Source of the DNA: Clostridiales bacterium | GTDB lineage: Bacteria; Bacillota; Clostridia; Saccharofermentanales; Saccharofermentanaceae | Length of the DNA stretch: 64,000 nucleotides | Direction: 5' to 3' | Assembly: GCA_017427465.1 (NCBI GenBank) | Contig: JAFRST010000059.1 | Location: 1-64,000 of the forward strand | In this document: positions 1-64,000 of the stretch, piece by piece | How positions within the stretch are numbered: the stretch's first letter is position 1 | How the letters are laid out: every line of letters starts with the position of its first letter | Notes under the pieces: generated by a model | Told to the model about the DNA's origin: nothing | The model's database searches: none | What the model saw: only the letters and a program-made list of their open reading frames with translations | Translations under genes and position numbers: made by a program

Positions 1-1
1 A

Positions 2-136
2 TACTTTGCCGATATAAGAACTTACACAGAGACTTGTTCCCGCAACGGCATAAGCCCTTTTGACGCGCTCTCAAGACTTATGGCCGGAAATCCTTATTCA
101 CTTGATGAGGTCCTGAGTTCTGGGGACTGTGAATAG
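2..136 (+). CDS. 3' end of an unidentified gene, transposase-like tail (partial)
   Basis: An open frame enters from the left edge and stops at TAG 134-136, giving 44 residues (starting YFADIRTYTETCSRNGIS, then a region with SPFDALSRLMAGNPYSLDEVL). The pattern of an Arg-Asn-Gly turn followed by a short helix and GNPYS resembles the C-terminal tails of clostridial IS transposases from memory, but no catalytic part lies in the window, so the family cannot be named. Its stop lies only a few bases before the point where homology to a BlaI repressor begins in another frame. This suggests the DNA to the left was inserted into the 5' end of that repressor gene. Confidence 0.4.
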   Translation, partial: YFADIRTYTETCSRNGISPFDALSRLMAGNPYSLDEVLSSGDCE

Positions 137-168
137 TAACAGTTGATTGTCTTTGGAAGAACAATCCC

Positions 169-468
169 ATGACATTAATGGAGCTTACAAGAGCTCTTTA
201 TGCTGCAACAGGCTGGTCTAAACAGACAGTAATAACTTTTCTCAACCGCATGGTCGAAAAAGGCATAGTTACCTATGTTCAAGAAGGACGGACCAAGTGG
301 TTCAGTGCTGCAATAGACAGAACAGAAGCAGAGCTCGAAGAGACAACTTCTTTCCTGGATAAAGTATATGGCGGAAATGTCGGATTGCTGATATCGAACC
401 TGAAGTGTTCGGACAAACTTACAAAAGAGCAGTTAGAGGAACTTCGAAGGATAATCGAAGAGGATTAA
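169..468 (+). CDS. BlaI/MecI-type winged-helix repressor, 5'-truncated
   Basis: This 99-residue protein matches the BlaI/MecI family from the second helix of the winged helix-turn-helix onward: TGWSKQTVITFLNRMVEKG is the recognition-helix signature, followed by the wing (GRTKWFSA) and the C-terminal dimerisation helix region. Family members usually have about 120-130 residues. The same frame continues upstream of ATG 169 as VDCLWKNNP, which matches the family's helix-1 end (xxVMxxLW). It then meets a TGA at 130-132 without another start, so the first helix is lost. The stop is one base before the M56 protease gene, the classical blaI-blaR1 arrangement. The truncated product may bind DNA poorly; whether it is functional is not visible. 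Confidence 0.75.
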   Translation: MTLMELTRALYAATGWSKQTVITFLNRMVEKGIVTYVQEGRTKWFSAAIDRTEAELEETTSFLDKVYGGNVGLLISNLKCSDKLTKEQLEELRRIIEED

Positions 469-469
469 T

Positions 470-3400
470 ATGTTGCGGTATGTTTTCGGCATTACATTAT
501 TAGCGCTCGGGATAATAGTAATCAGAGCACTGTCGAACGGAAAAATCCTCCGCAAGCATCAGTATGCTTTCTGGATCATTATTCCGATCTATATGATCTT
601 AATGCCGTTTGTTAAGATAGACGTTCCTGTAGCAGATATATGGAATAACTTGTTCACTTCAAAGATTGAGACTGTGACAAATGAATCAACAGTAAATATA
701 TCGCCTGCAGTCGTGGTTGAAGATAAAAAAACAGAGCAAGCAGTTCATGATGATCAATCCGCATCAGATCACAAAACTCAAAATACGCCTGAGTTAATCA
801 ATAAACATGAGAAAAAACCGGAAAAGCATGCAGTGGTATCAAATGAGAAAACTAATGAATCCGGGAAGATAAATATCATATTGAGAGAATGCAGTATGCT
901 TGTTTCTGCCATTCTTATAGCTGCTTTAGTAGCGTACAATACCGGTTTTATTATTTATTGCAGACGTCACAGGAAATATATCGGCAGAGATCCTTTATGC
1001 GGGCTTAAGATCTATAGTATCGGGCATAAAGAAACGCCGTTTCTTCTTTTAAACAAGATCTATGTTGATAAGGATTCAGAAAGGATAAGTGAATGTGTTT
1101 TATGCCACGAAGCCTGTCATTATAAACACGGTGACCATCTGTGGGTTCTTATAAGATACCTTGTTCTTTTCATTAACTGGTATAACCCGGTTATCTGGGC
1201 TGCGTTCGTTCTTTCCGGTCGAGATTGTGAATTAGCATGCGATGAAGAAGTCTTGAGAGTTTATGGCGATGCTTATTCTAAAGATTATGCAAGAACACTA
1301 CTGGGAATGCTCCAGCAACAATCAAATACAGCAGCCGTCTTTACTCTTTCAACCGGAATGAGAGGCGGCTATAAGATGATGAAAAAGAGGATCATCAGCA
1401 TAAAAAGACCGGCAAATAACAGCCGAAAGGCTCTGGCTTTATGCATGGCAGCGATACTTCTGGTTACAAGTTGTTCTTTTGCAGATACTTCAAAAAATGT
1501 CAGAGAAGTCTCTGCTAATGACCCCTGGTGGAATGATAAGGAAACAGTTATTACTCCGGACGATCTTAAGAAAGAAGTAAATAAGGATTTTTGGAGTGAG
1601 CACGGTTGTTTTTATGCTGCTGATAATGATTCGGTGATTCTTGTTTTTTCGATCTATTACAAGGAAACAAATGATGCATTATTACGACACTATTCTTACG
1701 ATGGAAAACTGCTGGGACAGGTGCGGCTTTCCGATTATTTTGGAGAAAATGTTGTCTTCTATACCCCTGAAACGTTCTACAAATTAAATGATAAGTATTA
1801 CACTATTATACAGCACTATGATGACCAAATGGATTCACTTGTTAATACCGGCTATGAGATTGATTTTGACGGTAAAACATTGAAGAATCCGTTTTTAATA
1901 GAGCTTCCGGACGACGGCAGTATGTTCTCTAGTATAATTGCCATGACCGGAGTTGATGATAAGCTTGTATATCTCATGTCTATGGGAGATTTCGAACAGC
2001 ATTCTTATAAGATATGTGTGATTGAAGGAGATAACACCAGATTCTTTGTCCCTGATTTCGGAAATGATGTTCAGATAAACTATATCGGTAATTTAATGAA
2101 ATACGGAAACGGTGTTTCTTTTACAGCTGAGATTATCGATAACTTTATCAGTAAAAGCCTCTTCTGTACTTTGGATCTGAATTCTTTTGAGATGGGAATT
2201 ACAGAGACAAAAGATGATCTGAACTGGATGCAATTTGTACCTGATTGCGGTGCTTTCCAATGCCGTGATAATAAGGTGATCTCGAAAACTGTTTTCGGAA
2301 CAGAAGAAGATAAGATCTTGGTAGATCTATCAGATACTTATATTCTCGGTGAATCTTCAGATATGAGTGTGGTATGGGCAACAGATGATACAGTCGTGCT
2401 TTTTATTGATGACCAGTCACCTGCAGGCGGTATGTCAACAGCCCGTCTGATAAAACTTGAAAAAGCTGATCAGAATCCAAATCGCGGGAAAAAGATACTA
2501 AGTCTTGCATATATAGATTGGATCAATGAACTTGAATACGAAGCCGTTAATGATTTTAACCGGAACTCAAAAAAGTATTTCATTGAAGTAACCGACAAGT
2601 ATTATAAAGCTGCAACGAGTGTTTTCGATAATGACGATTATCAATCTGATTCTACTTTAATATATGCCTATGAAGCAGATGCAGTAGATCTTCTTAAGTC
2701 TGATATCAGGGAAGGTACAGGTCCTGATATGGTCATCTACAGTTCAAACAGCGCACAGCTTAACGATACGGATTATCTTATAGATCTGACCCAACGCATT
2801 AAATCCGAGAGGAAACTGACTAACGGGAAATATATAGATCTGGTAACTACTCCAAACAGCCGTGACGGTAAGCATTATCGCCTGGATTACGGATGCAATT
2901 ACTCTGCATTGTTTATAAACAATTCTTTCATCAGTGATGGAACAACAGGATTAACCTTTGATCAATATGACAGCATAATTAATGAACACAATGCCGGGAA
3001 GAGCATTCTTTATGAAGACGATCTTGCCTTAATGAAGACTTTTATGGAAAACTCAGATTGTATAGACTTCACCAAAGACGGAGAACTGATTCTTGGAAAT
3101 GAAAGCTTCAGAGCCGCAAATGAGTATATCGCGTCTGTTCCGGATGTTATGCCGTATGACAATGTGAACTGGACGAGAATGAAAAATATGCAGATCGCAG
3201 AAGGAATGGCATTTGAATCTTTTATGTATTTATACGGAAGAGCATTTAAGAATTATTCAATCATCGGTCTGCCTTCTTCTGACGGTCATGCTGAGGTGAT
3301 CAGAGGAAGAGGCATAGGTATTACCAGCTGCTGCGCTTTGCCGGACGCGGCGTGGGAGTTTGCGATGACGATGATGTCTCCCGACTTCCAGAACAAGGAA

Positions 3401-3700
3401 AATAAATATTATGATCCTGTTCTTAAAAGTGCTCGCAGCATAGCATTTGAAAGCTATATAGATCTTAAAAATGCCAGCAGGAATCCTTATGACGCTTCAG
3501 ATATTCCGATTTCAAAAGACATCATTGATTACTATATCGATCAGGTTTCCGACGCAGTTACAGTTCCGGATATAGATTCCGGGATCATTGTCATAATGAA
3601 TGAAGAGATGCCTGCATATTACAGCGGGCAAAAGTCTCTGGATGATGTTATCGCAATAATTGAGAATCGTGTGAATATGATGCTTTCGGAACAGAATTGA
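470..3700 (+). CDS. BlaR1-like M56 metallopeptidase with large propeller/solute-binding-like sensor
   Basis: This 1076-residue membrane protein is twice the size of BlaR1. The N-terminus carries two TM helices (about 3-20 and 34-50), an unusual Lys/Glu-rich loop (65-135), a third TM (141-163), and the M56 zinc site HEACH at 213-217 with ELACDEEVL (254-262) as the downstream ligand region. A further TM at about 321-336 ends in VTSC. Instead of a penicillin-binding sensor, the outside part has a beta-strand-rich, propeller-like stretch (about 350-690). It then has a region resembling ABC extracellular solute-binding proteins (YIDWINELEYEAVNDFN; GTGPDMVIYSS). It follows the blaI-like gene by one base, so by family logic it is the sensor-protease that inactivates that repressor. 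The ligand is unknown; a sugar, peptide or antibiotic is possible. Confidence 0.8.
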   Translation: MLRYVFGITLLALGIIVIRALSNGKILRKHQYAFWIIIPIYMILMPFVKIDVPVADIWNNLFTSKIETVTNESTVNISPAVVVEDKKTEQAVHDDQSASDHKTQNTPELINKHEKKPEKHAVVSNEKTNESGKINIILRECSMLVSAILIAALVAYNTGFIIYCRRHRKYIGRDPLCGLKIYSIGHKETPFLLLNKIYVDKDSERISECVLCHEACHYKHGDHLWVLIRYLVLFINWYNPVIWAAFVLSGRDCELACDEEVLRVYGDAYSKDYARTLLGMLQQQSNTAAVFTLSTGMRGGYKMMKKRIISIKRPANNSRKALALCMAAILLVTSCSFADTSKNVREVSANDPWWNDKETVITPDDLKKEVNKDFWSEHGCFYAADNDSVILVFSIYYKETNDALLRHYSYDGKLLGQVRLSDYFGENVVFYTPETFYKLNDKYYTIIQHYDDQMDSLVNTGYEIDFDGKTLKNPFLIELPDDGSMFSSIIAMTGVDDKLVYLMSMGDFEQHSYKICVIEGDNTRFFVPDFGNDVQINYIGNLMKYGNGVSFTAEIIDNFISKSLFCTLDLNSFEMGITETKDDLNWMQFVPDCGAFQCRDNKVISKTVFGTEEDKILVDLSDTYILGESSDMSVVWATDDTVVLFIDDQSPAGGMSTARLIKLEKADQNPNRGKKILSLAYIDWINELEYEAVNDFNRNSKKYFIEVTDKYYKAATSVFDNDDYQSDSTLIYAYEADAVDLLKSDIREGTGPDMVIYSSNSAQLNDTDYLIDLTQRIKSERKLTNGKYIDLVTTPNSRDGKHYRLDYGCNYSALFINNSFISDGTTGLTFDQYDSIINEHNAGKSILYEDDLALMKTFMENSDCIDFTKDGELILGNESFRAANEYIASVPDVMPYDNVNWTRMKNMQIAEGMAFESFMYLYGRAFKNYSIIGLPSSDGHAEVIRGRGIGITSCCALPDAAWEFAMTMMSPDFQNKENKYYDPVLKSARSIAFESYIDLKNASRNPYDASDIPISKDIIDYYIDQVSDAVTVPDIDSGIIVIMNEEMPAYYSGQKSLDDVIAIIENRVNMMLSEQN

Positions 3701-3832
3701 GAAACGTCGGCAAGTATGAGCCTGCATAAGCAGCATTCCTTTTTGATGGCGATCAAACTTTCTGTATCAGATATCGATTTTCTTTCAAAAATGATATTGT
3801 ATTATGCGTTTGCCTAATTTGAGAGGCGGGGC

Positions 3833-4090
3833 TTACTCATATTCAACAGTTTGAGTATTATCGAACACTTTGATCTTAAATATATATATTTGAGTCCCCT
3901 TCGTTACTAAGGTGTTTGAAGAAGAATCGTGCGGAGCAACAGAAAGCTCATTCTTGCAAACAACAGTATATATAAGCGCATAGTAATATGTGCCATCATA
4001 TTGTGTCGACTTATATGGGAACAAAAGCACAATAAATAGTATAAGTATGAGCAATATAATGAGGATTTTATTTGTTTTTTTCTTTCCCAT
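3833..4090 (-). CDS. small single-pass membrane protein, uncharacterised
   Basis: This 85-residue protein has a Lys-rich N-terminus (MGKKKTNK) and one strong TM helix (about 8-24, LIILLILILFIVLLF). An extracytoplasmic tail follows with the pattern YKSTQYDGTYYYALIYTVV and a final beta-rich segment (IYIFKIKVFDNTQTVEYE). Similar short proteins with one TM and a KYKAILYxVxK-like segment are common in Firmicutes and have no known function. It converges on the M56 gene and lies downstream of the cyclase gene, 92 bp away, so it may be the last gene of that operon or have its own promoter. Confidence 0.7.
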   Translation of the reverse strand: MGKKKTNKILIILLILILFIVLLFPYKSTQYDGTYYYALIYTVVCKNELSVAPHDSSSNTLVTKGTQIYIFKIKVFDNTQTVEYE

Positions 4091-4182
4091 AACATTTTTA
4101 TGTCAACGTAATAGTATAAATGGAACAGGGAATTCAAAGTATTCAGGCCTCAAGTTCAGATTGCACAAGCACCTTTCCCCGG

Positions 4183-4779
4183 CTACTCATTCTTGATCAG
4201 TATTGCTCTGCATGGCGCGCCGTCGCAGCCTCCGAGATTTATCGGAGCTGCATCAAGAAGATAAGAACCTGCAGGGACATCACCCAGCCTGATTCCCTCG
4301 AGAAGAACGATCTTCGCGCCAAGCATGATAAGATGTACTGCCATCGGTGCATCCTCAGGACCTACGGTCTGCGATTCATTTCCGTATAGCTTTATCTTCG
4401 CGTCAGCGAAAACTTTAGCGCCTTCTTCAGTCATGGTGGAATCGCCCTTAACAAGTATCATGTCAGATGCTTGGGGATCACATGCCTTAGCTTCTGCAAG
4501 GATCCTTAATGCATCGTCTTTTCCAAGCTTTCCTTCATGTTCTGCGACGTAAGCAAACCCAATGAAATTTTCGAGCGGCACCTGATCGATCGTCTCTTCA
4601 CCGTCGATAAAATGGAAAGGCGCATCGACATGCGTGCCGTTATGCGCGCACATCTTAAGTGCCGTAAGATTGCATATATCGCCGTTGCTGATCCTCATCT
4701 GCACGATCTTCTCCGGAGAAGGATCACCCGGGTAAACAGCACATCTGAAGACTTCCTGTGAAATGTCATATATCTTCAT
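4183..4779 (-). CDS. cyclase family protein (kynurenine formamidase-like metal hydrolase)
   Basis: This 198-residue protein belongs to the cyclase/KynB-like family (PF04199). The metal-binding signature HNGTHVDAPFHF is at about 46-57, and the N-terminal YDISQEVF start and YPGDPSP strand are typical. Characterised relatives hydrolyse N-formylkynurenine, isatin or other cyclic amides using Zn or Mn. It is the promoter-distal enzyme of a minus-strand run with a nitrilase-type amidase, a nitroreductase and an MBL hydrolase. That suggests breakdown of an amide or N-heterocyclic compound, but the substrate is not evident. The ATG at 4779 is preceded by GGAGGGTTACC, a good ribosome-binding site. Confidence 0.85.
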   Translation of the reverse strand: MKIYDISQEVFRCAVYPGDPSPEKIVQMRISNGDICNLTALKMCAHNGTHVDAPFHFIDGEETIDQVPLENFIGFAYVAEHEGKLGKDDALRILAEAKACDPQASDMILVKGDSTMTEEGAKVFADAKIKLYGNESQTVGPEDAPMAVHLIMLGAKIVLLEGIRLGDVPAGSYLLDAAPINLGGCDGAPCRAILIKNE

Positions 4780-4791
4780 GGTAACCCTCCG

Positions 4792-4965
4792 TTACATCTG
4801 ATGCCTTACGGTCTTATACTCGTCTCCGTCCTTGTAGTAGGGGCACTCCTTACTGTGTCTTTGCGCCAGCCTTGCGATCTCATCTTCGTCGAGATTAAGA
4901 TCGCACAAGGGTTCACCCGTTTCCTCATCAAAATATGCGTATTGGCATGTCTCGCAGCTTGCCAT
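4792..4965 (-). CDS. DUF6472 family Cys-rich small protein
   Basis: The real gene is 57 residues, starting at ATG 4963-4965 behind AGGAAGG; a longer open frame upstream overlaps the nitroreductase gene and is not needed. It has the pattern MASCETCQYAYFDEETGEP, then CDLNLDEDEIARL, CPYYKDGDEYK and a terminal VRHQM. This matches the small clostridial DUF6472 family with four conserved Cys (C4, C7, C21, C41) that probably bind a metal. The function is unknown. It sits 4 bp after the nitroreductase stop and 12 bp before the cyclase start, so it is translated from the same transcript. Confidence 0.85.
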   Translation of the reverse strand: MASCETCQYAYFDEETGEPLCDLNLDEDEIARLAQRHSKECPYYKDGDEYKTVRHQM

Positions 4966-4969
4966 GTGA

Positions 4970-5506
4970 TCATCCTTCCTTCTTAAAACCGTTAAACCAT
5001 GCGCGGTCCTCAAACGCTTTTTTCTTAGGCAATACGGGCTCACCTTCCGCCACGCCGACCGGCAGGAAACATACGAGTTCGTAATCGTCAGGGACATTTA
5101 GTATCTGAGCGATCTTCGCGCCTATCTTATCTTCATCCGTGATATGGCCTTCGAACCAGCAGCTCTGATAACCGAGCTCGACTATCTCAAGAAGCATGTT
5201 CTCTATAGCCGCAGAATAATCCTGTACCGCATAGCACTTATCCCTGTATGCGATGATGCGCTGTGTAAGAACGCAAATAGCAGCGGGTGCTCCTTTTGCG
5301 ACCGGCGGATCTATCACGCCAAGGATCTTTTCCATCAGTTCAGGATCGTCAACTGCAATAAGGCTTGTAGTCTGCTTGTTGCATCCTGAAGGAGCTGCAA
5401 GTCCTGCATTTACTATCTTTACGAGGTCTTCACGCGGGACCGCTATAGGCTTGTAAGAGCCTCTGTAGCTGTGACGCGCGTTAATAGCTTCAAATGTATT
5501 CATCAT
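4970..5506 (-). CDS. nitroreductase family protein
   Basis: This 178-residue flavoprotein of the nitroreductase superfamily has the FMN-binding N-terminal pattern NARHSYRGSYKPIAVPREDL, the AAPSGCNKQ motif (about 37-45), and a C-terminal segment ending near the FMN phosphate site (LPVGVAEGEPVLPKKK). Family members are FMN-dependent NAD(P)H oxidoreductases acting on nitro compounds, quinones or ene substrates; the true substrate is unknown. The start overlaps the nitrilase stop by 4 bp (ATGA), so the two are translationally coupled. Confidence 0.85.
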   Translation of the reverse strand: MMNTFEAINARHSYRGSYKPIAVPREDLVKIVNAGLAAPSGCNKQTTSLIAVDDPELMEKILGVIDPPVAKGAPAAICVLTQRIIAYRDKCYAVQDYSAAIENMLLEIVELGYQSCWFEGHITDEDKIGAKIAQILNVPDDYELVCFLPVGVAEGEPVLPKKKAFEDRAWFNGFKKEG

Positions 5507-6615
5507 TCTTCTCCTAATTCTTCAAGCAGTTCTGTATTTCTCTCGAGCAGGTTATAGATTCCGTCCTCAGAGAGCACTCCCCGTTTCAGATCTCCGGGTA
5601 GTTTTCCAGCTTCATCAAGTTCAAAATCCTTTATCCACAATTTGCCTGTGTAGTAATCTTCAAGTTTGCTGATCTCACTTTGGAAATCCAGAAAAGCATC
5701 CGTTTCTTCTTTTGCCTTATCCAATACTGCCAAAGCCTTATCGTAGATCTCTTCCATCTGACTGATGCGGTCTTCGGGCTTCTGCTCACACAATATTTCG
5801 TATCTTTCAGGGTGTCTGTATTTGTCACCCACGATCTCATTTTCGCGGTAGCTTCTAAGCAGATCCAGATCAAGCTCTGCGATATAAACACCGGGCTCTT
5901 CAGGCGCTTCGAAGACACACATATCCCTTACGCCGGGCTCGTCTCTGAGCCATGCCACACCGTCGAAAAGTGTTGAGTGTCCGTTGCAGTCAGGCTGTCC
6001 CATAGGGTAGTTGCATGTTGCGACTGCAACCATATTCTCATAGGCTCTCGTTCTTAAAGCTGACAGGCGGTTGATCTCCATCGGGCAGGCATTCGGAGCA
6101 AGGATCACTTCAGCGCCTTTGAGCATAAGGATCCTCGCACTCTCAGGAAACTCCCTGTCAAAGCAGATCATGGAGCCGAACTTTACCGTGCCTCTTCCGA
6201 AGTCCAGGTCAGCAACATAGAAATCGTCTCCGCCTTGAAGAACGACTTCATCATCAAAAGCGCAGGTATGCACCTTTGAATAATGCAGTATCTCTTCGCC
6301 GTGCATATCAAAGAACACCACGGAATTAAGCGGCTTATCAATGCTCTTCTCAAGGAACGTAATGCCTATTGCCATTCCGAGTTCCTTGGCAAGATCGCGG
6401 AAAGCATTTACGAAGTCACTGTCCTTGCTTATCGCAAGCTTATCAAGCGCGTCAGTATCCTGCGGCAGATAGTATCCGTCGCTCCACATCTCAGGGAAAA
6501 GCGCCACATCCGCGCCCTTTTCCTTAGCCTCTCTGCAGGCCTTTATTCCTATTTCCAGTTGTTCTTCAAGGCTCTTTGCGGGCAGGAGCTGAAGCAATGC
6601 TATTTTGAATTTCAT
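5503..6615 (-). CDS. carbon-nitrogen hydrolase (nitrilase superfamily)
   Basis: This 370-residue cytoplasmic protein has the nitrilase catalytic triad: Glu in ALFPEMWSDG (about 42), Lys in YSKVHTCAF (about 114) and Cys in MICFDREFPESARIL (about 150). Family members hydrolyse C-N bonds in amides, N-carbamoyl compounds or nitriles. The catalytic fold ends near residue 260 (ELDLDLLRSYRENE). A helical extension of about 100 residues follows (EQKPEDRISQMEEIYDKAL) and is longer than in most relatives. It lies second in the minus-strand operon, 22 bp downstream of the MBL hydrolase and overlapping the nitroreductase start. Confidence 0.85.
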   Translation of the reverse strand: MKFKIALLQLLPAKSLEEQLEIGIKACREAKEKGADVALFPEMWSDGYYLPQDTDALDKLAISKDSDFVNAFRDLAKELGMAIGITFLEKSIDKPLNSVVFFDMHGEEILHYSKVHTCAFDDEVVLQGGDDFYVADLDFGRGTVKFGSMICFDREFPESARILMLKGAEVILAPNACPMEINRLSALRTRAYENMVAVATCNYPMGQPDCNGHSTLFDGVAWLRDEPGVRDMCVFEAPEEPGVYIAELDLDLLRSYRENEIVGDKYRHPERYEILCEQKPEDRISQMEEIYDKALAVLDKAKEETDAFLDFQSEISKLEDYYTGKLWIKDFELDEAGKLPGDLKRGVLSEDGIYNLLERNTELLEELGEE

Positions 6616-6637
6616 ATCATTCTTCCTCTTTGTAATG

Positions 6638-7453
6638 CTATCTTCCTTTAATCTCTATACGGTCAAGTATACCCTGAACACTTACGCCCGGGTGTGTCAC
6701 ATACATTCTGGTGACATCCTCGATGAAGACGATATCCGCTCCTGTCTTTTCTGCAATTGTTTCCTTAGGTATCCCCTTGTCAACATACTTCATTATTCTC
6801 TTTACCAGCGAATAGACATCATCCGGAGCACTCTTACCTACTAACCCTCCGAGAAAGCCGCTCTTAAGATCCGCCGCACGGGCATGCCCGTAATATACCT
6901 TGGCAGGCTTCATCGACAAAAGCATATTCCATGTCTTCTCGATCTCAGTGCCCCTGTGGAGCTCAAGCTCATATAACGGATTGAGATCTCCTACAAACAG
7001 TTCGCCCGAATCTAGCATCAGACTTATGCTGTCATTCGTATGACCAGGTGTCGCATATACAGCGCCGTCTATTCCGATCTCCTGCAGAAAAGCCCTACTG
7101 TCTTCTATCGTGAAGAACCTGATATCCCCATCCCTGATCGGAACAAAAGATGCTTTCTTATCCTTTGCAAGTATCCTGTCCGAACAATGAATGTAGTCTT
7201 TCTGAATATCTGCCGCACAGATCACCGGGCCCATATCAGCGATCTCCTGGGCGATGCCCATGTGGTCAGGATGGTAGTGTGAGATCAGCAGATAATTAAT
7301 GTCCTGGACCTTCTCGCCTGCTTCTCCGACGGCATGACAAAAAGCGGCAAGAGTGCCGGCCCATCCTGTGTCAAAAAGGATCGAGCCGTTCCTTCCTTTG
7401 ATCAGATAAGTATTTGTTGTGCCATACTTTATTTCTTTAATCATAAGAGCCAC
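6638..7453 (-). CDS. MBL-fold metallohydrolase
   Basis: This 271-residue metallo-beta-lactamase-fold hydrolase has the metal motif SHYHPDHMG (about 59-67), GHTNDSISL, the strand-turn GELFVGDL and YYGHARA as successive metal-ligand regions. Glyoxalase-II/lactonase-like members bind two metals and hydrolyse thioesters, lactones or phosphodiesters; the substrate here is unknown. The last 70 residues are helical (SLVKRIMKYVDKGIPKET) and read like a small winged-helix or cap domain. It is the first gene of the minus-strand operon and its promoter must lie in the repeat-rich 7454-8018 region. Confidence 0.8.
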   Translation of the reverse strand: MALMIKEIKYGTTNTYLIKGRNGSILFDTGWAGTLAAFCHAVGEAGEKVQDINYLLISHYHPDHMGIAQEIADMGPVICAADIQKDYIHCSDRILAKDKKASFVPIRDGDIRFFTIEDSRAFLQEIGIDGAVYATPGHTNDSISLMLDSGELFVGDLNPLYELELHRGTEIEKTWNMLLSMKPAKVYYGHARAADLKSGFLGGLVGKSAPDDVYSLVKRIMKYVDKGIPKETIAEKTGADIVFIEDVTRMYVTHPGVSVQGILDRIEIKGR

Positions 7454-7538
7454 CTAGAAGCATTATAACACTCGCGTTTTACACGGATATAAACAGGTCT
7501 TCATAGTGCAAGGGTGTACATATATGTCTATACGGACG

Positions 7539-7639
7539 GATTCGAGGCGAAACTTGAGGCTGCCCCCTCAAATTCAGCCTCAAATCAAAGCAGATAATCC
7601 GAATTTGAGGCGAAACTTGAGGCACCACCCTCAAATTCA
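7539..7639. repeat. twin palindromic repeat 1 (period about 63 bp)
   Basis: Two imperfect copies lie at 7539-7575 and 7601-7639, sharing GAGGCGAAACTTGAGGC and CCCTCAAATTCA. Copy 2 folds into a perfect 10-bp stem (GAATTTGAGG at 7601-7610 with CCTCAAATTC at 7629-7638). Copy 1 has a mismatched version. The spacer carries GCCTCAAAT, which can also pair with CTTGAGGC inside copy 1, giving an alternative fold. The element lies in the non-coding stretch 7454-8018. Confidence 0.7.
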
Positions 7640-7666
7640 TCACACATTGCTCCGCGGGACGGCCTT

Positions 7667-7730
7667 TTTTGTTGCGCGGGTGGCTCTTTTGTTTATGCAG
7701 GTGACTTATTTGTTTACGCGGGTGCGGGGC
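7667..7730. repeat. three imperfect 20-22-bp tandem repeats
   Basis: Three units in tandem: 7667-7686, 7687-7708 and 7709-7730, each built as TTTTGTT followed by RYGCRGGTG. The third is followed by a GC-rich run. They lie between two twin palindromes in the divergent promoter region of the MBL and TetR genes. The 22-bp spacing equals two helical turns, so a protein-binding array is possible, but no regulator motif is recognised. Confidence 0.5.
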
Positions 7731-7750
7731 ACCGGGCGCAATTATTGTGT

Positions 7751-7862
7751 TGCAGAAAAAGTGTAGTAAATCGCCCCTGAAAACTACACTTTTTTCGCAA
7801 TAATCGAAAAAGTGCAGAAAAAGTGTAGTAAATCGCCCTTGAAAACTACACTTTTTTCGCAA
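7751..7862. repeat. twin palindromic repeat 2 (two 50-bp copies, 1 mismatch)
   Basis: Copies at 7751-7800 and 7813-7862 differ at one base and are separated by 12 bp containing TCGAAAA. Each has a 12-bp stem (AAAAAGTGTAGT at 7756-7767 with ACTACACTTTTT at 7783-7794). The 3' arm of copy 1 (CACTTTTTTCG) can instead pair with CGAAAAAGTG at 7805-7814 across the spacer, so the hairpins are mutually exclusive. They lie between divergent gene starts, so a simple transcription terminator role is unlikely. Confidence 0.85.
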
Positions 7863-7926
7863 CAAGGAGAACCATTGACAACTGTCTTATGCATGATTAA
7901 AATGAAACTACTTTCATTTTTCCGTT

Positions 7927-8015
7927 GCACGCAATCTAAGGAGATAACCGCACGCAATCTGAGGGAATAATGCGCGCAGTCTGAGAAGCAAATGCAAGCC
8001 GTCTGAGAGGATAAG
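7927..8015 (+). repeat. four imperfect 22-23-bp tandem repeats just before the tetR start
   Basis: Units start at 7927, 7950, 7972 and 7994 and follow GCACGCAATCTGAGG plus a short A-rich end. The last unit supplies the TetR gene's ribosome-binding site (GAGAGG at 8005-8010), 8 bp before ATG 8019. The units are direct repeats, not the dyad typical of TetR operators. They could be a binding array or repeated ribosome-binding-like segments. Confidence 0.6.
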
Positions 8016-8018
8016 ATA

Positions 8019-8687
8019 ATGCCAAAAGTTACTGAAGAATATCTGGAAAACAAGCGCAGGATGATTACCGATGCCGCCTATCAGGTGTGCCTCAGAAAGC
8101 CTGTCGAGATGGTAACTATCTCAGACGTCATTGCTGAGACCGGTATGTCCCAGGGAGCCATCTACCGCTACTATGACGGTCTTGATGAGATCCTTGCAGA
8201 CATGGTCACGAAGATGCGCACTGACTATAACATCATTGATGATCTTGAAGTCATAACGTCGGATAATAAATCGACCCTTGAAGAGCTCACCTTCAAAGTC
8301 TGTGGCTGCCTGGCGGAGGTTATGGAGCATCACCTGATGGATATCCAGAAGATCAATTTCGACTTAGGCGTAATCGCGATCAATGAACCTGAGCGCGCAG
8401 CCAGGATCATGGCAGGTATAAAGGGACAGAGTAATCTGGATTACCTGATGAAGAAGGCCTTCCCAAGCCTTATGAAAGGCGCAGGAAAACTCGGATATCA
8501 TCCTCTCTGCTCTGCCGAAGATATCGGACTTTTTATAAGCGCTTCATACACAGGCATCGAGAAGACCTGCATCATGTCGGCATGCTACGGAACAGGAATT
8601 CCAAACCTTAAAGCTGAACCTAAGAAACTTTTCAGGACTCTCGCAAAATCGATAATACTTTTACTCGGAGGAAAAGCAGATGATTAA
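8019..8687 (+). CDS. TetR/AcrR family transcriptional regulator
   Basis: This 222-residue regulator has the TetR N-terminal helix-turn-helix (IADAAYQVCL-type helix 1, then ISDVIAETGMSQGAIYRYY at about 39-57, the classical TetR recognition region). A helical ligand-binding and dimerisation domain makes up the rest. Its stop overlaps the start of the hydrolase gene by 8 bp, so the two form an operon. The regulator probably controls itself, the hydrolase, and possibly the divergent MBL-nitrilase operon. The ligand cannot be inferred. Confidence 0.9.
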   Translation: MPKVTEEYLENKRRMITDAAYQVCLRKPVEMVTISDVIAETGMSQGAIYRYYDGLDEILADMVTKMRTDYNIIDDLEVITSDNKSTLEELTFKVCGCLAEVMEHHLMDIQKINFDLGVIAINEPERAARIMAGIKGQSNLDYLMKKAFPSLMKGAGKLGYHPLCSAEDIGLFISASYTGIEKTCIMSACYGTGIPNLKAEPKKLFRTLAKSIILLLGGKADD

Positions 8688-9807
8688 CAGGCCCTTACCT
8701 ACAGGAGAATACGCAGTAGGCACATTCACATTTACTATCTTTAACGACAGAGACGAAGTGCTGTTCCCCGGGACCAAAAGAAGCATTCCGGCGAGAGTAT
8801 ATTACCCTATAAATAAAGAGTCCGTAGAAGGATTGAGCAAAGCCCGTTATCTGAGCAAAGCGATTGCCGACGGGCTCAGAAAGGTAATGCATGCTCCGAT
8901 CGATTACGAGAAGCTTGAAGCCTCAGGCGATAATGTTTCAGAATGCTATGAGAATGCACCAAGGATCGAAGGCATGAAGTTCCCGCCTGTTCTATTCAGC
9001 CACGGACTTTCGTCTTATGTGGAAGCAAATTCGTTTCTCCTGATCGATATCGCATCTCACGGATATGTGGTTATCTCCATAGGTCACCCGCACGACGGAA
9101 GCAACACGGTGCTCAGCGACGGAACCACCGTGCCTTTCTATAAAATGATCATGAAAAAGCAATATGAGCCTTTCCTTCCCGCGGCTATGAAGATCCTTAA
9201 ACTGTCCAAAGCCAAAGGCACCGAAAGAGAGATCTCAGATAAGTTCGACGCATTCCAGAAAAAATACAGCAATATGATCAGAGGCAGAGTTCAGGAATGG
9301 AAAAAAGATACTATATCTGTTGTTAAATACGCGAAAGAAAACTTATCAGACCTGATCGATTTTGATAACGGCATTGCCGCAGCAGGACACTCCTTAGGCG
9401 GTGCTACTGCGTACGAACTCTGCCTTGATAATGACGAATTCGTCTGCGGCGCAAACTTAGACGGTGCGCCGTTCGGAGATAATGCGGGCAAGATACTTAG
9501 AAAGCCTTTCCTTCAGATCTGCTGCAAGGCTAACGCGCCTGTAGAGGCTAGATTCTTCGTAGATCACACAAAGCCCGTATACAAAGCTGTTTTCGAAAAG
9601 ATGCAGCATGCATTCTTCTCTGATATGAAGCACATGATGAAGCCTTCTTTCATCTCGGGCAAACTCGATCCTGACGTCATGCACAAGAACTGCTGCAAGC
9701 TCCATGTCGATTTTTTCGATGCATACCTGAAGAAAACAAAAGACCACCCCGTATTTGAAAATAATGAGGCGGTCACTGTTACGGAATATGCTCCTGATGT
9801 GAGCTGA
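8680..9807 (+). CDS. alpha/beta hydrolase, PAF-acetylhydrolase/dienelactone-hydrolase-like
   Basis: This 375-residue serine hydrolase has the oxyanion-region motif VLFSHGLSSY (about 107-116), the GHPHDGSN strand-turn and the nucleophile elbow AGHSLGGATAYEL (about 233-245, Ser in GHSLG). A late His is in KNCCKLHVDFFDAYL. The overall layout, including PVLFSHG, GHPHDGS and GHSLGG, resembles bacterial platelet-activating-factor acetylhydrolase-like esterases. No signal peptide is seen, so it is probably cytoplasmic. It is coupled to the upstream TetR gene by an 8-bp overlap and converges on the hybrid kinase gene, 2 bp away. Confidence 0.8.
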   Translation: MINRPLPTGEYAVGTFTFTIFNDRDEVLFPGTKRSIPARVYYPINKESVEGLSKARYLSKAIADGLRKVMHAPIDYEKLEASGDNVSECYENAPRIEGMKFPPVLFSHGLSSYVEANSFLLIDIASHGYVVISIGHPHDGSNTVLSDGTTVPFYKMIMKKQYEPFLPAAMKILKLSKAKGTEREISDKFDAFQKKYSNMIRGRVQEWKKDTISVVKYAKENLSDLIDFDNGIAAAGHSLGGATAYELCLDNDEFVCGANLDGAPFGDNAGKILRKPFLQICCKANAPVEARFFVDHTKPVYKAVFEKMQHAFFSDMKHMMKPSFISGKLDPDVMHKNCCKLHVDFFDAYLKKTKDHPVFENNEAVTVTEYAPDVS

Positions 9808-9809
9808 AA

Positions 9810-12218
9810 TCAATCGTCTGATTCGGGGAAGAACTCCAATATCTCATCATCATCGGAAGATGTTGCAGAACCTGTGTCCTCACCTGCCGATGCTGTCTCA
9901 GCGGGCATAAACGATCGGATACCTTCTGTAACTGCCTCATATCTTTCCATCATGTCATCGTGTTCCTTGCGGATCGTTGCTGCATCTCCGGTATTAGCTG
10001 CCGCCTCAAGCTTTGCCGCCTGCTCGGATAACAGGAGCGCGCCGATAGTCTTGGAAGTGCTCTTCAACGCGTGTACATAGATAGCGTAATTGTGCCAGTC
10101 TTCTTCATCGAAGCTCTTACGGATCATCTCTGATTTCTCATCTTTGACATGAGCATATTCAGCAAGGAGAGATCTGTAGAACTCTTCATCGTTCTGGCAA
10201 TAAGGAAGTCCTACACGGGGCTCGATACCGGCGTCACGGAGTGCGTTATAACCATCTTCATTGATCTCAGCTCTGGTGTTGGATTTAGAAGATTCGGCAT
10301 CATCCACAACACTCTCGACCTTCTCTTCGGGCAGATACTTCATGAGCATTTTCTCTAACGCATAACTGTCTATCGGCTTTGTCAGGAAGTCTGTAAAACC
10401 TTCTTCGAGATAACGTTCTTTCGCGCCGACAACAGCATCTGCGGTAAGACAGATGACCGGAGAATCCTTGCTTGCACCTGTAGCAGATCCACGGATGCGG
10501 TGAAGCGCTTCTGTACCGTCCATCTCCGGCATTCGCTGGTCCATAAGGATAAGATCATAATGGTTGATCTCAGCAAGAGCGACAGCGCCTGCAGCACTGC
10601 TGGCGGTATCGATCTTCATCTTGGTGTTCTTGAGAAGATTTACGACAACCGTCAGGTTCATCTTCGTATCATCAACGATCAGGATGTGAGCCTTAGGCGC
10701 ACGGAAAGACTCCCTGTAAACGGCTGCACCCAGAACGTTCTCTTCGAAGTGTTTCTGGAAATCACCGACAGGATTATCGGATACGATCTTCTGGGGAATC
10801 TTAACGTTAAACGCAGAGCCCTTACCGTATTCACTCTCCACAGAGATCGTTCCGCCCATCATCTCAAGAAGACGCTGAGTGATTACAAGTCCCAGGCCTG
10901 AGCCTTCAATGGTGCTGTTGCGCTCGATCTCAAGACGCTGGAACATATTAAAGAGCTTCTCGCGGTCCTCAGTTTTAATGCCGATTCCGGTATCACGGAC
11001 AGAGGCGGAAAGGATCACAACATCTTCTTCCTTCTCGCCTGTGAGTCTGAGTCTGATGTTGCCGTGCTCGGTATACTTGACGGCATTGTTAAGAAGGTTC
11101 GTGAAGATCTGCTTGACGCGCATCTCATCACCGAAAAGTTCATCAGGCAGAGATTCATCCACATCGATAATAAAATCAAGGCCCTTGTCGCGCGCCTTGA
11201 AAAGCGTCATGTTACTTAAGTCGTTAAGCATCGAACTTAACTGATACGGTGATTCAACGAGATCCATGCGTCCCGCTTCGATCTTGGAGAAGTCCAGGAT
11301 GTCGTTAACTATCGCAAGGAGATTGTGTCCCGCGTTCTCGATATCGCCTGAATATACGACGATATTCTTCATCGCTTCTTTGCGCGCCTGTGTATCGTTA
11401 TCGGTAAGCTCCTGGGCTCTTCTGCCTTCGCGAAGGATCATCTCATTCATTCCGAGCATTGCGTTTATCGGCGTGCGGATCTCGTGGGACATATTGGCGA
11501 GGAAATCGCTCTTAGCGTGGTTAGCACTCTCTGCGCGGACTTTCTGTTCGAGGAGCTCGCCCTGAGCCTTAACATAAGGTCTTACGATAAGGAATGACAA
11601 GAGCGCGGCCACGATCTGGATCAGGATGAGAATCGCAAGGTAACCCAAAACGGTCTCGCGTGTCTGGGCCGAAAGCTGACCTTCGAACCAATCCACGGAG
11701 AAGTCAGCTGCAATGATGCCTGCAACGTTTCCGTCTGAATCAAAGACCGGGCTGTACGCACTGTAGAATTCACCCCACTGGTCCGTATAAGGGATCTCAT
11801 CGACGGCAGCTATTCCGTTGCCGGCACTATTAAGAGCTTCCGTATATTCAACGCTGTCACCGTAACTTGCAGGACTGATAAGGTTGGTGTCCATCGTGAA
11901 GATGAAGTTATCATCTCCCGCTTCCTTGATGGCGTAAACGTATTCAAGTTCTACATTATCTCTGAATACTGCGAGGGTGTTATAGACTTCGTTATATTCA
12001 TCACTTCCTATGGTGCTCTCATCGAGATTCTTCAGCATGTCGCCGTTGATAGAACCTGATGCACAGTTGGATATATCGAGCATTCGCTGCTGAATGGCTT
12101 TTCTGATGGCACCTCTGGACCTGTAGATGGAGACTGCGCAAAAGAGGGCACCGGAGATCAGAATGATCGCCTCGACCATGGCAATTATCTTGGTGGAAAG
12201 GTTATTCTTTGCCGCCAC
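9810..12218 (-). CDS. hybrid sensor histidine kinase (sensor-HisKA-HATPase-REC-HPt)
   Basis: This 802-residue membrane kinase has TM1 at about 10-31, a PAS-like extracytoplasmic Cache-type sensor at 35-185 (GEFYSAYSPVFDSDGNVAGIIAADFS), and TM2 at 190-212. The HisKA domain has H245 in SHEIRTPINA. The HATPase has N-box NLLNNAVKYT, DTGIGI and GSGLGL. The receiver (510-630) has phosphoacceptor D560 in LILMDQRMPEMDG, and the C-terminal HPt has H716 in HALKSTSK. A full His-Asp-His relay is thus in one protein; the output regulator is not adjacent. A probable sigma-A promoter lies at 12261-12289. The C-terminus is a Ser/Asp/Glu-rich acidic tail. Confidence 0.92.
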   Translation of the reverse strand: MAAKNNLSTKIIAMVEAIILISGALFCAVSIYRSRGAIRKAIQQRMLDISNCASGSINGDMLKNLDESTIGSDEYNEVYNTLAVFRDNVELEYVYAIKEAGDDNFIFTMDTNLISPASYGDSVEYTEALNSAGNGIAAVDEIPYTDQWGEFYSAYSPVFDSDGNVAGIIAADFSVDWFEGQLSAQTRETVLGYLAILILIQIVAALLSFLIVRPYVKAQGELLEQKVRAESANHAKSDFLANMSHEIRTPINAMLGMNEMILREGRRAQELTDNDTQARKEAMKNIVVYSGDIENAGHNLLAIVNDILDFSKIEAGRMDLVESPYQLSSMLNDLSNMTLFKARDKGLDFIIDVDESLPDELFGDEMRVKQIFTNLLNNAVKYTEHGNIRLRLTGEKEEDVVILSASVRDTGIGIKTEDREKLFNMFQRLEIERNSTIEGSGLGLVITQRLLEMMGGTISVESEYGKGSAFNVKIPQKIVSDNPVGDFQKHFEENVLGAAVYRESFRAPKAHILIVDDTKMNLTVVVNLLKNTKMKIDTASSAAGAVALAEINHYDLILMDQRMPEMDGTEALHRIRGSATGASKDSPVICLTADAVVGAKERYLEEGFTDFLTKPIDSYALEKMLMKYLPEEKVESVVDDAESSKSNTRAEINEDGYNALRDAGIEPRVGLPYCQNDEEFYRSLLAEYAHVKDEKSEMIRKSFDEEDWHNYAIYVHALKSTSKTIGALLLSEQAAKLEAAANTGDAATIRKEHDDMMERYEAVTEGIRSFMPAETASAGEDTGSATSSDDDEILEFFPESDD

Positions 12219-12260
12219 GAAATATGTTCCCCCATCGCGCCTGTTTATATTTATCTAATA

Positions 12261-12289
12261 ATAGTACAAAAAAGGCGAAAACTTGACAA
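12261..12289 (-). promoter_or_regulatory. probable sigma-A promoter of the hybrid kinase gene
   Basis: On the minus strand, TTGTCA (12284-12289), a 17-bp spacer and TACTAT (12261-12266) match the housekeeping promoter with one mismatch at the -35 and two at the -10. It points into the kinase gene starting at 12218, about 40 bp away. Confidence 0.6.
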
Positions 12290-12344
12290 GTACAAAGGAT
12301 TCGGTCGTGACAAAAGTGATTTTTCGAACTTTGATCAGAGCGAC

Positions 12345-13292
12345 TTACTCCTTAGCCTTCGTCGGCTTGCCGTGGCCGTAGTAAATATTCTTTATGCCCA
12401 TGGATTGGATCTTCTCGTAAGTCTTTTTCTGCGTCTCAAGATCATAGTACAGATGACCCATACCCGGCTTGATCCAGTTATCGAGAGCATCTCCCGCGAT
12501 AAGAGAATTATCACCTACCAGAAGCCCTATCGAACCTCTCGTATGACCGGGAAGTTCAACGACTTTAACGCTCGGGAATCCGTAATCGTCAAATGTATCG
12601 CCATCCTTGACGTAGAAGTGGTTTGCAGGGCGAATGACCCTGGTAGTACGGAGCTGCTTTAACGAGAGCTTAAGAACAACTGCTCCCACCGCACCGTATG
12701 ACTGAAGCGGCTGCGAATCGTAGACATCGAAGATCGCGTCATCCTCCCTGTGATAAGCAACAGGGATCTTAAATCTCCTGGAGATCGCTTCTGCATTCTC
12801 AGCGTGATCAAAATGAGGATGCGTTAAAACAATGAGCTTCATATCATACTGACTGCACGCATCGATAACCTGTTTGAGATACTTGCCGCTGCCCGTATCT
12901 ACGAGGATAGCTTCCTTCCTGTCTGACACGATATAGCAGTTATCGGTACCGCCTTTTATCATGGTGATATCGAGCTCGGGATTGACCGCCTTCTTCCAGT
13001 AATGGAACTCGTATCCGTCAACTACTTCTCCGACAGGATAACCGACTGCGGCAGATAACTTCTGCTTAAGCAGTTCATACCATTCATCCCATTTCTCTTC
13101 AGGCATCTCGCCTAAGATGTGAAGACCGTCGTGCCTTGAAGAAGCAGTAATATCGATACCCTTGTCGATCCAGTGCGGACCATCATTATCGAAGCCGTCC
13201 CAATAAGGCAGCTGCTTGTACGCGCGGTTGATCTTATCCCAAACCGACTTAGGCGCCGTATAGTGAATATTAAGGGTTACATCGATCTGCAT
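12345..13292 (-). CDS. MBL-fold metallohydrolase with extra N-terminal domain
   Basis: This 315-residue protein has an N-terminal domain of about 100 residues (NIHYTAPKSVWDKINRAYKQ; GEMPEEKWDEWYELLKQKL) that is not part of the MBL fold. A metallo-beta-lactamase domain follows, with the metal motif LTHPHFDHAENAEAI (about 156-170), LPGHTRGSIGLLVGD and YYGHGKP. The fusion implies that the N-domain recognises a substrate or partner. I recognise no function for that domain. It lies between the hybrid kinase and a lipoprotein gene, with gaps of about 95-125 bp on each side, so it is probably monocistronic. Confidence 0.8.
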   Translation of the reverse strand: MQIDVTLNIHYTAPKSVWDKINRAYKQLPYWDGFDNDGPHWIDKGIDITASSRHDGLHILGEMPEEKWDEWYELLKQKLSAAVGYPVGEVVDGYEFHYWKKAVNPELDITMIKGGTDNCYIVSDRKEAILVDTGSGKYLKQVIDACSQYDMKLIVLTHPHFDHAENAEAISRRFKIPVAYHREDDAIFDVYDSQPLQSYGAVGAVVLKLSLKQLRTTRVIRPANHFYVKDGDTFDDYGFPSVKVVELPGHTRGSIGLLVGDNSLIAGDALDNWIKPGMGHLYYDLETQKKTYEKIQSMGIKNIYYGHGKPTKAKE

Positions 13293-13387
13293 TATTCCGC
13301 CCTCTCATACTGAGTCTTCAGTATAGAGTTTATCACAAAGCGTGACATGCCGTGTCTTGGATCAAGGTCCTTATTCAAGAGCTTTGT

Positions 13388-13888
13388 TCAAGGTCCCCAG
13401 TACCATGCCTCATATTCTGCGTTAACCGGATTACCGCCTGTCAAAGAATTGCAGTTGCAATAGACGTAGATCCACTGTCCCTCTTCCAACTCTAATTCTC
13501 CGTCGTTAACGAGCGCAGGCTCCATATCCTCAAGCGCCTCATATCCGTCCGTTAACTCTTCGTCAAGGACATACACTTTCCACTCCAGATCATCGTTGGT
13601 TTTCTTTTTGAAATAGACCTCCCCGTTTGACGACATCGTATACTCAACCTTCATGCCGTAATACCCGGTCTCGAAAACATCCCCGTTAGTAATATTGAAC
13701 AAAATATACGTGCACGGCTCATAAAGAACGATATTATCATCGGCATTATCACCTGTGGCAACGCTCTTCGTATCTTTAGTTCTCGAGTGCTTTGTATCCT
13801 TCTTTATATCCTTGCCGCATCCTGCAAAAGCAGCTGCCGCAGCGACTATCAGAATGCCGCACAAGATTGACTTCAGTGTTCTTTTCAT
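13388..13888 (-). CDS. putative lipoprotein, uncharacterised
   Basis: This 166-residue protein has a signal peptide ending in the lipobox AFAGC (Cys at about 24), so it is probably anchored on the outer face of the membrane. A Thr/Ser/Lys/Asp-rich linker (24-50) leads to a compact beta-rich domain (VLYEPCTYILFNITNGDVFE; EGQWIYVYCNCNSLTGGN). No family is recognised. A twin palindrome lies directly upstream (13975-14083) and may form its 5' untranslated region. Confidence 0.7.
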   Translation of the reverse strand: MKRTLKSILCGILIVAAAAAFAGCGKDIKKDTKHSRTKDTKSVATGDNADDNIVLYEPCTYILFNITNGDVFETGYYGMKVEYTMSSNGEVYFKKKTNDDLEWKVYVLDEELTDGYEALEDMEPALVNDGELELEEGQWIYVYCNCNSLTGGNPVNAEYEAWYWGP

Positions 13889-13974
13889 ATGCCCCTCCGT
13901 TATGATCAGTTATTCTTTATACAGATGCAGACCGTAAAAAGTTGCAGTGCCCGCGATATCTTAAAGCAGCCCTG

Positions 13975-14083
13975 TGCGTTTTTTGTGCGGAAAAACAGGA
14001 TTTTCCGCACGATTTTCGCAATTTTGGCTCGAAAATGCGTTTTTTGTGCGAAAAAACGGAAAATCCGCACAAAATTCGCAATT
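13975..14083. repeat. twin palindromic repeat 3 (two copies, period 61 bp)
   Basis: Copies at 13975-14023 and 14036-14083 share TGCGTTTTTTGTGCG, TCCGCAC and TTCGCAATT, separated by 12 bp with TCGAAAA. Copy 1 has a 10-bp stem (GTGCGGAAAA at 13985-13994 with TTTTCCGCAC at 14001-14010). Copy 2 keeps only GTGCG/CGCAC. The end of copy 1 (ATTTTCG) can pair with CGAAAAT at the start of copy 2. The layout (two copies, 12-bp spacer with TCGAAAA) mirrors the element at 7751-7862, although the stems differ. Confidence 0.8.
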
Positions 14084-14116
14084 AAAAAGGGGCAGCCCGT
14101 GTGAGCAATGCCCCTT
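14081..14116 (-). terminator. intrinsic terminator of the EAL gene
   Basis: On the minus strand, AAGGGGC (14110-14116) pairs with GCCCCTT (14087-14093), followed by TTTTTAAT. It begins 18 bp after the EAL gene stop and is a standard rho-independent terminator. Confidence 0.75.
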
Positions 14117-14134
14117 CAATTCACTATTATGACT

Positions 14135-16546
14135 TTAGACTTCCGTTTCTGCCGGAGGTGCTGCCTGAGGTTCTACAGGTGTCTGTGCTATCGTCTGAGC
14201 CGGTGCCGTTACCACAGGCTGAGGAGCTGCAGGTTCCTGATAAACCGGCTTAGGCTTGCCGCAGTAACCGCAGAATTTTCCGGTGTTAGTCGACTGACCG
14301 CACTCGCATGTCCAGTACATAACGGGGATCGGTGCCACAGGTTGCATAGGTGCAGGTGCCGCCTGTTGAATTGGTGCAACTGTCTGAACAGGTGCGGGAG
14401 CTACCTGCTGCACGGGTGCCTGATAAGCCTGCTGAGCGGGTACCGTCGGCTGAACAGAAGCGGGTGCTACCTGCTGCACGGGTGCCTGATATGCAGGCTT
14501 AGGAACGCCTCCGGGCAATCTCGTCTCGTATTCTTCTCTGGGCATCGGCTTTGCATAATAGTAGCCCTGGATCATGTCGCAGCCTTCAGCTGCAAGGAAG
14601 TCGACCTGGGACTGCTCTTCAACACCTTCAGCGACTGTCTTCATGTTGAGAGATTTCGCGAGTTTTAATGCTTCGGATACAACGATCTCGGTCCTCGGAT
14701 TGTCTTCGCTGCCTCTGAAGAAACCGGCATCGAGCTTAAGGATATCAAGAGGCATGTTCTTAAGCGAATTAAGTGATGAATAACCTGAACCAAAGTCGTC
14801 CATCGATACGAGGAAACCGAATCCCTTAAGCTTGTTGATCGTCGCGATCATTGCGTTCTCGTCATCGAAGAATGCGCTCTCAGTGAGTTCTATCTCGATG
14901 AGATCGCGCGGTGCGCCTTCCCTGTCGACCATGGAGCAGATGTGTTCTGCAAGATCGGGCTGAGCAAAGTGAGCTCTGGAGACGTTGACGGAGATGGGCA
15001 CACACTTTCTGCCTTCGTTAAGCCATCTGCGCTGGTCTCTTGCGATATGCGAGATCATGTAGTCGTCGATCTGGGGAATAAAGCCGTTGTCTTCGAAGAT
15101 GGGTATGAACTTGCTAGGAGGAACAAGGCCCATATCGGGAGAATTCCAGCGGATGAGTGCTTCAGCGCCCTTGAGCTCATTGGTTCTCGGATCATACTTA
15201 GGCTGATAGTAAACAACGAATTCCTGGTTATTAACTGCAGACTGTTGTCTTTCTGTAACTAAGCTGATCCACTTCTCTTCGGCAACAAGGTTCTGGTCGA
15301 AGAATGCTATTCCCGACTCAACGCTGTTGCCAAGGGACAAGGCTGCCGTGCAGGCATTGTTATAGAAAAGATCAATATCGGCTATGAATCTTCTTTGTCT
15401 GGCGGCAAGCTTCTCATTTGCGGGGTTTACAAGATATACGCCTGCTCTGAATGCAAGCTTGTAGTTTGTTGGGATAGCGATCAATGCACCGATGATGTCA
15501 TCGAGTCTTCTTCTCGCATCAGCTTCATCCGTGACCTCCAAAAGGAGAGGTAAACCGGAAGAGCTGTTGTGCGCGCACAGTTCGTCCTTTCTAAGCTTGA
15601 CCGTAATGATTTTCGCGACCTGTCTTAAAAGATCTTCTGCTTCTTTTACGGAATGGCAAAGGACAAAATTCCTGTACTTGATGAATTCCAGAGCTACGAC
15701 GGCATAAGTCTTGCGCTCGTTGCGCTTCTTCTCGAGGATATCCTGGCTGGTATTTACGAACCAGAGCCAGTTGCGGCCGGGCGCGATGTTGTCCCTGAAA
15801 ACTACTTTTCTCATCTTCCTGTTGGAATTGAGATTTCTGACTACGCCCATGATCATCAGGATGAATATGATAATGGCAATGACAAATGCCACGATCATAC
15901 CGCCTAACATGTACATGTAGTCTTTCAGTTTGATGGTCAGTTCAGCCTTTACCAGAAGGATCTCTGCAGCATTATTGACGGGTGTTCCTATCCAGTAAGG
16001 AACGCCGACCGTTCCCTGTGACAGGTGGTCCCAAATCTCAGGATCGTTTTTGAACGCCTGCGAAAAGTTCTTCCAGTTGAACACGCTTCCCTGCATGTCT
16101 TCTTCAATGAAAGATTTGTTATCGGACATGGCAAGAACAACGCTGTGGATCTCCTGCGCATTGGTGCCTTCTTCAGCATCCGTGATCATGCCGGAAAGCG
16201 AGTCTGAATCAAATGCATTTTTAGTAGCATCATAACCTTTGCAAGTGATAACGCCATTAGACTGAAGGACTTTGCCGTTGTAATCGATTATGCAATAAGC
16301 ATGTCCGTCTCTTACAAGCGTAGATGTAGCTGCATCGCGCGCGCTATCAGTTCCCTTCTCATATTGAGCGGCCATGCGCATGACGTATTCTCTGTCATCT
16401 TCTGATCTGACATCGACTACATAATCGCTTATGATACTCATCGCGATAAAAATTGCCGCGATAATTACCAGAAAAACTATCGTGTGGCCGATTATCGGTC
16501 CTACGACTTGTGCCTTCGGGATCTTGTACTTATCTTTGTAATTCAT
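14135..16546 (-). CDS. membrane c-di-GMP phosphodiesterase (EAL) with degenerate GGDEF and C-terminal zinc ribbon
   Basis: This 803-residue protein has TM1 at 20-40, an extracytoplasmic sensor at 45-205, and TM2 at 212-235. A GGDEF-like domain (275-405) has lost its signature (NSSSGLPLLLEV where GGDEF should be). The EAL domain (430-675) keeps its catalytic features: AEALIRW (461-467), NVSRAHF, IELTESAF (E553), DDFGSGYSS (583-591), KLD, and KTVAEGVE. It should hydrolyse c-di-GMP. After 680 comes a Pro/Ala/Gln/Val linker containing a near-perfect nucleotide repeat (about 14398-14430 and 14461-14495). A zinc ribbon follows (CECGQSTNTGKFCGYCG), then another Pro/Ala-rich end. The ribbon is unusual for an EAL protein and recurs on other proteins in the window. 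Confidence 0.9.
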   Translation of the reverse strand: MNYKDKYKIPKAQVVGPIIGHTIVFLVIIAAIFIAMSIISDYVVDVRSEDDREYVMRMAAQYEKGTDSARDAATSTLVRDGHAYCIIDYNGKVLQSNGVITCKGYDATKNAFDSDSLSGMITDAEEGTNAQEIHSVVLAMSDNKSFIEEDMQGSVFNWKNFSQAFKNDPEIWDHLSQGTVGVPYWIGTPVNNAAEILLVKAELTIKLKDYMYMLGGMIVAFVIAIIIFILMIMGVVRNLNSNRKMRKVVFRDNIAPGRNWLWFVNTSQDILEKKRNERKTYAVVALEFIKYRNFVLCHSVKEAEDLLRQVAKIITVKLRKDELCAHNSSSGLPLLLEVTDEADARRRLDDIIGALIAIPTNYKLAFRAGVYLVNPANEKLAARQRRFIADIDLFYNNACTAALSLGNSVESGIAFFDQNLVAEEKWISLVTERQQSAVNNQEFVVYYQPKYDPRTNELKGAEALIRWNSPDMGLVPPSKFIPIFEDNGFIPQIDDYMISHIARDQRRWLNEGRKCVPISVNVSRAHFAQPDLAEHICSMVDREGAPRDLIEIELTESAFFDDENAMIATINKLKGFGFLVSMDDFGSGYSSLNSLKNMPLDILKLDAGFFRGSEDNPRTEIVVSEALKLAKSLNMKTVAEGVEEQSQVDFLAAEGCDMIQGYYYAKPMPREEYETRLPGGVPKPAYQAPVQQVAPASVQPTVPAQQAYQAPVQQVAPAPVQTVAPIQQAAPAPMQPVAPIPVMYWTCECGQSTNTGKFCGYCGKPKPVYQEPAAPQPVVTAPAQTIAQTPVEPQAAPPAETEV

Positions 16547-16577
16547 AACCCTTCACCTTCCCTATTCCATAATGATA

Positions 16578-17411
16578 TCAAAGCTTCTCTATATATGAAA
16601 AGAACTTATCAAGACACATGTTTTCCGCCCTCGTCTCAAAGAAGCATCCGGCCGTATACCACGAATGAGTGTTCTTCTCATCTTCTACCCTGTATAACTC
16701 GCACTTATTGCCGATCTCAATGGCTTTCTTCGCGAAAACCTCGGCATTGCCGAAATCAAGCAGTCCGTCATGCTCGCTCTGGATGAGCAGCATCGGAATG
16801 TTGTTTCTTGTCATCAGGTTCAAAGGCTCGGCCTGTTTTCTGTCATATCCTTTAGTAAACAGACAGTTCAGAAGTGTCCTGATTGCAAAGTCCTGACACT
16901 TTTCGAAGCTGTAAGGACCTCCGAAACCGATGAAGCCGATAACATTACTGATATCGACACCGTATCTGTCCTGATCGGCCTTCGAATAGCAAAGGATCGA
17001 CGTAAGGTGCGCGCCTGCTGAAGGCCCTGCGACGACTATCTTTGAAACATCGACACCCTTCTGCTTAAGAAATCCGATGACGCTGTTGTAGCCTGCGCAA
17101 ACATCCTCGATCTGGCAAGGATACTTGAACCTGGTAGACAGCCTGTACCCGAGCGAGAAACAGCGGTAACCTGCTTTTGCAATGGCCTGACCGACATAAT
17201 AGAAATCCTTCGGTGTGCCTGACTGCCAGCCTCCGCCGTGAACCCAGATGATCACCTTGTCACTCAATACCTTCTCCGGCTCAAAGTACAGATAGTACTG
17301 ATCTTTGTGGCTTCCGAATGAGACCTTTTGTGCAGGGATCTCCTTTTTGACGGTCAGGAGCCTTTTATACAGCCCGAAATAGCTTAAGTTCTCTCTTGTT
17401 GAATCTTTCAA
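16578..17411 (-). CDS. alpha/beta hydrolase (carboxylesterase-like)
   Basis: This serine esterase or lipase-like protein of about 277 residues has oxyanion motif WVHGGGWQSG and nucleophile elbow AGPSAGAHLTS (Ser in GPSAG), with acid and His near LLIQSEHDGLLDF and NTHSWY. This is the HGGG hormone-sensitive-lipase/BD-FAE-like group. I prefer the TTG start at 17411, preceded by AGAGGG at 7 bp spacing. An in-frame ATG at 17460-17462 lacks a spaced ribosome-binding site, and still earlier starts would overlap the divergent GNAT gene. No signal peptide is seen. Substrate unknown. Confidence 0.8.
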   Translation of the reverse strand: MKDSTRENLSYFGLYKRLLTVKKEIPAQKVSFGSHKDQYYLYFEPEKVLSDKVIIWVHGGGWQSGTPKDFYYVGQAIAKAGYRCFSLGYRLSTRFKYPCQIEDVCAGYNSVIGFLKQKGVDVSKIVVAGPSAGAHLTSILCYSKADQDRYGVDISNVIGFIGFGGPYSFEKCQDFAIRTLLNCLFTKGYDRKQAEPLNLMTRNNIPMLLIQSEHDGLLDFGNAEVFAKKAIEIGNKCELYRVEDEKNTHSWYTAGCFFETRAENMCLDKFFSYIEKL

Positions 17412-17568
17412 ATCTCTACCCTCTTTGCCAATTCCACTTGGCTTCCAAGATGATTTTATCATCCCTTTATTTACAAATATAGTTAAAAGCGTAAAGAAAA
17501 TATGACGTTCACCGGCGGATAATATTGGGAAATATGCGATATAATCACGCTTAAGAGTGGAGATAAAT

Positions 17569-18024
17569 ATGATCAAACAAGCTGAGACAAATGATTTTGA
17601 AGCGGTAAAGCACATTACGCAGACGACCATCAGAGCCGTCTATCCTAAGTACTATCCTGAAGGCGCGGTGGATTTTTTCTGCCGGCACCATTCAGACGAG
17701 CGTATTTTATCTGATATTGAGGCCGGCAAGGTATATATACTTGAGATCGACAACAGTTATGTCGGGACCGTAACGATCGATGAGATTCACATTAACAGGC
17801 TCTTTGTCCTGCCCGAATGCCAGCACAAAGGCTACGGCAGGATGCTTATGGATTTTGCCGAAGAGAAGATCTTCGCACAGTACGACCACGTAGAGCTTGA
17901 CGCATCGTTCCCTGCTAAAAAGATCTACATCAAGCGGGGGTACAGGGAAACAGAATATAACATCATAGAGACCGCTAGCGGCGATAAGCTCTGCTACGAT
18001 GTTATGGTCAAGGAGGCAACATGA
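17569..18024 (+). CDS. GNAT family N-acetyltransferase
   Basis: This 151-residue acetyltransferase starts at ATG 17569 behind GTGGAG; an upstream GTG in frame is less likely. The acetyl-CoA motif A is RLFVLPECQHKGYGRMLMDF (Q/R-x-x-G-x-G/A at HKGYG). It then has IYIKRGYRETEYN. The substrate is unknown. The stop overlaps the next GNAT gene by 4 bp (ATGA), and a TATAAT at 17540-17545 is a plausible -10 element. Confidence 0.85.
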   Translation: MIKQAETNDFEAVKHITQTTIRAVYPKYYPEGAVDFFCRHHSDERILSDIEAGKVYILEIDNSYVGTVTIDEIHINRLFVLPECQHKGYGRMLMDFAEEKIFAQYDHVELDASFPAKKIYIKRGYRETEYNIIETASGDKLCYDVMVKEAT

Positions 18025-18455
18025 TAAGAGAAGTCACATCAGAAGACTTAAATGAGCTTTTAGAGCTCTACCTGTTCCTTCACGAAGAAGGTCTTCCCGA
18101 AGATAATGAACACTTAAGAAACACATGGTCTCAGATCATAAACGATCCTAACCATCACATAATCGTTAATGTCATTGACAGCAAGATCGTCTCATCCTGC
18201 GTATGTGTCATCATCCCTAATCTTACAAGAGGTATCCGTCCTTATGCCTTCGTTGAGAATGTGGTCACGCATGCTGATTACCGCGGTAAGGGATATGCGA
18301 CTGAATGCCTTAACTACGCCAAGCAGATCGCAATCGATAACAACTGTTATAAGATGATGCTCCTTACAGGATCGAAAAGAGAATCAACGCTTAAGTTTTA
18401 CGAGAACGCCGGATACAACAAAAACGACAAAACCGCTTTTATACAGTGGCTGTAG
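18021..18455 (+). CDS. GNAT family N-acetyltransferase
   Basis: This 144-residue acetyltransferase has motif A NVVTHADYRGKGYATECLNY (acetyl-CoA pyrophosphate loop RGKGYA) and the typical C-terminal LKFYENAGYNKNDKTAF. It is coupled by a 4-bp overlap to the preceding, dissimilar GNAT, so the pair is an operon with the CAT-like acyltransferase 8 bp downstream. The substrate cannot be inferred. Confidence 0.88.
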   Translation: MIREVTSEDLNELLELYLFLHEEGLPEDNEHLRNTWSQIINDPNHHIIVNVIDSKIVSSCVCVIIPNLTRGIRPYAFVENVVTHADYRGKGYATECLNYAKQIAIDNNCYKMMLLTGSKRESTLKFYENAGYNKNDKTAFIQWL

Positions 18456-18463
18456 AGGTTTAT

Positions 18464-19114
18464 ATGGCAAACTACAAAATAATCGATAAAGAGACATATT
18501 ACCGCAAAGGCGTATACCGCCATTTCACCGAAGACTGCAAGTGTTCGGTCTCCATGACCGCGCGCATAGACGTAACCGACCTGGCAACTTACTCGAAGAA
18601 GACTGGGACCAAGTTTTACATCAACTTCCTGCACGTCTTATGTAAAGCACTCAATTCGCGTGACGACTATAAGATGCAATATTTCTGGAAGACAGACGAG
18701 CTCGTGTGCTTTGATAAGATTAATCCCACGCAGTATGTTTTCCATGAAGACACGGAGACATGCACGCCCGTTTACACAGAATATTTCGAAGACTACGAAA
18801 AGTTCTACAAGGGTGCCATAGAAGACGTAGAGAACGCTAAGAATACACGTGAGTATATGCTCGATTCCGAGAGCCACCCCAACTGGTTCGATGCTTCATA
18901 TGTCTCATGGCTGTCTTACGATTCGCTGAACGTGGAGCTTCCCGACGGATATCTGTATTTCCTTCCGATCGTTAACTGGGGTAAATACAGAGAAGAAAAC
19001 GGCCGTCTCATGATGCCTCTTACCGTCAGGCTCAATCATGCGATAGCCGACGGATATCTTGTAGCGAACGTATACAGACTGGTGGAAAAAGAGATAGCCG
19101 GACTGATCAGGTAA
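18464..19114 (+). CDS. CatA-like acyltransferase (chloramphenicol acetyltransferase fold)
   Basis: This 216-residue protein starts at ATG 18464 behind GTAGAGG. The match to type A CAT enzymes runs throughout: YYRKGVYRHFTEDCKCSVSM near the start, KFYINFLHVLCKALNS, YTEYFEDYEKFYKG, and the active-site region RLNHAIADGYLVANVY. The catalytic His and the DG of HxxxDG are kept. The usual HH pair is NH and the following H/F-H is YL, so resistance to chloramphenicol cannot be assumed. It may acetylate another substrate. It is the third gene of a plus-strand GNAT-GNAT-CAT operon. Confidence 0.8.
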   Translation: MANYKIIDKETYYRKGVYRHFTEDCKCSVSMTARIDVTDLATYSKKTGTKFYINFLHVLCKALNSRDDYKMQYFWKTDELVCFDKINPTQYVFHEDTETCTPVYTEYFEDYEKFYKGAIEDVENAKNTREYMLDSESHPNWFDASYVSWLSYDSLNVELPDGYLYFLPIVNWGKYREENGRLMMPLTVRLNHAIADGYLVANVYRLVEKEIAGLIR

Positions 19115-19118
19115 AGCC

Positions 19119-19598
19119 TTACAGTTTTATCTCCATATATCCGCACGTGAACGGGAAGAAATCGAACTTCTTCGTTCCGAGGTGGACTGCGCCGTTTTGT
19201 TCATACCACTTGCGAAGCACCTGATTCTCTTCGACAATGCTGAGATCGATCTTGCTGACGCCTTTTGAACGCGCAACTTCACAAGCGTGTTCCAAAAACT
19301 TTTTCCCTATTCCCTTGTGCCTGTATTCGGGCAAAACAGACAGGCTTCCGAGTTCACACGAATCGTCCTTAAAAAGCAGACAGTAAAATCCGCAGAGCAC
19401 GCCCTCTTCTTCCCAGACATAAAGCAGTCTGTGCTCAACATCCATCCAATGCTGAAGCCTCTCTTCATTTGTTGCAAAAGCGGTAAAATACGGAGCATTC
19501 TCTTTTGTAAATCCGAATTCATCTGCAACTGTCTGAAAACTCTTCCTGATTATATCCGCACAAACGGGGATCTCGTCACGGGTCATCTCGCGTATCAT
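19119..19598 (-). CDS. GNAT family N-acetyltransferase
   Basis: This 159-residue acetyltransferase has motif A SLSVLPEYRHKGIGKKFLEH (acetyl-CoA loop RHKGIG) and a C-terminal IVEENQVLRKWYEQNGAVHLGTK helix-strand pair. It converges on the CAT-like gene, 4 bp apart. The substrate is unknown. Confidence 0.88.
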   Translation of the reverse strand: MIREMTRDEIPVCADIIRKSFQTVADEFGFTKENAPYFTAFATNEERLQHWMDVEHRLLYVWEEEGVLCGFYCLLFKDDSCELGSLSVLPEYRHKGIGKKFLEHACEVARSKGVSKIDLSIVEENQVLRKWYEQNGAVHLGTKKFDFFPFTCGYMEIKL

Positions 19599-19777
19599 TA
19601 TGTTTCTCCCTTTCGGGCGCTCTTAGCGCTTGAAACATATTATACGCTCATTGCTCATATCATTGACGCGGCATCTTCATATGCAAAAGGCCTTAAGATA
19701 AGCCTTTCAGTCTCAATAACTTGTGTTCCTACAGCATTCATTGCCGTACCTCTTTAATGTTTTCAACGATTATAACA

Positions 19778-19806
19778 TTGAGTCAATCGTTCTTATCAAG
19801 TAAAAT
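19778..19806 (+). promoter_or_regulatory. sigma-A promoter abutting the acyltransferase start (leaderless transcript)
   Basis: TTGAGT (19778-19783), a 17-bp spacer and TAAAAT (19801-19806) match the housekeeping consensus with two mismatches at -35 and one at -10. The ATG at 19814 is only 7 bp after the -10 box, the usual distance to the transcription start. There is no ribosome-binding site between them. Confidence 0.5.
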
Positions 19807-19813
19807 ATCGTCT

Positions 19814-20896
19814 ATGCGCAAACACTATATTGACAATCTAAGGAGCCTTGTAATACTCCTGCTCATTCCTTACCATGCGGCCCAGGCCTGGAACACATGG
19901 GGTGAACCGCATTACCTGATGTTCGGCACGAGCAGGACCTTTAGCAGCATAATAGTTACATTCAGTCCGTTCATAATGCCCCTTTTATTCTTGCTCGCTG
20001 GCATGAGCACGAGATTCGCTTTAAACAAAAGATCCGCCGGTCAGTATATTCTCGAAAGGGTTAAAAGACTCATTGTCCCTCTCGTATTCGGAACACTTGT
20101 CTTCGTGCCGGTCATGACTTATCTGGCTGACAAGTATAACTATGGCTACGACGGATCTTTCTTCGCGCATTACAAAGTCTTCTTCACGAAGTTCACTGAT
20201 TTCACAGGTGCTGACGGCGGCTTCTCATTCGGTCAGTTCTGGTTCCTGCTCTATCTGTTCGTGATATCTGTTATCTGTTTGGGAATCATACTCCTGCAAA
20301 AGAAGTTCATCCCTAAGGCTAAAGGAAATGTTCCTTTGTGGCTCATAATTCTGCTCGGACTCCCGCTGCCTTTTATCGGCGGACTTCTTGAGGTAGGAGG
20401 AAAAAGCTTAGTTTTATTCGCCTATTTATTTCTCATCGGATACTATGTTTTTGCGAACGATGAAGTAGTAGAGAAGATTAAACGGGTCAAGTTCATCTTC
20501 CTTGCAATCGGTCTTATCTCCTGCATTGCAAACGTCTATATGTTCATCTGGTCAGGCAAGTCTTTCGGAGTATTCAACACGGCTGCAAATTATATAACCG
20601 GATGGTTCATGATCCTCGCACTTATCGGCATCGGTAAAGATCATATAGACGGCAACGGCAAAATATCCTCTTATCTGTCGCGCATATCATTTGCGTTCTT
20701 CGGCTTGCATTTCATTATCCTCGTAGTAATGCAATTTCTCATGGCAGGCATATTCGAAAACAACCGGTTCCTCTTATTTCTGATCCCGGTTATTGTTTCC
20801 TACGCATTAACTTTTGCATTCAGCGAGATCTTCGTGCGCATTCCGCCATTAAGCTTCCTGATAGGCGTAAAGCCCCGTTCAGGTAACCTCAATTAA
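19814..20896 (+). CDS. membrane acyltransferase family protein (acyltransferase 3)
   Basis: This protein of about 360 residues starts at ATG 19814 (MRKHYIDNLRSLVILLLI). It has the acyltransferase-3 hallmark: a DNLRSL start, conserved His in LLIPYHAAQAWNTW, an Arg in STRFALNK and FLLAGM, and about ten TM helices. Family members transfer acetyl or other acyl groups to sugars, lipids or cell-wall polymers across the membrane. The earlier in-frame ATG at 19721 lies in non-homologous sequence. The 3' end overlaps the convergent phosphatase gene by 18 bp. Confidence 0.85.
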   Translation: MRKHYIDNLRSLVILLLIPYHAAQAWNTWGEPHYLMFGTSRTFSSIIVTFSPFIMPLLFLLAGMSTRFALNKRSAGQYILERVKRLIVPLVFGTLVFVPVMTYLADKYNYGYDGSFFAHYKVFFTKFTDFTGADGGFSFGQFWFLLYLFVISVICLGIILLQKKFIPKAKGNVPLWLIILLGLPLPFIGGLLEVGGKSLVLFAYLFLIGYYVFANDEVVEKIKRVKFIFLAIGLISCIANVYMFIWSGKSFGVFNTAANYITGWFMILALIGIGKDHIDGNGKISSYLSRISFAFFGLHFIILVVMQFLMAGIFENNRFLLFLIPVIVSYALTFAFSEIFVRIPPLSFLIGVKPRSGNLN

Positions 20897-22003
20897 AGGG
20901 ATATCCATTTCTTCCTGTGTGAGACCCGCATGTCCGCCGGGCATCATCTTCATCTCTTCGTGCGTTAAGAAGACCGCGGCATCAGATATTGATACCGCCA
21001 GGTAATCACCCAGCATATCGCGGAACAATTCATGGTCTTTGCCTACACCAAAGAGTTTTAATCCGATCACTTCATCTTTTGTGAGGATCCAAAACTTATC
21101 ACCGAATACTTTTCTGAAAATAGCGGGAAAAGTCTCTTTATATTCATCCTTCACCCAAAAGCTCAGGGTGCGCGGCTCGATCGAGGGCATACGCACAAGA
21201 CATTTCAGGATCTCAGGATAGTCCATCAGGCAATAATTCGTGCAGGCGATCTGGCTGTGATCGGCAGTGACAAGCAGCAAAGTATCAGACAGGCCGGAAG
21301 CAAGTGCTTCGATCTTTTTCTCAAGAATGATCATCAGATCGTGAGTTTCCCGGCTGTCAGGTCCTGTCAGATGGATCGTGTTATCAGGCTCATTCCAGTA
21401 TGCATAGATAAACTTCTTGCCGGGCTTAGAGCAAAGATCATTAACGCGTGCAAAGATGCTGTCCAGATCTTTAGGGAAAGGAGGCAGGTAGGGCATTGAC
21501 GCATATGCCGTCCCTCCTGCCTCATTGATCTTACTGATGATATTCTTATATGGTGTGAACCTGAATCCGGCATTGTATTCTGCTGCCGGAACCGGCGGCC
21601 TGGTATTGCCGTCTCCGTCTTCTATCAGCTGTTCGTTATTCGTAAAGACAGTTACATTCTTATCGAGTTCAGGATAGTACATGTCCCATCCGAGCCAGCC
21701 GTGTTCATTGGGATAAAGGCCTGACAGTACCGAGGTAGTGGCGGCCACCGTCGTCGGCGGGAAAACAGAACTGTAAGATCCGGCCAGATGCGAACGCAAG
21801 AAGCCATCGGGATCAAGGTGCTTTTCGAGGATCGATATACCCATCGCATCCATAAGCAAAACGACAACATTTTTATAGCTGCCTTCAAGAAGCTTATCAG
21901 CCATCTTAAGAGTGGGCGCAGTAGTCTCAGCGCCAAACGCCTTAAGTATGGAGTTGCTTAAGTTAACAAGACAATTGTCATAATCAGGTTTGCAATAGTT
22001 CAT
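20879..22003 (-). CDS. alkaline phosphatase superfamily protein (nucleotide pyrophosphatase/phosphodiesterase-like)
   Basis: This 374-residue protein of the alkaline phosphatase superfamily has the first metal Asp in VVVLLMDAMGISILEK (about 51) and the nucleophile Thr/Ser region in FPPTTVAATTSVLSGLYPNEHGWLGWD, with TTVAATTS as the catalytic turn. Later metal ligands are LLLVTADHSQIACT and PGGHAGLT. This is the pattern of type I phosphodiesterase/nucleotide pyrophosphatase members. No signal peptide is seen. The gene is divergent from the BceR gene and overlaps the convergent acyltransferase gene by 18 bp. Confidence 0.82.
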   Translation of the reverse strand: MNYCKPDYDNCLVNLSNSILKAFGAETTAPTLKMADKLLEGSYKNVVVLLMDAMGISILEKHLDPDGFLRSHLAGSYSSVFPPTTVAATTSVLSGLYPNEHGWLGWDMYYPELDKNVTVFTNNEQLIEDGDGNTRPPVPAAEYNAGFRFTPYKNIISKINEAGGTAYASMPYLPPFPKDLDSIFARVNDLCSKPGKKFIYAYWNEPDNTIHLTGPDSRETHDLMIILEKKIEALASGLSDTLLLVTADHSQIACTNYCLMDYPEILKCLVRMPSIEPRTLSFWVKDEYKETFPAIFRKVFGDKFWILTKDEVIGLKLFGVGKDHELFRDMLGDYLAVSISDAAVFLTHEEMKMMPGGHAGLTQEEMDIPLIEVT

Positions 22004-22083
22004 ATCTCTTACCTATTACCCGTTTTCTTTAGTTTACCATTAACAAGCGGAGATTTGCCGGAACATAGTCATGATAGTGAGTG

Positions 22084-22089
22084 TATAAT
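22084..22089 (+). promoter_or_regulatory. -10 box TATAAT directly before the BceR start (leaderless candidate)
   Basis: A perfect TATAAT ends 6 bp before ATG 22096, and no ribosome-binding site lies in between. No good -35 is seen at 16-18 bp. If used, it would produce a transcript starting at or one base from the ATG. Confidence 0.4.
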
Positions 22090-22095
22090 GACAGC

Positions 22096-22776
22096 ATGTA
22101 TAAGATTTTTATTGTAGAAGATGATAAAGGTATAGCTGAAGGGATCTCCGGCTGTCTTTCAGCGTGGGAGATGGAAGTTAAGATCATCTCTGATTTCCGC
22201 AATGTGTTAGGCGAGATCGGAGAATATGAGCCTCACCTGATAATCATGGATATCACGCTGCCTTACATGGGCGGATATCACTGGTGCCAGGAGATCAGGA
22301 AGACCAGTAATGTGCCGATCATCTTCATATCATCTGCTACAGATAACATGAACATCGTCATGGCCATGAACATGGGAGCAGACGATTATATACCGAAGCC
22401 TTTTGACCAGAGCGTTCTTATCGCGAAGGTTCAGGCTCTTTTGCGCAGGACTTATGATTTCAGTCAGAGCACGTTCACGCTTCAGGCCAGGGGCGCCGTT
22501 CTTAATACGAATGATAATTCTTTATCTAATAACGGCAATAAGCTAGAGCTCGCGCGTAACGAGTATAAGATACTTCTGACTCTCATGCAGAATAAGAATA
22601 AAGTCGTAAGCCGCGAGAAGCTTATGGAGGCTCTCTGGGAGACCGACAGCTTCGTAGATGAGAATACTCTGACCGTCAATGTCGGAAGGCTCAGAAAGAC
22701 TCTTGAATCCGCTGGTCTGAAAGATCTTATCAAGACCAGGTTCGGCATCGGCTACATCCTGGAGGATGATGAATGA
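22096..22776 (+). CDS. bceR: BceR-type response regulator (OmpR/PhoB family)
   Basis: This 226-residue response regulator begins at ATG 22096 (MYKIFIVEDDKGI); an upstream in-frame GTG overlaps the TATAAT. The REC domain has VEDD, D in LIIMDITLPYMGGYHW, and K in YIPKPFD. The C-terminal winged-helix domain (about 130-226) reads LELARNEYKILLTLMQNKN, then VVSREKLMEALW, and NVGRLRKTLE. It overlaps the BceS-like kinase gene by 4 bp (ATGA). The BceAB-type transporter downstream and a consensus BceR operator in front of it identify it as the regulator of an antimicrobial-peptide resistance module. Confidence 0.92.
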   Translation: MYKIFIVEDDKGIAEGISGCLSAWEMEVKIISDFRNVLGEIGEYEPHLIIMDITLPYMGGYHWCQEIRKTSNVPIIFISSATDNMNIVMAMNMGADDYIPKPFDQSVLIAKVQALLRRTYDFSQSTFTLQARGAVLNTNDNSLSNNGNKLELARNEYKILLTLMQNKNKVVSREKLMEALWETDSFVDENTLTVNVGRLRKTLESAGLKDLIKTRFGIGYILEDDE

Positions 22777-23741
22777 AGCTCTTCGCAAGATATTTAAAGT
22801 ACCGCGCGAAGATAATCATTACGTGTATAGCCGTCGCGGGCATCTTCGCTTCGTCATATTTCCTGTTTGACATGCAGGCCATAGCCGTGCTATATCCCGT
22901 GCTGCTCACGCTATGCTTTGGACTTATCGCGGCAGGGTTTGATTTCGCAGCTTTTGCAAAGCGCCACAACAGACTTAAGGATAATCCGGAAGATCTTCCC
23001 ATACCCAAGAATCTTTTGGAAGAAGATTATCAGACGATAATTAATCTGTTGCGTGAAGAAGCTTCTATGGCTGAACAGAAGGCATCTGAAGATTATACAG
23101 GCATGATCGAATACTATACGGTCTGGGCACATCAGATAAAGACCCCCATAGCCGCTATGAGGCTTAACCTTCAGTCGGAAGATACCGAATCAGCCAGAAA
23201 ACTTATGGGAGACCTGAACCGTATCGAAGCATATGTCGAGATGGTCCTCACATTCTTAAGACTGGGCTCGGACAATACTGATTATCTCATCAAGGAATAC
23301 GATCTGGATGAGATCATCCGCCCTGCCATCCGCAAGTTCTCGAGAGAATTCATCTTAAAGAAACTTAAGCTCGAATACGAACCTACAGGCTTTAAAACGA
23401 TTACTGATTCGAAGTGGTTGTCCTTCATCATCGAACAGGTGATCTCGAATGCCGTTAAATACACATCCGAAGGATCGGTCATGATCTATATGAAAGAGCC
23501 CGGGATCCTCTGCATAGAAGACACGGGCATCGGCATCAGCGAAGAAGACCTTCCGAGGATCTTCGAGAACGGATACACGGGCTTTAACGGACGCGAAGAT
23601 AAGAGAGCGAGCGGCATTGGACTTTATCTTTGCAAGAGGATATCAGATAACTTGGGACACAAGATATACGCGGAATCTGTTCAGGGCAAAGGGACCAGGA
23701 TGTTCCTTGACTTAAGAGCAGATAAGATCGGCGTCGAATAA
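22773..23741 (+). CDS. bceS: BceS-type intramembrane-sensing histidine kinase
   Basis: This 322-residue kinase has two TM helices close together (about 11-30 and 34-54) with almost no extracytoplasmic loop, as in intramembrane-sensing kinases. The phospho-His is in VWAHQIKTPIAAMRL (about 117), and the HATPase contains the N-box VISNAVKYTSEG, DTGIGI, and GIGLYL. It couples with BceR by a 4-bp overlap. In this family the kinase does not sense the peptide alone but works with the BceAB transporter, which is encoded 102 bp downstream. Confidence 0.92.
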   Translation: MKLFARYLKYRAKIIITCIAVAGIFASSYFLFDMQAIAVLYPVLLTLCFGLIAAGFDFAAFAKRHNRLKDNPEDLPIPKNLLEEDYQTIINLLREEASMAEQKASEDYTGMIEYYTVWAHQIKTPIAAMRLNLQSEDTESARKLMGDLNRIEAYVEMVLTFLRLGSDNTDYLIKEYDLDEIIRPAIRKFSREFILKKLKLEYEPTGFKTITDSKWLSFIIEQVISNAVKYTSEGSVMIYMKEPGILCIEDTGIGISEEDLPRIFENGYTGFNGREDKRASGIGLYLCKRISDNLGHKIYAESVQGKGTRMFLDLRADKIGVE

Positions 23742-23744
23742 ATG

Positions 23745-23758
23745 TGACAAACGTGTAA
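23745..23758 (+). promoter_or_regulatory. BceR operator (TNACA-N4-TGTAA)
   Basis: TGACA-AACG-TGTAA fits the published BceR-type consensus TNACA-N4-TGTAA exactly. It lies between the kinase stop and the transporter genes, about 45-58 bp upstream of a -10-like TATACT at 23803-23808. The -35 region at 23780-23785 is poor, as expected for an activator-dependent promoter. Confidence 0.75.
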
Positions 23759-23802
23759 GGAATTGGTAAGCAGATTCAATGGAGCGGAAACTTCATGTTT
23801 TC

Positions 23803-23808
23803 TATACT
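23803..23808 (+). promoter_or_regulatory. -10 element of the bceAB promoter
   Basis: TATACT, with a weak -35 at about 23780 and a BceR operator upstream. The distance to the bceA ATG at 23844 leaves a leader of about 30 nt with GAAAGGAAG as the ribosome-binding site. Confidence 0.5.
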
Positions 23809-23843
23809 GTGGCTGACTTAAACAGAAAGGAAGTATGCAGTAA

Positions 23844-24608
23844 ATGAGTTTACTCGAAGTAACAGGATTAAAGAAAATATATAAGGGACGCCGCGGAGGC
23901 GCTTCGGTCGAAGCTCTTAAGAACGTTAATTTCACCGTCGAAAAGGGCGAGTACGTAGCCATCATGGGCGAGTCCGGAAGCGGCAAGACCACTCTGCTTA
24001 ACATCCTCGCAGCTCTTGATAAAGCAACTGCAGGAACAGTTATCCTCGATAATATGAACCTGTCTACGATCAAAGAATCCGCTATGGCCAGGTTCCGCCG
24101 CGATAACTTAGGATATGTCTTTCAGGAATTTAACCTTCTGGATACATTTACCCTCGAAGATAATATCTATCTTCCCCTGGTCCTTGCAGGCAGAAAGCAT
24201 AATGAGATGAAGGAGAGACTTGATAAGCTCGCACCCGTCCTCGGTATAAGCGATCTTCTTAAGAAATACCCTTATGAGGTCTCAGGCGGCCAGAAGCAGC
24301 GTGCGGCGATCGCAAGAGCTCTTATCACAGAGCCGAGGATAATCCTTGCTGATGAGCCCACCGGCGCTCTGGATTCCAAGTCATCTGATGAACTGCTCGA
24401 CCTTTTCACGAGAGTAAACCGGATGGGACAGACGATCCTCATGGTCACCCACTCTACCAAGGCAGCAAGCAAAGCTTCGCGCGTCATGTTCATCAAGGAC
24501 GGGATCATATTTCACCAGATCTACAAAGGCAGCTCCACTGATACACAGATGTACCAGAAGATCTCAGATACATTAAACCTCCTCGCCCAGGGAGGTGAAC
24601 TTAAATGA
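23844..24608 (+). CDS. bceA: BceA-type ABC transporter ATPase
   Basis: This 254-residue ATPase has Walker A GESGSGKTTLLN, a Q-loop in LGYVFQEFNLLD, signature VSGGQKQRAAIARAL, Walker B IILADEPTGALD and H-loop MVTHSTKAAS. It belongs to the MacB/BceA group that acts on antimicrobial peptides. It is followed by the permease gene with a 4-bp overlap. ATP binding powers BceB and provides flux information to BceS. Confidence 0.95.
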   Translation: MSLLEVTGLKKIYKGRRGGASVEALKNVNFTVEKGEYVAIMGESGSGKTTLLNILAALDKATAGTVILDNMNLSTIKESAMARFRRDNLGYVFQEFNLLDTFTLEDNIYLPLVLAGRKHNEMKERLDKLAPVLGISDLLKKYPYEVSGGQKQRAAIARALITEPRIILADEPTGALDSKSSDELLDLFTRVNRMGQTILMVTHSTKAASKASRVMFIKDGIIFHQIYKGSSTDTQMYQKISDTLNLLAQGGELK

Positions 24609-26614
24609 GAATAGGTCTCTATCCGCGTATTGCTGCCGACGGCATACGCAAGAACGGCAGGCTTTACATGCCTTATATCTTCACAAGCATCTTAATGATC
24701 GCTGTGTTCTACATCATGCATCTGCTGGGCTTTTCCGATATGCTCAGGGATTTCCGCGGTGCTGATACGGCAAGGCAGATCTTAGGGTTCGGAACCTTCA
24801 TAATGGCTTTCTTCGGAACCATATTCCTGTTTTATACCCAGTCCACTTTGATCAAGAGCAGGCTTAAGGAATTCGGTCTTTACAGCGTGCTCGGAATGAA
24901 CAAGAAAAACCTCGGAAGAGTTATATTTTTCGAGACTTTGATTACATGGGCAATCTCCATGGCAGGCGGACTTCTTGCAGGTGTCGGTCTTTCAAAGCTC
25001 GCAGAATTAGGCTTTGCAAAGATCGTCCAGTCTGATGTCAATTACAGTTTCTTCATCTCCGGAGAATCACTTCTTTGCACCTTTATCGTATACAGCATTA
25101 TCTTCTTCCTGATCTTCCTCAATGCGGTAAGGCAGGTCAGATTTGCCAGAACGATCAATCTTGTTAACGCCGAGAAGGCGGGCGAGAAGCCGCCTAAGGC
25201 TAACTGGGTATTGGGCATAATCGGTTTCGTCACTCTTATTTCAGGATATGTGATCTCCATCAGGATCGAATCCCCTATATCAGCGCTTTACATGTTCTTT
25301 ATCGCAGTCATCCTCATCATCATCGGAACATACTTCGTGCTGATCGCTGGCTCTGTCCTTCTTTGCAGGATCCTGCAGAAGAACAAGAAATACTACTACA
25401 AGACCAATCATTTTGTCTCAGTATCATCCATGGCATTCAGGATGAAGAGAAACGGCGCAGGTCTTGCATCCATCTGCATTCTTCTTACTATGATCCTGGT
25501 AATGATCTCTTCTACATCCGCCCTCTATTTCAACAGGGAAGAGACTTTGGAAAATCACTATCCGAGACAGCTCAACTGCCTCGTAAGAACATCAGGTTAT
25601 CAGGAAGAAAATGAAGAGATAACTGCAAAACTTGAGGAAGCCGTCATAGCGAAAGCAAAAGAATTCGGTACGGAAGTAAAAGACAGTTTCTCATTCACGT
25701 GCTGTGACATCGTAGGATACTATGAGAACAACAAGCTTATTCTTAATCTTGATCCGAGGTCGATGTCCAATATCGATTACGACAAGGTTGTCGTGGCATA
25801 TTTCTTTGACTTGGAAGAATACAACAGATTAGCCGGAACAAATGAGGTCTTAGGCGAGAATGAAGTCCTGGCAGGCGTCAACGGCAAACTTACATTCGGA
25901 GACACTTTAAATATCGGCGATGAGACCTTTAAGGTCGCTAAAAAGATCGATCCGCGTGATACGGCTCTGAAATATGGCGGTATAAACGAGCCTGTTACCA
26001 AGCTGATCATTATCACAGCCGATATCGGAGATACCGCTTCTCTTTATAACGATCTTCTGGATTCCAGAGGCGAGAAGCTCCTCACATGGCAATGGAGATT
26101 TTCTTTCGACACGGATCTTGATGAAACAAAGCAGATCGAACTGAAAGATGCAATTAACAACGATATAACCGGAGAACTCGAACCTTACTGCGAGAGCAGG
26201 GCGAACGAGCGCTCAGACTTTGTTACAACTTTCGGAGGATTGTTCTTCCTCGGCATTCTCCTGAGCATCATCTTCCTTTTGTCCTGTGTACTGATCATCT
26301 ACTACAAGCAGATATCAGAAGGCTTCGAAGACCAGTCAAGATTTGCCATTATGCAGAAGGTCGGTATGACCAAAGAGAACATAAAAAAGAGCATCAACTC
26401 CCAGATGCTTACCGTCTTTATCATCCCTATCGTGTTTGCCTGCCTGCACCTTGCAACAGTGCTGCCGGTCATTCACAAGCTCCTATTGCTGTTCGGTCAC
26501 AACAATATCCCGCTGCTGCTTCTTAGTTCCGGGATCTGCGTTGCAGCCTGCGCGGTCTTCTACGCGGTAACTTACAAGCTTACATCGAACGCTTACTACA
26601 AGATCGTGTCATAA
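24605..26614 (+). CDS. bceB: BceB-type ABC transporter permease
   Basis: This 669-residue permease has ten predicted TM helices with a large extracytoplasmic domain of about 200 residues between TM7 and TM8 (about 330-525), the peptide-recognition domain of BceB proteins. It contains an FtsX-like region (GLYSVLGMNKKNLGRVIFFE) and a C-terminal SRFAIMQKVGMTKENIKKS. Together with BceA it should remove or release cell-wall-active peptides such as bacitracin or lantibiotics from lipid II-cycle intermediates. The real peptide is unknown. It converges on the GNAT gene with a 6-bp overlap. Confidence 0.93.
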   Translation: MRIGLYPRIAADGIRKNGRLYMPYIFTSILMIAVFYIMHLLGFSDMLRDFRGADTARQILGFGTFIMAFFGTIFLFYTQSTLIKSRLKEFGLYSVLGMNKKNLGRVIFFETLITWAISMAGGLLAGVGLSKLAELGFAKIVQSDVNYSFFISGESLLCTFIVYSIIFFLIFLNAVRQVRFARTINLVNAEKAGEKPPKANWVLGIIGFVTLISGYVISIRIESPISALYMFFIAVILIIIGTYFVLIAGSVLLCRILQKNKKYYYKTNHFVSVSSMAFRMKRNGAGLASICILLTMILVMISSTSALYFNREETLENHYPRQLNCLVRTSGYQEENEEITAKLEEAVIAKAKEFGTEVKDSFSFTCCDIVGYYENNKLILNLDPRSMSNIDYDKVVVAYFFDLEEYNRLAGTNEVLGENEVLAGVNGKLTFGDTLNIGDETFKVAKKIDPRDTALKYGGINEPVTKLIIITADIGDTASLYNDLLDSRGEKLLTWQWRFSFDTDLDETKQIELKDAINNDITGELEPYCESRANERSDFVTTFGGLFFLGILLSIIFLLSCVLIIYYKQISEGFEDQSRFAIMQKVGMTKENIKKSINSQMLTVFIIPIVFACLHLATVLPVIHKLLLLFGHNNIPLLLLSSGICVAACAVFYAVTYKLTSNAYYKIVS

Positions 26615-27064
26615 GCTCATGACATATATCTGACAGGGGTTTGCTTCGTCCCAGTATAGAGGGAAAACTTCAAACTCTTTAAATCCGCAGTTTATATAGA
26701 AGCGGTTAGTAATATCATAATCTTCATACATGCCCATCCGGACTGTCTTGACCTGCATAAAGGAATAGCCCTCCGAATGGGCAATTTCTTTTGCTTTCTC
26801 CACTAATGCCCTGCCGATCCCGCTTCTGTGGTGATCTTTTAAGACACCCATAACGGCAAGCTCAACAGTGGCGTCGCCTGTCTGTTTAAGGCACAAGAAT
26901 CCGTTATATTCACCGTCTTCCTCATTAGCAAGGAAGATCCAGTCTTTGCAGTCTTCAATGTATCCCTCGCGCGATTCCTCGACTTCGAACCACTGTGTCA
27001 GAGCCTCCAGGATCTTGCGAGCGATCTTGGATTTTAATTCTTTATCTTCAATTAGTTTGATCAT
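26609..27064 (-). CDS. GNAT family N-acetyltransferase
   Basis: This 151-residue acetyltransferase has motif A AVMGVLKDHHRSGIGRALVE (acetyl-CoA loop HRSGIG) and a C-terminal YDITNRFYINCGFKEFEVF pair. It overlaps the bceB stop by 6 bp on the opposite strand. The substrate is unknown. Confidence 0.88.
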   Translation of the reverse strand: MIKLIEDKELKSKIARKILEALTQWFEVEESREGYIEDCKDWIFLANEEDGEYNGFLCLKQTGDATVELAVMGVLKDHHRSGIGRALVEKAKEIAHSEGYSFMQVKTVRMGMYEDYDITNRFYINCGFKEFEVFPLYWDEANPCQIYVMSL

Positions 27065-27106
27065 GTAACTGATTCCTTTTTTGTTTTCCGGTGGACGGAA
27101 AAGGTA

Positions 27107-28885
27107 TCAGGCCACCGGTGCGGGCAATTCCTTGCCCATATATTTATCGTAGAACTCCTTGTACTTTCTCTCGCTTGCCGCGTCACGGCGGTGCTTAAAG
27201 TCGTGCATATAGGTAGCGGGATCCGTCGTATTAGCGTACTTGAAACGGTATGCGATAGCCGCAATATTGAGACTGTGCTCTGCGATCCTTACGCAGCTGT
27301 AGAGGATGTCGTTAAATACAAAGCCCTGTATCGTAGTGCACTTGCCCGTCGCAAGACGCTCGACGTGAGCATTCTTGAACTGGTCGCTCATCTCACTGAT
27401 GACTATTCTCAAAGGTCCTACCTCTTCTGCCCTTGCGGCATTGCCGGACATGTAGCAGTCGAGAGCGATAGTATAGACTTCCTTTACAGCGGGTATGATC
27501 CTGTTAAGCTCAGATACAGCCTCGTCGGAGAACTCAAGTCGTTTATTGAATATCTCTTCGGCGGAATTGGAAAGATAGTTCGCGTGGTCTGCGATACGCT
27601 CTACCTCACCTATCATCTGGAGGAGGCTCGAAGACCTGTTCTTATCTTCAACGGAAAGATGCTGAGTAGTCGTAAGCTTCATGAGGTAAGAGCCGAGGTG
27701 GTCCTCAAATCCGTCTATTACTTCCTCATTTTTCTTGATGTAAGCAAAATCATCTTTGTTATAGCCGTTGGTTAACATTACCATCGACTTATCGAGACCG
27801 TTCTTAGCCTTGCCGATCATCTTGATAATTGAGTTGCGGCACTCTGCAACGGCGATAGGAGGAGTAAGCATAAGTCTCTCGTCGAGCTTGAATTCCTGTT
27901 CTTCATCAGTATCCTTAACAATGATATTAGCGATCTTGATAAGGAGCTTGCTGAAGGGGAAGAGCAAGATGGTATTGCCGACATTAAACAGCGTGTGGCA
28001 AACGGCAATCCCGACTACGCCTATCGTCTGGCTCATGAACGAGAAATCAAAGACAGCGTTCAGTCCGTAGAATACGAGCATCCAGATGCATGTTCCGATG
28101 ACCTTGATAAGAACGTGTATAGTGGTAACTCTCTTAGCTGCGCGGCTTACACCGATAGATGATAAGATCGCAGTCATGCATGTACCGATATTTGCACCCA
28201 TGATGATCGGTATAGCAACGCCGTAGGATAACTGGCCGGTCATTGACAATGACTGAAGGATACCGATAGAAGCCGCAGAGCTCTGGATGATGCCCGTAAC
28301 TACCGTACCTGCAATAACACCGAGAAGCGGATTATTGAAAGCCGTAAGAAGGTGTGTGAATTCCGGCATATCACGGAGAGGAGCCATGGAGGTGGACATC
28401 ATGGTCATGCCTTCCATAAGGATCGCAAAGCCGATAAACATCGTACCGAAGTCCTTATTCCTCTGCTGCTTGCAGACCATGAGCATGATGATACCGATGA
28501 GAGCTACAAGAAGGGCGAAGCAGGACGGCTTGAGGAACTGCAGGATAACGCTGCTCGTGCCGTCGATGCCGGACAGGGACAGGATCCATGCCGTCAGTGT
28601 GGTACCGATATCAGAACCGAAGATAACGCCGACCGTCTGGGGGAGCTCAATGATACCCGAGTTAACAAAACCTACGAGCATGACTGTCATCGCAGAGGAA
28701 GACTGGATGGCGATCGTAATGACCGCACCGATCGTTAGACCTTTAAAAGGATTGGCTGTCGCCTTGCGCAGAAGAAGCTCGAGCTTGCCGCCGGCGGTCT
28801 TTTTCAATGATTCAGATAAGACCCTCATTCCGTAAAGGAAGAATGCCAGGCCTCCGAAAAGGGTTACAAACGAAAAAATATCCAT
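27107..28885 (-). CDS. Na+/phosphate cotransporter family protein with PhoU-like domain
   Basis: This 592-residue protein has two repeated Na-phosphate transporter modules, each with a conserved QSSS-type motif (TIAIQSSSAMTVMLVGF at about 57-73 and GIIQSSAASIGILQ at about 198-211) inside about nine TM helices. A cytoplasmic helical PhoU-like region (about 345-570) follows. Family members carry out Na-coupled phosphate uptake, and the PhoU part probably regulates it. The promoter region at 28886-29036 is AT-rich with a TATAAT, but no Pho box is recognised. Confidence 0.9.
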   Translation of the reverse strand: MDIFSFVTLFGGLAFFLYGMRVLSESLKKTAGGKLELLLRKATANPFKGLTIGAVITIAIQSSSAMTVMLVGFVNSGIIELPQTVGVIFGSDIGTTLTAWILSLSGIDGTSSVILQFLKPSCFALLVALIGIIMLMVCKQQRNKDFGTMFIGFAILMEGMTMMSTSMAPLRDMPEFTHLLTAFNNPLLGVIAGTVVTGIIQSSAASIGILQSLSMTGQLSYGVAIPIIMGANIGTCMTAILSSIGVSRAAKRVTTIHVLIKVIGTCIWMLVFYGLNAVFDFSFMSQTIGVVGIAVCHTLFNVGNTILLFPFSKLLIKIANIIVKDTDEEQEFKLDERLMLTPPIAVAECRNSIIKMIGKAKNGLDKSMVMLTNGYNKDDFAYIKKNEEVIDGFEDHLGSYLMKLTTTQHLSVEDKNRSSSLLQMIGEVERIADHANYLSNSAEEIFNKRLEFSDEAVSELNRIIPAVKEVYTIALDCYMSGNAARAEEVGPLRIVISEMSDQFKNAHVERLATGKCTTIQGFVFNDILYSCVRIAEHSLNIAAIAYRFKYANTTDPATYMHDFKHRRDAASERKYKEFYDKYMGKELPAPVA

Positions 28886-29036
28886 ATACTCGCCTCTTAA
28901 TCAAGAATTATAATCAGCATTTTTCTATGCTAATTTTAATATCTAATCGGCATATTGTAAAACCCAGAAATATTACATTTTTAATTATATAGACGCTTGT
29001 CTATGTATAGCCTTAAAAACGCCTGTTTTAAGCGGT

Positions 29037-30310
29037 TTACAGCATTTCGTCTATGCGCGCACCACACTTACCGCAGAATTTTGTACCGCCCGGCAGAGGG
29101 TTTCCGCACATATCGCAAAATTTAGGAGCAGCCTGTGCAGGAGCTGTCTCAGGAGTGCTTTGAGCGTTTCCAGTCGCAGGAGCAGCATAAGAAGGAGTGG
29201 GGCCCCAGATAGCAGCTGCACTGGGCGGAACGATTGGGGGCTGCTCAACCGGTGAAGGAAAAGCAGAAGTTTTAGAATCGTTTCTTACATAATGGATCGG
29301 CGTTGCATCGCCGACAGGCTCAGGATCATCAGGTATGGGGGCCTTTGATACGGCAGGCGCCTTCTTGGCAGGAGGAGCGTATACAGGAGCCGGGGTCTGA
29401 TAGACCGGTGCATACTGATATGGAGCGGCATTCGGATACGCAGGCGCAACCGGTGCAGGATTCATATAAGCAAGAGTCTGCAGCATGGGATCCTGATGGC
29501 AGGAGCCGGTACAAAAGGTGACGGATTTGGATTAGCAGGCGCCGGTGCAAAGGGTGACGGATTTGGATTAGCAGGAGCATACTGAACAGGCTGGACAGAT
29601 GGAGGTGCGGCAAACGGTGACGGCTGCACCGGAGCAGGAGAAGCAAAAACCGCAGGCTGCCGGTCCGAAAAGTCTGCCGGCTGGCTTCTGGGCACCGAAG
29701 TATCAGGATTAACGCTTACGTTTTTACCATAGTTCATAATTCCGGTACACGATCCGGGAAGGAATCGCCCTCCTTGAAACTGAATCTGAGCGTTGCCGCC
29801 GTCAGGTACCTCAAAGATAAACGGAGGTATATCATAACTGTCCGGCACCTTCGCTACTAATATATTTTGCCTCTGATCCGTCGTTGCGACAAGAGAAGAA
29901 CCGTTGATCAGGGTTCCGATATTTTTGTCGTTGAGGAAAATCTCATACGTGATAGCCGCGCCCGATAAGGCACTTACGCGGTTGATGGTAATACGGCATT
30001 TTACTCTTAAGGGTTCATACCTCTCTGAGAACTGTTGGACAAGCCTGTCTGTCTTCGATACATAATTGCCGGGTTTTAAGTTCCTGACGATTATATATGC
30101 AACTGCTCCGCCGGTACCCGCAAAGAGCAAGGCGATTACATATGTAGCGTAGCCGAGATCAGACGAGAACCCTATGATTAAGCCTATGATCTCAGGGATG
30201 ACCCACATCAGAACCGTCATGGCGATGTACCCTCCGGGTCTTCTGCCCCTCTCGGATACAGTTTTTCTGACATTGTTGATCAACGAATATAATATGAAAA
30301 ATTCCAGCAT
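29037..30310 (-). pseudogene. zinc-ribbon membrane protein, split by a frameshift
   Basis: Two overlapping reading frames look like one gene. The upstream part (30310-29462, 282 residues) has two TM helices at about 27-50 and 54-76 and a beta-rich domain (85-205). A Pro/Ala/Asn repeat linker follows, then the frame is lost and stops at TGA 29462-29464. The downstream part (29486-29037, 149 residues) continues the linker (MNPAPVAPAYPNAAPYQY) in the next frame and ends in a zinc ribbon (CDMCGNPLPGGTKFCGKCGA). The frame changes in about 29484-29499, right beside two 36-bp tandem repeats. A gene of about 424 residues with one base missing explains everything; a sequencing error, a true frameshift or restart at ATG 29484-29486 cannot be told apart. 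Confidence 0.75.
29499..29570 (-). repeat. two 36-bp tandem repeats in the linker region
   Basis: Units at 29499-29534 and 29535-29570 differ at three positions and encode the Pro/Ala/Asn-rich APANPNPSPF unit. A third, partial unit follows. The frame change in 29484-29499 lies at their end, and slippage in such repeats is a plausible cause. Confidence 0.8.
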
Positions 30311-30355
30311 TCCTATTTACCCCGGCAAGTGGCCTGAGAAGGCCGGATCATTACA

Positions 30356-30826
30356 TCACTTATTGGGAACGAAATACAATTCGCCTTTTTTGAACTTAAC
30401 GACACCCGTGACAGTTGTTCCTGCCGGAATCGGCTGGACCTTGCTGTCCTCAATTTCGATATCGTACTTCTCACCTTCGATTACATAAAGCTTTTCATTC
30501 TCAACACGGTCGATGTAATAACTGGTGCTGTAACCGTCCAAAACATAGAATTCCTCATTAGCTACATCATAGACGACCACAGCAGTGCGCATCATTCCGC
30601 TGCCGAACGTAACATCTGTACAAAGATCGGGATTACCGTCTTTGGTTACATCACAAATGTACTTATCACCGACACCCATGCATGTCGGGAATGTTGCGCA
30701 GTAATCATTAAGCTCGAATTGTGCATTCTCAAGCTGCATTCCCGAGACAGAACGTTTTTTACCGCATGCGGTAAAAGCCAATACCATCGCTACCATCAAA
30801 AGGATCGTTAAAATCTTCTTACCCAT
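30356..30826 (-). CDS. putative lipoprotein, uncharacterised
   Basis: This 156-residue lipoprotein starts at ATG 30826 behind AGGAGG; longer upstream frames are not needed. The signal peptide ends with the lipobox AFTAC (Cys about 21), then a Lys/Arg-rich segment. A compact domain follows (YICDVTKDGNPDLCTDVTFG, with a calcium-binding-like DxDxN character; YSTSYYIDRVENEKLY; VVKFKKGELYF). No family is recognised. It lies downstream of the GHKL kinase gene on the same strand with a 43-bp gap and may be cotranscribed. Confidence 0.7.
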   Translation of the reverse strand: MGKKILTILLMVAMVLAFTACGKKRSVSGMQLENAQFELNDYCATFPTCMGVGDKYICDVTKDGNPDLCTDVTFGSGMMRTAVVVYDVANEEFYVLDGYSTSYYIDRVENEKLYVIEGEKYDIEIEDSKVQPIPAGTTVTGVVKFKKGELYFVPNK

Positions 30827-30869
30827 ACGGCGCCTCCTATTATCCATATGCCATATTATATAGGAATAA

Positions 30870-32246
30870 TTACTCAATGGAAGATGTCGGGAAGACAACT
30901 TCCGACCTGAACATGAATCCATACGGTTTTTCTTCACAGCTCACGGTCAATTCCCCTCCGTAACCTGACGCTGCAGTCTCTATATTGTGTATGCCGAAGC
31001 CGTGGTTCTTGGCATCCGCCTTAGATGTGACGATCTTACCGTTCTCAATGACAGGGGCCTTAAAGCACGGGTTCGTAACGGAGATCATGAAGAAGTTGTC
31101 GGTCTTCCTGAACTGCAAATCGATCGCTCTTAAATCGTCCTCAAGCTCCTTAAGTTCATCCACCGAAGCTGCCTCGATCGCATTGTCCAGAAGATTTGCG
31201 AGGATCTTGCACATGTCAACAGGGGATATCTCGACGCCTGAGATCGTGCCGGAACACTTGAGCTTCAGCGAGCGTGAAGCCGCTTCCGCGCTCTTGTCCG
31301 CGATAATGGCATCGGCTATCGTATCACCTGTGTGCGCACTTACATCCGCGCTCTTGAGGTTGTCGCCCATCTCGTCCAAGTATTCGCGCATCTTGTCATA
31401 ATCCCCGCTCTCGAGCAGGAGCTTTAAGACCTGGATGTTATTGCGCATGTCATGGCGCATCGCTCTGATCTCATTGTCAGATCTTGCCGTGTTCTCGAAA
31501 AACTTTGCCTGCGAAGCTACAAGTTCCTCATTGACGTGATTCAAATCTTTAAGATCATCACGCTCTTTCCTCGTGACTCTGATATAGAAAAAGAGTGCCA
31601 TAAAAATAAGGACCGCGAGCATTCCGGTGATGGTGATAACACGTCTGGCATTGTCTTCATTCGCATCATCGATCAGTTCCGGGACCACATTTACGACGAT
31701 ATTAAGAAGGACTGCGATCGTAAGTGTCACGGATACCGGGAGCGGAGTGTTATCGTTCCTGCTTCTTAAGCGCTTAAGGAAATAAAGGAATACGAATTCC
31801 AGGAACTGGAACAGGAACCTGAAGAGGATGATTATTATCATCGCCAGGAGTCTTGTGTTCCAGGTCCGGTTAAAGATTATCTGATCACTCAGGATATCAA
31901 AGATATGGTTAACTGATGTGAGTATATCGATAGCAAGAAACGCTATGAGGATCTTTTTCCACCATTTCGCGTTTATATTGATGGCCAGGGCGATTATCGC
32001 GGATCCGTAGATGAGAAGGATATCCAATATATCTATTATTATGTTAGCTTCACCTTCGGCAACGCTCGTAATGGCTGCCATGATACCGTAGACGGTACTG
32101 GAGAGAGCCAGGACCAGATATATGATCTTTTTGTGCTTTACCTCGTACTTCAGGACGCTGTCGACCAGGTACATGGCAAGAACGCCATTTATCATGTATG
32201 GCAGGGTGACCAGGAAAACGAATAAGACATTGACCCAGAATGTCAT
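30870..32246 (-). CDS. AgrC-like GHKL sensor histidine kinase
   Basis: This 458-residue kinase has six predicted TM helices in the first ~220 residues and a coiled-coil segment. The phospho-His region is MRHDMRNNIQVLKLLLESG (about 267). The C-terminal GHKL ATPase has ILANLLDNAIEAA (N-box) and HGFGIHNIE (G-box). This is the AgrC/ComD architecture that senses peptides, not the classical HisKA type. It overlaps the LytTR regulator by 4 bp and should phosphorylate it. Confidence 0.88.
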   Translation of the reverse strand: MTFWVNVLFVFLVTLPYMINGVLAMYLVDSVLKYEVKHKKIIYLVLALSSTVYGIMAAITSVAEGEANIIIDILDILLIYGSAIIALAININAKWWKKILIAFLAIDILTSVNHIFDILSDQIIFNRTWNTRLLAMIIIILFRFLFQFLEFVFLYFLKRLRSRNDNTPLPVSVTLTIAVLLNIVVNVVPELIDDANEDNARRVITITGMLAVLIFMALFFYIRVTRKERDDLKDLNHVNEELVASQAKFFENTARSDNEIRAMRHDMRNNIQVLKLLLESGDYDKMREYLDEMGDNLKSADVSAHTGDTIADAIIADKSAEAASRSLKLKCSGTISGVEISPVDMCKILANLLDNAIEAASVDELKELEDDLRAIDLQFRKTDNFFMISVTNPCFKAPVIENGKIVTSKADAKNHGFGIHNIETAASGYGGELTVSCEEKPYGFMFRSEVVFPTSSIE

Positions 32247-32953
32247 CTTCCGTTCCTCCGGATATATTCAAGGAGGCTCTTTTTAGCCTCCGAAGAGGCG
32301 CTTCTGGCAACAGGAAGAGTCTCTTTGTTATCGAGTATTACTTCTGTTGCCGAGAGCTTCCTGACGTGACCCAGATTGATATAGTAGGAACGGTGGATCT
32401 TTACAAAATCAGAAGACAACTCGTCCACCATCGATATGGCATCGGTGAACTTCATCCTGAGCTCTACGGATTCGCTTCTAAAACAGAATCTTACACAGTT
32501 ATTGGCAGCTTCGACATAGATGAGATCAGAGATAAGATTTACTATCTCATCTCCGTCTTTCCTAAGCACGATCTTCTCATCGACTTTAAGCTTCTTTTCA
32601 AGATCAGTCAGTGTCTCCCTGAGCTTGATATCGTTAACGGGTTTACTTAAGAATCGGAAGGCATCGACTTCATAGCCGTCCATGGCAAGTTCTGTGTGAC
32701 TCGTAAGGAAAATAACAGGAATGTCTTTGGAAAATTCGCGGATCTTCTTTGCGGCCGTCATGCCGTCCATATCCTTCATCTCGATATCAAGGAAGACCGC
32801 ATCGAGCTTAAATCCGTTCTCGAAGCTCCTGATGAGTTCGCTGCCGTCAGCATAAAGAAAACAGCTGACTTCGGCCTTGCCGTAAACAGCAGATATCTGT
32901 TCAGCGACACGGCTCCTGTAGACACTCTCGTCATCAACGATGGCAAGTCTCAT
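32243..32953 (-). CDS. LytTR-type response regulator
   Basis: This 236-residue regulator begins at ATG 32953 behind GGAGGGG. The receiver has LAIVDDE, D in AVFLDIEMKDMDG, and K in LSKPVND. The C-terminal LytTR DNA-binding domain has ISDLIYVEAANNCVRF, FVKIHRSYYINLGHV and VILDNKETLPVARS. LytTR regulators usually bind direct repeats upstream of bacteriocin, virulence or cell-wall genes. It is paired with the GHKL kinase and sits 86 bp downstream of the ABC transporter ATPase. Confidence 0.9.
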   Translation of the reverse strand: MRLAIVDDESVYRSRVAEQISAVYGKAEVSCFLYADGSELIRSFENGFKLDAVFLDIEMKDMDGMTAAKKIREFSKDIPVIFLTSHTELAMDGYEVDAFRFLSKPVNDIKLRETLTDLEKKLKVDEKIVLRKDGDEIVNLISDLIYVEAANNCVRFCFRSESVELRMKFTDAISMVDELSSDFVKIHRSYYINLGHVRKLSATEVILDNKETLPVARSASSEAKKSLLEYIRRNGR

Positions 32954-32971
32954 TATCCCCTCCGGTAATCC

Positions 32972-33006
32972 AAAAATTCGGAGCTGTCTCATGGCGGGAC
33001 AGCTCC
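32972..33006 (-). terminator. intrinsic terminator between the ABC operon and the LytTR regulator
   Basis: On the minus strand, GGAGCTGTC (32998-33006) pairs with GACAGCTCC (32980-32988), followed by GAATTTTT. It ends about 18 bp before the regulator's start codon. Any transcript of the regulator must read through it or start inside it. Confidence 0.7.
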
Positions 33007-33038
33007 TAATATTCTAAACCTTAATTATTTTTGAGCAA

Positions 33039-33713
33039 CTACCCGATAGTCTTTCCGTCCTCGAGCTTTATTATCCTTGTACCGTAAGATGCACATCTCT
33101 CGGAGTGTGTGACCTGGAGGATCGTAAGGCCCTTTTCTTTATTGAGTTTTGAGAAAAGCTCCATAACCTCCTGTGATGACTTGGCATCAAGGTTGCCCGT
33201 AGGCTCGTCTGCAAGAATGATGGCCGGATTGCCCATGACTGCCCTTGCGATGGCAACTCTCTGCTGCTGTCCGCCGGAAAGAGTTGCAGGCATCGCCTTT
33301 TTCTTATCGGTGAGACCCGTGAGCTCCAATATCTCATCAAGCTCATCTTTCAAAGAAGCATTTGTCTTGCCGTTGAGCGTCTGCGGAAGGAGGATATTGT
33401 CAGCTACGTTCAGGTTCATGACGAGATTATAGAACTGGAAAACAAATCCGACATTCTTGAGCCTTAAGTCGGAAAGCTGCTTGTCCTTGAGCGAACCGAT
33501 GTCTTTGCCGCAAAGAGTGATCTTGCCTTCGAAGTCTCTGTCGAGCCCTCCGATAAGATAGAGCAATGTTGATTTGCCCGAACCGGATGCGCCCATTAAT
33601 GAGACGAATTCGCCTTCTGCGACATACATGCAGGCCTCGTCCAAAACGCGGTTGAGATTCGTATTCTTGCCGAACGTCTTGCTTACGTTATTTACTTCAA
33701 TTACTGTATTCAT
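33039..33713 (-). CDS. MacB/LolD-type ABC transporter ATPase
   Basis: This 224-residue ATPase has Walker A GASGSGKSTLLYLI, Q-loop region FVFQFYNLV, signature LSGGQQQRVAIARAV, Walker B IILADEPTGNLD and H-loop THSERCA. It is the partner of the large FtsX-type permease encoded 19 bp upstream. Such pairs export peptides or lipoproteins, or drive cell-envelope processes. Confidence 0.95.
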   Translation of the reverse strand: MNTVIEVNNVSKTFGKNTNLNRVLDEACMYVAEGEFVSLMGASGSGKSTLLYLIGGLDRDFEGKITLCGKDIGSLKDKQLSDLRLKNVGFVFQFYNLVMNLNVADNILLPQTLNGKTNASLKDELDEILELTGLTDKKKAMPATLSGGQQQRVAIARAVMGNPAIILADEPTGNLDAKSSQEVMELFSKLNKEKGLTILQVTHSERCASYGTRIIKLEDGKTIG

Positions 33714-33732
33714 CTTTATATCCTCCGCTATA

Positions 33733-36198
33733 TTATTCGTACTTGAGTTGTTCTGAGATCTTCATCTTCCTTAAGTTCTTTATTGGGAACAATACCGTTG
33801 CAGTAAAGAACAGGATAAGGAATATGCAGAACAGTATGCACTTGACCGGATCTATCTTAATGACCATGAAGAGTCCCTCAACAGACTGCACGGCTCTTCC
33901 GATTACCAAGGTCACGAAAACTCCTACCAGAGTACCCATGCATGATGCCGTAAAAGAAGTCAGCAGTACTTCTCTTAACAGGATCCCTGAGAGCTTGCCC
34001 TTTCCCATTGCGGTAGACAGCATGACGGCACATTCTTTTTTCCTGCCCTGGAATCCCAGAAGCTGGTTGCTTACCATTCCAATAAAGGTCATGCCTATCG
34101 CAACGAAGATGATGATCATCATTATGGTGTTAAGCTGTGAAGCTTCTCTGTCAGTCTGATCGATATATTCTTCCAGAGTGTAGACGCTTATGTATTTTCC
34201 GACAGCATAAGTCTCGATTATATCTTTAACTCCTTCAGGATCATCGCACTTGATGAGATAATATCCGATCACATCCCTGAACAATTCCTTATATTCCCGT
34301 TGGGTAATAATGAACGAACCGGTACTTCCGTCGAAGCTGTTGATATCGAAAAGAGCATCTACCGTATACTCTCTTTCAATGGGGACGACACCATACGGAT
34401 CATATGTCAGTTTGATAACTTCTCCGGGGATTATGCCTTGACTTTCAGCAAACTTGGAATCAACCAGGATATGCCCTTCTTCAAGTGAATCAGGGATCTG
34501 CCCAAAGGCCTGATAGTATTTAAACCCGCCGTCAGGCATGGCAAAGAAATCACCGTATTTATCCTTTTCTCCGGAGTTGATCCTGATGGTCATATAGGAT
34601 TCGTAGAGAGGTTCAGTATCCGTAACGCTCTCGAGTTTTTCAATGAAAGAATAATTCTTAATCTGGTCATCGCAGGCTACTATGACATCGCTTGAATAAT
34701 CATAACCGCCGAACATGTCCATTGCAGACTGCGAGATCGTAAAAACGACTACGCTCATTGCTGCAGCAGTTACACAGAGAACGCCGCTTGATACCGTGCT
34801 CTTTCTGGACTTGGCCTCGACCGAAGCCAGCGCCCACTTTGCATTTCCCTTTTTGACAGCCAGATTGTTGATAAGTTCGGCAAAACGTTTAAATACCCAA
34901 GGGAATACGAACGCAAGTCCTATAACACCACACAACAAGCATACCGTCGCACCGAAAATACTCCTTCCGGAGAAGAATGCGGCAAGTGCTCCCGCCAGCA
35001 GTATTATTCCGGCAACAAGGCCCGCTTTGCTGTATTTGTATTCAGTATCTCTGTTATCAAAGATGATATCTCTTATCGAGGTTTTAAGAGCCTTTATTAC
35101 GGCCTTCAAAGGAATGAGGCATTCGATTACGACCGCACCGATGACAACTCCGATAATAAGAAATACCGACAACGGGGGCAAAGGCATCGCAATCCTGTTT
35201 CCGTCAGCGTCTGCGGTATAGAACATGGCATTAAGGAACGGTGCTCTGAAAAGCAGATAAAGCAATACCGCAGGCACACTTCCGAACAGAGCATAAAGAA
35301 CATTTTCGAGCAGGAGGATGCGGCCAGTCCTTGCTGTGCTCATACCGAGGCTTCTTAAGGTTCCGATGAATGACATCCTCTCACTTACTATCCTGTTACA
35401 GATAGAGGCAGTAACGAATATTACAAGAAGGAATGTTATTGCAAATACCAGATATAAAACCTCTGCTAAAGTATTTACCGTTTCCATGTCTTCATCAGCC
35501 AGCGCCAGTTTGACAATTGTGCCTTCGGGATAATAATCCTCGAGCATCTTTACCGCGTCGTCGATCTTAGAATCATCAACAACATCGATAAAGAGAACTC
35601 CGGTATCGCCTCTTCCGCAAGAGATGACACCTGCGGTCTCCTTGTTTACCAGGATCTTATATCCCGTAAGCAGAGTGTTATTGCTGTCCTGCGGAAGCAC
35701 GCCCACTACAGTGAGCTCAACTGTTTCATCGGCTCTGTCATGTACAACGAACGTATCCCCTTCTCTATAGCCCATCTCATCGGCGATCCTGTAGGTGATG
35801 ATCGTCTCCATGTATCCGATCTCGGCTTGATCCATAAAACCCATGTTGACTGCTTCTTCGACGTTGATTCCATATATATTCAGGTTCTTGGTCGTGACAT
35901 ATGCATATTCGCCTTCTACATCTTCATAGATCATGTCGTGATTTGAATTGATCTCCATCATCTCGACATCAGGATACCCGTCAGGCAGTCCTTTCACCGA
36001 ATAGTCATCAACGAGTGCAATGATATCTCCGGACGTGATAGAACCGAACATAACGGTAATTGCTTCTTTAATGGTTGATACCAGATCGAAGCAAAGGAGT
36101 GCGCAAATTGAGCATACGAAGATGGAGAACGTAACGAGCAAAGTTCTTCCGAACTTTCCGAAAATGTTTTTGAGTGAATTCTTAAGTATTATATTCAT
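33733..36198 (-). CDS. FtsX-like ABC transporter permease (MacB type)
   Basis: This protein of about 821 residues starts at ATG 36198 (MNIILKNSLKNIFGKFGRTL), preceded by AAGGGG; an upstream GTG in frame is less likely. It has two FtsX permease halves, each with an extracytoplasmic domain (about 40-230 and 480-680), and about eight TM helices (for example VVLFTIS and VAIGMTFIGMVSNQLLGFQG). It is the membrane partner of the ATPase encoded downstream. It lies 12 bp after an M13 metallopeptidase gene, which suggests a linked job in handling an extracellular peptide. Confidence 0.92.
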   Translation of the reverse strand: MNIILKNSLKNIFGKFGRTLLVTFSIFVCSICALLCFDLVSTIKEAITVMFGSITSGDIIALVDDYSVKGLPDGYPDVEMMEINSNHDMIYEDVEGEYAYVTTKNLNIYGINVEEAVNMGFMDQAEIGYMETIITYRIADEMGYREGDTFVVHDRADETVELTVVGVLPQDSNNTLLTGYKILVNKETAGVISCGRGDTGVLFIDVVDDSKIDDAVKMLEDYYPEGTIVKLALADEDMETVNTLAEVLYLVFAITFLLVIFVTASICNRIVSERMSFIGTLRSLGMSTARTGRILLLENVLYALFGSVPAVLLYLLFRAPFLNAMFYTADADGNRIAMPLPPLSVFLIIGVVIGAVVIECLIPLKAVIKALKTSIRDIIFDNRDTEYKYSKAGLVAGIILLAGALAAFFSGRSIFGATVCLLCGVIGLAFVFPWVFKRFAELINNLAVKKGNAKWALASVEAKSRKSTVSSGVLCVTAAAMSVVVFTISQSAMDMFGGYDYSSDVIVACDDQIKNYSFIEKLESVTDTEPLYESYMTIRINSGEKDKYGDFFAMPDGGFKYYQAFGQIPDSLEEGHILVDSKFAESQGIIPGEVIKLTYDPYGVVPIEREYTVDALFDINSFDGSTGSFIITQREYKELFRDVIGYYLIKCDDPEGVKDIIETYAVGKYISVYTLEEYIDQTDREASQLNTIMMIIIFVAIGMTFIGMVSNQLLGFQGRKKECAVMLSTAMGKGKLSGILLREVLLTSFTASCMGTLVGVFVTLVIGRAVQSVEGLFMVIKIDPVKCILFCIFLILFFTATVLFPIKNLRKMKISEQLKYE

Positions 36199-36210
36199 CT
36201 TCGTCACCCC

Positions 36211-38205
36211 TTAATACCATCTGGAGACCCTGTTTTCAGGAGCAATGTACATACCGTCACCTTCTTTAACGTCATAAACGTCATAGAAGCATTCAAGTGT
36301 GGAAAGGATCGCATTGGTCCTGATAAGTTCCGGACTGTGTTCATCATATGCAAGCTGGTCGATGATCGCGGTATCAACCTTTTTCACGCACCAGATCGTT
36401 GCATAGTTCTCGAAAATCTTAATAAGGTCTTCATCTGTCTTTGCGAGCGACGTTACACACTCCATGCCGCCTAAGTCAGCATAGTTCTCACCGAGTGTCT
36501 GCTCACCGTCTACATGGTATATACCAAATACCACAAAATTGTCTTCAAAGTACTTTACTGCTTTCTCATTGCGTTCAAGCAGCTTGTTCATATCCTCATC
36601 AGCGATCCATTTAGGATTGTAAACACCATTTTTATCAAAGACGATGCAATTGCTGTCAAAAGCATGCCCCATCTCGTGCGCTATTACAGATCCCAGGCCG
36701 CCCAGATTCGTATAATAATCGGCATCGGCATCAAAGAACGGTTTATTTGTAATAGCTACTGTAATGGTTATGTTGTTTGCAGTGGCATCATAGCATGCGT
36801 TGACCATCTGCATCGGCATGCCTATTTCCTTGCGGTCTACGGGTTTGCCGAGGCTGTCGATCAACTCGAGGCGTTTGATCTTATCATACTGAAGCGATAT
36901 CTGATAATAATTTCCGCTTAAACCCGCATATTTGGAATTATCGTGCCTATTAAGATCCATGCCCGTTATGTAAACGATATTTTCGAGCTTCTCCAAAAGG
37001 CCCTTTTTGGTAGCTTCAGTGAGCCAGTCAGCGCTTGAGATCAGGTTTCTGTAACCTTCTCTGATGTCATCACACATTGAGACTAATGAATCATCCATCT
37101 GCTGAGTGTAATATCTCTCAACATAGATAGGATCTGTTTCCTGGTAGAAGCGCGCGCTGATCTCATTTATCGCCTGTTCTTCCAGTGAATCGTAACTGTC
37201 AGTTAAATATTGTGCAAGCTCTTTGTTGTGAGGAGCTATAAAACGCATATACCGCGTGTAAAGCCTGCCTAACTCCCAAACCTTAAGCGCATCAATATTC
37301 TCAGCCGTCAAAATGGAATTAAGCTGCTTAGCCTGTCCGATATCGACTACACAGAACTCATCACAGTATTTGAGATCAAAGCCTACTGTTCTCAGGTATT
37401 CCGACATATTGATGTTGGTGAATATGTTATTTATCTCATCACTTGAACAGATACTCATATACTCAAACTGCCACTGTGCTTCCATTATCTCAAGATCAGT
37501 CGCTCCGTATAGATCCAGAGCAACGATAGCAAGCTTTTTGCCGTATTCTGCGGAAGTATCTTCATCGTATCCCAACGTCTTCATTACGGTCCTGCCTTCA
37601 TCAGCCAAGGAATCCAACGAATAACTGTCATCACGGATCTGCTCAAAGCTCAGGGATAACACCGAGGTCTGCTGGGGAACAGTCAGTATATTCTCTCCGG
37701 AAACAAAGTTGTTAGTGCTTACCGTTAAACCGAGAATGCTCGAAAGGTCGTAATCTCTTACGAGCATCGCATCGATCTTCATCAGTTCGTCAACGCTTTT
37801 TACGTTATCTATATCACTGATGATCTTAGCAAGATCTTCCGGTATCGGTTCATTTGAAAAATCATATTGCATGAATGCATTGTAAGCAGTCTTAATGATA
37901 TCTTCTTCGCTGCCCTTTGCATAACCTGAACCGGCTACGGTATCCTTGATGATCCCTTCGATCTGATCATCGATCTGATCCATGTTAAAAGGATCGCCGG
38001 CAGAAGAATCCCCCGGCTCGAACTTTGCATTCTTAAGCCTGTCCCCGTTGATATATCTGTAGTAATCATCCTGGGGACGCACCGGTGCTTCCGCCGTGGT
38101 CTCAGTTGTTTCTTCAGGCGGCATCTCTATGATTCCGGGAGCACAAGCAGTTAATGTGCCGCAGATCATCGAGCATACCAAAGCTATCCCTAATACCCTC
38201 TTCAT
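36211..38205 (-). CDS. M13 family metallopeptidase, lipoprotein (PepO/neprilysin-like)
   Basis: This protein of about 664 residues starts at ATG 38205 behind AGGAGA. The signal peptide ends in LTACAPG (lipobox), so it is anchored outside the cell. The catalytic domain has IAHEMGHAFDSN (HExxH), the third ligand in GENYADLGGMECV (ExxxD) and the substrate motif NACYDATANNITI; it ends in MYIAPENRVSRWY, as in PepO. M13 enzymes cut short peptides. It is the first gene of a run that continues with a MacB-like transporter and a peptide-type two-component system. Confidence 0.92.
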   Translation of the reverse strand: MKRVLGIALVCSMICGTLTACAPGIIEMPPEETTETTAEAPVRPQDDYYRYINGDRLKNAKFEPGDSSAGDPFNMDQIDDQIEGIIKDTVAGSGYAKGSEEDIIKTAYNAFMQYDFSNEPIPEDLAKIISDIDNVKSVDELMKIDAMLVRDYDLSSILGLTVSTNNFVSGENILTVPQQTSVLSLSFEQIRDDSYSLDSLADEGRTVMKTLGYDEDTSAEYGKKLAIVALDLYGATDLEIMEAQWQFEYMSICSSDEINNIFTNINMSEYLRTVGFDLKYCDEFCVVDIGQAKQLNSILTAENIDALKVWELGRLYTRYMRFIAPHNKELAQYLTDSYDSLEEQAINEISARFYQETDPIYVERYYTQQMDDSLVSMCDDIREGYRNLISSADWLTEATKKGLLEKLENIVYITGMDLNRHDNSKYAGLSGNYYQISLQYDKIKRLELIDSLGKPVDRKEIGMPMQMVNACYDATANNITITVAITNKPFFDADADYYTNLGGLGSVIAHEMGHAFDSNCIVFDKNGVYNPKWIADEDMNKLLERNEKAVKYFEDNFVVFGIYHVDGEQTLGENYADLGGMECVTSLAKTDEDLIKIFENYATIWCVKKVDTAIIDQLAYDEHSPELIRTNAILSTLECFYDVYDVKEGDGMYIAPENRVSRWY

Positions 38206-38230
38206 TTCAAATCTCCTTTTCAGATTTTCG

Positions 38231-38262
38231 GTTATAGGGATATTATCATTGATTTTTGTCAA
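38231..38262 (-). promoter_or_regulatory. candidate promoter of the M13 operon
   Basis: On the minus strand a perfect -35 TTGACA (38257-38262) is followed, 18 bp later, by CCTATA (38233-38238) or the overlapping TATAAC. It lies 26 bp upstream of the M13 gene start. The -10 is poor. Confidence 0.35.
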
Positions 38263-38313
38263 TTGCGGTTTTTGTGGCGAGTTGCAGTTAATGCGTGGTG
38301 AGTTGCGGGAGGG

Positions 38314-38850
38314 TCAGAACTTTTCTTCTTGCCCTGTCACCTGTTCATTGCGGTATGAAGACTTCGCCGTAAGGATCAAAGCCAGCTTGCCGTATATTTC
38401 ATCGCGCTGCTGAATAAGCTTCTTTAGTTCTGCCTTTTCCTTAGGTTTTCTGATAAGCTTGACGATCTCGAAGCCAATAAAAAACAGAGCTGAAATTGCT
38501 ACCGCAATAGCCAGATATATCCAGCCGCCCGGATCTCTGATAAGACCGGCCACAGGTATCGCAAGGCCTAATGCGGTAATGACTATAGCGCCTATTATCT
38601 GTGACGGTGTCCACGGAGTTTTTGGGGGCTTTGGAGGTTTTACATTAGATTCAGCTTCGTCGATCTTTTTGTTGAGTTCCTCGAGCTCGGCATATAATTT
38701 CTTTTCCTGCCTGTCAAGAGCAGACCCGTTCTTGCCGGTCAGGACACGCTGTTCAGCGTCCCTGCAATGCGGGCATCCGCCTGCCGGTCCTTCATCCTCA
38801 ACAACATAGAACCTTTGGCAGGCTTTGCACAACTCGAGTCTGTATCCCAT
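38314..38850 (-). CDS. N-terminal zinc-ribbon, coiled-coil, two-TM protein, uncharacterised
   Basis: This 178-residue protein has an N-terminal CKAC...GGCPHC pair (C8/C11 and C26/C29) like a zinc ribbon, a coiled-coil stretch (about 45-70, LYAELEELNKKIDEAES), a Pro-rich linker, two TM helices (about 85-103 and 109-130) and a second charged helix (135-160). No family is recognised. It shares the plan of a zinc ribbon attached to a membrane anchor with several other proteins in the window. Confidence 0.65.
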   Translation of the reverse strand: MGYRLELCKACQRFYVVEDEGPAGGCPHCRDAEQRVLTGKNGSALDRQEKKLYAELEELNKKIDEAESNVKPPKPPKTPWTPSQIIGAIVITALGLAIPVAGLIRDPGGWIYLAIAVAISALFFIGFEIVKLIRKPKEKAELKKLIQQRDEIYGKLALILTAKSSYRNEQVTGQEEKF

Positions 38851-38883
38851 ATTGATCCCTTTATTGATAATACAGTTTAACTC

Positions 38884-39342
38884 TTAAGAATGAAAACTCT
38901 CAAATGCACGGTCGATCACCGGCTCAAAGCCTAAATAGTCATCCCAGGAAAAGCCCGTGGACAAGACCTTGTCGCCCATGTATTTACCGTAATCGGCGAT
39001 ATAGCCGTCCTCGTTGTAGCTCTTTACAAATTCCATGACAAGATCGGATACATCATCATCCGTAAAGCTCATGTCGCACCATCTGGCGAAGAAATCCATA
39101 CCCGTCATTTCCTGATTTTTCACGGCTTGTATATCTTTTACTTCATCTTCGTCTTCGTAATGCATATCGCCGAGATAGTCATGCCTTAATAACCATGTAA
39201 CGAAAAACGCGATGTGGTTACCCGCATAACCCCAGATCTTTTTCTCATCTGCCTCCGTAAGCTCTGCCGGCGACAATCCTGACTGTGCGCAATACTCTTT
39301 TTGAGCTGATTCATACTGCCATTCTGCTTTATCAATAGCCAT
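38884..39342 (-). CDS. uncharacterised protein, paralogue of the C-terminal half of the 61.8-kb gene
   Basis: This 152-residue soluble protein has the N-terminal pattern AEWQYESAQKEYCAQSGLS, IWGYAGNHIAFFVTWLLRHDYL (about 48-69), and C-terminal DKVLSTGFSWDDYLGFEP. I recall DUF7832-like proteins with a similar HIxxFLxW helix, but this is tentative. The product of the gene at 61813-62616 shares the same order of motifs over about 140 residues. Function unknown. Confidence 0.75.
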   Translation of the reverse strand: MAIDKAEWQYESAQKEYCAQSGLSPAELTEADEKKIWGYAGNHIAFFVTWLLRHDYLGDMHYEDEDEVKDIQAVKNQEMTGMDFFARWCDMSFTDDDVSDLVMEFVKSYNEDGYIADYGKYMGDKVLSTGFSWDDYLGFEPVIDRAFESFHS

Positions 39343-39488
39343 TTGCCTTTATCCCCCTTTTCGAAAACAGACATTTATAAAATAATTATAACATTTTATA
39401 TCCTTATGCTTTACTTTGATCATTCTTATTTGTAGTATTGCAAATAGGGTTATGGTGTGTTTCAAAAAGGGTAAAGGCGGTACGGACA

Positions 39489-40694
39489 ATGGAAAAATGG
39501 ATCAGATCAGCAATTCCGGCACTTTTAATTCACTGTTCGATCGGAACCGTATACTGCTGGAGCACCTTTAAGCAGGCTATAGCCGATACTATCGGCATGA
39601 CACCTTCTGCTGTCGGCTGGGCATTCAGCCTCGCGATCTTCTTTCTCGGTATGTCCGCGGCATTCGCCGGAAAGCTCGTCGAGATCAATATCCACAAGTC
39701 TTCCCTCGTCGCCGCTGTCTGCTTTACCGCAGGCATGATAGGCACGGGTCTCACACTGATGTATTGTACAGGCGTATTGGCTCTCATACTGATCTACGTT
39801 TTCTACGGATGCATAATGGGAATCGGATTAGGTGTCGGTTACCTTACCCCCGTTAAGACTCTCATGCTCTGGTTTAAAGACCACAAGGGACTTGCCACAG
39901 GTATCTCCATCATGGGATTCGGCCTTGCGAAGGCTATCGCCACACCTATTATGGAATCTCTCCAGAACAGCGTCGGTATCGCCTGGATGTTTATTATCCT
40001 CGGCATCGCTTATTTTGTCATGATGTTCATCGGACACCTGCTCCTCAAAAAGCCTTCTGACTGGGTCGAGGCCAAGACCAACAGTGACTTCAGTTATTCG
40101 ATCCTTAAGAACAAGACCTTCGTCGGTATCTGGCTGATCTTCTACATCAATATTCACTGCGGACTGATGCTCATCTCTTACGAGAAGCAGTTCCTTAACG
40201 ACCGTTTCGCAGGAGCCGCAGCGCTTGCCACCATTATCAGCATCGTCCCTTCAGTCACCGCTATCTGCAATGCACTGGGACGTATCGGTTATTCAACGGT
40301 CTCGGATAAGCTTAAGGACAGAAGCCTTATCTATGTGATCATATTCATCTCCTGCATCCTCGTGTGCGGTCTTTCTTTCGGGATCACAGGCGGAGTCATG
40401 GTCATAATCCTCCTGATGGTAGTAAACCTGGGATACGGCGGAGGTTTCTCAACGCTCCCCGCTCTGCTCGAATCAAGATTCGGAATGAAGAATATCTCCA
40501 AGATACACGGTCTTACTTTGTCAGCATGGGCTATTGCGGGACTTACAGGCAACAACCTGTCTGACATCATTCTCAAGAATTCTGATAACAACTATCAATA
40601 TATAATCATCACGGCCGGCATCCTTTACGCCGTCTCGCTGGTAATATGCCTGTTAATGGTTTACCGGAAATCTTTAAAGAAGGCTTCTGCTTAA
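39489..40694 (+). CDS. MFS transporter, OFA (oxalate/formate antiporter)-like
   Basis: This protein of about 401 residues starts at ATG 39489 (MEKWIRSAIPALLIHCSIGT). It has 12 predicted TM helices and the OFA-like motifs SIGTVYCWSTFK near TM1 and GVGYLTPVKTLMLWFKDHKGLATGI between TM4 and TM5 (the MFS motif A variant). OFA members carry oxalate, formate or other carboxylates. The hybrid kinase gene starts 6 bp after its stop, so they form an operon and the kinase may control or follow transport. Confidence 0.85.
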   Translation: MEKWIRSAIPALLIHCSIGTVYCWSTFKQAIADTIGMTPSAVGWAFSLAIFFLGMSAAFAGKLVEINIHKSSLVAAVCFTAGMIGTGLTLMYCTGVLALILIYVFYGCIMGIGLGVGYLTPVKTLMLWFKDHKGLATGISIMGFGLAKAIATPIMESLQNSVGIAWMFIILGIAYFVMMFIGHLLLKKPSDWVEAKTNSDFSYSILKNKTFVGIWLIFYINIHCGLMLISYEKQFLNDRFAGAAALATIISIVPSVTAICNALGRIGYSTVSDKLKDRSLIYVIIFISCILVCGLSFGITGGVMVIILLMVVNLGYGGGFSTLPALLESRFGMKNISKIHGLTLSAWAIAGLTGNNLSDIILKNSDNNYQYIIITAGILYAVSLVICLLMVYRKSLKKASA

Positions 40695-40700
40695 AGTACT

Positions 40701-43355
40701 ATGAAAACAAACCGTAGAGTTCTGATACTGACGCTTATTGCGACCTTCGTACTTATGACCCTGCTCGTAACTTATACGACAAGACTAATGTACAGGTCTT
40801 CTTCGTCATATATTCACGAACTCGGCAACGATAAGACATCTGCTATCACAGCCGAACTCGAGAATTACCTTGATACGGCAAAATCCGTTCTCTGGGTCAC
40901 CGCCGACACTGTCGATCACATGATCGCAAACGGCGCATCCAACGAGGAAATCGTCGAATACATCACACGCGAATCAGCTACCACAAGCGTCCAGTTTGAC
41001 GATAGCTACACTGGCATCTACGGTGTGGTAAGAGGCGAATATGTAGACGGCGTTGGCTGGACACCTCCCGATGACTACGATCCTACCGTAAGAGACTGGT
41101 ACAAATCAGCAATCGAAGCCGACGGCCAGCCTATCATAGCCTCGCCTTATGTCGATGCCCAGACAGGAAATGTCATCATCTCGGTCGTCCAGTCGCTTTC
41201 TGACAGGAACAATGTCCTTGGTCTTGACCTTACCCTCTCTGACGTTCAGGAAATCGTTGAAGGAATCCAGATAGACGGCAGCGGCTACGGTTATATCCTC
41301 AATTACGACGGCACCGTTATAGCCCATCCCGACCTTGAAGAAAAAGGCAAGAACTATTCCGAAGAACCCGGCAAAGCCGCGCTTTTCGCAAAGGCCGTCG
41401 AAGTCGGCAAGGGCAACTTCAACATGGAAGTCGACGGTAAAGACTGCACTGTATTCGTCGATGAAGTCCTTGACCAGTGGCACCTCATCATAGTCATCGA
41501 ATCGAGCTCGCTCCTCGATAACACGGTGAAAATCCTGATAGTAAGCATCATAATCAACCTCGTTGTTTTCGGGCTCATATCCGCATTCTATATCATCGGC
41601 TACCGCTACGAGCGCAAGATGAACAGGAGAATGGAAGAGTTAAAAGAGATCGAGCAGAAGAAAGATTACGAAGCAAAGCTCCTAAAGCTCGAGAAATCTG
41701 CTGCCGACAGCGCGAACAAGGCTAAGAGTGATTTCCTTGCAGACATGTCACACGAGATCAGAACACCTATCAATGCCATCTTAGGCATGAACGAGATGAT
41801 CTTAAGAGAGTCCGAGGACAACCAGATCATAGAGTACGCATCCAGTATCAAGAGCGCCGGCGGCACGCTTTTATCCATCATCAACAACATACTGGATTTC
41901 TCCAAAATCGAAGACGGCAAGATGACGCTGGTTCCGGTTGCTTTTGATGTGGCAGAACTCATCGGCAATCTCGTTAATTCGATAAGTGAGCGCGCCCGCG
42001 TCAAAGGACTAGGCTTCCATGTGGACATTGATGAATCCGTACCTTCAAGGCTCTACGGCGACGACGTCAGGATCAGCCAGGTAATAATGAACCTTCTTAC
42101 CAACTCCGTAAAATACACCGAGACAGGCAGCGTCACGCTCTCCGTAAAGAGGAAAGATCAGCGTAACGGAAATGTTGATCTGCGTTTCGAAGTCATAGAT
42201 ACCGGCATAGGCATCAAGGAAGAAGATCTCGACAAGCTCTTCAATTCTTTCGAGAGGATCGAAGAAAGACGCAACCGTCACATCGAAGGAACAGGCCTCG
42301 GCCTATCCATTGTAAGCAAGCTCTTATCCATGATGAACAGCAAGCTCGATGTCAACAGCAAATACGGATCGGGTTCCACATTCGGATTTGACCTTAACCT
42401 CAAGATCTTAGATCCCGATCCCATCGGTGATTATGAGGAGAGGCGCAAAGCTCATATGAAGAACCAGGAGGATGCCGAGCACCTTTACGCGCCCAAGGCA
42501 AAGGTCCTTATCACCGATGACAACGACATGAACCTGAAGGTCGCTTCAAACTTCATGAAGATCTTCGGCATCGAGCCTGTTACCTGCAGCTCCGGCAAAG
42601 AGACCATCGAGCTTCTCAGAAAGAACAAGTTCGACATCTTATTCCTTGATCACATGATGCCTCTCATGGACGGCATCGAGACATTGAAGATCTTAAAAGA
42701 AGAAAATCTCGTAGACGACACAGTCGTGATAGCTCTCACGGCCAATGCAGTCGTAGGTGCGGAAGAGCAGTACCTTAAGGCCGGCTTTGACGGATATCTC
42801 TCCAAGCCGATCATAATTAAAGATATCGAGAAGACCCTCTGGACCTACCTGCCGCTGGAAGTAATCGAGAGAGGAAGTGCGGAAGAAGCTTCTGAGACTT
42901 CTGAAGATCCTGATGCAGCTGAAGTCTCCGACAAGGACGGAGCACAGGAATTTGAGGCCGTTGATACCGTCTCTCCCGGTGCGCTTGACAGTGACGCCGC
43001 TTCACCTGTCACGGTCGATAAAGCCCGCTCACTGGGACTTAATGTCGAGGCTGCGATTGAGTATTCATGCGGCGAGGAAGAGCTCTATATCGAGCTTCTG
43101 ACAGATTACGCAAAGAACGCTGAAGATAAGTGTGCGACTCTGGCTTCGTATCTTGAGAATAACGCTCTAGCCAACTACAGGATACTAATCCACTCTTTGA
43201 AGAGCTCATCGAGAATGGTTGGCGCAGATGATCTGTCCGCCTTAGCAAAAGACCTCGAAGATGCTTCTGCAAGAAACGATGCGGAATACGTTAAGTCTCA
43301 TCACGATACATTCGTAAAGGAATTCAAAGAGCTCGCTGCAAAGATCCTCGGCTGA
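40701..43355 (+). CDS. dCache hybrid histidine kinase with amino-acid-sensor motif
   Basis: This 884-residue hybrid kinase has TM1 at about 7-27, an extracytoplasmic dCache domain (30-270) and TM2 at 275-300. HisKA has H351 in SHEIRTPINA; the HATPase has VIDTGIGI and GTGLGL. A receiver has DILFLDHMMPLMDG, and the C-terminal HPt has HSLKSSSRMVGADDL. Between REC and HPt is an acidic Ser/Glu/Asp linker. In the dCache domain, Y126, R131, W133 and Y134 have the spacing reported for the amino-acid-sensor motif, and D176 (GLDLTL) is the likely fifth residue. It should therefore sense an amino acid or a related amine. Confidence 0.9.
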   Translation: MKTNRRVLILTLIATFVLMTLLVTYTTRLMYRSSSSYIHELGNDKTSAITAELENYLDTAKSVLWVTADTVDHMIANGASNEEIVEYITRESATTSVQFDDSYTGIYGVVRGEYVDGVGWTPPDDYDPTVRDWYKSAIEADGQPIIASPYVDAQTGNVIISVVQSLSDRNNVLGLDLTLSDVQEIVEGIQIDGSGYGYILNYDGTVIAHPDLEEKGKNYSEEPGKAALFAKAVEVGKGNFNMEVDGKDCTVFVDEVLDQWHLIIVIESSSLLDNTVKILIVSIIINLVVFGLISAFYIIGYRYERKMNRRMEELKEIEQKKDYEAKLLKLEKSAADSANKAKSDFLADMSHEIRTPINAILGMNEMILRESEDNQIIEYASSIKSAGGTLLSIINNILDFSKIEDGKMTLVPVAFDVAELIGNLVNSISERARVKGLGFHVDIDESVPSRLYGDDVRISQVIMNLLTNSVKYTETGSVTLSVKRKDQRNGNVDLRFEVIDTGIGIKEEDLDKLFNSFERIEERRNRHIEGTGLGLSIVSKLLSMMNSKLDVNSKYGSGSTFGFDLNLKILDPDPIGDYEERRKAHMKNQEDAEHLYAPKAKVLITDDNDMNLKVASNFMKIFGIEPVTCSSGKETIELLRKNKFDILFLDHMMPLMDGIETLKILKEENLVDDTVVIALTANAVVGAEEQYLKAGFDGYLSKPIIIKDIEKTLWTYLPLEVIERGSAEEASETSEDPDAAEVSDKDGAQEFEAVDTVSPGALDSDAASPVTVDKARSLGLNVEAAIEYSCGEEELYIELLTDYAKNAEDKCATLASYLENNALANYRILIHSLKSSSRMVGADDLSALAKDLEDASARNDAEYVKSHHDTFVKEFKELAAKILG

Positions 43356-43359
43356 TCTT

Positions 43360-43890
43360 TTAAAGATATTTCTTTATGGTCTTATTGCTCCACACATGGA
43401 CTTCTATATATCTTTCAGGTCCTTTGGACCCGTCGCCGTTCCAGTCCTGAGGCAGTCCGTATTTGTGAATGATGTTCAGGATCTCATCGTATGTGTAAAC
43501 CTGCTGCCTGTATTCCATGCCGTCCTTTACTGCAAATGTCGGCATGGAATCTCCGTATGTAAAAGACAGAGTTCTTACATCGAATTCTTCTACAGGGATC
43601 TTCAGCATATCAGGCTGCTCATACCATGTATAAAGCCAGGGGCTGTGCTCCACGACAAGATAATACGGGGATTGGAGCTCTACTACTCCGCCTTTTGCTG
43701 TGAATTCTCTCCTTAAGATTGCTTCACAGTTTTTACGCTTGGCTATATAAGACTCATTTCTTTGCGCGCAAAAGGAATCCGGGCGTTCGGCCTTAACCTT
43801 ATCAAGCATTTCCCTTGCTTGATCATCAGGCAGCATCGTCAGACTCTTAAAAGGTCCCGTGCGCTTGTCAAAGTAATGGTAAAGTTCCAT
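43360..43890 (-). CDS. conserved uncharacterised clostridial protein (about 176 residues)
   Basis: The likely start is ATG 43890 (MELYHYFDKRTGPFKSLTML); the TGAGG of the upstream in-frame ATG acts as the ribosome-binding site. The family is common in Firmicutes and has the conserved pattern HYFDKRTGPF near the start, a charged helix (SYIAKRKNCEAILRREF), YYLVVEHSPWLYTWYEQ and EEFDVRTLSFTYGDSMPTF, and a C-terminal WNGDGSKGPERYIEVHVW. Function unknown; the layout does not resemble an enzyme I know. It converges on the kinase gene 4 bp away. Confidence 0.75.
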   Translation of the reverse strand: MELYHYFDKRTGPFKSLTMLPDDQAREMLDKVKAERPDSFCAQRNESYIAKRKNCEAILRREFTAKGGVVELQSPYYLVVEHSPWLYTWYEQPDMLKIPVEEFDVRTLSFTYGDSMPTFAVKDGMEYRQQVYTYDEILNIIHKYGLPQDWNGDGSKGPERYIEVHVWSNKTIKKYL

Positions 43891-43911
43891 TTTCAAGAGC
43901 CTCACAAAAAT

Positions 43912-43944
43912 AAACCGTCCACTGCCAATAAGCAGGGACGGTTT
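43912..43944 (-). terminator. intrinsic terminator after the SPFH gene
   Basis: On the minus strand, AAACCGTCC (43936-43944) pairs with GGACGGTTT (43912-43920), extended by an inner CTGC/GCAG pair with a bulged base. ATTTTTG follows. It starts 23 bp past the SPFH gene stop. Confidence 0.8.
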
Positions 43945-43967
43945 AATCTTATCACTTTTATTTCAGA

Positions 43968-45323
43968 TCAGTTCTGAGAAGGAGCAGGGATTCCGCAGTT
44001 CGGGCAGAATCTTGATCTGATACCGATCTTTCCGCAGCTCTGGCAGATCCAGGGAGCAACAACAGGATCAGCAGGTGCTGCAGGTTCAGCGGGAGCAGCA
44101 GGAGCTTCAGGTGCCGGAGCGGGTGCTTCCGGAACGTTGGGTGCCTGCGCAGGTGCGCCTGTATTGCCTGATACAATATTGCCGAAGTCCTGTCCGACCT
44201 TCTGTGACTCACCCACGATCGGGCTCATGGCATCTCTTGTCATATTGATAACGCCGCCCATAGCTCCAAGGGTAACACCGAGACTTGCGACATCACCGAT
44301 ACCGCCGCCGGCACCACCGCCGGAGCCGTTGCCTGTAATGCCGTTCTGCATGGCTTCGAGGCCGACCTGTCTTGCGGTCTCGTCTCTGTAGGTGTAGCCC
44401 TTCATCTTCATCTCCTGAGCCTCAGCCTCTGCCTGCATCTTGTATGCGTCTGCTTCAGCCTTAGCCTTTATGACGAGCGCGTCAGCTTCACCCTGAGAGT
44501 AGATCTTCTTAAGCTCGGCTGCTGTCTGGGCTTCAACGATCTTTCTGCCCTGGGCTGCCTCTGCTTCAGCACGCTTAACCTCTTCTTCACGTACCTTCAA
44601 AGTCTTGTCAGCGAACTGCTGCTTGAGACGTACGAAGTTCGGATCATCGTCAGGAGTCTGGACTGTAGTTACATAGAACTCAGGCATTACGAGACCGTAC
44701 TCTTCGAGGGTATGGTTGATATCTACCATGAGAGCATTAGACAATACATCGAGGTATGCGTCTATCTCAAGGATATTAAGATTCTGTTCCTTAATTATGC
44801 GGGCGAGATTGGACTTAACACGATTGATGATCAGGGCCTTGAACATGCTGTTGTTGTAGGAAAGTCCGTCACCTACTGCTTCACTCTGGATAAGGCCTTC
44901 AGTCGTGCCTACGAGCTTGATGACAAGCTTGCGGGAATCACAAACTCTGAGATTGAAGTTACCGGATGCACCGATCTCAATATGCAGTCCCGAAGCAGGA
45001 TCGAAAAGTCTTACCTTGCTGTCAGTACCCCATCTGATGCCCATCTGTGTGGTCATGTTGATGAAGTAAACCTCGCAGTGGAAAACATTCTCACCGCCTG
45101 TACCGTGTCTCATAAGGTCGCGGACGAGCGGAATATTGTTCGTTACGAGTGTGTGCCTTCCTGCAGTGAACAGATCGAGAGCCTTACCGTCCTTGAAGAA
45201 CAGAGCTTCCTGCGATTCATGGACGATCAGCTGTGAACCGATGGTAAAGTCCTCTTTCTGGTGCTTATGGGCCAATACCTCATTACTGCCTTCGTACTTG
45301 ATTACACTAATAGCTTCAACCAT
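43968..45323 (-). CDS. SPFH-domain protein with C-terminal zinc ribbon (YdjI-like)
   Basis: This 451-residue protein has an SPFH/band-7-like domain (about 20-235, with VNNTIPL-like and GASGNFNLRVCDSRKLV strands) and a helical coiled-coil region rich in Ala/Glu (about 236-315, EVKRAEAEAAQGRKIVEAQ). A Gly-rich membrane-like segment (325-355, GSGGGAGGGIGDVASLGVTLG), a Pro/Ala/Glu linker and a C-terminal zinc ribbon (CQSCGKIGIRSRFCPNCG) follow. It belongs to the COG4260 group that includes Bacillus YdjI, linked to membrane-stress and PspA-like proteins. The zinc-ribbon membrane protein 20 bp upstream is probably its partner. Confidence 0.88.
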   Translation of the reverse strand: MVEAISVIKYEGSNEVLAHKHQKEDFTIGSQLIVHESQEALFFKDGKALDLFTAGRHTLVTNNIPLVRDLMRHGTGGENVFHCEVYFINMTTQMGIRWGTDSKVRLFDPASGLHIEIGASGNFNLRVCDSRKLVIKLVGTTEGLIQSEAVGDGLSYNNSMFKALIINRVKSNLARIIKEQNLNILEIDAYLDVLSNALMVDINHTLEEYGLVMPEFYVTTVQTPDDDPNFVRLKQQFADKTLKVREEEVKRAEAEAAQGRKIVEAQTAAELKKIYSQGEADALVIKAKAEADAYKMQAEAEAQEMKMKGYTYRDETARQVGLEAMQNGITGNGSGGGAGGGIGDVASLGVTLGAMGGVINMTRDAMSPIVGESQKVGQDFGNIVSGNTGAPAQAPNVPEAPAPAPEAPAAPAEPAAPADPVVAPWICQSCGKIGIRSRFCPNCGIPAPSQN

Positions 45324-45343
45324 TTCTCAATCTTTCCTTTCTT

Positions 45344-46150
45344 CTATTTTTTCTTCGATTCAGTCAAAATTGCTATAACTACAAAAAAAGCGATCGGTGC
45401 GCCGATTGCGATTATCAGGGCCGGAGTAGATTCCATCTTCATACCGTATCTTAATATCGCGAAAAGTATGAGCGGCACTGCACAAAGGAACGATACGATC
45501 TTAATAAGAACAGACCAGACTCCTCCTCGATATAATAAGTATCCCAGACCTGCAGAGCATGCCAGTGCGATCGGTATAGCGAGCCACAAAGTAAGACCTG
45601 CAAACTCATAAAGTGCAAGACACAGGATCGTCGGAAGGATCAGGCTGAATATGATCGTCCAGGGCAGCTGCTTTTTGCGCTGGATCTGTATCTCGGTCCG
45701 GCACATCTCTATGATCTCGTCAGCATTCTTGTAGCCCTGGCTCTTTTTAAGCTCATTGATGGCACTCTGATAAGACTTCTTCTCGTAAAAGGTCTTGCCC
45801 TTGATGTATGCCCCATAGCGGTCAGCCTTGGCAATACCGTCATTACAGGTCTTGATGAGATCTGCCGTTACGGCATCGTTGATCCTGGTGCATTCCATAG
45901 CCGCAGTCTTGAACTGGAGCTTAGCCTCATTAGCCGAAGCTATCTTGGTCTCGCTCTCGATGATCTCATTAGCTTTTGTAATAGCGGCGATGATGCGTGA
46001 ATACATGTTGTAGTCAGGAACAAGGTCAGATATAGACCACTTGTTCCCGCAATGAGCACACACGCTGGAACCGGTGAGATAGTTATTCACTATATCTCCG
46101 CCGCATACCTTGCACTTTAATGAGATTGGTGTCGCATTTACGTCAGGCAT
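45344..46150 (-). CDS. zinc-ribbon, helical, multi-TM membrane protein
   Basis: This 268-residue protein begins with a zinc ribbon (CKVCGG at 13-18 and CAHCGNKW at about 31-38), followed by a helical TPR-like segment (50-155: KANEIIESETKIASANEAK; KKSYQSAINELKKSQGYKNADE). It then has four to five TM helices (165-262). The first gene of an operon with the SPFH protein, it resembles in plan YdjG of Bacillus (zinc ribbon plus membrane helices), but the identity is not proven. The start ATG 46150 has a GGAG ribosome-binding site. Confidence 0.8.
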   Translation of the reverse strand: MPDVNATPISLKCKVCGGDIVNNYLTGSSVCAHCGNKWSISDLVPDYNMYSRIIAAITKANEIIESETKIASANEAKLQFKTAAMECTRINDAVTADLIKTCNDGIAKADRYGAYIKGKTFYEKKSYQSAINELKKSQGYKNADEIIEMCRTEIQIQRKKQLPWTIIFSLILPTILCLALYEFAGLTLWLAIPIALACSAGLGYLLYRGGVWSVLIKIVSFLCAVPLILFAILRYGMKMESTPALIIAIGAPIAFFVVIAILTESKKK

Positions 46151-46229
46151 CTCTAGTCTCCATTAAAGATAAATTTGCCGTGCGATAAGAAGTCTCTATC
46201 CCTATTCCATCTTTCTCACGCCAGAAACT

Positions 46230-46258
46230 ATAATATCATTTTTTATTGAGTAATGAAA
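46230..46258 (-). promoter_or_regulatory. probable promoter of the SPFH operon
   Basis: On the minus strand, TTTCAT (46253-46258), a 17-bp spacer and TATTAT (46230-46235) point to the gene starting at 46150. The -35 is weak, the -10 has one mismatch. Confidence 0.45.
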
Positions 46259-46272
46259 TAATCCGTCAAATC

Positions 46273-46986
46273 TTATTCAGATTGCCCGAAAGGTTCGACT
46301 GCAAGGCGGATCGATGACGATACCTGAGTCTCTACGGGTTCCGGGATTATCAGCAACACACTCGAAGCCGTAGAGCATTCTTTATATTGTCTGCGCAATA
46401 TCCATTCCACAGGTATGATGCTGCCGTTACTGCCTTTGACAACTACTGTATAGTTGACCCAGTGAGCCCTATAGCCTCCTTCTCTTTTCTCTGATTTATA
46501 GACGACAACACCTTCAGCAACAACGTATTTCTTTTTGGCAAGCCTTCTGTGAAGAGCCAGGCTGTCCATGTAGGAATAAAGGGTAAAAGAAATATTTAAC
46601 AAAAATCCTGCCGCGACCGCAATCTGAATTACAAACAGTGGCGGCAATCCGGAAGCCGGAATCACAAAAATGATTATGTTAAGCAGAAAGTCAACGATTA
46701 TCATGACCATCAAAGCAAAATCCGAATAAAACATTAGCAGTTTGTATCTGACAAAACGGAAAACTATTGGAACAAAAATCAGGATATAAGCGGCAGCCCC
46801 CATAGCCCAGGGCATTTTTGCGCCAAAAGAATAAACGATAAACAGCATCGCAAAACCCAAAAGGAGACATCCTGCCAGGATGGAAAGCATAACGAACTCA
46901 CCTTTAAGGAAAGGCTTGTAATAGCGCATAACGCGCTTATGAAGACTTTCTGTCGGGTTTACGTATAATCTTGCAGGTTCTTCCAT
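46273..46986 (-). CDS. membrane protein with C-terminal beta-rich domain, uncharacterised
   Basis: This 237-residue protein has four TM helices (about 31-51, 61-79, 88-110, 116-137), a short positively charged segment (SLALHRRLAKKKYVVAEG) and a C-terminal beta-rich domain (GGYRAHWVNYTVVVKGSNGS; IIPEPVETQVSSSIR). The last gene of the operon with the AmmeMemoRadiSam enzymes (4 bp after the radical SAM gene). No family is recognised. Confidence 0.7.
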   Translation of the reverse strand: MEEPARLYVNPTESLHKRVMRYYKPFLKGEFVMLSILAGCLLLGFAMLFIVYSFGAKMPWAMGAAAYILIFVPIVFRFVRYKLLMFYSDFALMVMIIVDFLLNIIIFVIPASGLPPLFVIQIAVAAGFLLNISFTLYSYMDSLALHRRLAKKKYVVAEGVVVYKSEKREGGYRAHWVNYTVVVKGSNGSIIPVEWILRRQYKECSTASSVLLIIPEPVETQVSSSIRLAVEPFGQSE

Positions 46987-46990
46987 CTAT

Positions 46991-47827
46991 TCAACAATTC
47001 CCCGTGTAAACAAACTTAAGCTTATCCCTTGCTATATCAGCCAGCTTATATATTACATCAACATCCGTTGCAGGTCTGTCAGTCATCTTATATCTCGGGA
47101 AAAATCTTGAGATGTGAAGAGGTATCTTGCTGCCTCCTTCAAGACCTGAGATCCAGTCTGCGAGTTCACGCATCTCATCTTCACTGTCGTTCATACCGGG
47201 AACGATAAGCATCGTGAGCTCCACATGGCAGTCTTTTACGGCGCGTTCGATGAATGCCTTAGTCATTGTCAGATCGCCTTTGAGCACATTCTTATACGTA
47301 TCAGCAGACATGCTCTTGATATCAATATTCATCGCATCGATGTAAGGCAATATCTCCTCCAGGACCGGAAGCGAGGCTGTGCCGTTTGATACGAGAATAT
47401 TTTTCATTCCCATATCATGAACAAGCTTGGCCGTGTCGCGCACAAATTCATAACTGACCAAAGGCTCGTTGTAGGTATATGCCACACCGATATTGCCTTT
47501 ATCCCTGAACTTATCTGCGATGCCGGCAAGCGATTCAGGTGTAATCTTATCCTCGGGTTCAAACTCACTGCCGTCAGTCCTTGAGATATCGTAGTTCTGG
47601 CAAAAAGGACAAAAGAGATTGCATCCATAGCTTCCGTACGAAAGGATCTTCGAGCCGGGACAAAAACGTGAGAGTGGTTTCTTCTCGATAGGGTCCAGAG
47701 CAAGCGCCGTGACACGGCCGTAATTTACCGCGACAACTTTGCCGTTTTTACAGCCCCTGGCATTACAGGCACCCAGAGCTCCTTCTTTGATATCGCAATG
47801 TCTGAAGCACACTTCGCAGACAGCCAT
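46991..47827 (-). CDS. amrS: AmmeMemoRadiSam radical SAM enzyme
   Basis: This 278-residue enzyme has the radical SAM cluster motif GCNLFCPFCQN (CxxxCxxC at about 69-76), preceded by a Cys-rich N-terminus (CEVCFRHCDI and GACNARGCKNG). The later parts GVAYTYNEPLVSYEF and IDAMNIDIKSMS are typical of the AmmeMemoRadiSam-system radical SAM family. The system's biochemical function is unknown. It is placed 1 bp after the Memo-AMMECR1 gene, as in other genomes. Confidence 0.92.
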   Translation of the reverse strand: MAVCEVCFRHCDIKEGALGACNARGCKNGKVVAVNYGRVTALALDPIEKKPLSRFCPGSKILSYGSYGCNLFCPFCQNYDISRTDGSEFEPEDKITPESLAGIADKFRDKGNIGVAYTYNEPLVSYEFVRDTAKLVHDMGMKNILVSNGTASLPVLEEILPYIDAMNIDIKSMSADTYKNVLKGDLTMTKAFIERAVKDCHVELTMLIVPGMNDSEDEMRELADWISGLEGGSKIPLHISRFFPRYKMTDRPATDVDVIYKLADIARDKLKFVYTGNC

Positions 47828-47828
47828 A

Positions 47829-49220
47829 TCACTTATACCTTACGACTTCGAATCTCTGCAGACGGTAATTGTCGTCAGGCGTGATCCCGCCTTTTCGCAT
47901 CGCGATACTGATCTGGTCTTCCACTGTATCTACACCTTCAAGATCAGGCAGCAGAAGTCCCCTTCTCGAACCGCATGAGACTATTACTCCGTAACGCTTT
48001 ACATCCAAATATTGAGGACCGTCTATATATTCGGGTTTGCCCAGAATGTCAACGTTTATCTCAAGAAGATCGAGTTCATTCTCGCGTACTTTGTCGAATC
48101 TCGGATCTCTGGACACTGCGCTTATCGCATTGCTGATTATCTCTTCCGCGATCGAGTCCTGAACAGGACCTATGGTGCCGATACAGCCTCTGAGCATTCC
48201 GTTCTTATGAACGGATACAAAAGCTCCTGCCCTGTCTTTTGTTGCTTCTTCAGGCAATTCTTCTGCCAATCCTTGAGGAAGATCTTCGGGGAATCTTAAT
48301 CTCTTATGTGACTTCACGAACTTCTCGATAGTTGCCATTGCAAGTCTTACATAAGGCGAGGAATCAGATGACTTCACTTTGTCGGCCAAGACCTTAAGAA
48401 AACATCTTTCTTCGTTCTTTTCGCCGGGTTCGAAAATTGCTATTCCGTAACCGACTCCCGTTACATCCTGATGCGATAAGACTTCTGATTTAACATCAGT
48501 GCCGTCAAAGCAGCCTGCCATTATGCAGAAGGATCTGTGACCGCATTCGGCTGCTTTATCAAGGAAATCTTCATTGAATTCCAGCATACCACCGAAGTCA
48601 GCCTTGGCAGCTGCTTCCATAATCTTCTCATCGTAAACAGGTCCTTCAGGCGCGAATCCGTAAGGCCCGTTATCCTTGAGTTTATGTGACAGATCACCGC
48701 TCGCGACGATGACCGTATTGCGGCCTAAGTCTTCCGCGACCTGCTTGATATATGTTCCGAGTTTGTAGTGGTCAGACATCGGAAGTCCTGACAGGCCGAT
48801 CCTTATGATCTTGCCTCCCTGATAATACTTTCTGATGAAATAAAGCGGCACCATCGTACCGTGATCTAGCTCCTTGTCGCGCTCGCCCTGAGTGCCGCCG
48901 GGGAAATCTTCAGAATAAAGAAGCGATTCAAGCACGACTACGAATTCTTTATCGTATTTCTCGCGGAAACTTACTTGGGGTGCGCCAAAGCGGCTGAAAT
49001 CACCCTCAGCCTCGATGCCGGGAGAGATATGGAAATAATCGGCATACATGACCGAATGAGGACTTGTTATCACGATGGTATCAGGCGCGATCTTAGCGAT
49101 CTCCTGAGCGACACGTTCATAAGCCTTTGTGGTCTCAAGGATCTTCTTCTCTCCGCCCCTGCCGACAGCCGGTACTATAAGAGGAGGATGCGGCACCATA
49201 TAAGCTGCTTTGATTCCCAT
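47829..49220 (-). CDS. Memo-AMMECR1 fusion protein of the AmmeMemoRadiSam system
   Basis: This protein of about 463 residues is best started at ATG 49220 behind ACGGGG; a TTG at 49244 overlaps the NUDIX stop but lacks a ribosome-binding site. The N-terminal half (about 1-265) is Memo-like, a LigB-type dioxygenase fold (VPHPPLIVPAVGRGG; VITSPHSVMYADYF; IVASGDLSHKLKDNGPYG). The C-terminal half (about 290-463) is AMMECR1 (GAFVSVHKNGMLRGCIGTIG). In many organisms these are separate genes; their joint occurrence with the radical SAM protein is conserved but not explained. Confidence 0.93.
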   Translation of the reverse strand: MGIKAAYMVPHPPLIVPAVGRGGEKKILETTKAYERVAQEIAKIAPDTIVITSPHSVMYADYFHISPGIEAEGDFSRFGAPQVSFREKYDKEFVVVLESLLYSEDFPGGTQGERDKELDHGTMVPLYFIRKYYQGGKIIRIGLSGLPMSDHYKLGTYIKQVAEDLGRNTVIVASGDLSHKLKDNGPYGFAPEGPVYDEKIMEAAAKADFGGMLEFNEDFLDKAAECGHRSFCIMAGCFDGTDVKSEVLSHQDVTGVGYGIAIFEPGEKNEERCFLKVLADKVKSSDSSPYVRLAMATIEKFVKSHKRLRFPEDLPQGLAEELPEEATKDRAGAFVSVHKNGMLRGCIGTIGPVQDSIAEEIISNAISAVSRDPRFDKVRENELDLLEINVDILGKPEYIDGPQYLDVKRYGVIVSCGSRRGLLLPDLEGVDTVEDQISIAMRKGGITPDDNYRLQRFEVVRYK

Positions 49221-49240
49221 ATGCGTTACCCCGTTACGGA

Positions 49241-49729
49241 TCAACCGTTTTGTTTAAGATACTCGCTTACTTTCCTTACCCATTCTATGCTGACAGATTT
49301 CATCTCCGAAGGCAATTTGTCAGACGCGAAAAACTTAAGCTCCGTGACCTCTTCTTCCTGTGCCTTCAGAGTGCCTGTGTAATCACGGCAGATGTATTTG
49401 ATCCCGCAAAAATATGCCTGGTCTCCGTTCGGGTAAACATTGTAATATTCCTTACCTGAGACAGTCGCAAAGAACTCGAGCTTACCGCAGACAAGTCCGG
49501 TCTCTTCGAAGACCTCTCTTCTCGCGCATTCTTCAAAGCTCTCACCGAGTTCCATCGCGCCTGCGGGAAAATCCCAAAGGCCATTGTCCCTGCGCTTCTC
49601 AAGAAGGATCCTGCCTTCGCTGTCTATAACAAAAACACCTGCGCCCGGCATGATCAGCGGGCGGTGTCCTACGACCTTACGAAGGTTCATGATATATCCG
49701 AGATCTTTATCGTTATCAGAAGCGTTCAT
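49241..49729 (-). CDS. NUDIX hydrolase
   Basis: This 162-residue enzyme begins at ATG 49729, whose ATGA overlaps the preceding gene's stop. The Nudix box is GAMELGESFEECARREVFEETG (written in parts: GAMELGESFE, then CARREVFEETG), complete with the REVxEE Glu pair that binds metal. It hydrolyses a nucleoside diphosphate linked to another moiety; the substrate is unknown. It is translated from the operon with the AmmeMemoRadiSam enzymes. Confidence 0.9.
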   Translation of the reverse strand: MNASDNDKDLGYIMNLRKVVGHRPLIMPGAGVFVIDSEGRILLEKRRDNGLWDFPAGAMELGESFEECARREVFEETGLVCGKLEFFATVSGKEYYNVYPNGDQAYFCGIKYICRDYTGTLKAQEEEVTELKFFASDKLPSEMKSVSIEWVRKVSEYLKQNG

Positions 49730-50781
49730 TCTTTGAATAACTCCGCAGTACCGGGATCGGTCTTGATCCTCTCGTAAAGAGCCGGATATGTGCACGTGCA
49801 TCCAGCAGCAACCAGTTCTTCAGACTCATTTGCTTTGGGTCTTAATACCACGTTAAATACTCTGGGCTCTGATGAATGCTTTAATTCGATCGTCAACAGT
49901 CTGAATTCCTCATTCACATTAAGGAGATAAGGCGGAGTCATGCTGATGGATTTAATGTTGCGGTAAGCAAATTCTTCATCGTTGATCTTCAATCCGAAGG
50001 ACTCAAACTTTAAAGATGTGACCTGATTTGAAAGACTCTTTTTGTTGAGCCTCGGAGCAAGGATTATCCAGACAATAGTCGTTATGATGCTGATGCCTGC
50101 CAAGGACAATAGAATAATCGTCATCGCCAGGCTGATCTTGATCTTAGCGAATATGAATATGGCAGTAACTAAACCGGTGATAAAGATCTCGAACATGAGG
50201 AGCTTAAGGAGTACCTTAACGGGGTCACCGCTAAAAGGTTCGACCGCGGTACCTTCGAACAGATCACCGTCAAAGGGTTCGCATTTTTCTTCAGTACCGG
50301 TCAGGTCATGTTTAGCTATGGAAATGGCGTCAACTATCTTGGAGAAAAGCCATCCCCTTATACCGGGCAGCGCGATGTAGAGATCGTCCTCGGATTCGCC
50401 ATTTGAAAAGACAAGTTCGAATGCATATTTCTTAAACGTATCACCTGAATCGTTCAAGTTGGTTCCGATGAAATCCTTCACGGGGTAAACGCCATGAGCT
50501 GTTCCGACGGTTACATCGACTTCATCATCCGATACCTTAACGATTATCTTCTGAGCCCTGAGGGCATCACGGATACCGAACCCGATTCCGACACACAGCA
50601 CGATCGCATAAACCATTGCTACCGTAAAGATCGTTGTCATTGACGTGGGGTCAGCTTTGATCATTTTGGCAAGAGCTACTATCGCGATGACGGACAGCAC
50701 GATCGTGACTTTAAGGAATCCGGAGAAAAAAGCTCTTTGCTTGGGGTTCTTGTTCTCAAATATTTTAGGTTCGCTTTTCAT
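49726..50781 (-). CDS. four-TM membrane protein with two beta-rich domains, uncharacterised
   Basis: This 351-residue protein has two TM pairs (about 22-40 and 50-70; 188-212 and 218-242), each followed by a beta-rich soluble part (KIIVKVSDDEVDVTVGTAHGVY and LKFESFGLKINDEEFAYRNIK). The plan suggests two repeats of TM pair plus PH-like domain, but no family is named. It overlaps both neighbours by 4 bp, so it is tightly coupled to the ferredoxin and NUDIX genes. Confidence 0.7.
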   Translation of the reverse strand: MKSEPKIFENKNPKQRAFFSGFLKVTIVLSVIAIVALAKMIKADPTSMTTIFTVAMVYAIVLCVGIGFGIRDALRAQKIIVKVSDDEVDVTVGTAHGVYPVKDFIGTNLNDSGDTFKKYAFELVFSNGESEDDLYIALPGIRGWLFSKIVDAISIAKHDLTGTEEKCEPFDGDLFEGTAVEPFSGDPVKVLLKLLMFEIFITGLVTAIFIFAKIKISLAMTIILLSLAGISIITTIVWIILAPRLNKKSLSNQVTSLKFESFGLKINDEEFAYRNIKSISMTPPYLLNVNEEFRLLTIELKHSSEPRVFNVVLRPKANESEELVAAGCTCTYPALYERIKTDPGTAELFKE

Positions 50782-51641
50782 TTCATTCTCCCTTGAACAG
50801 CCTTTGATTCTGCCTTTACTTTACTCTTACCAAACCCCATATGCAAAGCTCCGGTCGGACATTTGTCCAAACATTCGCCGCAGCGGATACACTCCATGCT
50901 GTTCGGTGTCTTGGACGGATCGACATTCATCTGGCAAGCCTTGGCGCAGGCTTTGCAGTTGATACATTTGCTCTTATCACAAGTCATCCTGTAAAGTGCT
51001 ATTTTATTGAAAAAACCGTAGATCGCGCCAAGCGGACAGACATATTTGCAGAAGGGCCTCCTGACAATCAGTCCGGTGACTATGAATATCAGAAGCAGTA
51101 TCAGTTTCCAGTTAAAAAGCGGTCCTAAGACAGTCCTCACCTTCTCGTCTGCAGCTGCAAGCATAATGCCTGCAAGCGTACCCTGGGGACAGACATATTT
51201 GCAGAAGAAAGGCGTCAGATTAAATGTCATCGGGAGAATGATCACCAGTATAAGGAGCACCGCATACTTCAGATAGCGGAGAATCTTATCGATAGCGAAC
51301 TTGTTTTTCTTATAAAACGGTATCTTGTAGATCAGGTCCTGCAAAAATCCGAACGGACAAAGGAAGCCGCAAACTGCCCTGCCCAATACGGCTCCGAAGA
51401 AGATCAGAAGTCCCACGACATAGTATGGGAACTTAAACTTGACCCCGCTTAAGAAACTCTGCAATGAGCCTATGGGACACGAACCGACTGCGCCCGGACA
51501 CGAATAACAGTTAAGGCCCGGGACGCAAACGGATTTTGAAGCGCCTTCGTATATCCTGCCCGTGAAGAAGCCTTTGAAGTTTGCATTTTGGATCAGCGTC
51601 GCAGCTGCCTGTATACCGAATCTGATCTTCTTTCTATCCAA
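50778..51641 (-). CDS. NapH-like membrane ferredoxin (4Fe-4S)
   Basis: This 287-residue protein begins at TTG 51641, overlapping the miniprotein stop by 8 bp. It has the NapH/MauN pattern of Cys motifs: CYSCPGAVGSCPIG near the N-terminus, FLCPFGFLQD, YVCPQGTLAG and YVCPLGAIYG at membrane turns. Two 4Fe-4S clusters at the C-terminus follow (CINCKACAKACQMNVDP and CIRCGECLDKCPTG). Four to five TM helices connect them. Such proteins pass electrons from the cytoplasm or quinol pool to extracytoplasmic redox partners; the CXXC miniprotein and TlpA-like protein encoded beside it are the obvious partners. Confidence 0.9.
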   Translation of the reverse strand: MDRKKIRFGIQAAATLIQNANFKGFFTGRIYEGASKSVCVPGLNCYSCPGAVGSCPIGSLQSFLSGVKFKFPYYVVGLLIFFGAVLGRAVCGFLCPFGFLQDLIYKIPFYKKNKFAIDKILRYLKYAVLLILVIILPMTFNLTPFFCKYVCPQGTLAGIMLAAADEKVRTVLGPLFNWKLILLLIFIVTGLIVRRPFCKYVCPLGAIYGFFNKIALYRMTCDKSKCINCKACAKACQMNVDPSKTPNSMECIRCGECLDKCPTGALHMGFGKSKVKAESKAVQGRMK

Positions 51642-51771
51642 GGCCGATACACTCCATACAGATCCTGACCGCTTTGTGAAGGATCAATTCAGGCTGATGC
51701 ATAATGATGCCGGCGGCTATCAGGCCGGCAGACAAAATGATAAGAACAATGGCAGGAATGTATCTTTTCAT
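51634..51771 (-). CDS. CD1871A-type CXXC miniprotein (45 residues)
   Basis: A short gene from ATG 51769-51771 to TAG 51634-51636 encodes MKRYIPAIVLIILSAGLIA and further residues, with a C-terminal ICMECIGLG. One TM helix (about 5-24) is followed by an amphipathic segment and a CxxC near the end. This closely matches the clostridial CD1871A family of CXXC-motif small proteins. The stop overlaps the start of the NapH-like ferredoxin gene by 8 bp and lies 10 bp after the TlpA-like gene. The position implies that its extracytoplasmic or membrane-edge dithiol takes part in electron transfer between the two. Confidence 0.8.
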   Translation of the reverse strand: MKRYIPAIVLIILSAGLIAAGIIMHQPELILHKAVRICMECIGLG

Positions 51772-51781
51772 TTCTCGAAGA

Positions 51782-52432
51782 TCACTTAAGATAACGTGTG
51801 ATTATTGCTTCCCAGTCCCTGTAAGATCTTGAGCCTACGATAAGTGATTCGTCAACACCCTGATACGACTCGCCCGTATTGATGACATTGCCGTTCTTGT
51901 CGACGATGATAGTCGTCGGCACGTACCCTGACTGGAACTTATCAAAATCAGAAGTGTATTTCAGGATAAGATAATCGACTTTGCTGTCGTTTAGGATCTG
52001 GTCTACTTCAGACTCCATCGTAGTCTCTGAGTATACACCGATAATAAGAAAATCCTTGTCTTTGTAATCTGCGTAGAGCTGCTGGAGATCCGGGATCTCG
52101 CCTACACAAGGTCCGCACCAGGGCTCCCAGAAATTGATCATTATGAGTTCGTAGTCAGCGAAAATACTCTCGTCATAATGATTGCCGTCTCTGTCAGAAG
52201 TACTGAACTTGACCTGGTCGCCTGAATAAACGATGTTCGTATCGTTGTCATGAGTAGTTTCTTCAGTCTCCTCTTCGGTCCCGCCGTCAGCCTCAGTCTC
52301 GCGTTTTTTCTTGGTCTCTTCAGAAGAAGTCTCTTCTCTTCTGTTCTTTCTTGAGTTTTCTGTTGTAGCGCTGCAGGATGCGGTCCCCATAATCACCGCC
52401 AGGCAAAGCACCATTGCAACAAATTTTTTCAT
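51782..52432 (-). CDS. TlpA/ResA-like thiol-disulfide oxidoreductase lipoprotein
   Basis: This 216-residue lipoprotein starts at ATG 52432 behind GAAAGGA. The signal peptide ends in GTASC (lipobox), followed by an Arg/Glu/Thr-rich linker (20-65). The thioredoxin-like domain has INFWEPWCGPCVGEIPDL (CxxC as WCGPC) and the cis-Pro region SGYVPTTIIVDKNG. It acts outside the membrane, reducing or oxidising thiols. It is the first gene of the operon with the CXXC miniprotein and NapH-like ferredoxin; a TATAAT with an extended TG lies upstream (52472-52480). Confidence 0.88.
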   Translation of the reverse strand: MKKFVAMVLCLAVIMGTASCSATTENSRKNRREETSSEETKKKRETEADGGTEEETEETTHDNDTNIVYSGDQVKFSTSDRDGNHYDESIFADYELIMINFWEPWCGPCVGEIPDLQQLYADYKDKDFLIIGVYSETTMESEVDQILNDSKVDYLILKYTSDFDKFQSGYVPTTIIVDKNGNVINTGESYQGVDESLIVGSRSYRDWEAIITRYLK

Positions 52433-52471
52433 ACAAAATTCCTTTCCCATATCTTGTTTTGAAACGCTAAC

Positions 52472-52480
52472 ATTATATCA
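52472..52480 (-). promoter_or_regulatory. extended -10 promoter of the TlpA-AmmeMemoRadiSam operon
   Basis: TGATATAAT on the minus strand is a TGn extended -10 with a perfect TATAAT, 40 bp from the TlpA-like start. No clear -35 is needed for extended -10 promoters. Confidence 0.55.
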
Positions 52481-52534
52481 TTCGCCGGATTTTCAGTTGA
52501 GGCAATGTCCCGCAAAAGTTAACTGCTGTCATTA

Positions 52535-52543
52535 TGATAAAAT
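52535..52543 (+). promoter_or_regulatory. extended -10 promoter of the zinc-ribbon TPR-like gene
   Basis: TGATAAAAT on the plus strand (TGn extended -10 with one mismatch) lies 36 bp upstream of ATG 52579, which has GGAGG as ribosome-binding site. It is divergent from the promoter at 52472-52480. Confidence 0.5.
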
Positions 52544-52578
52544 ATAGAAATACTGACAAATACCGGAGGCGAGTGTTT

Positions 52579-53994
52579 ATGGATTCTTTGGATAATACCG
52601 CAACACCTGTGGTCTGCCCCGAATGCGGCAACACTTTGATCGACGGCGCAAAATTCTGTGAGCATTGCGGTTATGCATTTGGCAGTATGACTGGTACCGA
52701 ACCGGCTGCCGAAACCGTGGAAGTACCCGAAGCTGAACCCGTAGCAGAGGCTGTTCCTGCAACAGAAGAAATTCCCGAAGCAGAACCTGAGAAGGTCAAG
52801 AAGACAAAAAAGGCTAAGAAGGGCAAGAAGAAGGTTGTTCTCACGGTAGTCCTCCTCTTGGTATTCCTCCTTATCGTCGCGCCTGTAGGAACATATTTCG
52901 GAACATATTTCCTGGCTGTCAAAAATGCTAAGGACGGCAACTTTGAGACTGCCGGCAAATTGCTTTTGGTAAAGCCCCTGACCGATATGCACGATAATAT
53001 CCTGCTAATCTATGTTGATGCGGGAACGCTGAAAGAAAGCGGCAAGCTGAACGAAGCAGCGTTGAAATTCTACAGCATAAGCAGCTATGAGAATTCGCTC
53101 GAGCTGGCAAAAGAATGCAGTAAAAAATATGCTGAAAAGCTGGCCAAAAAGGATAAGTTCGATGAGGAATTAGACTGGGGACATCAGGTATCAGGCTATG
53201 ATATAGAACTCGGTAAGCAGATAGAGCTTGAAGCCAGATACCGTCTTGCAGCAAATGAATTAGCTGATTACAGCGACTACAGCAGTAACAGGATAATAGC
53301 ATTAAGCAGTGAGCTCGAGTCCGTCTACAATCAGGGCTACACGGATGCCTATGAATCTTACGTTGAAAGCCAGGCAGGCGTTGCTCTTTACTATGCTTTA
53401 AATGGAGATTACGCTAAAGCAGCAGGCATCATTGATCCTATCAAGGATGAGACATCCAAGACTCAGAGTCTTTACCGGCAAGTTGCAGATATGATCTTCA
53501 GAGAAGGTGTTAACAATTATTATGACGGTGAGTTTGAACTCGCTATCGCATTTTTCGATATGGTTCCCACATATTCCAATGCATCTTCGTACAAGGCCGT
53601 ATGCAACGATTTAAGACTCGTTCCCACAAGCCCCGAATATGCATACTACCTTAAAGATGCATTCGAGTATTATGACGTTCCTGACATAGGTTATGTGATC
53701 TTCAAGGACAGCAAGGTCGCCGACAAATTCTTCTACGGCGAATGGAAGTCAGGCTCTTACTATTACAGGCTCGAGCAGGGTAAAAACGGCAAGGGAAATA
53801 CTTTCTACACCAACATCCCGTTGATCGACTTTAAGGAGAACGAGAGTTTCTACTACAAGGAAAATGTTTTCTGTGCCGGAACAAGTTATGCTGCTGCAAA
53901 CCGACCGTGCTTTACGTTCTATGTAAGTTCTTACTACGAGATCAGCATTTACTGTGAGAAAAACGGTCAAACATATTACCTCTACCGCCAGTAA
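52579..53994 (+). CDS. zinc-ribbon, single-TM, TPR-like protein
   Basis: This protein of about 471 residues starts at ATG 52579 behind GGAGG. It has an N-terminal zinc ribbon (CPECGNTLIDGAKFCEHCG, about 13-31) and an acidic Ala/Pro/Glu linker (40-80). A Lys-rich stretch (KVKKTKKAKKGKKKV) precedes a TM helix (about 91-113). The outside domain is helical (FETAGKLLLVKPLTDMHDN; GDYAKAAGIIDPIKDETSK) with tetratricopeptide-like repeats, ending in a beta-rich segment (440-471). The ribbon is on the cytoplasmic side if the TM is a type II anchor. It has a strong terminator directly downstream. Confidence 0.78.
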   Translation: MDSLDNTATPVVCPECGNTLIDGAKFCEHCGYAFGSMTGTEPAAETVEVPEAEPVAEAVPATEEIPEAEPEKVKKTKKAKKGKKKVVLTVVLLLVFLLIVAPVGTYFGTYFLAVKNAKDGNFETAGKLLLVKPLTDMHDNILLIYVDAGTLKESGKLNEAALKFYSISSYENSLELAKECSKKYAEKLAKKDKFDEELDWGHQVSGYDIELGKQIELEARYRLAANELADYSDYSSNRIIALSSELESVYNQGYTDAYESYVESQAGVALYYALNGDYAKAAGIIDPIKDETSKTQSLYRQVADMIFREGVNNYYDGEFELAIAFFDMVPTYSNASSYKAVCNDLRLVPTSPEYAYYLKDAFEYYDVPDIGYVIFKDSKVADKFFYGEWKSGSYYYRLEQGKNGKGNTFYTNIPLIDFKENESFYYKENVFCAGTSYAAANRPCFTFYVSSYYEISIYCEKNGQTYYLYRQ

Positions 53995-54020
53995 ACAAAA
54001 GACTTGATCCAAATCATTTG

Positions 54021-54062
54021 CACCTCATCCTTAAGCAATTCCGGATGAGGTGTTTTTGTTTT
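54021..54062 (+). terminator. intrinsic terminator after the zinc-ribbon TPR-like gene
   Basis: CACCTCATCC (54021-54030) pairs perfectly with GGATGAGGTG (54043-54052), followed by TTTTTGTTTTTTTT. A textbook rho-independent terminator. Confidence 0.92.
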
Positions 54063-54080
54063 TTTTGAGATTTAGTTCTT

Positions 54081-54099
54081 TCAGACAAAAAATGTCTGA
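54081..54099 (+). promoter_or_regulatory. inverted repeat upstream of the signalling operon (possible operator)
   Basis: TCAGACA-AAAAA-TGTCTGA is a perfect 7-bp dyad with a 5-bp spacer. It lies just upstream of the -35 region of the promoter at 54101-54132 and could be a site for a dimeric regulator; no known regulator motif is recognised. Confidence 0.45.
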
Positions 54100-54100
54100 T

Positions 54101-54132
54101 TTGTATAGAAAAAATAATAAATATGATACAAT
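54101..54132 (+). promoter_or_regulatory. probable promoter of the signalling operon
   Basis: An extended -10 (TGATACAAT at 54124-54132) is preceded by TTGTAT at 54101-54106; the 20-bp spacer is long, so the TGn may compensate. The ATG is at 54166 with GGGG as ribosome-binding site. Confidence 0.45.
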
Positions 54133-54165
54133 GATTGCATGTGCTGCATTACGGGGTAATTTCTT

Positions 54166-56538
54166 ATGGCTAAATGGATAATCGTTGTAGATGATGACAC
54201 CGCTAATCTTAAGATCGCAGGTCATATCTTAAGCAAGAACAATATGCGCGTTACGGCGCTTAAATCGGGTAAATCTTTTCTCGAATATGTAGACGGCAAC
54301 GGTATGCCTGATCTCGTTCTTCTGGATATCATGATGCCTGAGATGGACGGCTTCGAGACGCTCATCAAATTGCGTGAGATGGAGACTAAGAAAGGTCTCA
54401 TGAAGACGCCGGTTATTTTCCTTACAGCTGATGAAGATGTTGATACGGAAACGCGCGGATTCGAAGTCGGCGTATCAGATTTTATCCGTAAGCCCTTTAA
54501 TCCTGACGTTCTATTAAGACGTATAGGCAACATCATGTCGAACAGCCAAGAGATGCAGAGCCTTAAGAGCGAAGCATCCACAGATAAACTTACGGGACTT
54601 CTCAACAAAGCAGCGACCGGTGTGGAATTATCCAAGGAATGTTCCGCACAGACCGGATGCCTCATGATGATCGACCTCGATTCATTTAAGCTCGTCAACG
54701 ATCTCTACGGTCATGAGATGGGCGATAAGGTGCTCATCGGTTTTGCGGATCTTATCCGTAACACGATGCCTGCAGGAAGTAAATGCGGACGTATCGGCGG
54801 TGATGAATTCACCGCTTTCGCGTTGGGCGTAACGACTGAAGATAAAGTAAAAGATATTACCGTCAGGCTCAATGAAGATCTCGTCAGGATGGCAAAGAAT
54901 CTTATGGGCGAAGATATGGGTATCCCTTTGGGAACTTCCATCGGTGCCATCTTCGTACCCAGATACGGCAATGATTACAACTCATTGTTAAAGCTCGCCG
55001 ACAAGTCACTTTATAACGTCAAGAAGAACGGCAAGCACGGATATGAACTCTACGATGAGGATTATTCTGATGAGGGCGAGACAAAAGAACTCAGTATCCA
55101 GGAGATATCCGAGATATTGGGCGAGAGATCGATCCAGAATGTGGCGCTGCAGCTTGACAGGGAAGCTTTCTCACATGTTTACCGCTACATCATAAGATAT
55201 GCTACAAGGCATCACATCAATGCTTGCAAAGTACTCTTTACTTTGGCACCTCAGGAAGGTCTGCCGGAGAATGAATACGCTGACAGAGTTGACGACTTCG
55301 GAACACACATCAGAGAGTCTCTCCGCAAGTCAGATATCCTCATGAGGAACAGCAGGAATCACTACTTTGTTTTCCTCACCGACATAAGAGAAGATTCGGT
55401 ACAGAAAGTAGTAGACAACATCGTTACCGAATGGAAGAAAAATCATAATGACGAACTTACGATATCCTATGTTACTGAATTCATGGGCAATAACGCGGAG
55501 CAGATAAAAGTCGAGAAAGACAAGCACGTTGTCGTGGTCGATGACGATGAGATCAACCTCCAGATCGCAAGCAAGATCTTAAAATCCGCCGGCATCGGCG
55601 TTACGACTTTCAGATCCGGCGAAGCGCTTCTTGAGCATCTCGAGGATAATATCAGCCACCCTGACCTGATCCTTCTCGATGTCATGATGCCCGGCCTTGA
55701 CGGCTATGAGACCATGAAGAAACTGCGTGCCAAGGATACGCCCGCAGCGCGTCTGCCTGTCGTCTTCCTCACGGCAGACGAGAGCATCGGCGCAGAGAAG
55801 ACGGGGCTTTCTTTAGGCGCGATGGATTTTATCCGCAAGCCTTTTGTACCTGAAGTATTACTCCTCAGAGTTAATCACATAATCGAGCTGGTAAGACTCC
55901 AGAAGCAGCTCTATTACGAAGTCGAACAGAAGACCAGAGAAAACAAGAATCTCTTTATCCATGTCGTTCAATCACTTGCAACGGCAATAGATACCAAAGA
56001 CATATACACCAAGGGTCATTCCAGCAGAGTAGCGGAATACTCCAAGATGATCGCTAAGAGAGCCGGATATACTGAAGCAAGACAGGATGAGATCTACATC
56101 ATGGGCCTGCTCCATGACGTAGGCAAGATCGGCATTCCGATCACAGTCTTAAACAAGCCCGGCAAGCTCGACGAAGAAGAATTCGAGATCATTAAGAAGC
56201 ATTCGCTCAAAGGCTATGCGATCCTCAAGAACATAGAAGAAAACCCCAAGCTGGCCATCGCGGCTAAGTGCCATCACGAGAGATACGACGGTGCAGGTTA
56301 CCCCTCAGGCATTGCAGGAGAAGATATTCCCGAAGAAGCGCGCATCATTGCCGTAGCAGATGCGTACGATGCAATGTCCAGTGACAGAAGCTACCGCGCA
56401 CACCTGTCGCAGGATGAGATAAGAGAAGAGCTGAAGAAAGGCAGCGGCGGACAGTTCGATCCGAAGTTCGCCGATATCATGCTCGGGATAATAGATGAAG
56501 ACACCAATTACAGCTTGAGGTACAAGATGCATGACTAA
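54166..56538 (+). CDS. REC-GGDEF-(degenerate GGDEF)-REC-HD-GYP protein
   Basis: This 790-residue cytoplasmic protein has five domains in order. The first receiver (1-125) has D54 in LVLLDIMMPEMDG. A GGDEF domain (135-297) has an intact motif (RIGGDEF, 209-215) but no upstream RxxD inhibition site. A GGDEF-like region without the motif (315-440) follows. The second receiver (453-575) has D505 in LILLDVMMPGLDG. An HD-GYP phosphodiesterase (595-790) has HDVGKIGIP (650-658) and HHERYDGAGYPSG (703-715). It can potentially both make and hydrolyse c-di-GMP, with each activity under a receiver. It overlaps the next kinase gene by 8 bp, so it is coupled to it. Confidence 0.93.
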   Translation: MAKWIIVVDDDTANLKIAGHILSKNNMRVTALKSGKSFLEYVDGNGMPDLVLLDIMMPEMDGFETLIKLREMETKKGLMKTPVIFLTADEDVDTETRGFEVGVSDFIRKPFNPDVLLRRIGNIMSNSQEMQSLKSEASTDKLTGLLNKAATGVELSKECSAQTGCLMMIDLDSFKLVNDLYGHEMGDKVLIGFADLIRNTMPAGSKCGRIGGDEFTAFALGVTTEDKVKDITVRLNEDLVRMAKNLMGEDMGIPLGTSIGAIFVPRYGNDYNSLLKLADKSLYNVKKNGKHGYELYDEDYSDEGETKELSIQEISEILGERSIQNVALQLDREAFSHVYRYIIRYATRHHINACKVLFTLAPQEGLPENEYADRVDDFGTHIRESLRKSDILMRNSRNHYFVFLTDIREDSVQKVVDNIVTEWKKNHNDELTISYVTEFMGNNAEQIKVEKDKHVVVVDDDEINLQIASKILKSAGIGVTTFRSGEALLEHLEDNISHPDLILLDVMMPGLDGYETMKKLRAKDTPAARLPVVFLTADESIGAEKTGLSLGAMDFIRKPFVPEVLLLRVNHIIELVRLQKQLYYEVEQKTRENKNLFIHVVQSLATAIDTKDIYTKGHSSRVAEYSKMIAKRAGYTEARQDEIYIMGLLHDVGKIGIPITVLNKPGKLDEEEFEIIKKHSLKGYAILKNIEENPKLAIAAKCHHERYDGAGYPSGIAGEDIPEEARIIAVADAYDAMSSDRSYRAHLSQDEIREELKKGSGGQFDPKFADIMLGIIDEDTNYSLRYKMHD

Positions 56539-59080
56539 CTCCAGAGACAGCAATGAACTATTCCAGACATCGCATCTGACGCTTCTGGTCAGCTACACGA
56601 TATTCTCGGCGATCCTTATTGCCGAATCGCTTGTCATGGGCTGGGAGAAGTGGATGATACTCATTATCCTCGCAAGCAACATCGTCTGCTGGATACTGCA
56701 CTTAAGACATGATACGCCCGGCTTTGTAAGGATCTGGGTATACTCGATCCTCATGATGTGCACGTACTTTTTCTACGGTACTCACCTGACCAGCACTTTC
56801 GATCTGGCACTGGTAATGTCTGCCGTCATCATGATCTATACCATGACGGGCAAGCGCGCCCTTATTACGCTCTGCCAGTTCACTTTCATCGTGGCTATGA
56901 CCTATTCGATAGTCGTGCTGGTCCTTGAAGGCGAGACAGAGTTTGACGCGCTTCTTATCAGCAGGACAGTCCTTCACTATTTCATGGTCCTTTTTGTCGG
57001 CCAGTTCGCGAAAAAAATCATCGAGAAGTGGGTCGTCGTACTCGACCAGTCAAAGGAAGAGGTCACTCAGCTTACGGAAGCCACCGAGCGTCTTAATGAC
57101 TTTCTGGCCAACGTATCACACGAGATCAGGACTCCTGTAAATGCCATCATCGGTCTTACGAGCATCTGCATCGAGAAGTCCGTCGACAAAGAGATCACCG
57201 ATGAGATGCTCAACGTAAGAAATGCCGGACGCAAAGTCGCAGAGCAGATCAGCGATATCCTGGACTATTCGGAGATCGACCGTAAAAAGGCCGTAAGGAA
57301 CAACGAGGACTATATGCTCTCATCCGTCCTTCACGACCTCGTAACGGAGATCAGGCATTATAAATCAAAGAGCGTGGAGCTCATCATCGACGTTGATCCG
57401 GCTATTCCTGCCGTAATGAATACAGACGTCGCTAAGCTTAAGAAGATCCTCAAGGCCCTCATCTCCAACGGCCTTAAATACACTCAGAAAGGCGGCGTCT
57501 ATGTAAGGATCACTGCCGAGACACAGTCCTACGGCGTTAACCTCTGCATCGAGGTCACCGATACAGGTATCGGCATGTCCGAATATGAGCTTGAGAGAGT
57601 ATATGACAACTTCTACCAGGCTGATTCCGGGCGCTCTCGAATGGGCGGCGGCCTGGGTCTGGGCCTTGCCATCACATCAGGCTTCGTATCGCTCCTGGGC
57701 GGTTTTATGACTATCGAGAGCAAGCCCGATGTCGGCACGACAGTCAACGTAAGCCTTCCCCAGAAGGTCGTCGATTCCACGAGCTGCATGTCTGTCGCAA
57801 ATCCCGACCAGCTCTGCCTCGGTGCTTATCTGCACTTCGAGAAGTATTCCAGCCCTGCTGTAAGAGACTATTACAATGCTATGGTCCTTAATATAGCCAA
57901 GGGCTTAGGCGTACAGATACACAGAGTTAACAACTCCGAGAACTTAAAGCTCTTGCACGATTCGATCCACATGACGCATCTTTTTGTTGCAGAAGAAGAA
58001 TATAACGACAACGTTGAACTTATTGAGTCTTTGGCAAAAGACATGGTGGTCACTGTAGTCGCAAACGACGATATCGTATTGCCGCGGAACACCGGTGTCA
58101 GAGTGCTCGAGAAGCCTTTCTACTGCTTCCCTGTCGTATCCATCCTCAACTCCACGATAGACGATACCAAGACGGTCGACAAGAAGCTGCGCTGCAACGG
58201 AGTAAGAGCTCTCGTAGTCGACGACGAATCGATGAACCTCGTTGTTGCAAAGAGCATCTTCAGGCGTTACGGCATGAAGGTATCGACTGCAACATCCGGT
58301 CAGGAATCTATCGATATCTGCCGTGAGAAGGTTTTCGATATCATCTTCATGGACCACATGATGGGCGGCATGGACGGTGTCGAAGCAATGAAGCGCATAA
58401 GGACCGACGTATCCGGACTCAATGGTTCCATACCGATCGTAGCGCTTACCGCGAATGCGATGAGTTCTGCCAAGCAGATGTTCCTCTCGGAAGGCTTTGA
58501 CGGATTCGTCAGTAAGCCTGTCGAGATCGAAGAATTAGAGCGTGTTCTTAAGCAGGTACTGCCTAAGTCAGTCATCACTTATGAAGAAAGCTACGCCAGC
58601 ACGAACAATGAAGATGAGCCTGAGGAAAAGGTCGAAGAGAAAGTGATATCCAAAAGTGACGAGGATGTTTTCGCGCAGCTTAAAAAATCCGGGATCGATA
58701 CTGATGCCGGCATCAAGTACTGCGTGGGCGATAAGGAATTTTACAGGTCACTTCTCATCCAGTTCGCTAACGAATCGAACGACAAGATACCGTCGCTTCG
58801 GAAATTCTTCCACGCGCACGACTGGCATAATTACGAGATAATCGTTCACGCATTGAAGAGCACATCTAAGATGATCGGAATAACGGATCTCTCAGAAGAA
58901 GCCAAAGCTCTCGAGATGGCCGCAAAAGAACAGAAGGAAGACTTCATCTCAAGCAATCACGAGCAAGTACTCATGGATTACTCAAGATATGCCGCCGAGA
59001 TAAAGGAAAAGCTCAACGTAGCGACGGAAGATGACGATGAAGTCTTTGAATTTGAACCTGAAGATGAAGGAGGTAATTAA
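56531..59080 (+). CDS. hybrid histidine kinase with pseudo-receiver, REC and HPt
   Basis: This 849-residue kinase has five to six TM helices (about 18-165) without a big extracytoplasmic domain. HisKA has H197 in NVSHEIRTPVNAI. The HATPase has LISNGLKYTQKG, DTGIGM and GLGLGLAI. A linker domain (about 415-545: LCLGAYLHFEKYSSPAVRDYY) looks like a receiver without the phosphoacceptor region, i.e. a pseudo-receiver. The REC (555-680) has DIIFMDHMMGGMDG, and the C-terminal HPt has HALKSTSKMIG. The stop is 2 bp before the kinase-DegV gene. The HPt could serve both kinases. Confidence 0.92.
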   Translation: MTNSRDSNELFQTSHLTLLVSYTIFSAILIAESLVMGWEKWMILIILASNIVCWILHLRHDTPGFVRIWVYSILMMCTYFFYGTHLTSTFDLALVMSAVIMIYTMTGKRALITLCQFTFIVAMTYSIVVLVLEGETEFDALLISRTVLHYFMVLFVGQFAKKIIEKWVVVLDQSKEEVTQLTEATERLNDFLANVSHEIRTPVNAIIGLTSICIEKSVDKEITDEMLNVRNAGRKVAEQISDILDYSEIDRKKAVRNNEDYMLSSVLHDLVTEIRHYKSKSVELIIDVDPAIPAVMNTDVAKLKKILKALISNGLKYTQKGGVYVRITAETQSYGVNLCIEVTDTGIGMSEYELERVYDNFYQADSGRSRMGGGLGLGLAITSGFVSLLGGFMTIESKPDVGTTVNVSLPQKVVDSTSCMSVANPDQLCLGAYLHFEKYSSPAVRDYYNAMVLNIAKGLGVQIHRVNNSENLKLLHDSIHMTHLFVAEEEYNDNVELIESLAKDMVVTVVANDDIVLPRNTGVRVLEKPFYCFPVVSILNSTIDDTKTVDKKLRCNGVRALVVDDESMNLVVAKSIFRRYGMKVSTATSGQESIDICREKVFDIIFMDHMMGGMDGVEAMKRIRTDVSGLNGSIPIVALTANAMSSAKQMFLSEGFDGFVSKPVEIEELERVLKQVLPKSVITYEESYASTNNEDEPEEKVEEKVISKSDEDVFAQLKKSGIDTDAGIKYCVGDKEFYRSLLIQFANESNDKIPSLRKFFHAHDWHNYEIIVHALKSTSKMIGITDLSEEAKALEMAAKEQKEDFISSNHEQVLMDYSRYAAEIKEKLNVATEDDDEVFEFEPEDEGGN

Positions 59081-59082
59081 AG

Positions 59083-61803
59083 ATGAAAGACCTGTTCAGA
59101 TATCTTTTCATGCCCTCCAGAAGTGACCGTGATTCGGTTAAGTCCGCTTATTACAGTTCGCTTAAACCAACGCATGTCATGCTCATGATCTCATTTTTGA
59201 TGTGCGTGGTATTTATGGTCCTGACATTTACGACTCCGGGATTCTTCGGTCCGACAGTTACATATCACAGGGCATGCTACATATTCCTCTTTGTAGTAGT
59301 CGTGTTCTGGGTAATGGTAGTCAGATATGCGATAAAAGACTTCGAGAGCCGGTATAAAATCGTCGCGTTCATGAACGTGATAATGGCCGTGCTGATGTAC
59401 GTCTGGGCGATCGCTCTTGCGCTAGTAAACATGATCATGAGAGTCGAATTAGACACGACGATCTTCATGACAGTATCACTTATAGTGCCTCTCAGCGTTT
59501 ACCTTAACCCGATAAGCTATCTGTTTATAGCTCTGGCGTCAAACGGCGCAATGGTGGTACTGTTCAGGATTGCGCCCCAGTTCGGTCTTGAAGATACGAC
59601 TATAGGATTCGGCAACTTTATCGTTTTCTCGGTATTCCAGATCGCTATGGGTATCACCATGCTCTACACGAGATACCGTCTGCACGAACAGCTCGACACG
59701 GCAGCCAAGCAGCACCGCGAGATCGAGATGCTCAACAAGGCTCAGAACAGTTTCTTCTCCAACATGAGCCACGAGATCAGAACACCTATCAATACCATCA
59801 TCGGTCTTAACGAGATGATCCTCCGTGAGGACGTCAGCGAGGAAGTCGCAGAAGATGCCGCGAATATCAAGGCAGCCGGCAAGCTCCTTCTTAACCTCAT
59901 CAATGACATCCTCGATATGTCCAAGTTCCAGTCAGGACGCATGCAGCTTTTGTATGCACCTTACCACACGGGAAACATGCTCTCGGATATCGTCGGCATG
60001 CTGTGGATAAGAGCCAAGGAGAAGAAACTCGAATTCCATATCGACGTATCTCCCGAGATCCCTGCAGAGCTCATCGGCGACGAAGTCAGAGTCAAGCAGA
60101 TACTCATCAACGTAATCAATAACGCCATCAAGTACACCAAGGAAGGTTCCGTATCACTCACCGTCCAGTGTGAGCGCAAAGAAGATAAGACCTGCAACAT
60201 GGTCTACACGGTATCTGACACCGGTATCGGTATCAAGACAGAAGATATCCCTTACCTGTTCTCCGCATTCAAGCGTGTCGACGAGAACGTCACGCGCCAC
60301 ATCGAAGGTACGGGATTAGGCCTTTCCATCGTTAAGCAGCTCGTAGACCTCATGGGCGGCAAGGTAACCGTCAACAGCGTTTATACCAAGGGTTCGACAT
60401 TCATCATCGAGATCCCTCAGAGAGTCGAGCGCGAAGGAAGCGTCGGCGAATACGACTTCACAAAGGCCGGCCAGCGCAACAAGACAGACTACATCCCGAA
60501 GTTTGAAGCCCCTGAAGCAAGGATCCTCGTTGTCGACGATAACGAAGCCAACCTCATGGTAGTAAGCAAACTTCTCCGCGACACCAAGGTCAGGATCGAT
60601 GCAGTCACGAGCGGCGCTGAGGCTTTAAGGAAAACACTCAACATCAAGTATGATGTAATCTTCATGGACCACCTGATGCCTGAGATGGACGGCATTGAGT
60701 GCAAGCGTAAGATCAAAGAGCAGACAGGCGGACGATGCAGGGAGACGAGTATCGTCATCCTCACCGCCAATGCAGACGAGGAGAACAGGGCACTCTACGC
60801 ACGTGAGAGCTTCGACGGCTATCTTCCGAAGCCCGTAAGCGGAGAAGAATTAGAGAACGAACTCTATTCACTCCTTCCTAAAGAACTCGTCCACATCACA
60901 GGCCACAGGACAGACCTTGCTGAAGAGACTATCTCCTGGATGAATGCCAACAAGCAGAGAAGAAGCGTTGTCATCACCACAGAGAGCGTCGCAGATCTTC
61001 CCGGTGACCTTCTCAAGAAATACGGCATTGCAGTCCTCCCTCACAAAGTCATCACTGCAGAGGGTGTCTTCAAGGATGGCAAGGAGATCGAGACACTTGG
61101 CGTTCTTAAGTATATGGAAGATCCTAACCACTCTGTAAAGCCGTTGGGTCCGACCGTAAAAGAAGCGGAAGAGTTCTTTGCAAAGCAGCTCACAAACGCC
61201 AATAACGTTATCCATATCTCGATCTCGAGCAAGGTCGAGAACAGCGGCTTCCAGCCCGCCATGGATGCTTCGAAATCATTTGACAACGTATTCGTATTTG
61301 ACTCAGGTCACCTCTCGAGCGGACAGGGCCTTATGGTCCTCGAAGCATGCAGAATGGCCGAAGAAGGCAAGAGTGCAGAAGATATCATGAAAGCCCTTGA
61401 AGGTTTAAAGAAGAAGATCCACACGAGCTTTATCGTTGATAACCTTGATTTCCTTGCACGTGCAGGTCAGGTCACAAACGGTACTGCCAATATCGTAAAG
61501 TCGCTCATGGGAAGGCCTGTCCTCGTCCTCAAGAAGGGCAAGATGGGACTCGGCATGACATACTTCGGTTCGCGCGAAAGCGCATGGCGCAACTACATTA
61601 ACTCCATCCTGAGCAAGACCGCGATCGACACGAGGATCCTCTTCGTCACATATGTCGGCATCAACAAGAGCGAGGCTGACTGGATAAAGGCACAGATCGA
61701 GCGGAAGATGAAGTTCGACGAGATCTACTTCAAGCAGGCCTCGCCTGCCATCGCGGTCAACTGCGGAAACGGCACATTCGGACTGCTCTTCAAAGAGAAG
61801 TAA
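59083..61803 (+). CDS. hybrid histidine kinase fused to a DegV (fatty-acid-binding) domain
   Basis: This 906-residue protein has six TM helices (about 31-198). HisKA has H230 in NMSHEIRTPINTI. The HATPase has NVINNAIKYTKEG, DTGIGI, and GTGLGLS. The receiver (477-600) has D529 in DVIFMDHLMPEMDG. A complete DegV-like domain (627-906) stands where HPt is expected. It has ITTESVADLPGDLL, HISISSKVENSGFQP, FDSGHLSSGQGL, FIVDNLDFLARAGQV, and NCGNGTFGLLF. DegV/FakB proteins bind fatty acids and work with FakA kinases. The usual HxGPG-type end is NCGNG, so binding may be changed. No FakA is in the window. Confidence 0.92.
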   Translation: MKDLFRYLFMPSRSDRDSVKSAYYSSLKPTHVMLMISFLMCVVFMVLTFTTPGFFGPTVTYHRACYIFLFVVVVFWVMVVRYAIKDFESRYKIVAFMNVIMAVLMYVWAIALALVNMIMRVELDTTIFMTVSLIVPLSVYLNPISYLFIALASNGAMVVLFRIAPQFGLEDTTIGFGNFIVFSVFQIAMGITMLYTRYRLHEQLDTAAKQHREIEMLNKAQNSFFSNMSHEIRTPINTIIGLNEMILREDVSEEVAEDAANIKAAGKLLLNLINDILDMSKFQSGRMQLLYAPYHTGNMLSDIVGMLWIRAKEKKLEFHIDVSPEIPAELIGDEVRVKQILINVINNAIKYTKEGSVSLTVQCERKEDKTCNMVYTVSDTGIGIKTEDIPYLFSAFKRVDENVTRHIEGTGLGLSIVKQLVDLMGGKVTVNSVYTKGSTFIIEIPQRVEREGSVGEYDFTKAGQRNKTDYIPKFEAPEARILVVDDNEANLMVVSKLLRDTKVRIDAVTSGAEALRKTLNIKYDVIFMDHLMPEMDGIECKRKIKEQTGGRCRETSIVILTANADEENRALYARESFDGYLPKPVSGEELENELYSLLPKELVHITGHRTDLAEETISWMNANKQRRSVVITTESVADLPGDLLKKYGIAVLPHKVITAEGVFKDGKEIETLGVLKYMEDPNHSVKPLGPTVKEAEEFFAKQLTNANNVIHISISSKVENSGFQPAMDASKSFDNVFVFDSGHLSSGQGLMVLEACRMAEEGKSAEDIMKALEGLKKKIHTSFIVDNLDFLARAGQVTNGTANIVKSLMGRPVLVLKKGKMGLGMTYFGSRESAWRNYINSILSKTAIDTRILFVTYVGINKSEADWIKAQIERKMKFDEIYFKQASPAIAVNCGNGTFGLLFKEK

Positions 61804-61812
61804 ATCCTTAGT

Positions 61813-62616
61813 ATGGGAAGCAAAGTGCAGACGTCTGAATCCAGCCCCGCCCCGGTCTCTGATACGATCAGGAAGCTTAAGTCCAAGACCAAGACAAACA
61901 TTGTTGCTGTGGTGATATCACAGGTCATAGCGGCAGGCATCATCGCAGGCGGAATATACGGGATGACCAAGGCAGGTTTTGCCCTGTTGGGTGTTGCTCT
62001 GTTTTTCGCTGCTATCGTAGAAGTATTCTCGATCAGTCTTCTAAATGAGAATAAAAAACTTAAGAAGCGGATCGTGATCGAGAGCAACCGCCCTGCGTCT
62101 ACTATGGTTTTTGCAGACCATCTTTATAAGAACAGAGGGGATACCTACCCGATTGCCAAGGATCTTTATTGCAGGCAAAAAGGCAAGAAAGAAAAGGATC
62201 TCACGAAGGAAGATGAGTCTGTCATCTGGCAATATTCTTACGATGATTTTGCATATCTTCTTATGTGGATAATCGAGAATAATCTCTATCAGCCCTCGAA
62301 AGATCTTGATGAAGATGAAGCTATAGAAGAAAGATCATATGTCGCAAAGATCAAGCGCCGCGAAGCTCTTCCTACAGATTATCTTGAGTCATACGACGGA
62401 TACTTCATGGAGGACAGCATCAAGAAAAAAGCGCGTGCTTTTGTTACCCCCTACTATAAGGATTCATACGAGGATGAAGTCCGTGAGTTTGCAAGTAAGA
62501 ATCTAAATTCAGAGCTATACGGCTTCCCTTTCCGCTGGGAAGATTACGATGCTTTCAAAGTGCGCATTGATGATGCTTATGCCAGATACCGGGAGAATAC
62601 GGATCACTCCGCATAA
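61813..62616 (+). CDS. two-TM protein with soluble domain, uncharacterised (paralogue of 38.9-kb gene)
   Basis: This 267-residue protein has two TM helices (about 31-52 and 57-76) near its N-terminus, then a cytoplasmic domain with KDLTKEDESVIWQYSYDDF, YLLMWIIENNLY, and a C-terminal FPFRWEDYDAFKVRIDDAYA. It aligns in order with the soluble protein at 38884-39342 (ELTEADEKKIWGYAGNHI, WLLRHDYL, FSWDDYLGFEPVIDRAF). It starts 9 bp after the kinase-DegV stop and is likely part of the signalling operon. Function unknown. Confidence 0.8.
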   Translation: MGSKVQTSESSPAPVSDTIRKLKSKTKTNIVAVVISQVIAAGIIAGGIYGMTKAGFALLGVALFFAAIVEVFSISLLNENKKLKKRIVIESNRPASTMVFADHLYKNRGDTYPIAKDLYCRQKGKKEKDLTKEDESVIWQYSYDDFAYLLMWIIENNLYQPSKDLDEDEAIEERSYVAKIKRREALPTDYLESYDGYFMEDSIKKKARAFVTPYYKDSYEDEVREFASKNLNSELYGFPFRWEDYDAFKVRIDDAYARYRENTDHSA

Positions 62617-62645
62617 TACACCGTGATCATTTTTGTTTCCGGATT

Positions 62646-63497
62646 CTACCTGATCTTTTCCATCCTGATAAGATGCTCTTCGTCAGGCTCCGTAATGTCA
62701 TCTTTATAATGATATCCCATCTTAAGATAGAAAGGGACACCGGTTACTGATGCTGGTATCTCTATGCGACGTGCGCGCAGGAAATACTCATCATTCTCGA
62801 GCGTATTCATTATCAGTCTCCCGACGCCTTTACCCTGCCTGTCAGGGTCTACGAAGATCGTAAAAAGACTGCTCTCATCTTCCTTGCCCCAGTAAGGTCC
62901 GATGGCGCCGCAGCCGATGATATCATCTCCTTCAAGAACAACATAAAAATGCGTCCATGAAGCTCTCTCGAGGACATGCTCCGGCGTCTCTATCTCGATC
63001 AGCTGATCCATAATATCTTCGGGATAATCTTTCTTATTTGAGATACTGATAGTCTTCCTGATGAGGTCAGAAACGGCTTTTGCATCGCTGTCTTCTATCC
63101 TTCTTACATTTAAAGACTCTGATTTAGCCAGGGCAACGATCTCACCATAAGATACGGCACGGATAACTCTGAAATTCTTCTCTACTTCCCTGGTCCAAAG
63201 ATCGATCTCGCCTTCGATGTCAGAGACCTCAGGAAGAATAAATCCCCACACCTTGCAGCCCGTCTTTTTAAGTTCGGGAAGGAACCATTCAAAGCCCCAT
63301 TCAACGTCTTCTTTTACGTCTTCAAAACCATTTCGCGCATCAACGATAAAGATGCTGTTCTTATGCTCTCTGAGCATTTCAAGCGAAGCCTTTACGGGAT
63401 CGCGGTAGTCATCAAAATGCGCTTCCTTTTTCCATACATGAAGGACGGCATTATCTTTCTCTATGTATTCACTTTTTGCATATTCACTTTCAAACAT
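62646..63497 (-). CDS. GNAT acetyltransferase with N-terminal STAS-like domain
   Basis: This protein of about 283 residues starts at ATG 63497 behind GGAG. The first 130 residues (NAVLHVWKKEAHFDDYRDPVK; IFIVDARNGFEDVKEDVEW) resemble STAS/SpoIIAA-like domains. The C-terminal part is GNAT (TIFVDPDRQGKGVGRLIMN, acetyl-CoA loop QGKGVG; PFYLKMGYHYKDD). The fusion is uncommon. Both a partner-binding role for the N-domain and a small-molecule substrate remain open. Confidence 0.8.
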   Translation of the reverse strand: MFESEYAKSEYIEKDNAVLHVWKKEAHFDDYRDPVKASLEMLREHKNSIFIVDARNGFEDVKEDVEWGFEWFLPELKKTGCKVWGFILPEVSDIEGEIDLWTREVEKNFRVIRAVSYGEIVALAKSESLNVRRIEDSDAKAVSDLIRKTISISNKKDYPEDIMDQLIEIETPEHVLERASWTHFYVVLEGDDIIGCGAIGPYWGKEDESSLFTIFVDPDRQGKGVGRLIMNTLENDEYFLRARRIEIPASVTGVPFYLKMGYHYKDDITEPDEEHLIRMEKIR

Positions 63498-63498
63498 A

Positions 63499-64000
63499 TT
63501 ATTTCTCCAATTCAAAATCCAATCTGAGCAAGGCCTTTCCGTTCGGGAGCGGATAAGACTCGCTCAATATCTTTTGGTAGCCGGTCTCTTTCATCGCCTT
63601 TGTCAAAGCTTCATCTTCCATCTGGCAATGAACTTCATCAAGCCTGTCAAAAGCATGAAGATAAGGCGAGTCCGAGACCCATTGATGCTCATCTATATTT
63701 ATTTGGATAACACATGAGATATACTGCGGGCGGACCCGCATCATTGCCATCATGAATGCTTCATAACCGATGTATTCGACAAGCAGATTTGCGATCACAA
63801 GCTGAGCCTCAGGGAGCTTGTCGCACTCATTAATGATATCTGCCTTAATGCACTCGAGAACGCCTTCCAGAGCGCCGTAGCGCGCTTCTACGGCCTTCAG
63901 ATAATCAGCATTGATATCGACACCGTAGACAGTCTTATACTTGTCCTTAGAGACATGTTCAAGGCCGTTGCCGCCGGCTATACCCAATACCATAGCCGTA
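63499..64000 (-). CDS. class I SAM methyltransferase (partial, cut by window edge)
   Basis: The visible part (from about residue 1 of the frame to the stop at 63499) contains the SAM-binding motif VLGIAGGNGLEHV, the acidic strand end YGVDINADYLKAVEARY, ECIKADIINECD, and LVIANLLVEYIGYEAF. The frame continues past the right edge, so the N-terminus is missing. It should methylate a small molecule or protein; the target is unknown. The stop is 1 bp from the GNAT gene start, suggesting an operon. Confidence 0.8.
   Translation of the reverse strand, partial: TAMVLGIAGGNGLEHVSKDKYKTVYGVDINADYLKAVEARYGALEGVLECIKADIINECDKLPEAQLVIANLLVEYIGYEAFMMAMMRVRPQYISCVIQINIDEHQWVSDSPYLHAFDRLDEVHCQMEDEALTKAMKETGYQKILSESYPLPNGKALLRLDFELEK

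Follow-up and report, generated by a model that had tools for sequence, protein, structure and literature searches.

The window, by which we mean the whole stretch of 64,000 nucleotides that was analyzed, carries a three-gene cassette that starts at position 54166 and encodes, in order, a REC-GGDEF-REC-HD-GYP regulator, an HK-REC-HPt kinase and an HK-REC-DegV kinase (Table 1). The third of these genes is one open frame for a hybrid histidine kinase of TM-HisKA-HATPase-REC-DegV layout; it starts 2 nt past the stop of the partner kinase, which itself overlaps the 3' end of the regulator gene. Downstream of the cassette (window 61813-62616), a frame of 267 aa combines a hydrophobic stretch near its N-terminus with a C-terminal DUF7832 match (34 bits).

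Table 1. Features of the cassette, in window coordinates.
Feature	Position	Strand	Details
Response regulator, REC-GGDEF-(degenerate GGDEF)-REC-HD-GYP	54166..56538	+	790 aa; probable output
Partner hybrid kinase, TM-HisKA-HATPase-REC-HPt	56531..59080	+	849 aa; bears the pair's single HPt
Hybrid histidine kinase with C-terminal DegV	59083..61803	+	906 aa
Membrane part made up of several hydrophobic helices (residues ~1-200)	59083..59682	+	Without Pfam match
HisKA and HATPase_c; phospho-acceptor His230 within invariant SHEIRTP box	59743..60420	+	Pfam and alignment
Receiver domain, residues 481-593	60523..60861	+	Pfam and alignment
DegV/FakB-fold domain, residues 629-904; Q796 and N893 replace FakB Arg173 and His270	60967..61794	+	

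The domain assignments of the third gene are secure, with Pfam matches to HisKA (residues 221-285), HATPase_c (332-446), Response_reg (481-593) and DegV (629-904) that all lie well above the curated cut-offs. The DegV profile (PF02645) scores 156 bits against a cut-off of 27 and is covered from position 2 to 278 of 280, the corresponding NCBIfam model (TIGR00762) scores 170 bits against 99.7, and the nearest solved sequences to this part are 2dt8 (4e-21), B. subtilis DegV (2e-17) and FakB2 (4x9x, 7e-14). With a single frame and both DegV models above their cut-offs, the hybrid kinase-DegV fusion proposed by a sequence-only reading of this DNA is real; an artifact of gene fusion or assembly is ruled out by dozens of independent genomes that carry it, including the isolates YAD3003, AB4001 and Lachnospiraceae bacterium G41. 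That reading had also proposed structure prediction as a check. An AlphaFold (AF2) model of the receiver and DegV domains, built from a 12-sequence alignment (mean pLDDT 82), gave a TM score of 0.87 (target) to both 2dt8 and FakB2 in Foldseek, a VIA Z of 32.2 across 275 residues against T. thermophilus DegV (2dt8) and VIA Z values of 27-32 against approximately 29 solved DegV/FakB entries; the DegV fold was thus obtained, and the C-terminal domain is predicted to be a true member of the DegV/FakB fold.

All catalytic residues of a hybrid kinase are present, and as judged from them the kinase of the fusion is intact: His230, the ATP-binding residues D379, G381 and G383, the H/D/N boxes, and D485, D486, D529 and T561 are invariant in 77 full-length relatives, and K583 is invariant in the 12-sequence alignment. 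Mean pairwise identity among the fusions amounts to 79% in the kinase, 74% in the receiver and 64% in the DegV domain, the last with 40 invariant columns among 77 sequences, and falls to 27% in the membrane part, the least conserved segment. The kinase core and the DegV domain therefore appear to be strongly constrained and the membrane input variable. With regard to the type of membrane sensor, no MASE6-like match was found in the 906-residue kinase, and a Lachnospiraceae relative gave only a weak one (E 0.029).

A search of our genome collection, in which the best 80 of 587 candidate loci were kept and nearly all of these cover the receiver and DegV domain together, showed that the cassette is conserved. 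An HPt-bearing kinase frame lies directly upstream of the fusion in 74 of these best 80 loci; four of the other six run into a contig end, and at L069 and L075 no HPt kinase is recognized although the flank is long enough, these two fusions being possible stand-alone copies. The GGDEF regulator was recognized in 59 of the best 80, its GGDEF motif being intact in every copy (60 of 60 recognized relatives) and the HHExxDGxGYP signature being found in 44 of 53 HD copies; in the window's regulator the GGDEF, HDxGK and HHExxDGxGYP motifs all read as intact. The middle of this regulator (window 55042-55500) is a degenerate second GGDEF domain (PF00990, E 0.002), conserved among cassettes with 36-73% identity. 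Given this conservation, the simplest reading is that the three proteins belong to a common pathway, whose output, from the motifs of the regulator, would be c-di-GMP.

The DegV domain lies directly C-terminal to the receiver, and from this arrangement it had been placed in the position of an HPt. This is wrong in substance. No match to an HPt profile occurs anywhere in the 906-residue kinase, and in this short form of the fusion the HPt is carried by the partner kinase instead. Longer relatives of 1115-1166 aa have the layout HK-REC-DegV-HPt, in which DegV and HPt coexist on one chain, and wherever the upstream partner of such a kinase is visible, it is without an HPt (9/9: L091, L092, L148-L153 and L155), these nine loci being mutually related and thus not a count of independent events. 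At a further locus, L085, a small gene of its own encodes the HPt, and the DegV domain occupies the N-terminus of the second kinase. Since there is one HPt per kinase pair in either layout, the two kinases share it, and the DegV domain as an HPt replacement is rejected. The rule holds for the pair and not for the cluster, as further hybrid kinases with their own HPt lie near L149, L150 and L155.

Among 59 genomes from the genus of the window, 39 have a fusion-type DegV domain in a frame above 400 aa, and a 40th (G014) has a shorter frame; in G040 the sole trace is a fragment with an in-frame TGA (C3:126770-127192), probably a decayed copy. Across 291 sampled Clostridia genomes, the fusion is confined to the window's genus and one other family (f27), which bears out the earlier impression that it is unusual, and in a 299-genome sample of the phylum every other DegV match is a stand-alone frame of 286-370 aa. 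Family f27, where 50/299 genomes gave a match and most of these a full fusion, so that up to 50 carry it, is very probably Lachnospiraceae, judging by the names of the matching genomes. The earlier framing of the fusion within Lachnospiraceae holds insofar as it occurs there too, but the organism of the window belongs to a Saccharofermentans-like genus, whose named carriers include Saccharofermentans sp. RUI428 (L019) and isolate AB4001 (L024), the coordinates of these two loci coinciding with those in genus members G037 and G007. A search of open-access literature turned up no report of a kinase fused to DegV; within that scope, this conserved fusion is undescribed.

A quick maximum-likelihood tree, built from 82 DegV domains, places all kinase-linked domains in one clade (SH-aLRT 100, branch 0.65). 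Branching first within it are L089 and L090, where the DegV is encoded on its own, downstream of an HK-REC-HPt kinase gene, and the neighbors outside it are stand-alone DegVs that mostly keep the Thr, Ser, Arg, Arg and His of FakB. This suggests an order of recruitment from carrier to neighbor gene to fusion. The sequences of the window's genus are nested inside those labelled Lachnospiraceae, which hints at a transfer between the two families. The nearest stand-alone relatives of the kinase-linked clade (L130, L132-L135 and L141) retain mostly FakB residues and are candidate representatives of the ancestral carrier. At L086:2290-4878 and L087:2451-5063, HATPase_c-DegV genes in which neither HisKA nor a receiver was detected are followed by two conserved genes of 459 and 553-554 aa; these may be a more derived version of the module.

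In FakB1, the carboxylate of the fatty acid is engaged in a network of hydrogen bonds with Thr62, Ser95, Ser171 and His270, and Arg173, required for the kinase reaction, and Arg205, required for FakA binding, are completely conserved in FakBs (PMC8892158). Mapped in FakB1 numbering (the FakB1 sequence is identical to 6alw), the catalytic Arg173 corresponds to Gln796, invariant in 77/77 fusions, and His270 to Asn893, invariant in 76/76. Thr62 is Pro687 here, in a column of 51 Pro and 21 Thr among 77; Ser95 maps to a loop that is longer by one residue here, where E719, N720 and the nearly invariant S721 are candidates; and the docking Arg205 aligns to Phe828 or Gly829, uncertain by 1-2 positions and with Arg831 near. 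The loop of the membrane-inserting helix has Asn803 and Ser807 in place of FakB1 Trp180 and Leu184. As a control, stand-alone DegVs retain Arg or Lys at the Arg173 position in 65/65 tested, whereas within the genus of the window the stand-alone DegVs linked to FakA have lost His270 (to Ser, Ala or Asn) and mostly Arg205 (to Thr or Lys) and have kept Arg173, such that the Fak system of this genus itself looks unusual. The loss of His270 and Arg205 alone is consequently no proof of lost FakA use, and we regard Gln796 as the telling change, Asn893 as supporting and the docking arginine as weak evidence. By the same control we reject the argument that His-to-Asn alone proves a different ligand. 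The altered C-terminal motif noted earlier, NCGNG, is present at 893-897, and its first Asn is family-wide, but Asn896 is almost private to the window's sequence, the family having mostly Pro or Ala there. That Gln796 and Asn893 never vary speaks for a site that has been rebuilt and against one that is decaying.

By alignment, the tail-lining pocket residues Ala121, Ala158, Val162, Leu191, Phe263 and Leu271 of FakB1 become Leu744, Thr781, Val785, Leu814, Ala886 and Cys894, and the lining of the fusion is largely that of its stand-alone sister group. These six columns, a subset chosen post hoc, show higher conservation than DegV columns drawn at random (p 0.004) and than hydrophobic columns (p 0.012), and all 12 listed pocket positions are weakly more conserved than random (p 0.03), or p 0.11 against hydrophobic columns.

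The FakA kinase domain is found in 30 of 59 members of the window's genus. Twelve members carry the fusion without FakA or any other DegV, six of which are at least 91% complete (G006, G023, G028, G030, G044 and G058), and in the four tested of the six near-complete FakA-less genomes the C-terminal domain of FakA is absent as well. In the genome of the window, FakA is encoded together with two stand-alone DegVs (G000:C28:6966-11393; L001, L002 and L084) at another place than the cassette. Within the genus, FakA and the fusion are positively associated (26/40 vs 4/19, Fisher p 0.002, uncorrected for kinship), which we count against a complete uncoupling of the two. Delivery of fatty acid to FakA by the fused DegV is nonetheless very unlikely.

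With modest conviction, we lean toward the reading that a FakB-type carrier has been repurposed to serve a c-di-GMP phosphorelay as a regulatory module in the cytosol, probably one that binds an acyl-type or hydrophobic ligand and is not a donor to FakA. The directly observed parts, namely the architecture, residue replacements, cassette, HPt accounting and ancestry, together with the predicted fold, frame this reading; ligand binding itself, control running from ligand to kinase, the phosphoryl route and the c-di-GMP output are what we infer. A stand-alone acyl carrier of the FakB type would have been recruited beside the kinase first and fused later, and would as a fused domain no longer be a FakB or hand over fatty acid to FakA. 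Its inherited cavity, with a polar head-group site rebuilt around Gln796 and Asn893, may bind an acyl-type or other hydrophobic ligand sensed in the cytosol or at the membrane face, and the state of this ligand could tune autophosphorylation, phosphatase activity, or the flow of phosphoryl groups from the attached receiver to the shared HPt. Through that single HPt the two hybrid kinases would feed the REC-GGDEF-REC-HD-GYP regulator, the membrane input of either kinase and the cytosolic DegV input converging on it before passing to the receivers of the regulator.

This reading draws support from the retention of the fusion in distant species, with 64% identity in the DegV domain and invariant H/D/N boxes; from the conserved cassette with one HPt per pair and the single kinase-linked clade; from the invariant Gln and Asn in place of Arg173 and His270 and the six near-complete fusion genomes without FakA or another DegV; and from the tail-pocket columns, whose conservation exceeds the average (p 0.004, post hoc). 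Against it, the carboxylate site has changed (Thr62 to Pro, His270 to Asn, Ser95 without a clear counterpart) to a degree that would allow an empty pocket, the 12 pocket positions as a group are only weakly more conserved than random columns, FakA and the fusion are positively associated, and FakA-linked DegVs of the genus share the loss of His and docking Arg. The earlier suggestion that lipid binding may control signaling remains plausible. More tentatively, the fusion could represent a new class of intracellular acyl-lipid sensor. In this view a phosphorelay captured a FakB carrier, which ceased to be a FakA substrate and, with altered head-group chemistry, came to read another lipid (perhaps an acyl compound that is neutral or amide-linked). 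In Clostridia of the rumen and gut it would report the state of membrane lipids or exogenous lipids to c-di-GMP, integrated with a second sensor via the shared HPt.

In a rather unlikely alternative, the domain is a pseudo-FakB scaffold, a ligand-free surface for protein-protein contact or dimerization that holds the two kinases and their shared HPt together. The rewritten carboxylate network would fit such a scaffold, as would the placement of DegV in divergent relatives at the N-terminus, between REC and HPt or in a separate adjoining gene, as expected of an interaction module, yet Gln796 and Asn893 are invariant and show no drift, and the tail-pocket columns stay conserved. We consider it improbable that the DegV is instead an output domain, with phosphorylation of the receiver switching the binding, release or delivery of fatty acid, via FakA or to the membrane, even though it follows the receiver as an output domain would and most of the sampled fusion-bearing genomes also have FakA. 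The replacement of the catalytic Arg in 77/77 fusions and the near-complete fusion genomes without FakA disfavor the FakA route, and with it the earlier proposal that phosphorylation controls fatty-acid handling in this manner; moreover, the Trp and Leu of the membrane-inserting-helix loop are Asn and Ser here, and some relatives have DegV ahead of the kinase or no detectable receiver. Neutral accretion, whereby the DegV part would hitch-hike without function, is scarcely credible, being already disfavored by the 64% mean identity and 40 invariant columns (77 sequences) of the domain and by the conservation of the cassette across families.

Our findings suggest that some gut and rumen bacteria possess a hybrid kinase with a repurposed carrier domain, a carrier turned internal sensor. 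Few sensor kinases are known to read lipids inside the cell; if the reading of a repurposed carrier is true, an acyl carrier turned phosphorelay part would provide a direct handle on lipid-to-c-di-GMP signaling, and the variants that occur in nature, split or fused and with an HPt or lacking one, make the wiring testable. A warning also follows, in that not all proteins annotated as DegV are FakBs. In comparison to the FakB/DegV family (FakB1 5uto, FakB2 4x9x and 2dt8), the fused domain has the same predicted fold (Z ~30), a full-length domain match and tail-cavity positions partly common to fusion and stand-alone relatives, but it is fused to a hybrid kinase, has Gln, Asn, Pro and Phe/Gly for Arg173, His270, Thr62 and Arg205, respectively, and occurs without FakA. 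With hybrid kinases of the BarA, TorS and ArcB type it shares the HisKA-HATPase-REC core and all catalytic residues, BarA being the best NCBIfam kinase model at a score far below its cut-off, whereas here DegV follows the receiver and the HPt resides on a second hybrid kinase.

The RpfC/RpfG architecture pairs a TM-HK-REC-HPt kinase with a REC/HD-GYP regulator that serves as its output. Our partner kinase and regulator resemble this arrangement, which is the closest working analogy, though by layout and not by sequence membership, as a second kinase with DegV is present here and the regulator also contains GGDEF. Membership in the Rpf/DSF system itself is rejected, since no match to an RpfF-type (crotonase, PF00378) gene was found in the window's 85%-complete genome. 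The fatty acid DSF directly activates the kinase RpfC (PMC5391125), and in S. aureus the fatty acid kinase affects SaeRS signaling (PMC5539427); we count both as precedents for a FakB-type carrier acting as a regulatory module in a phosphorelay.
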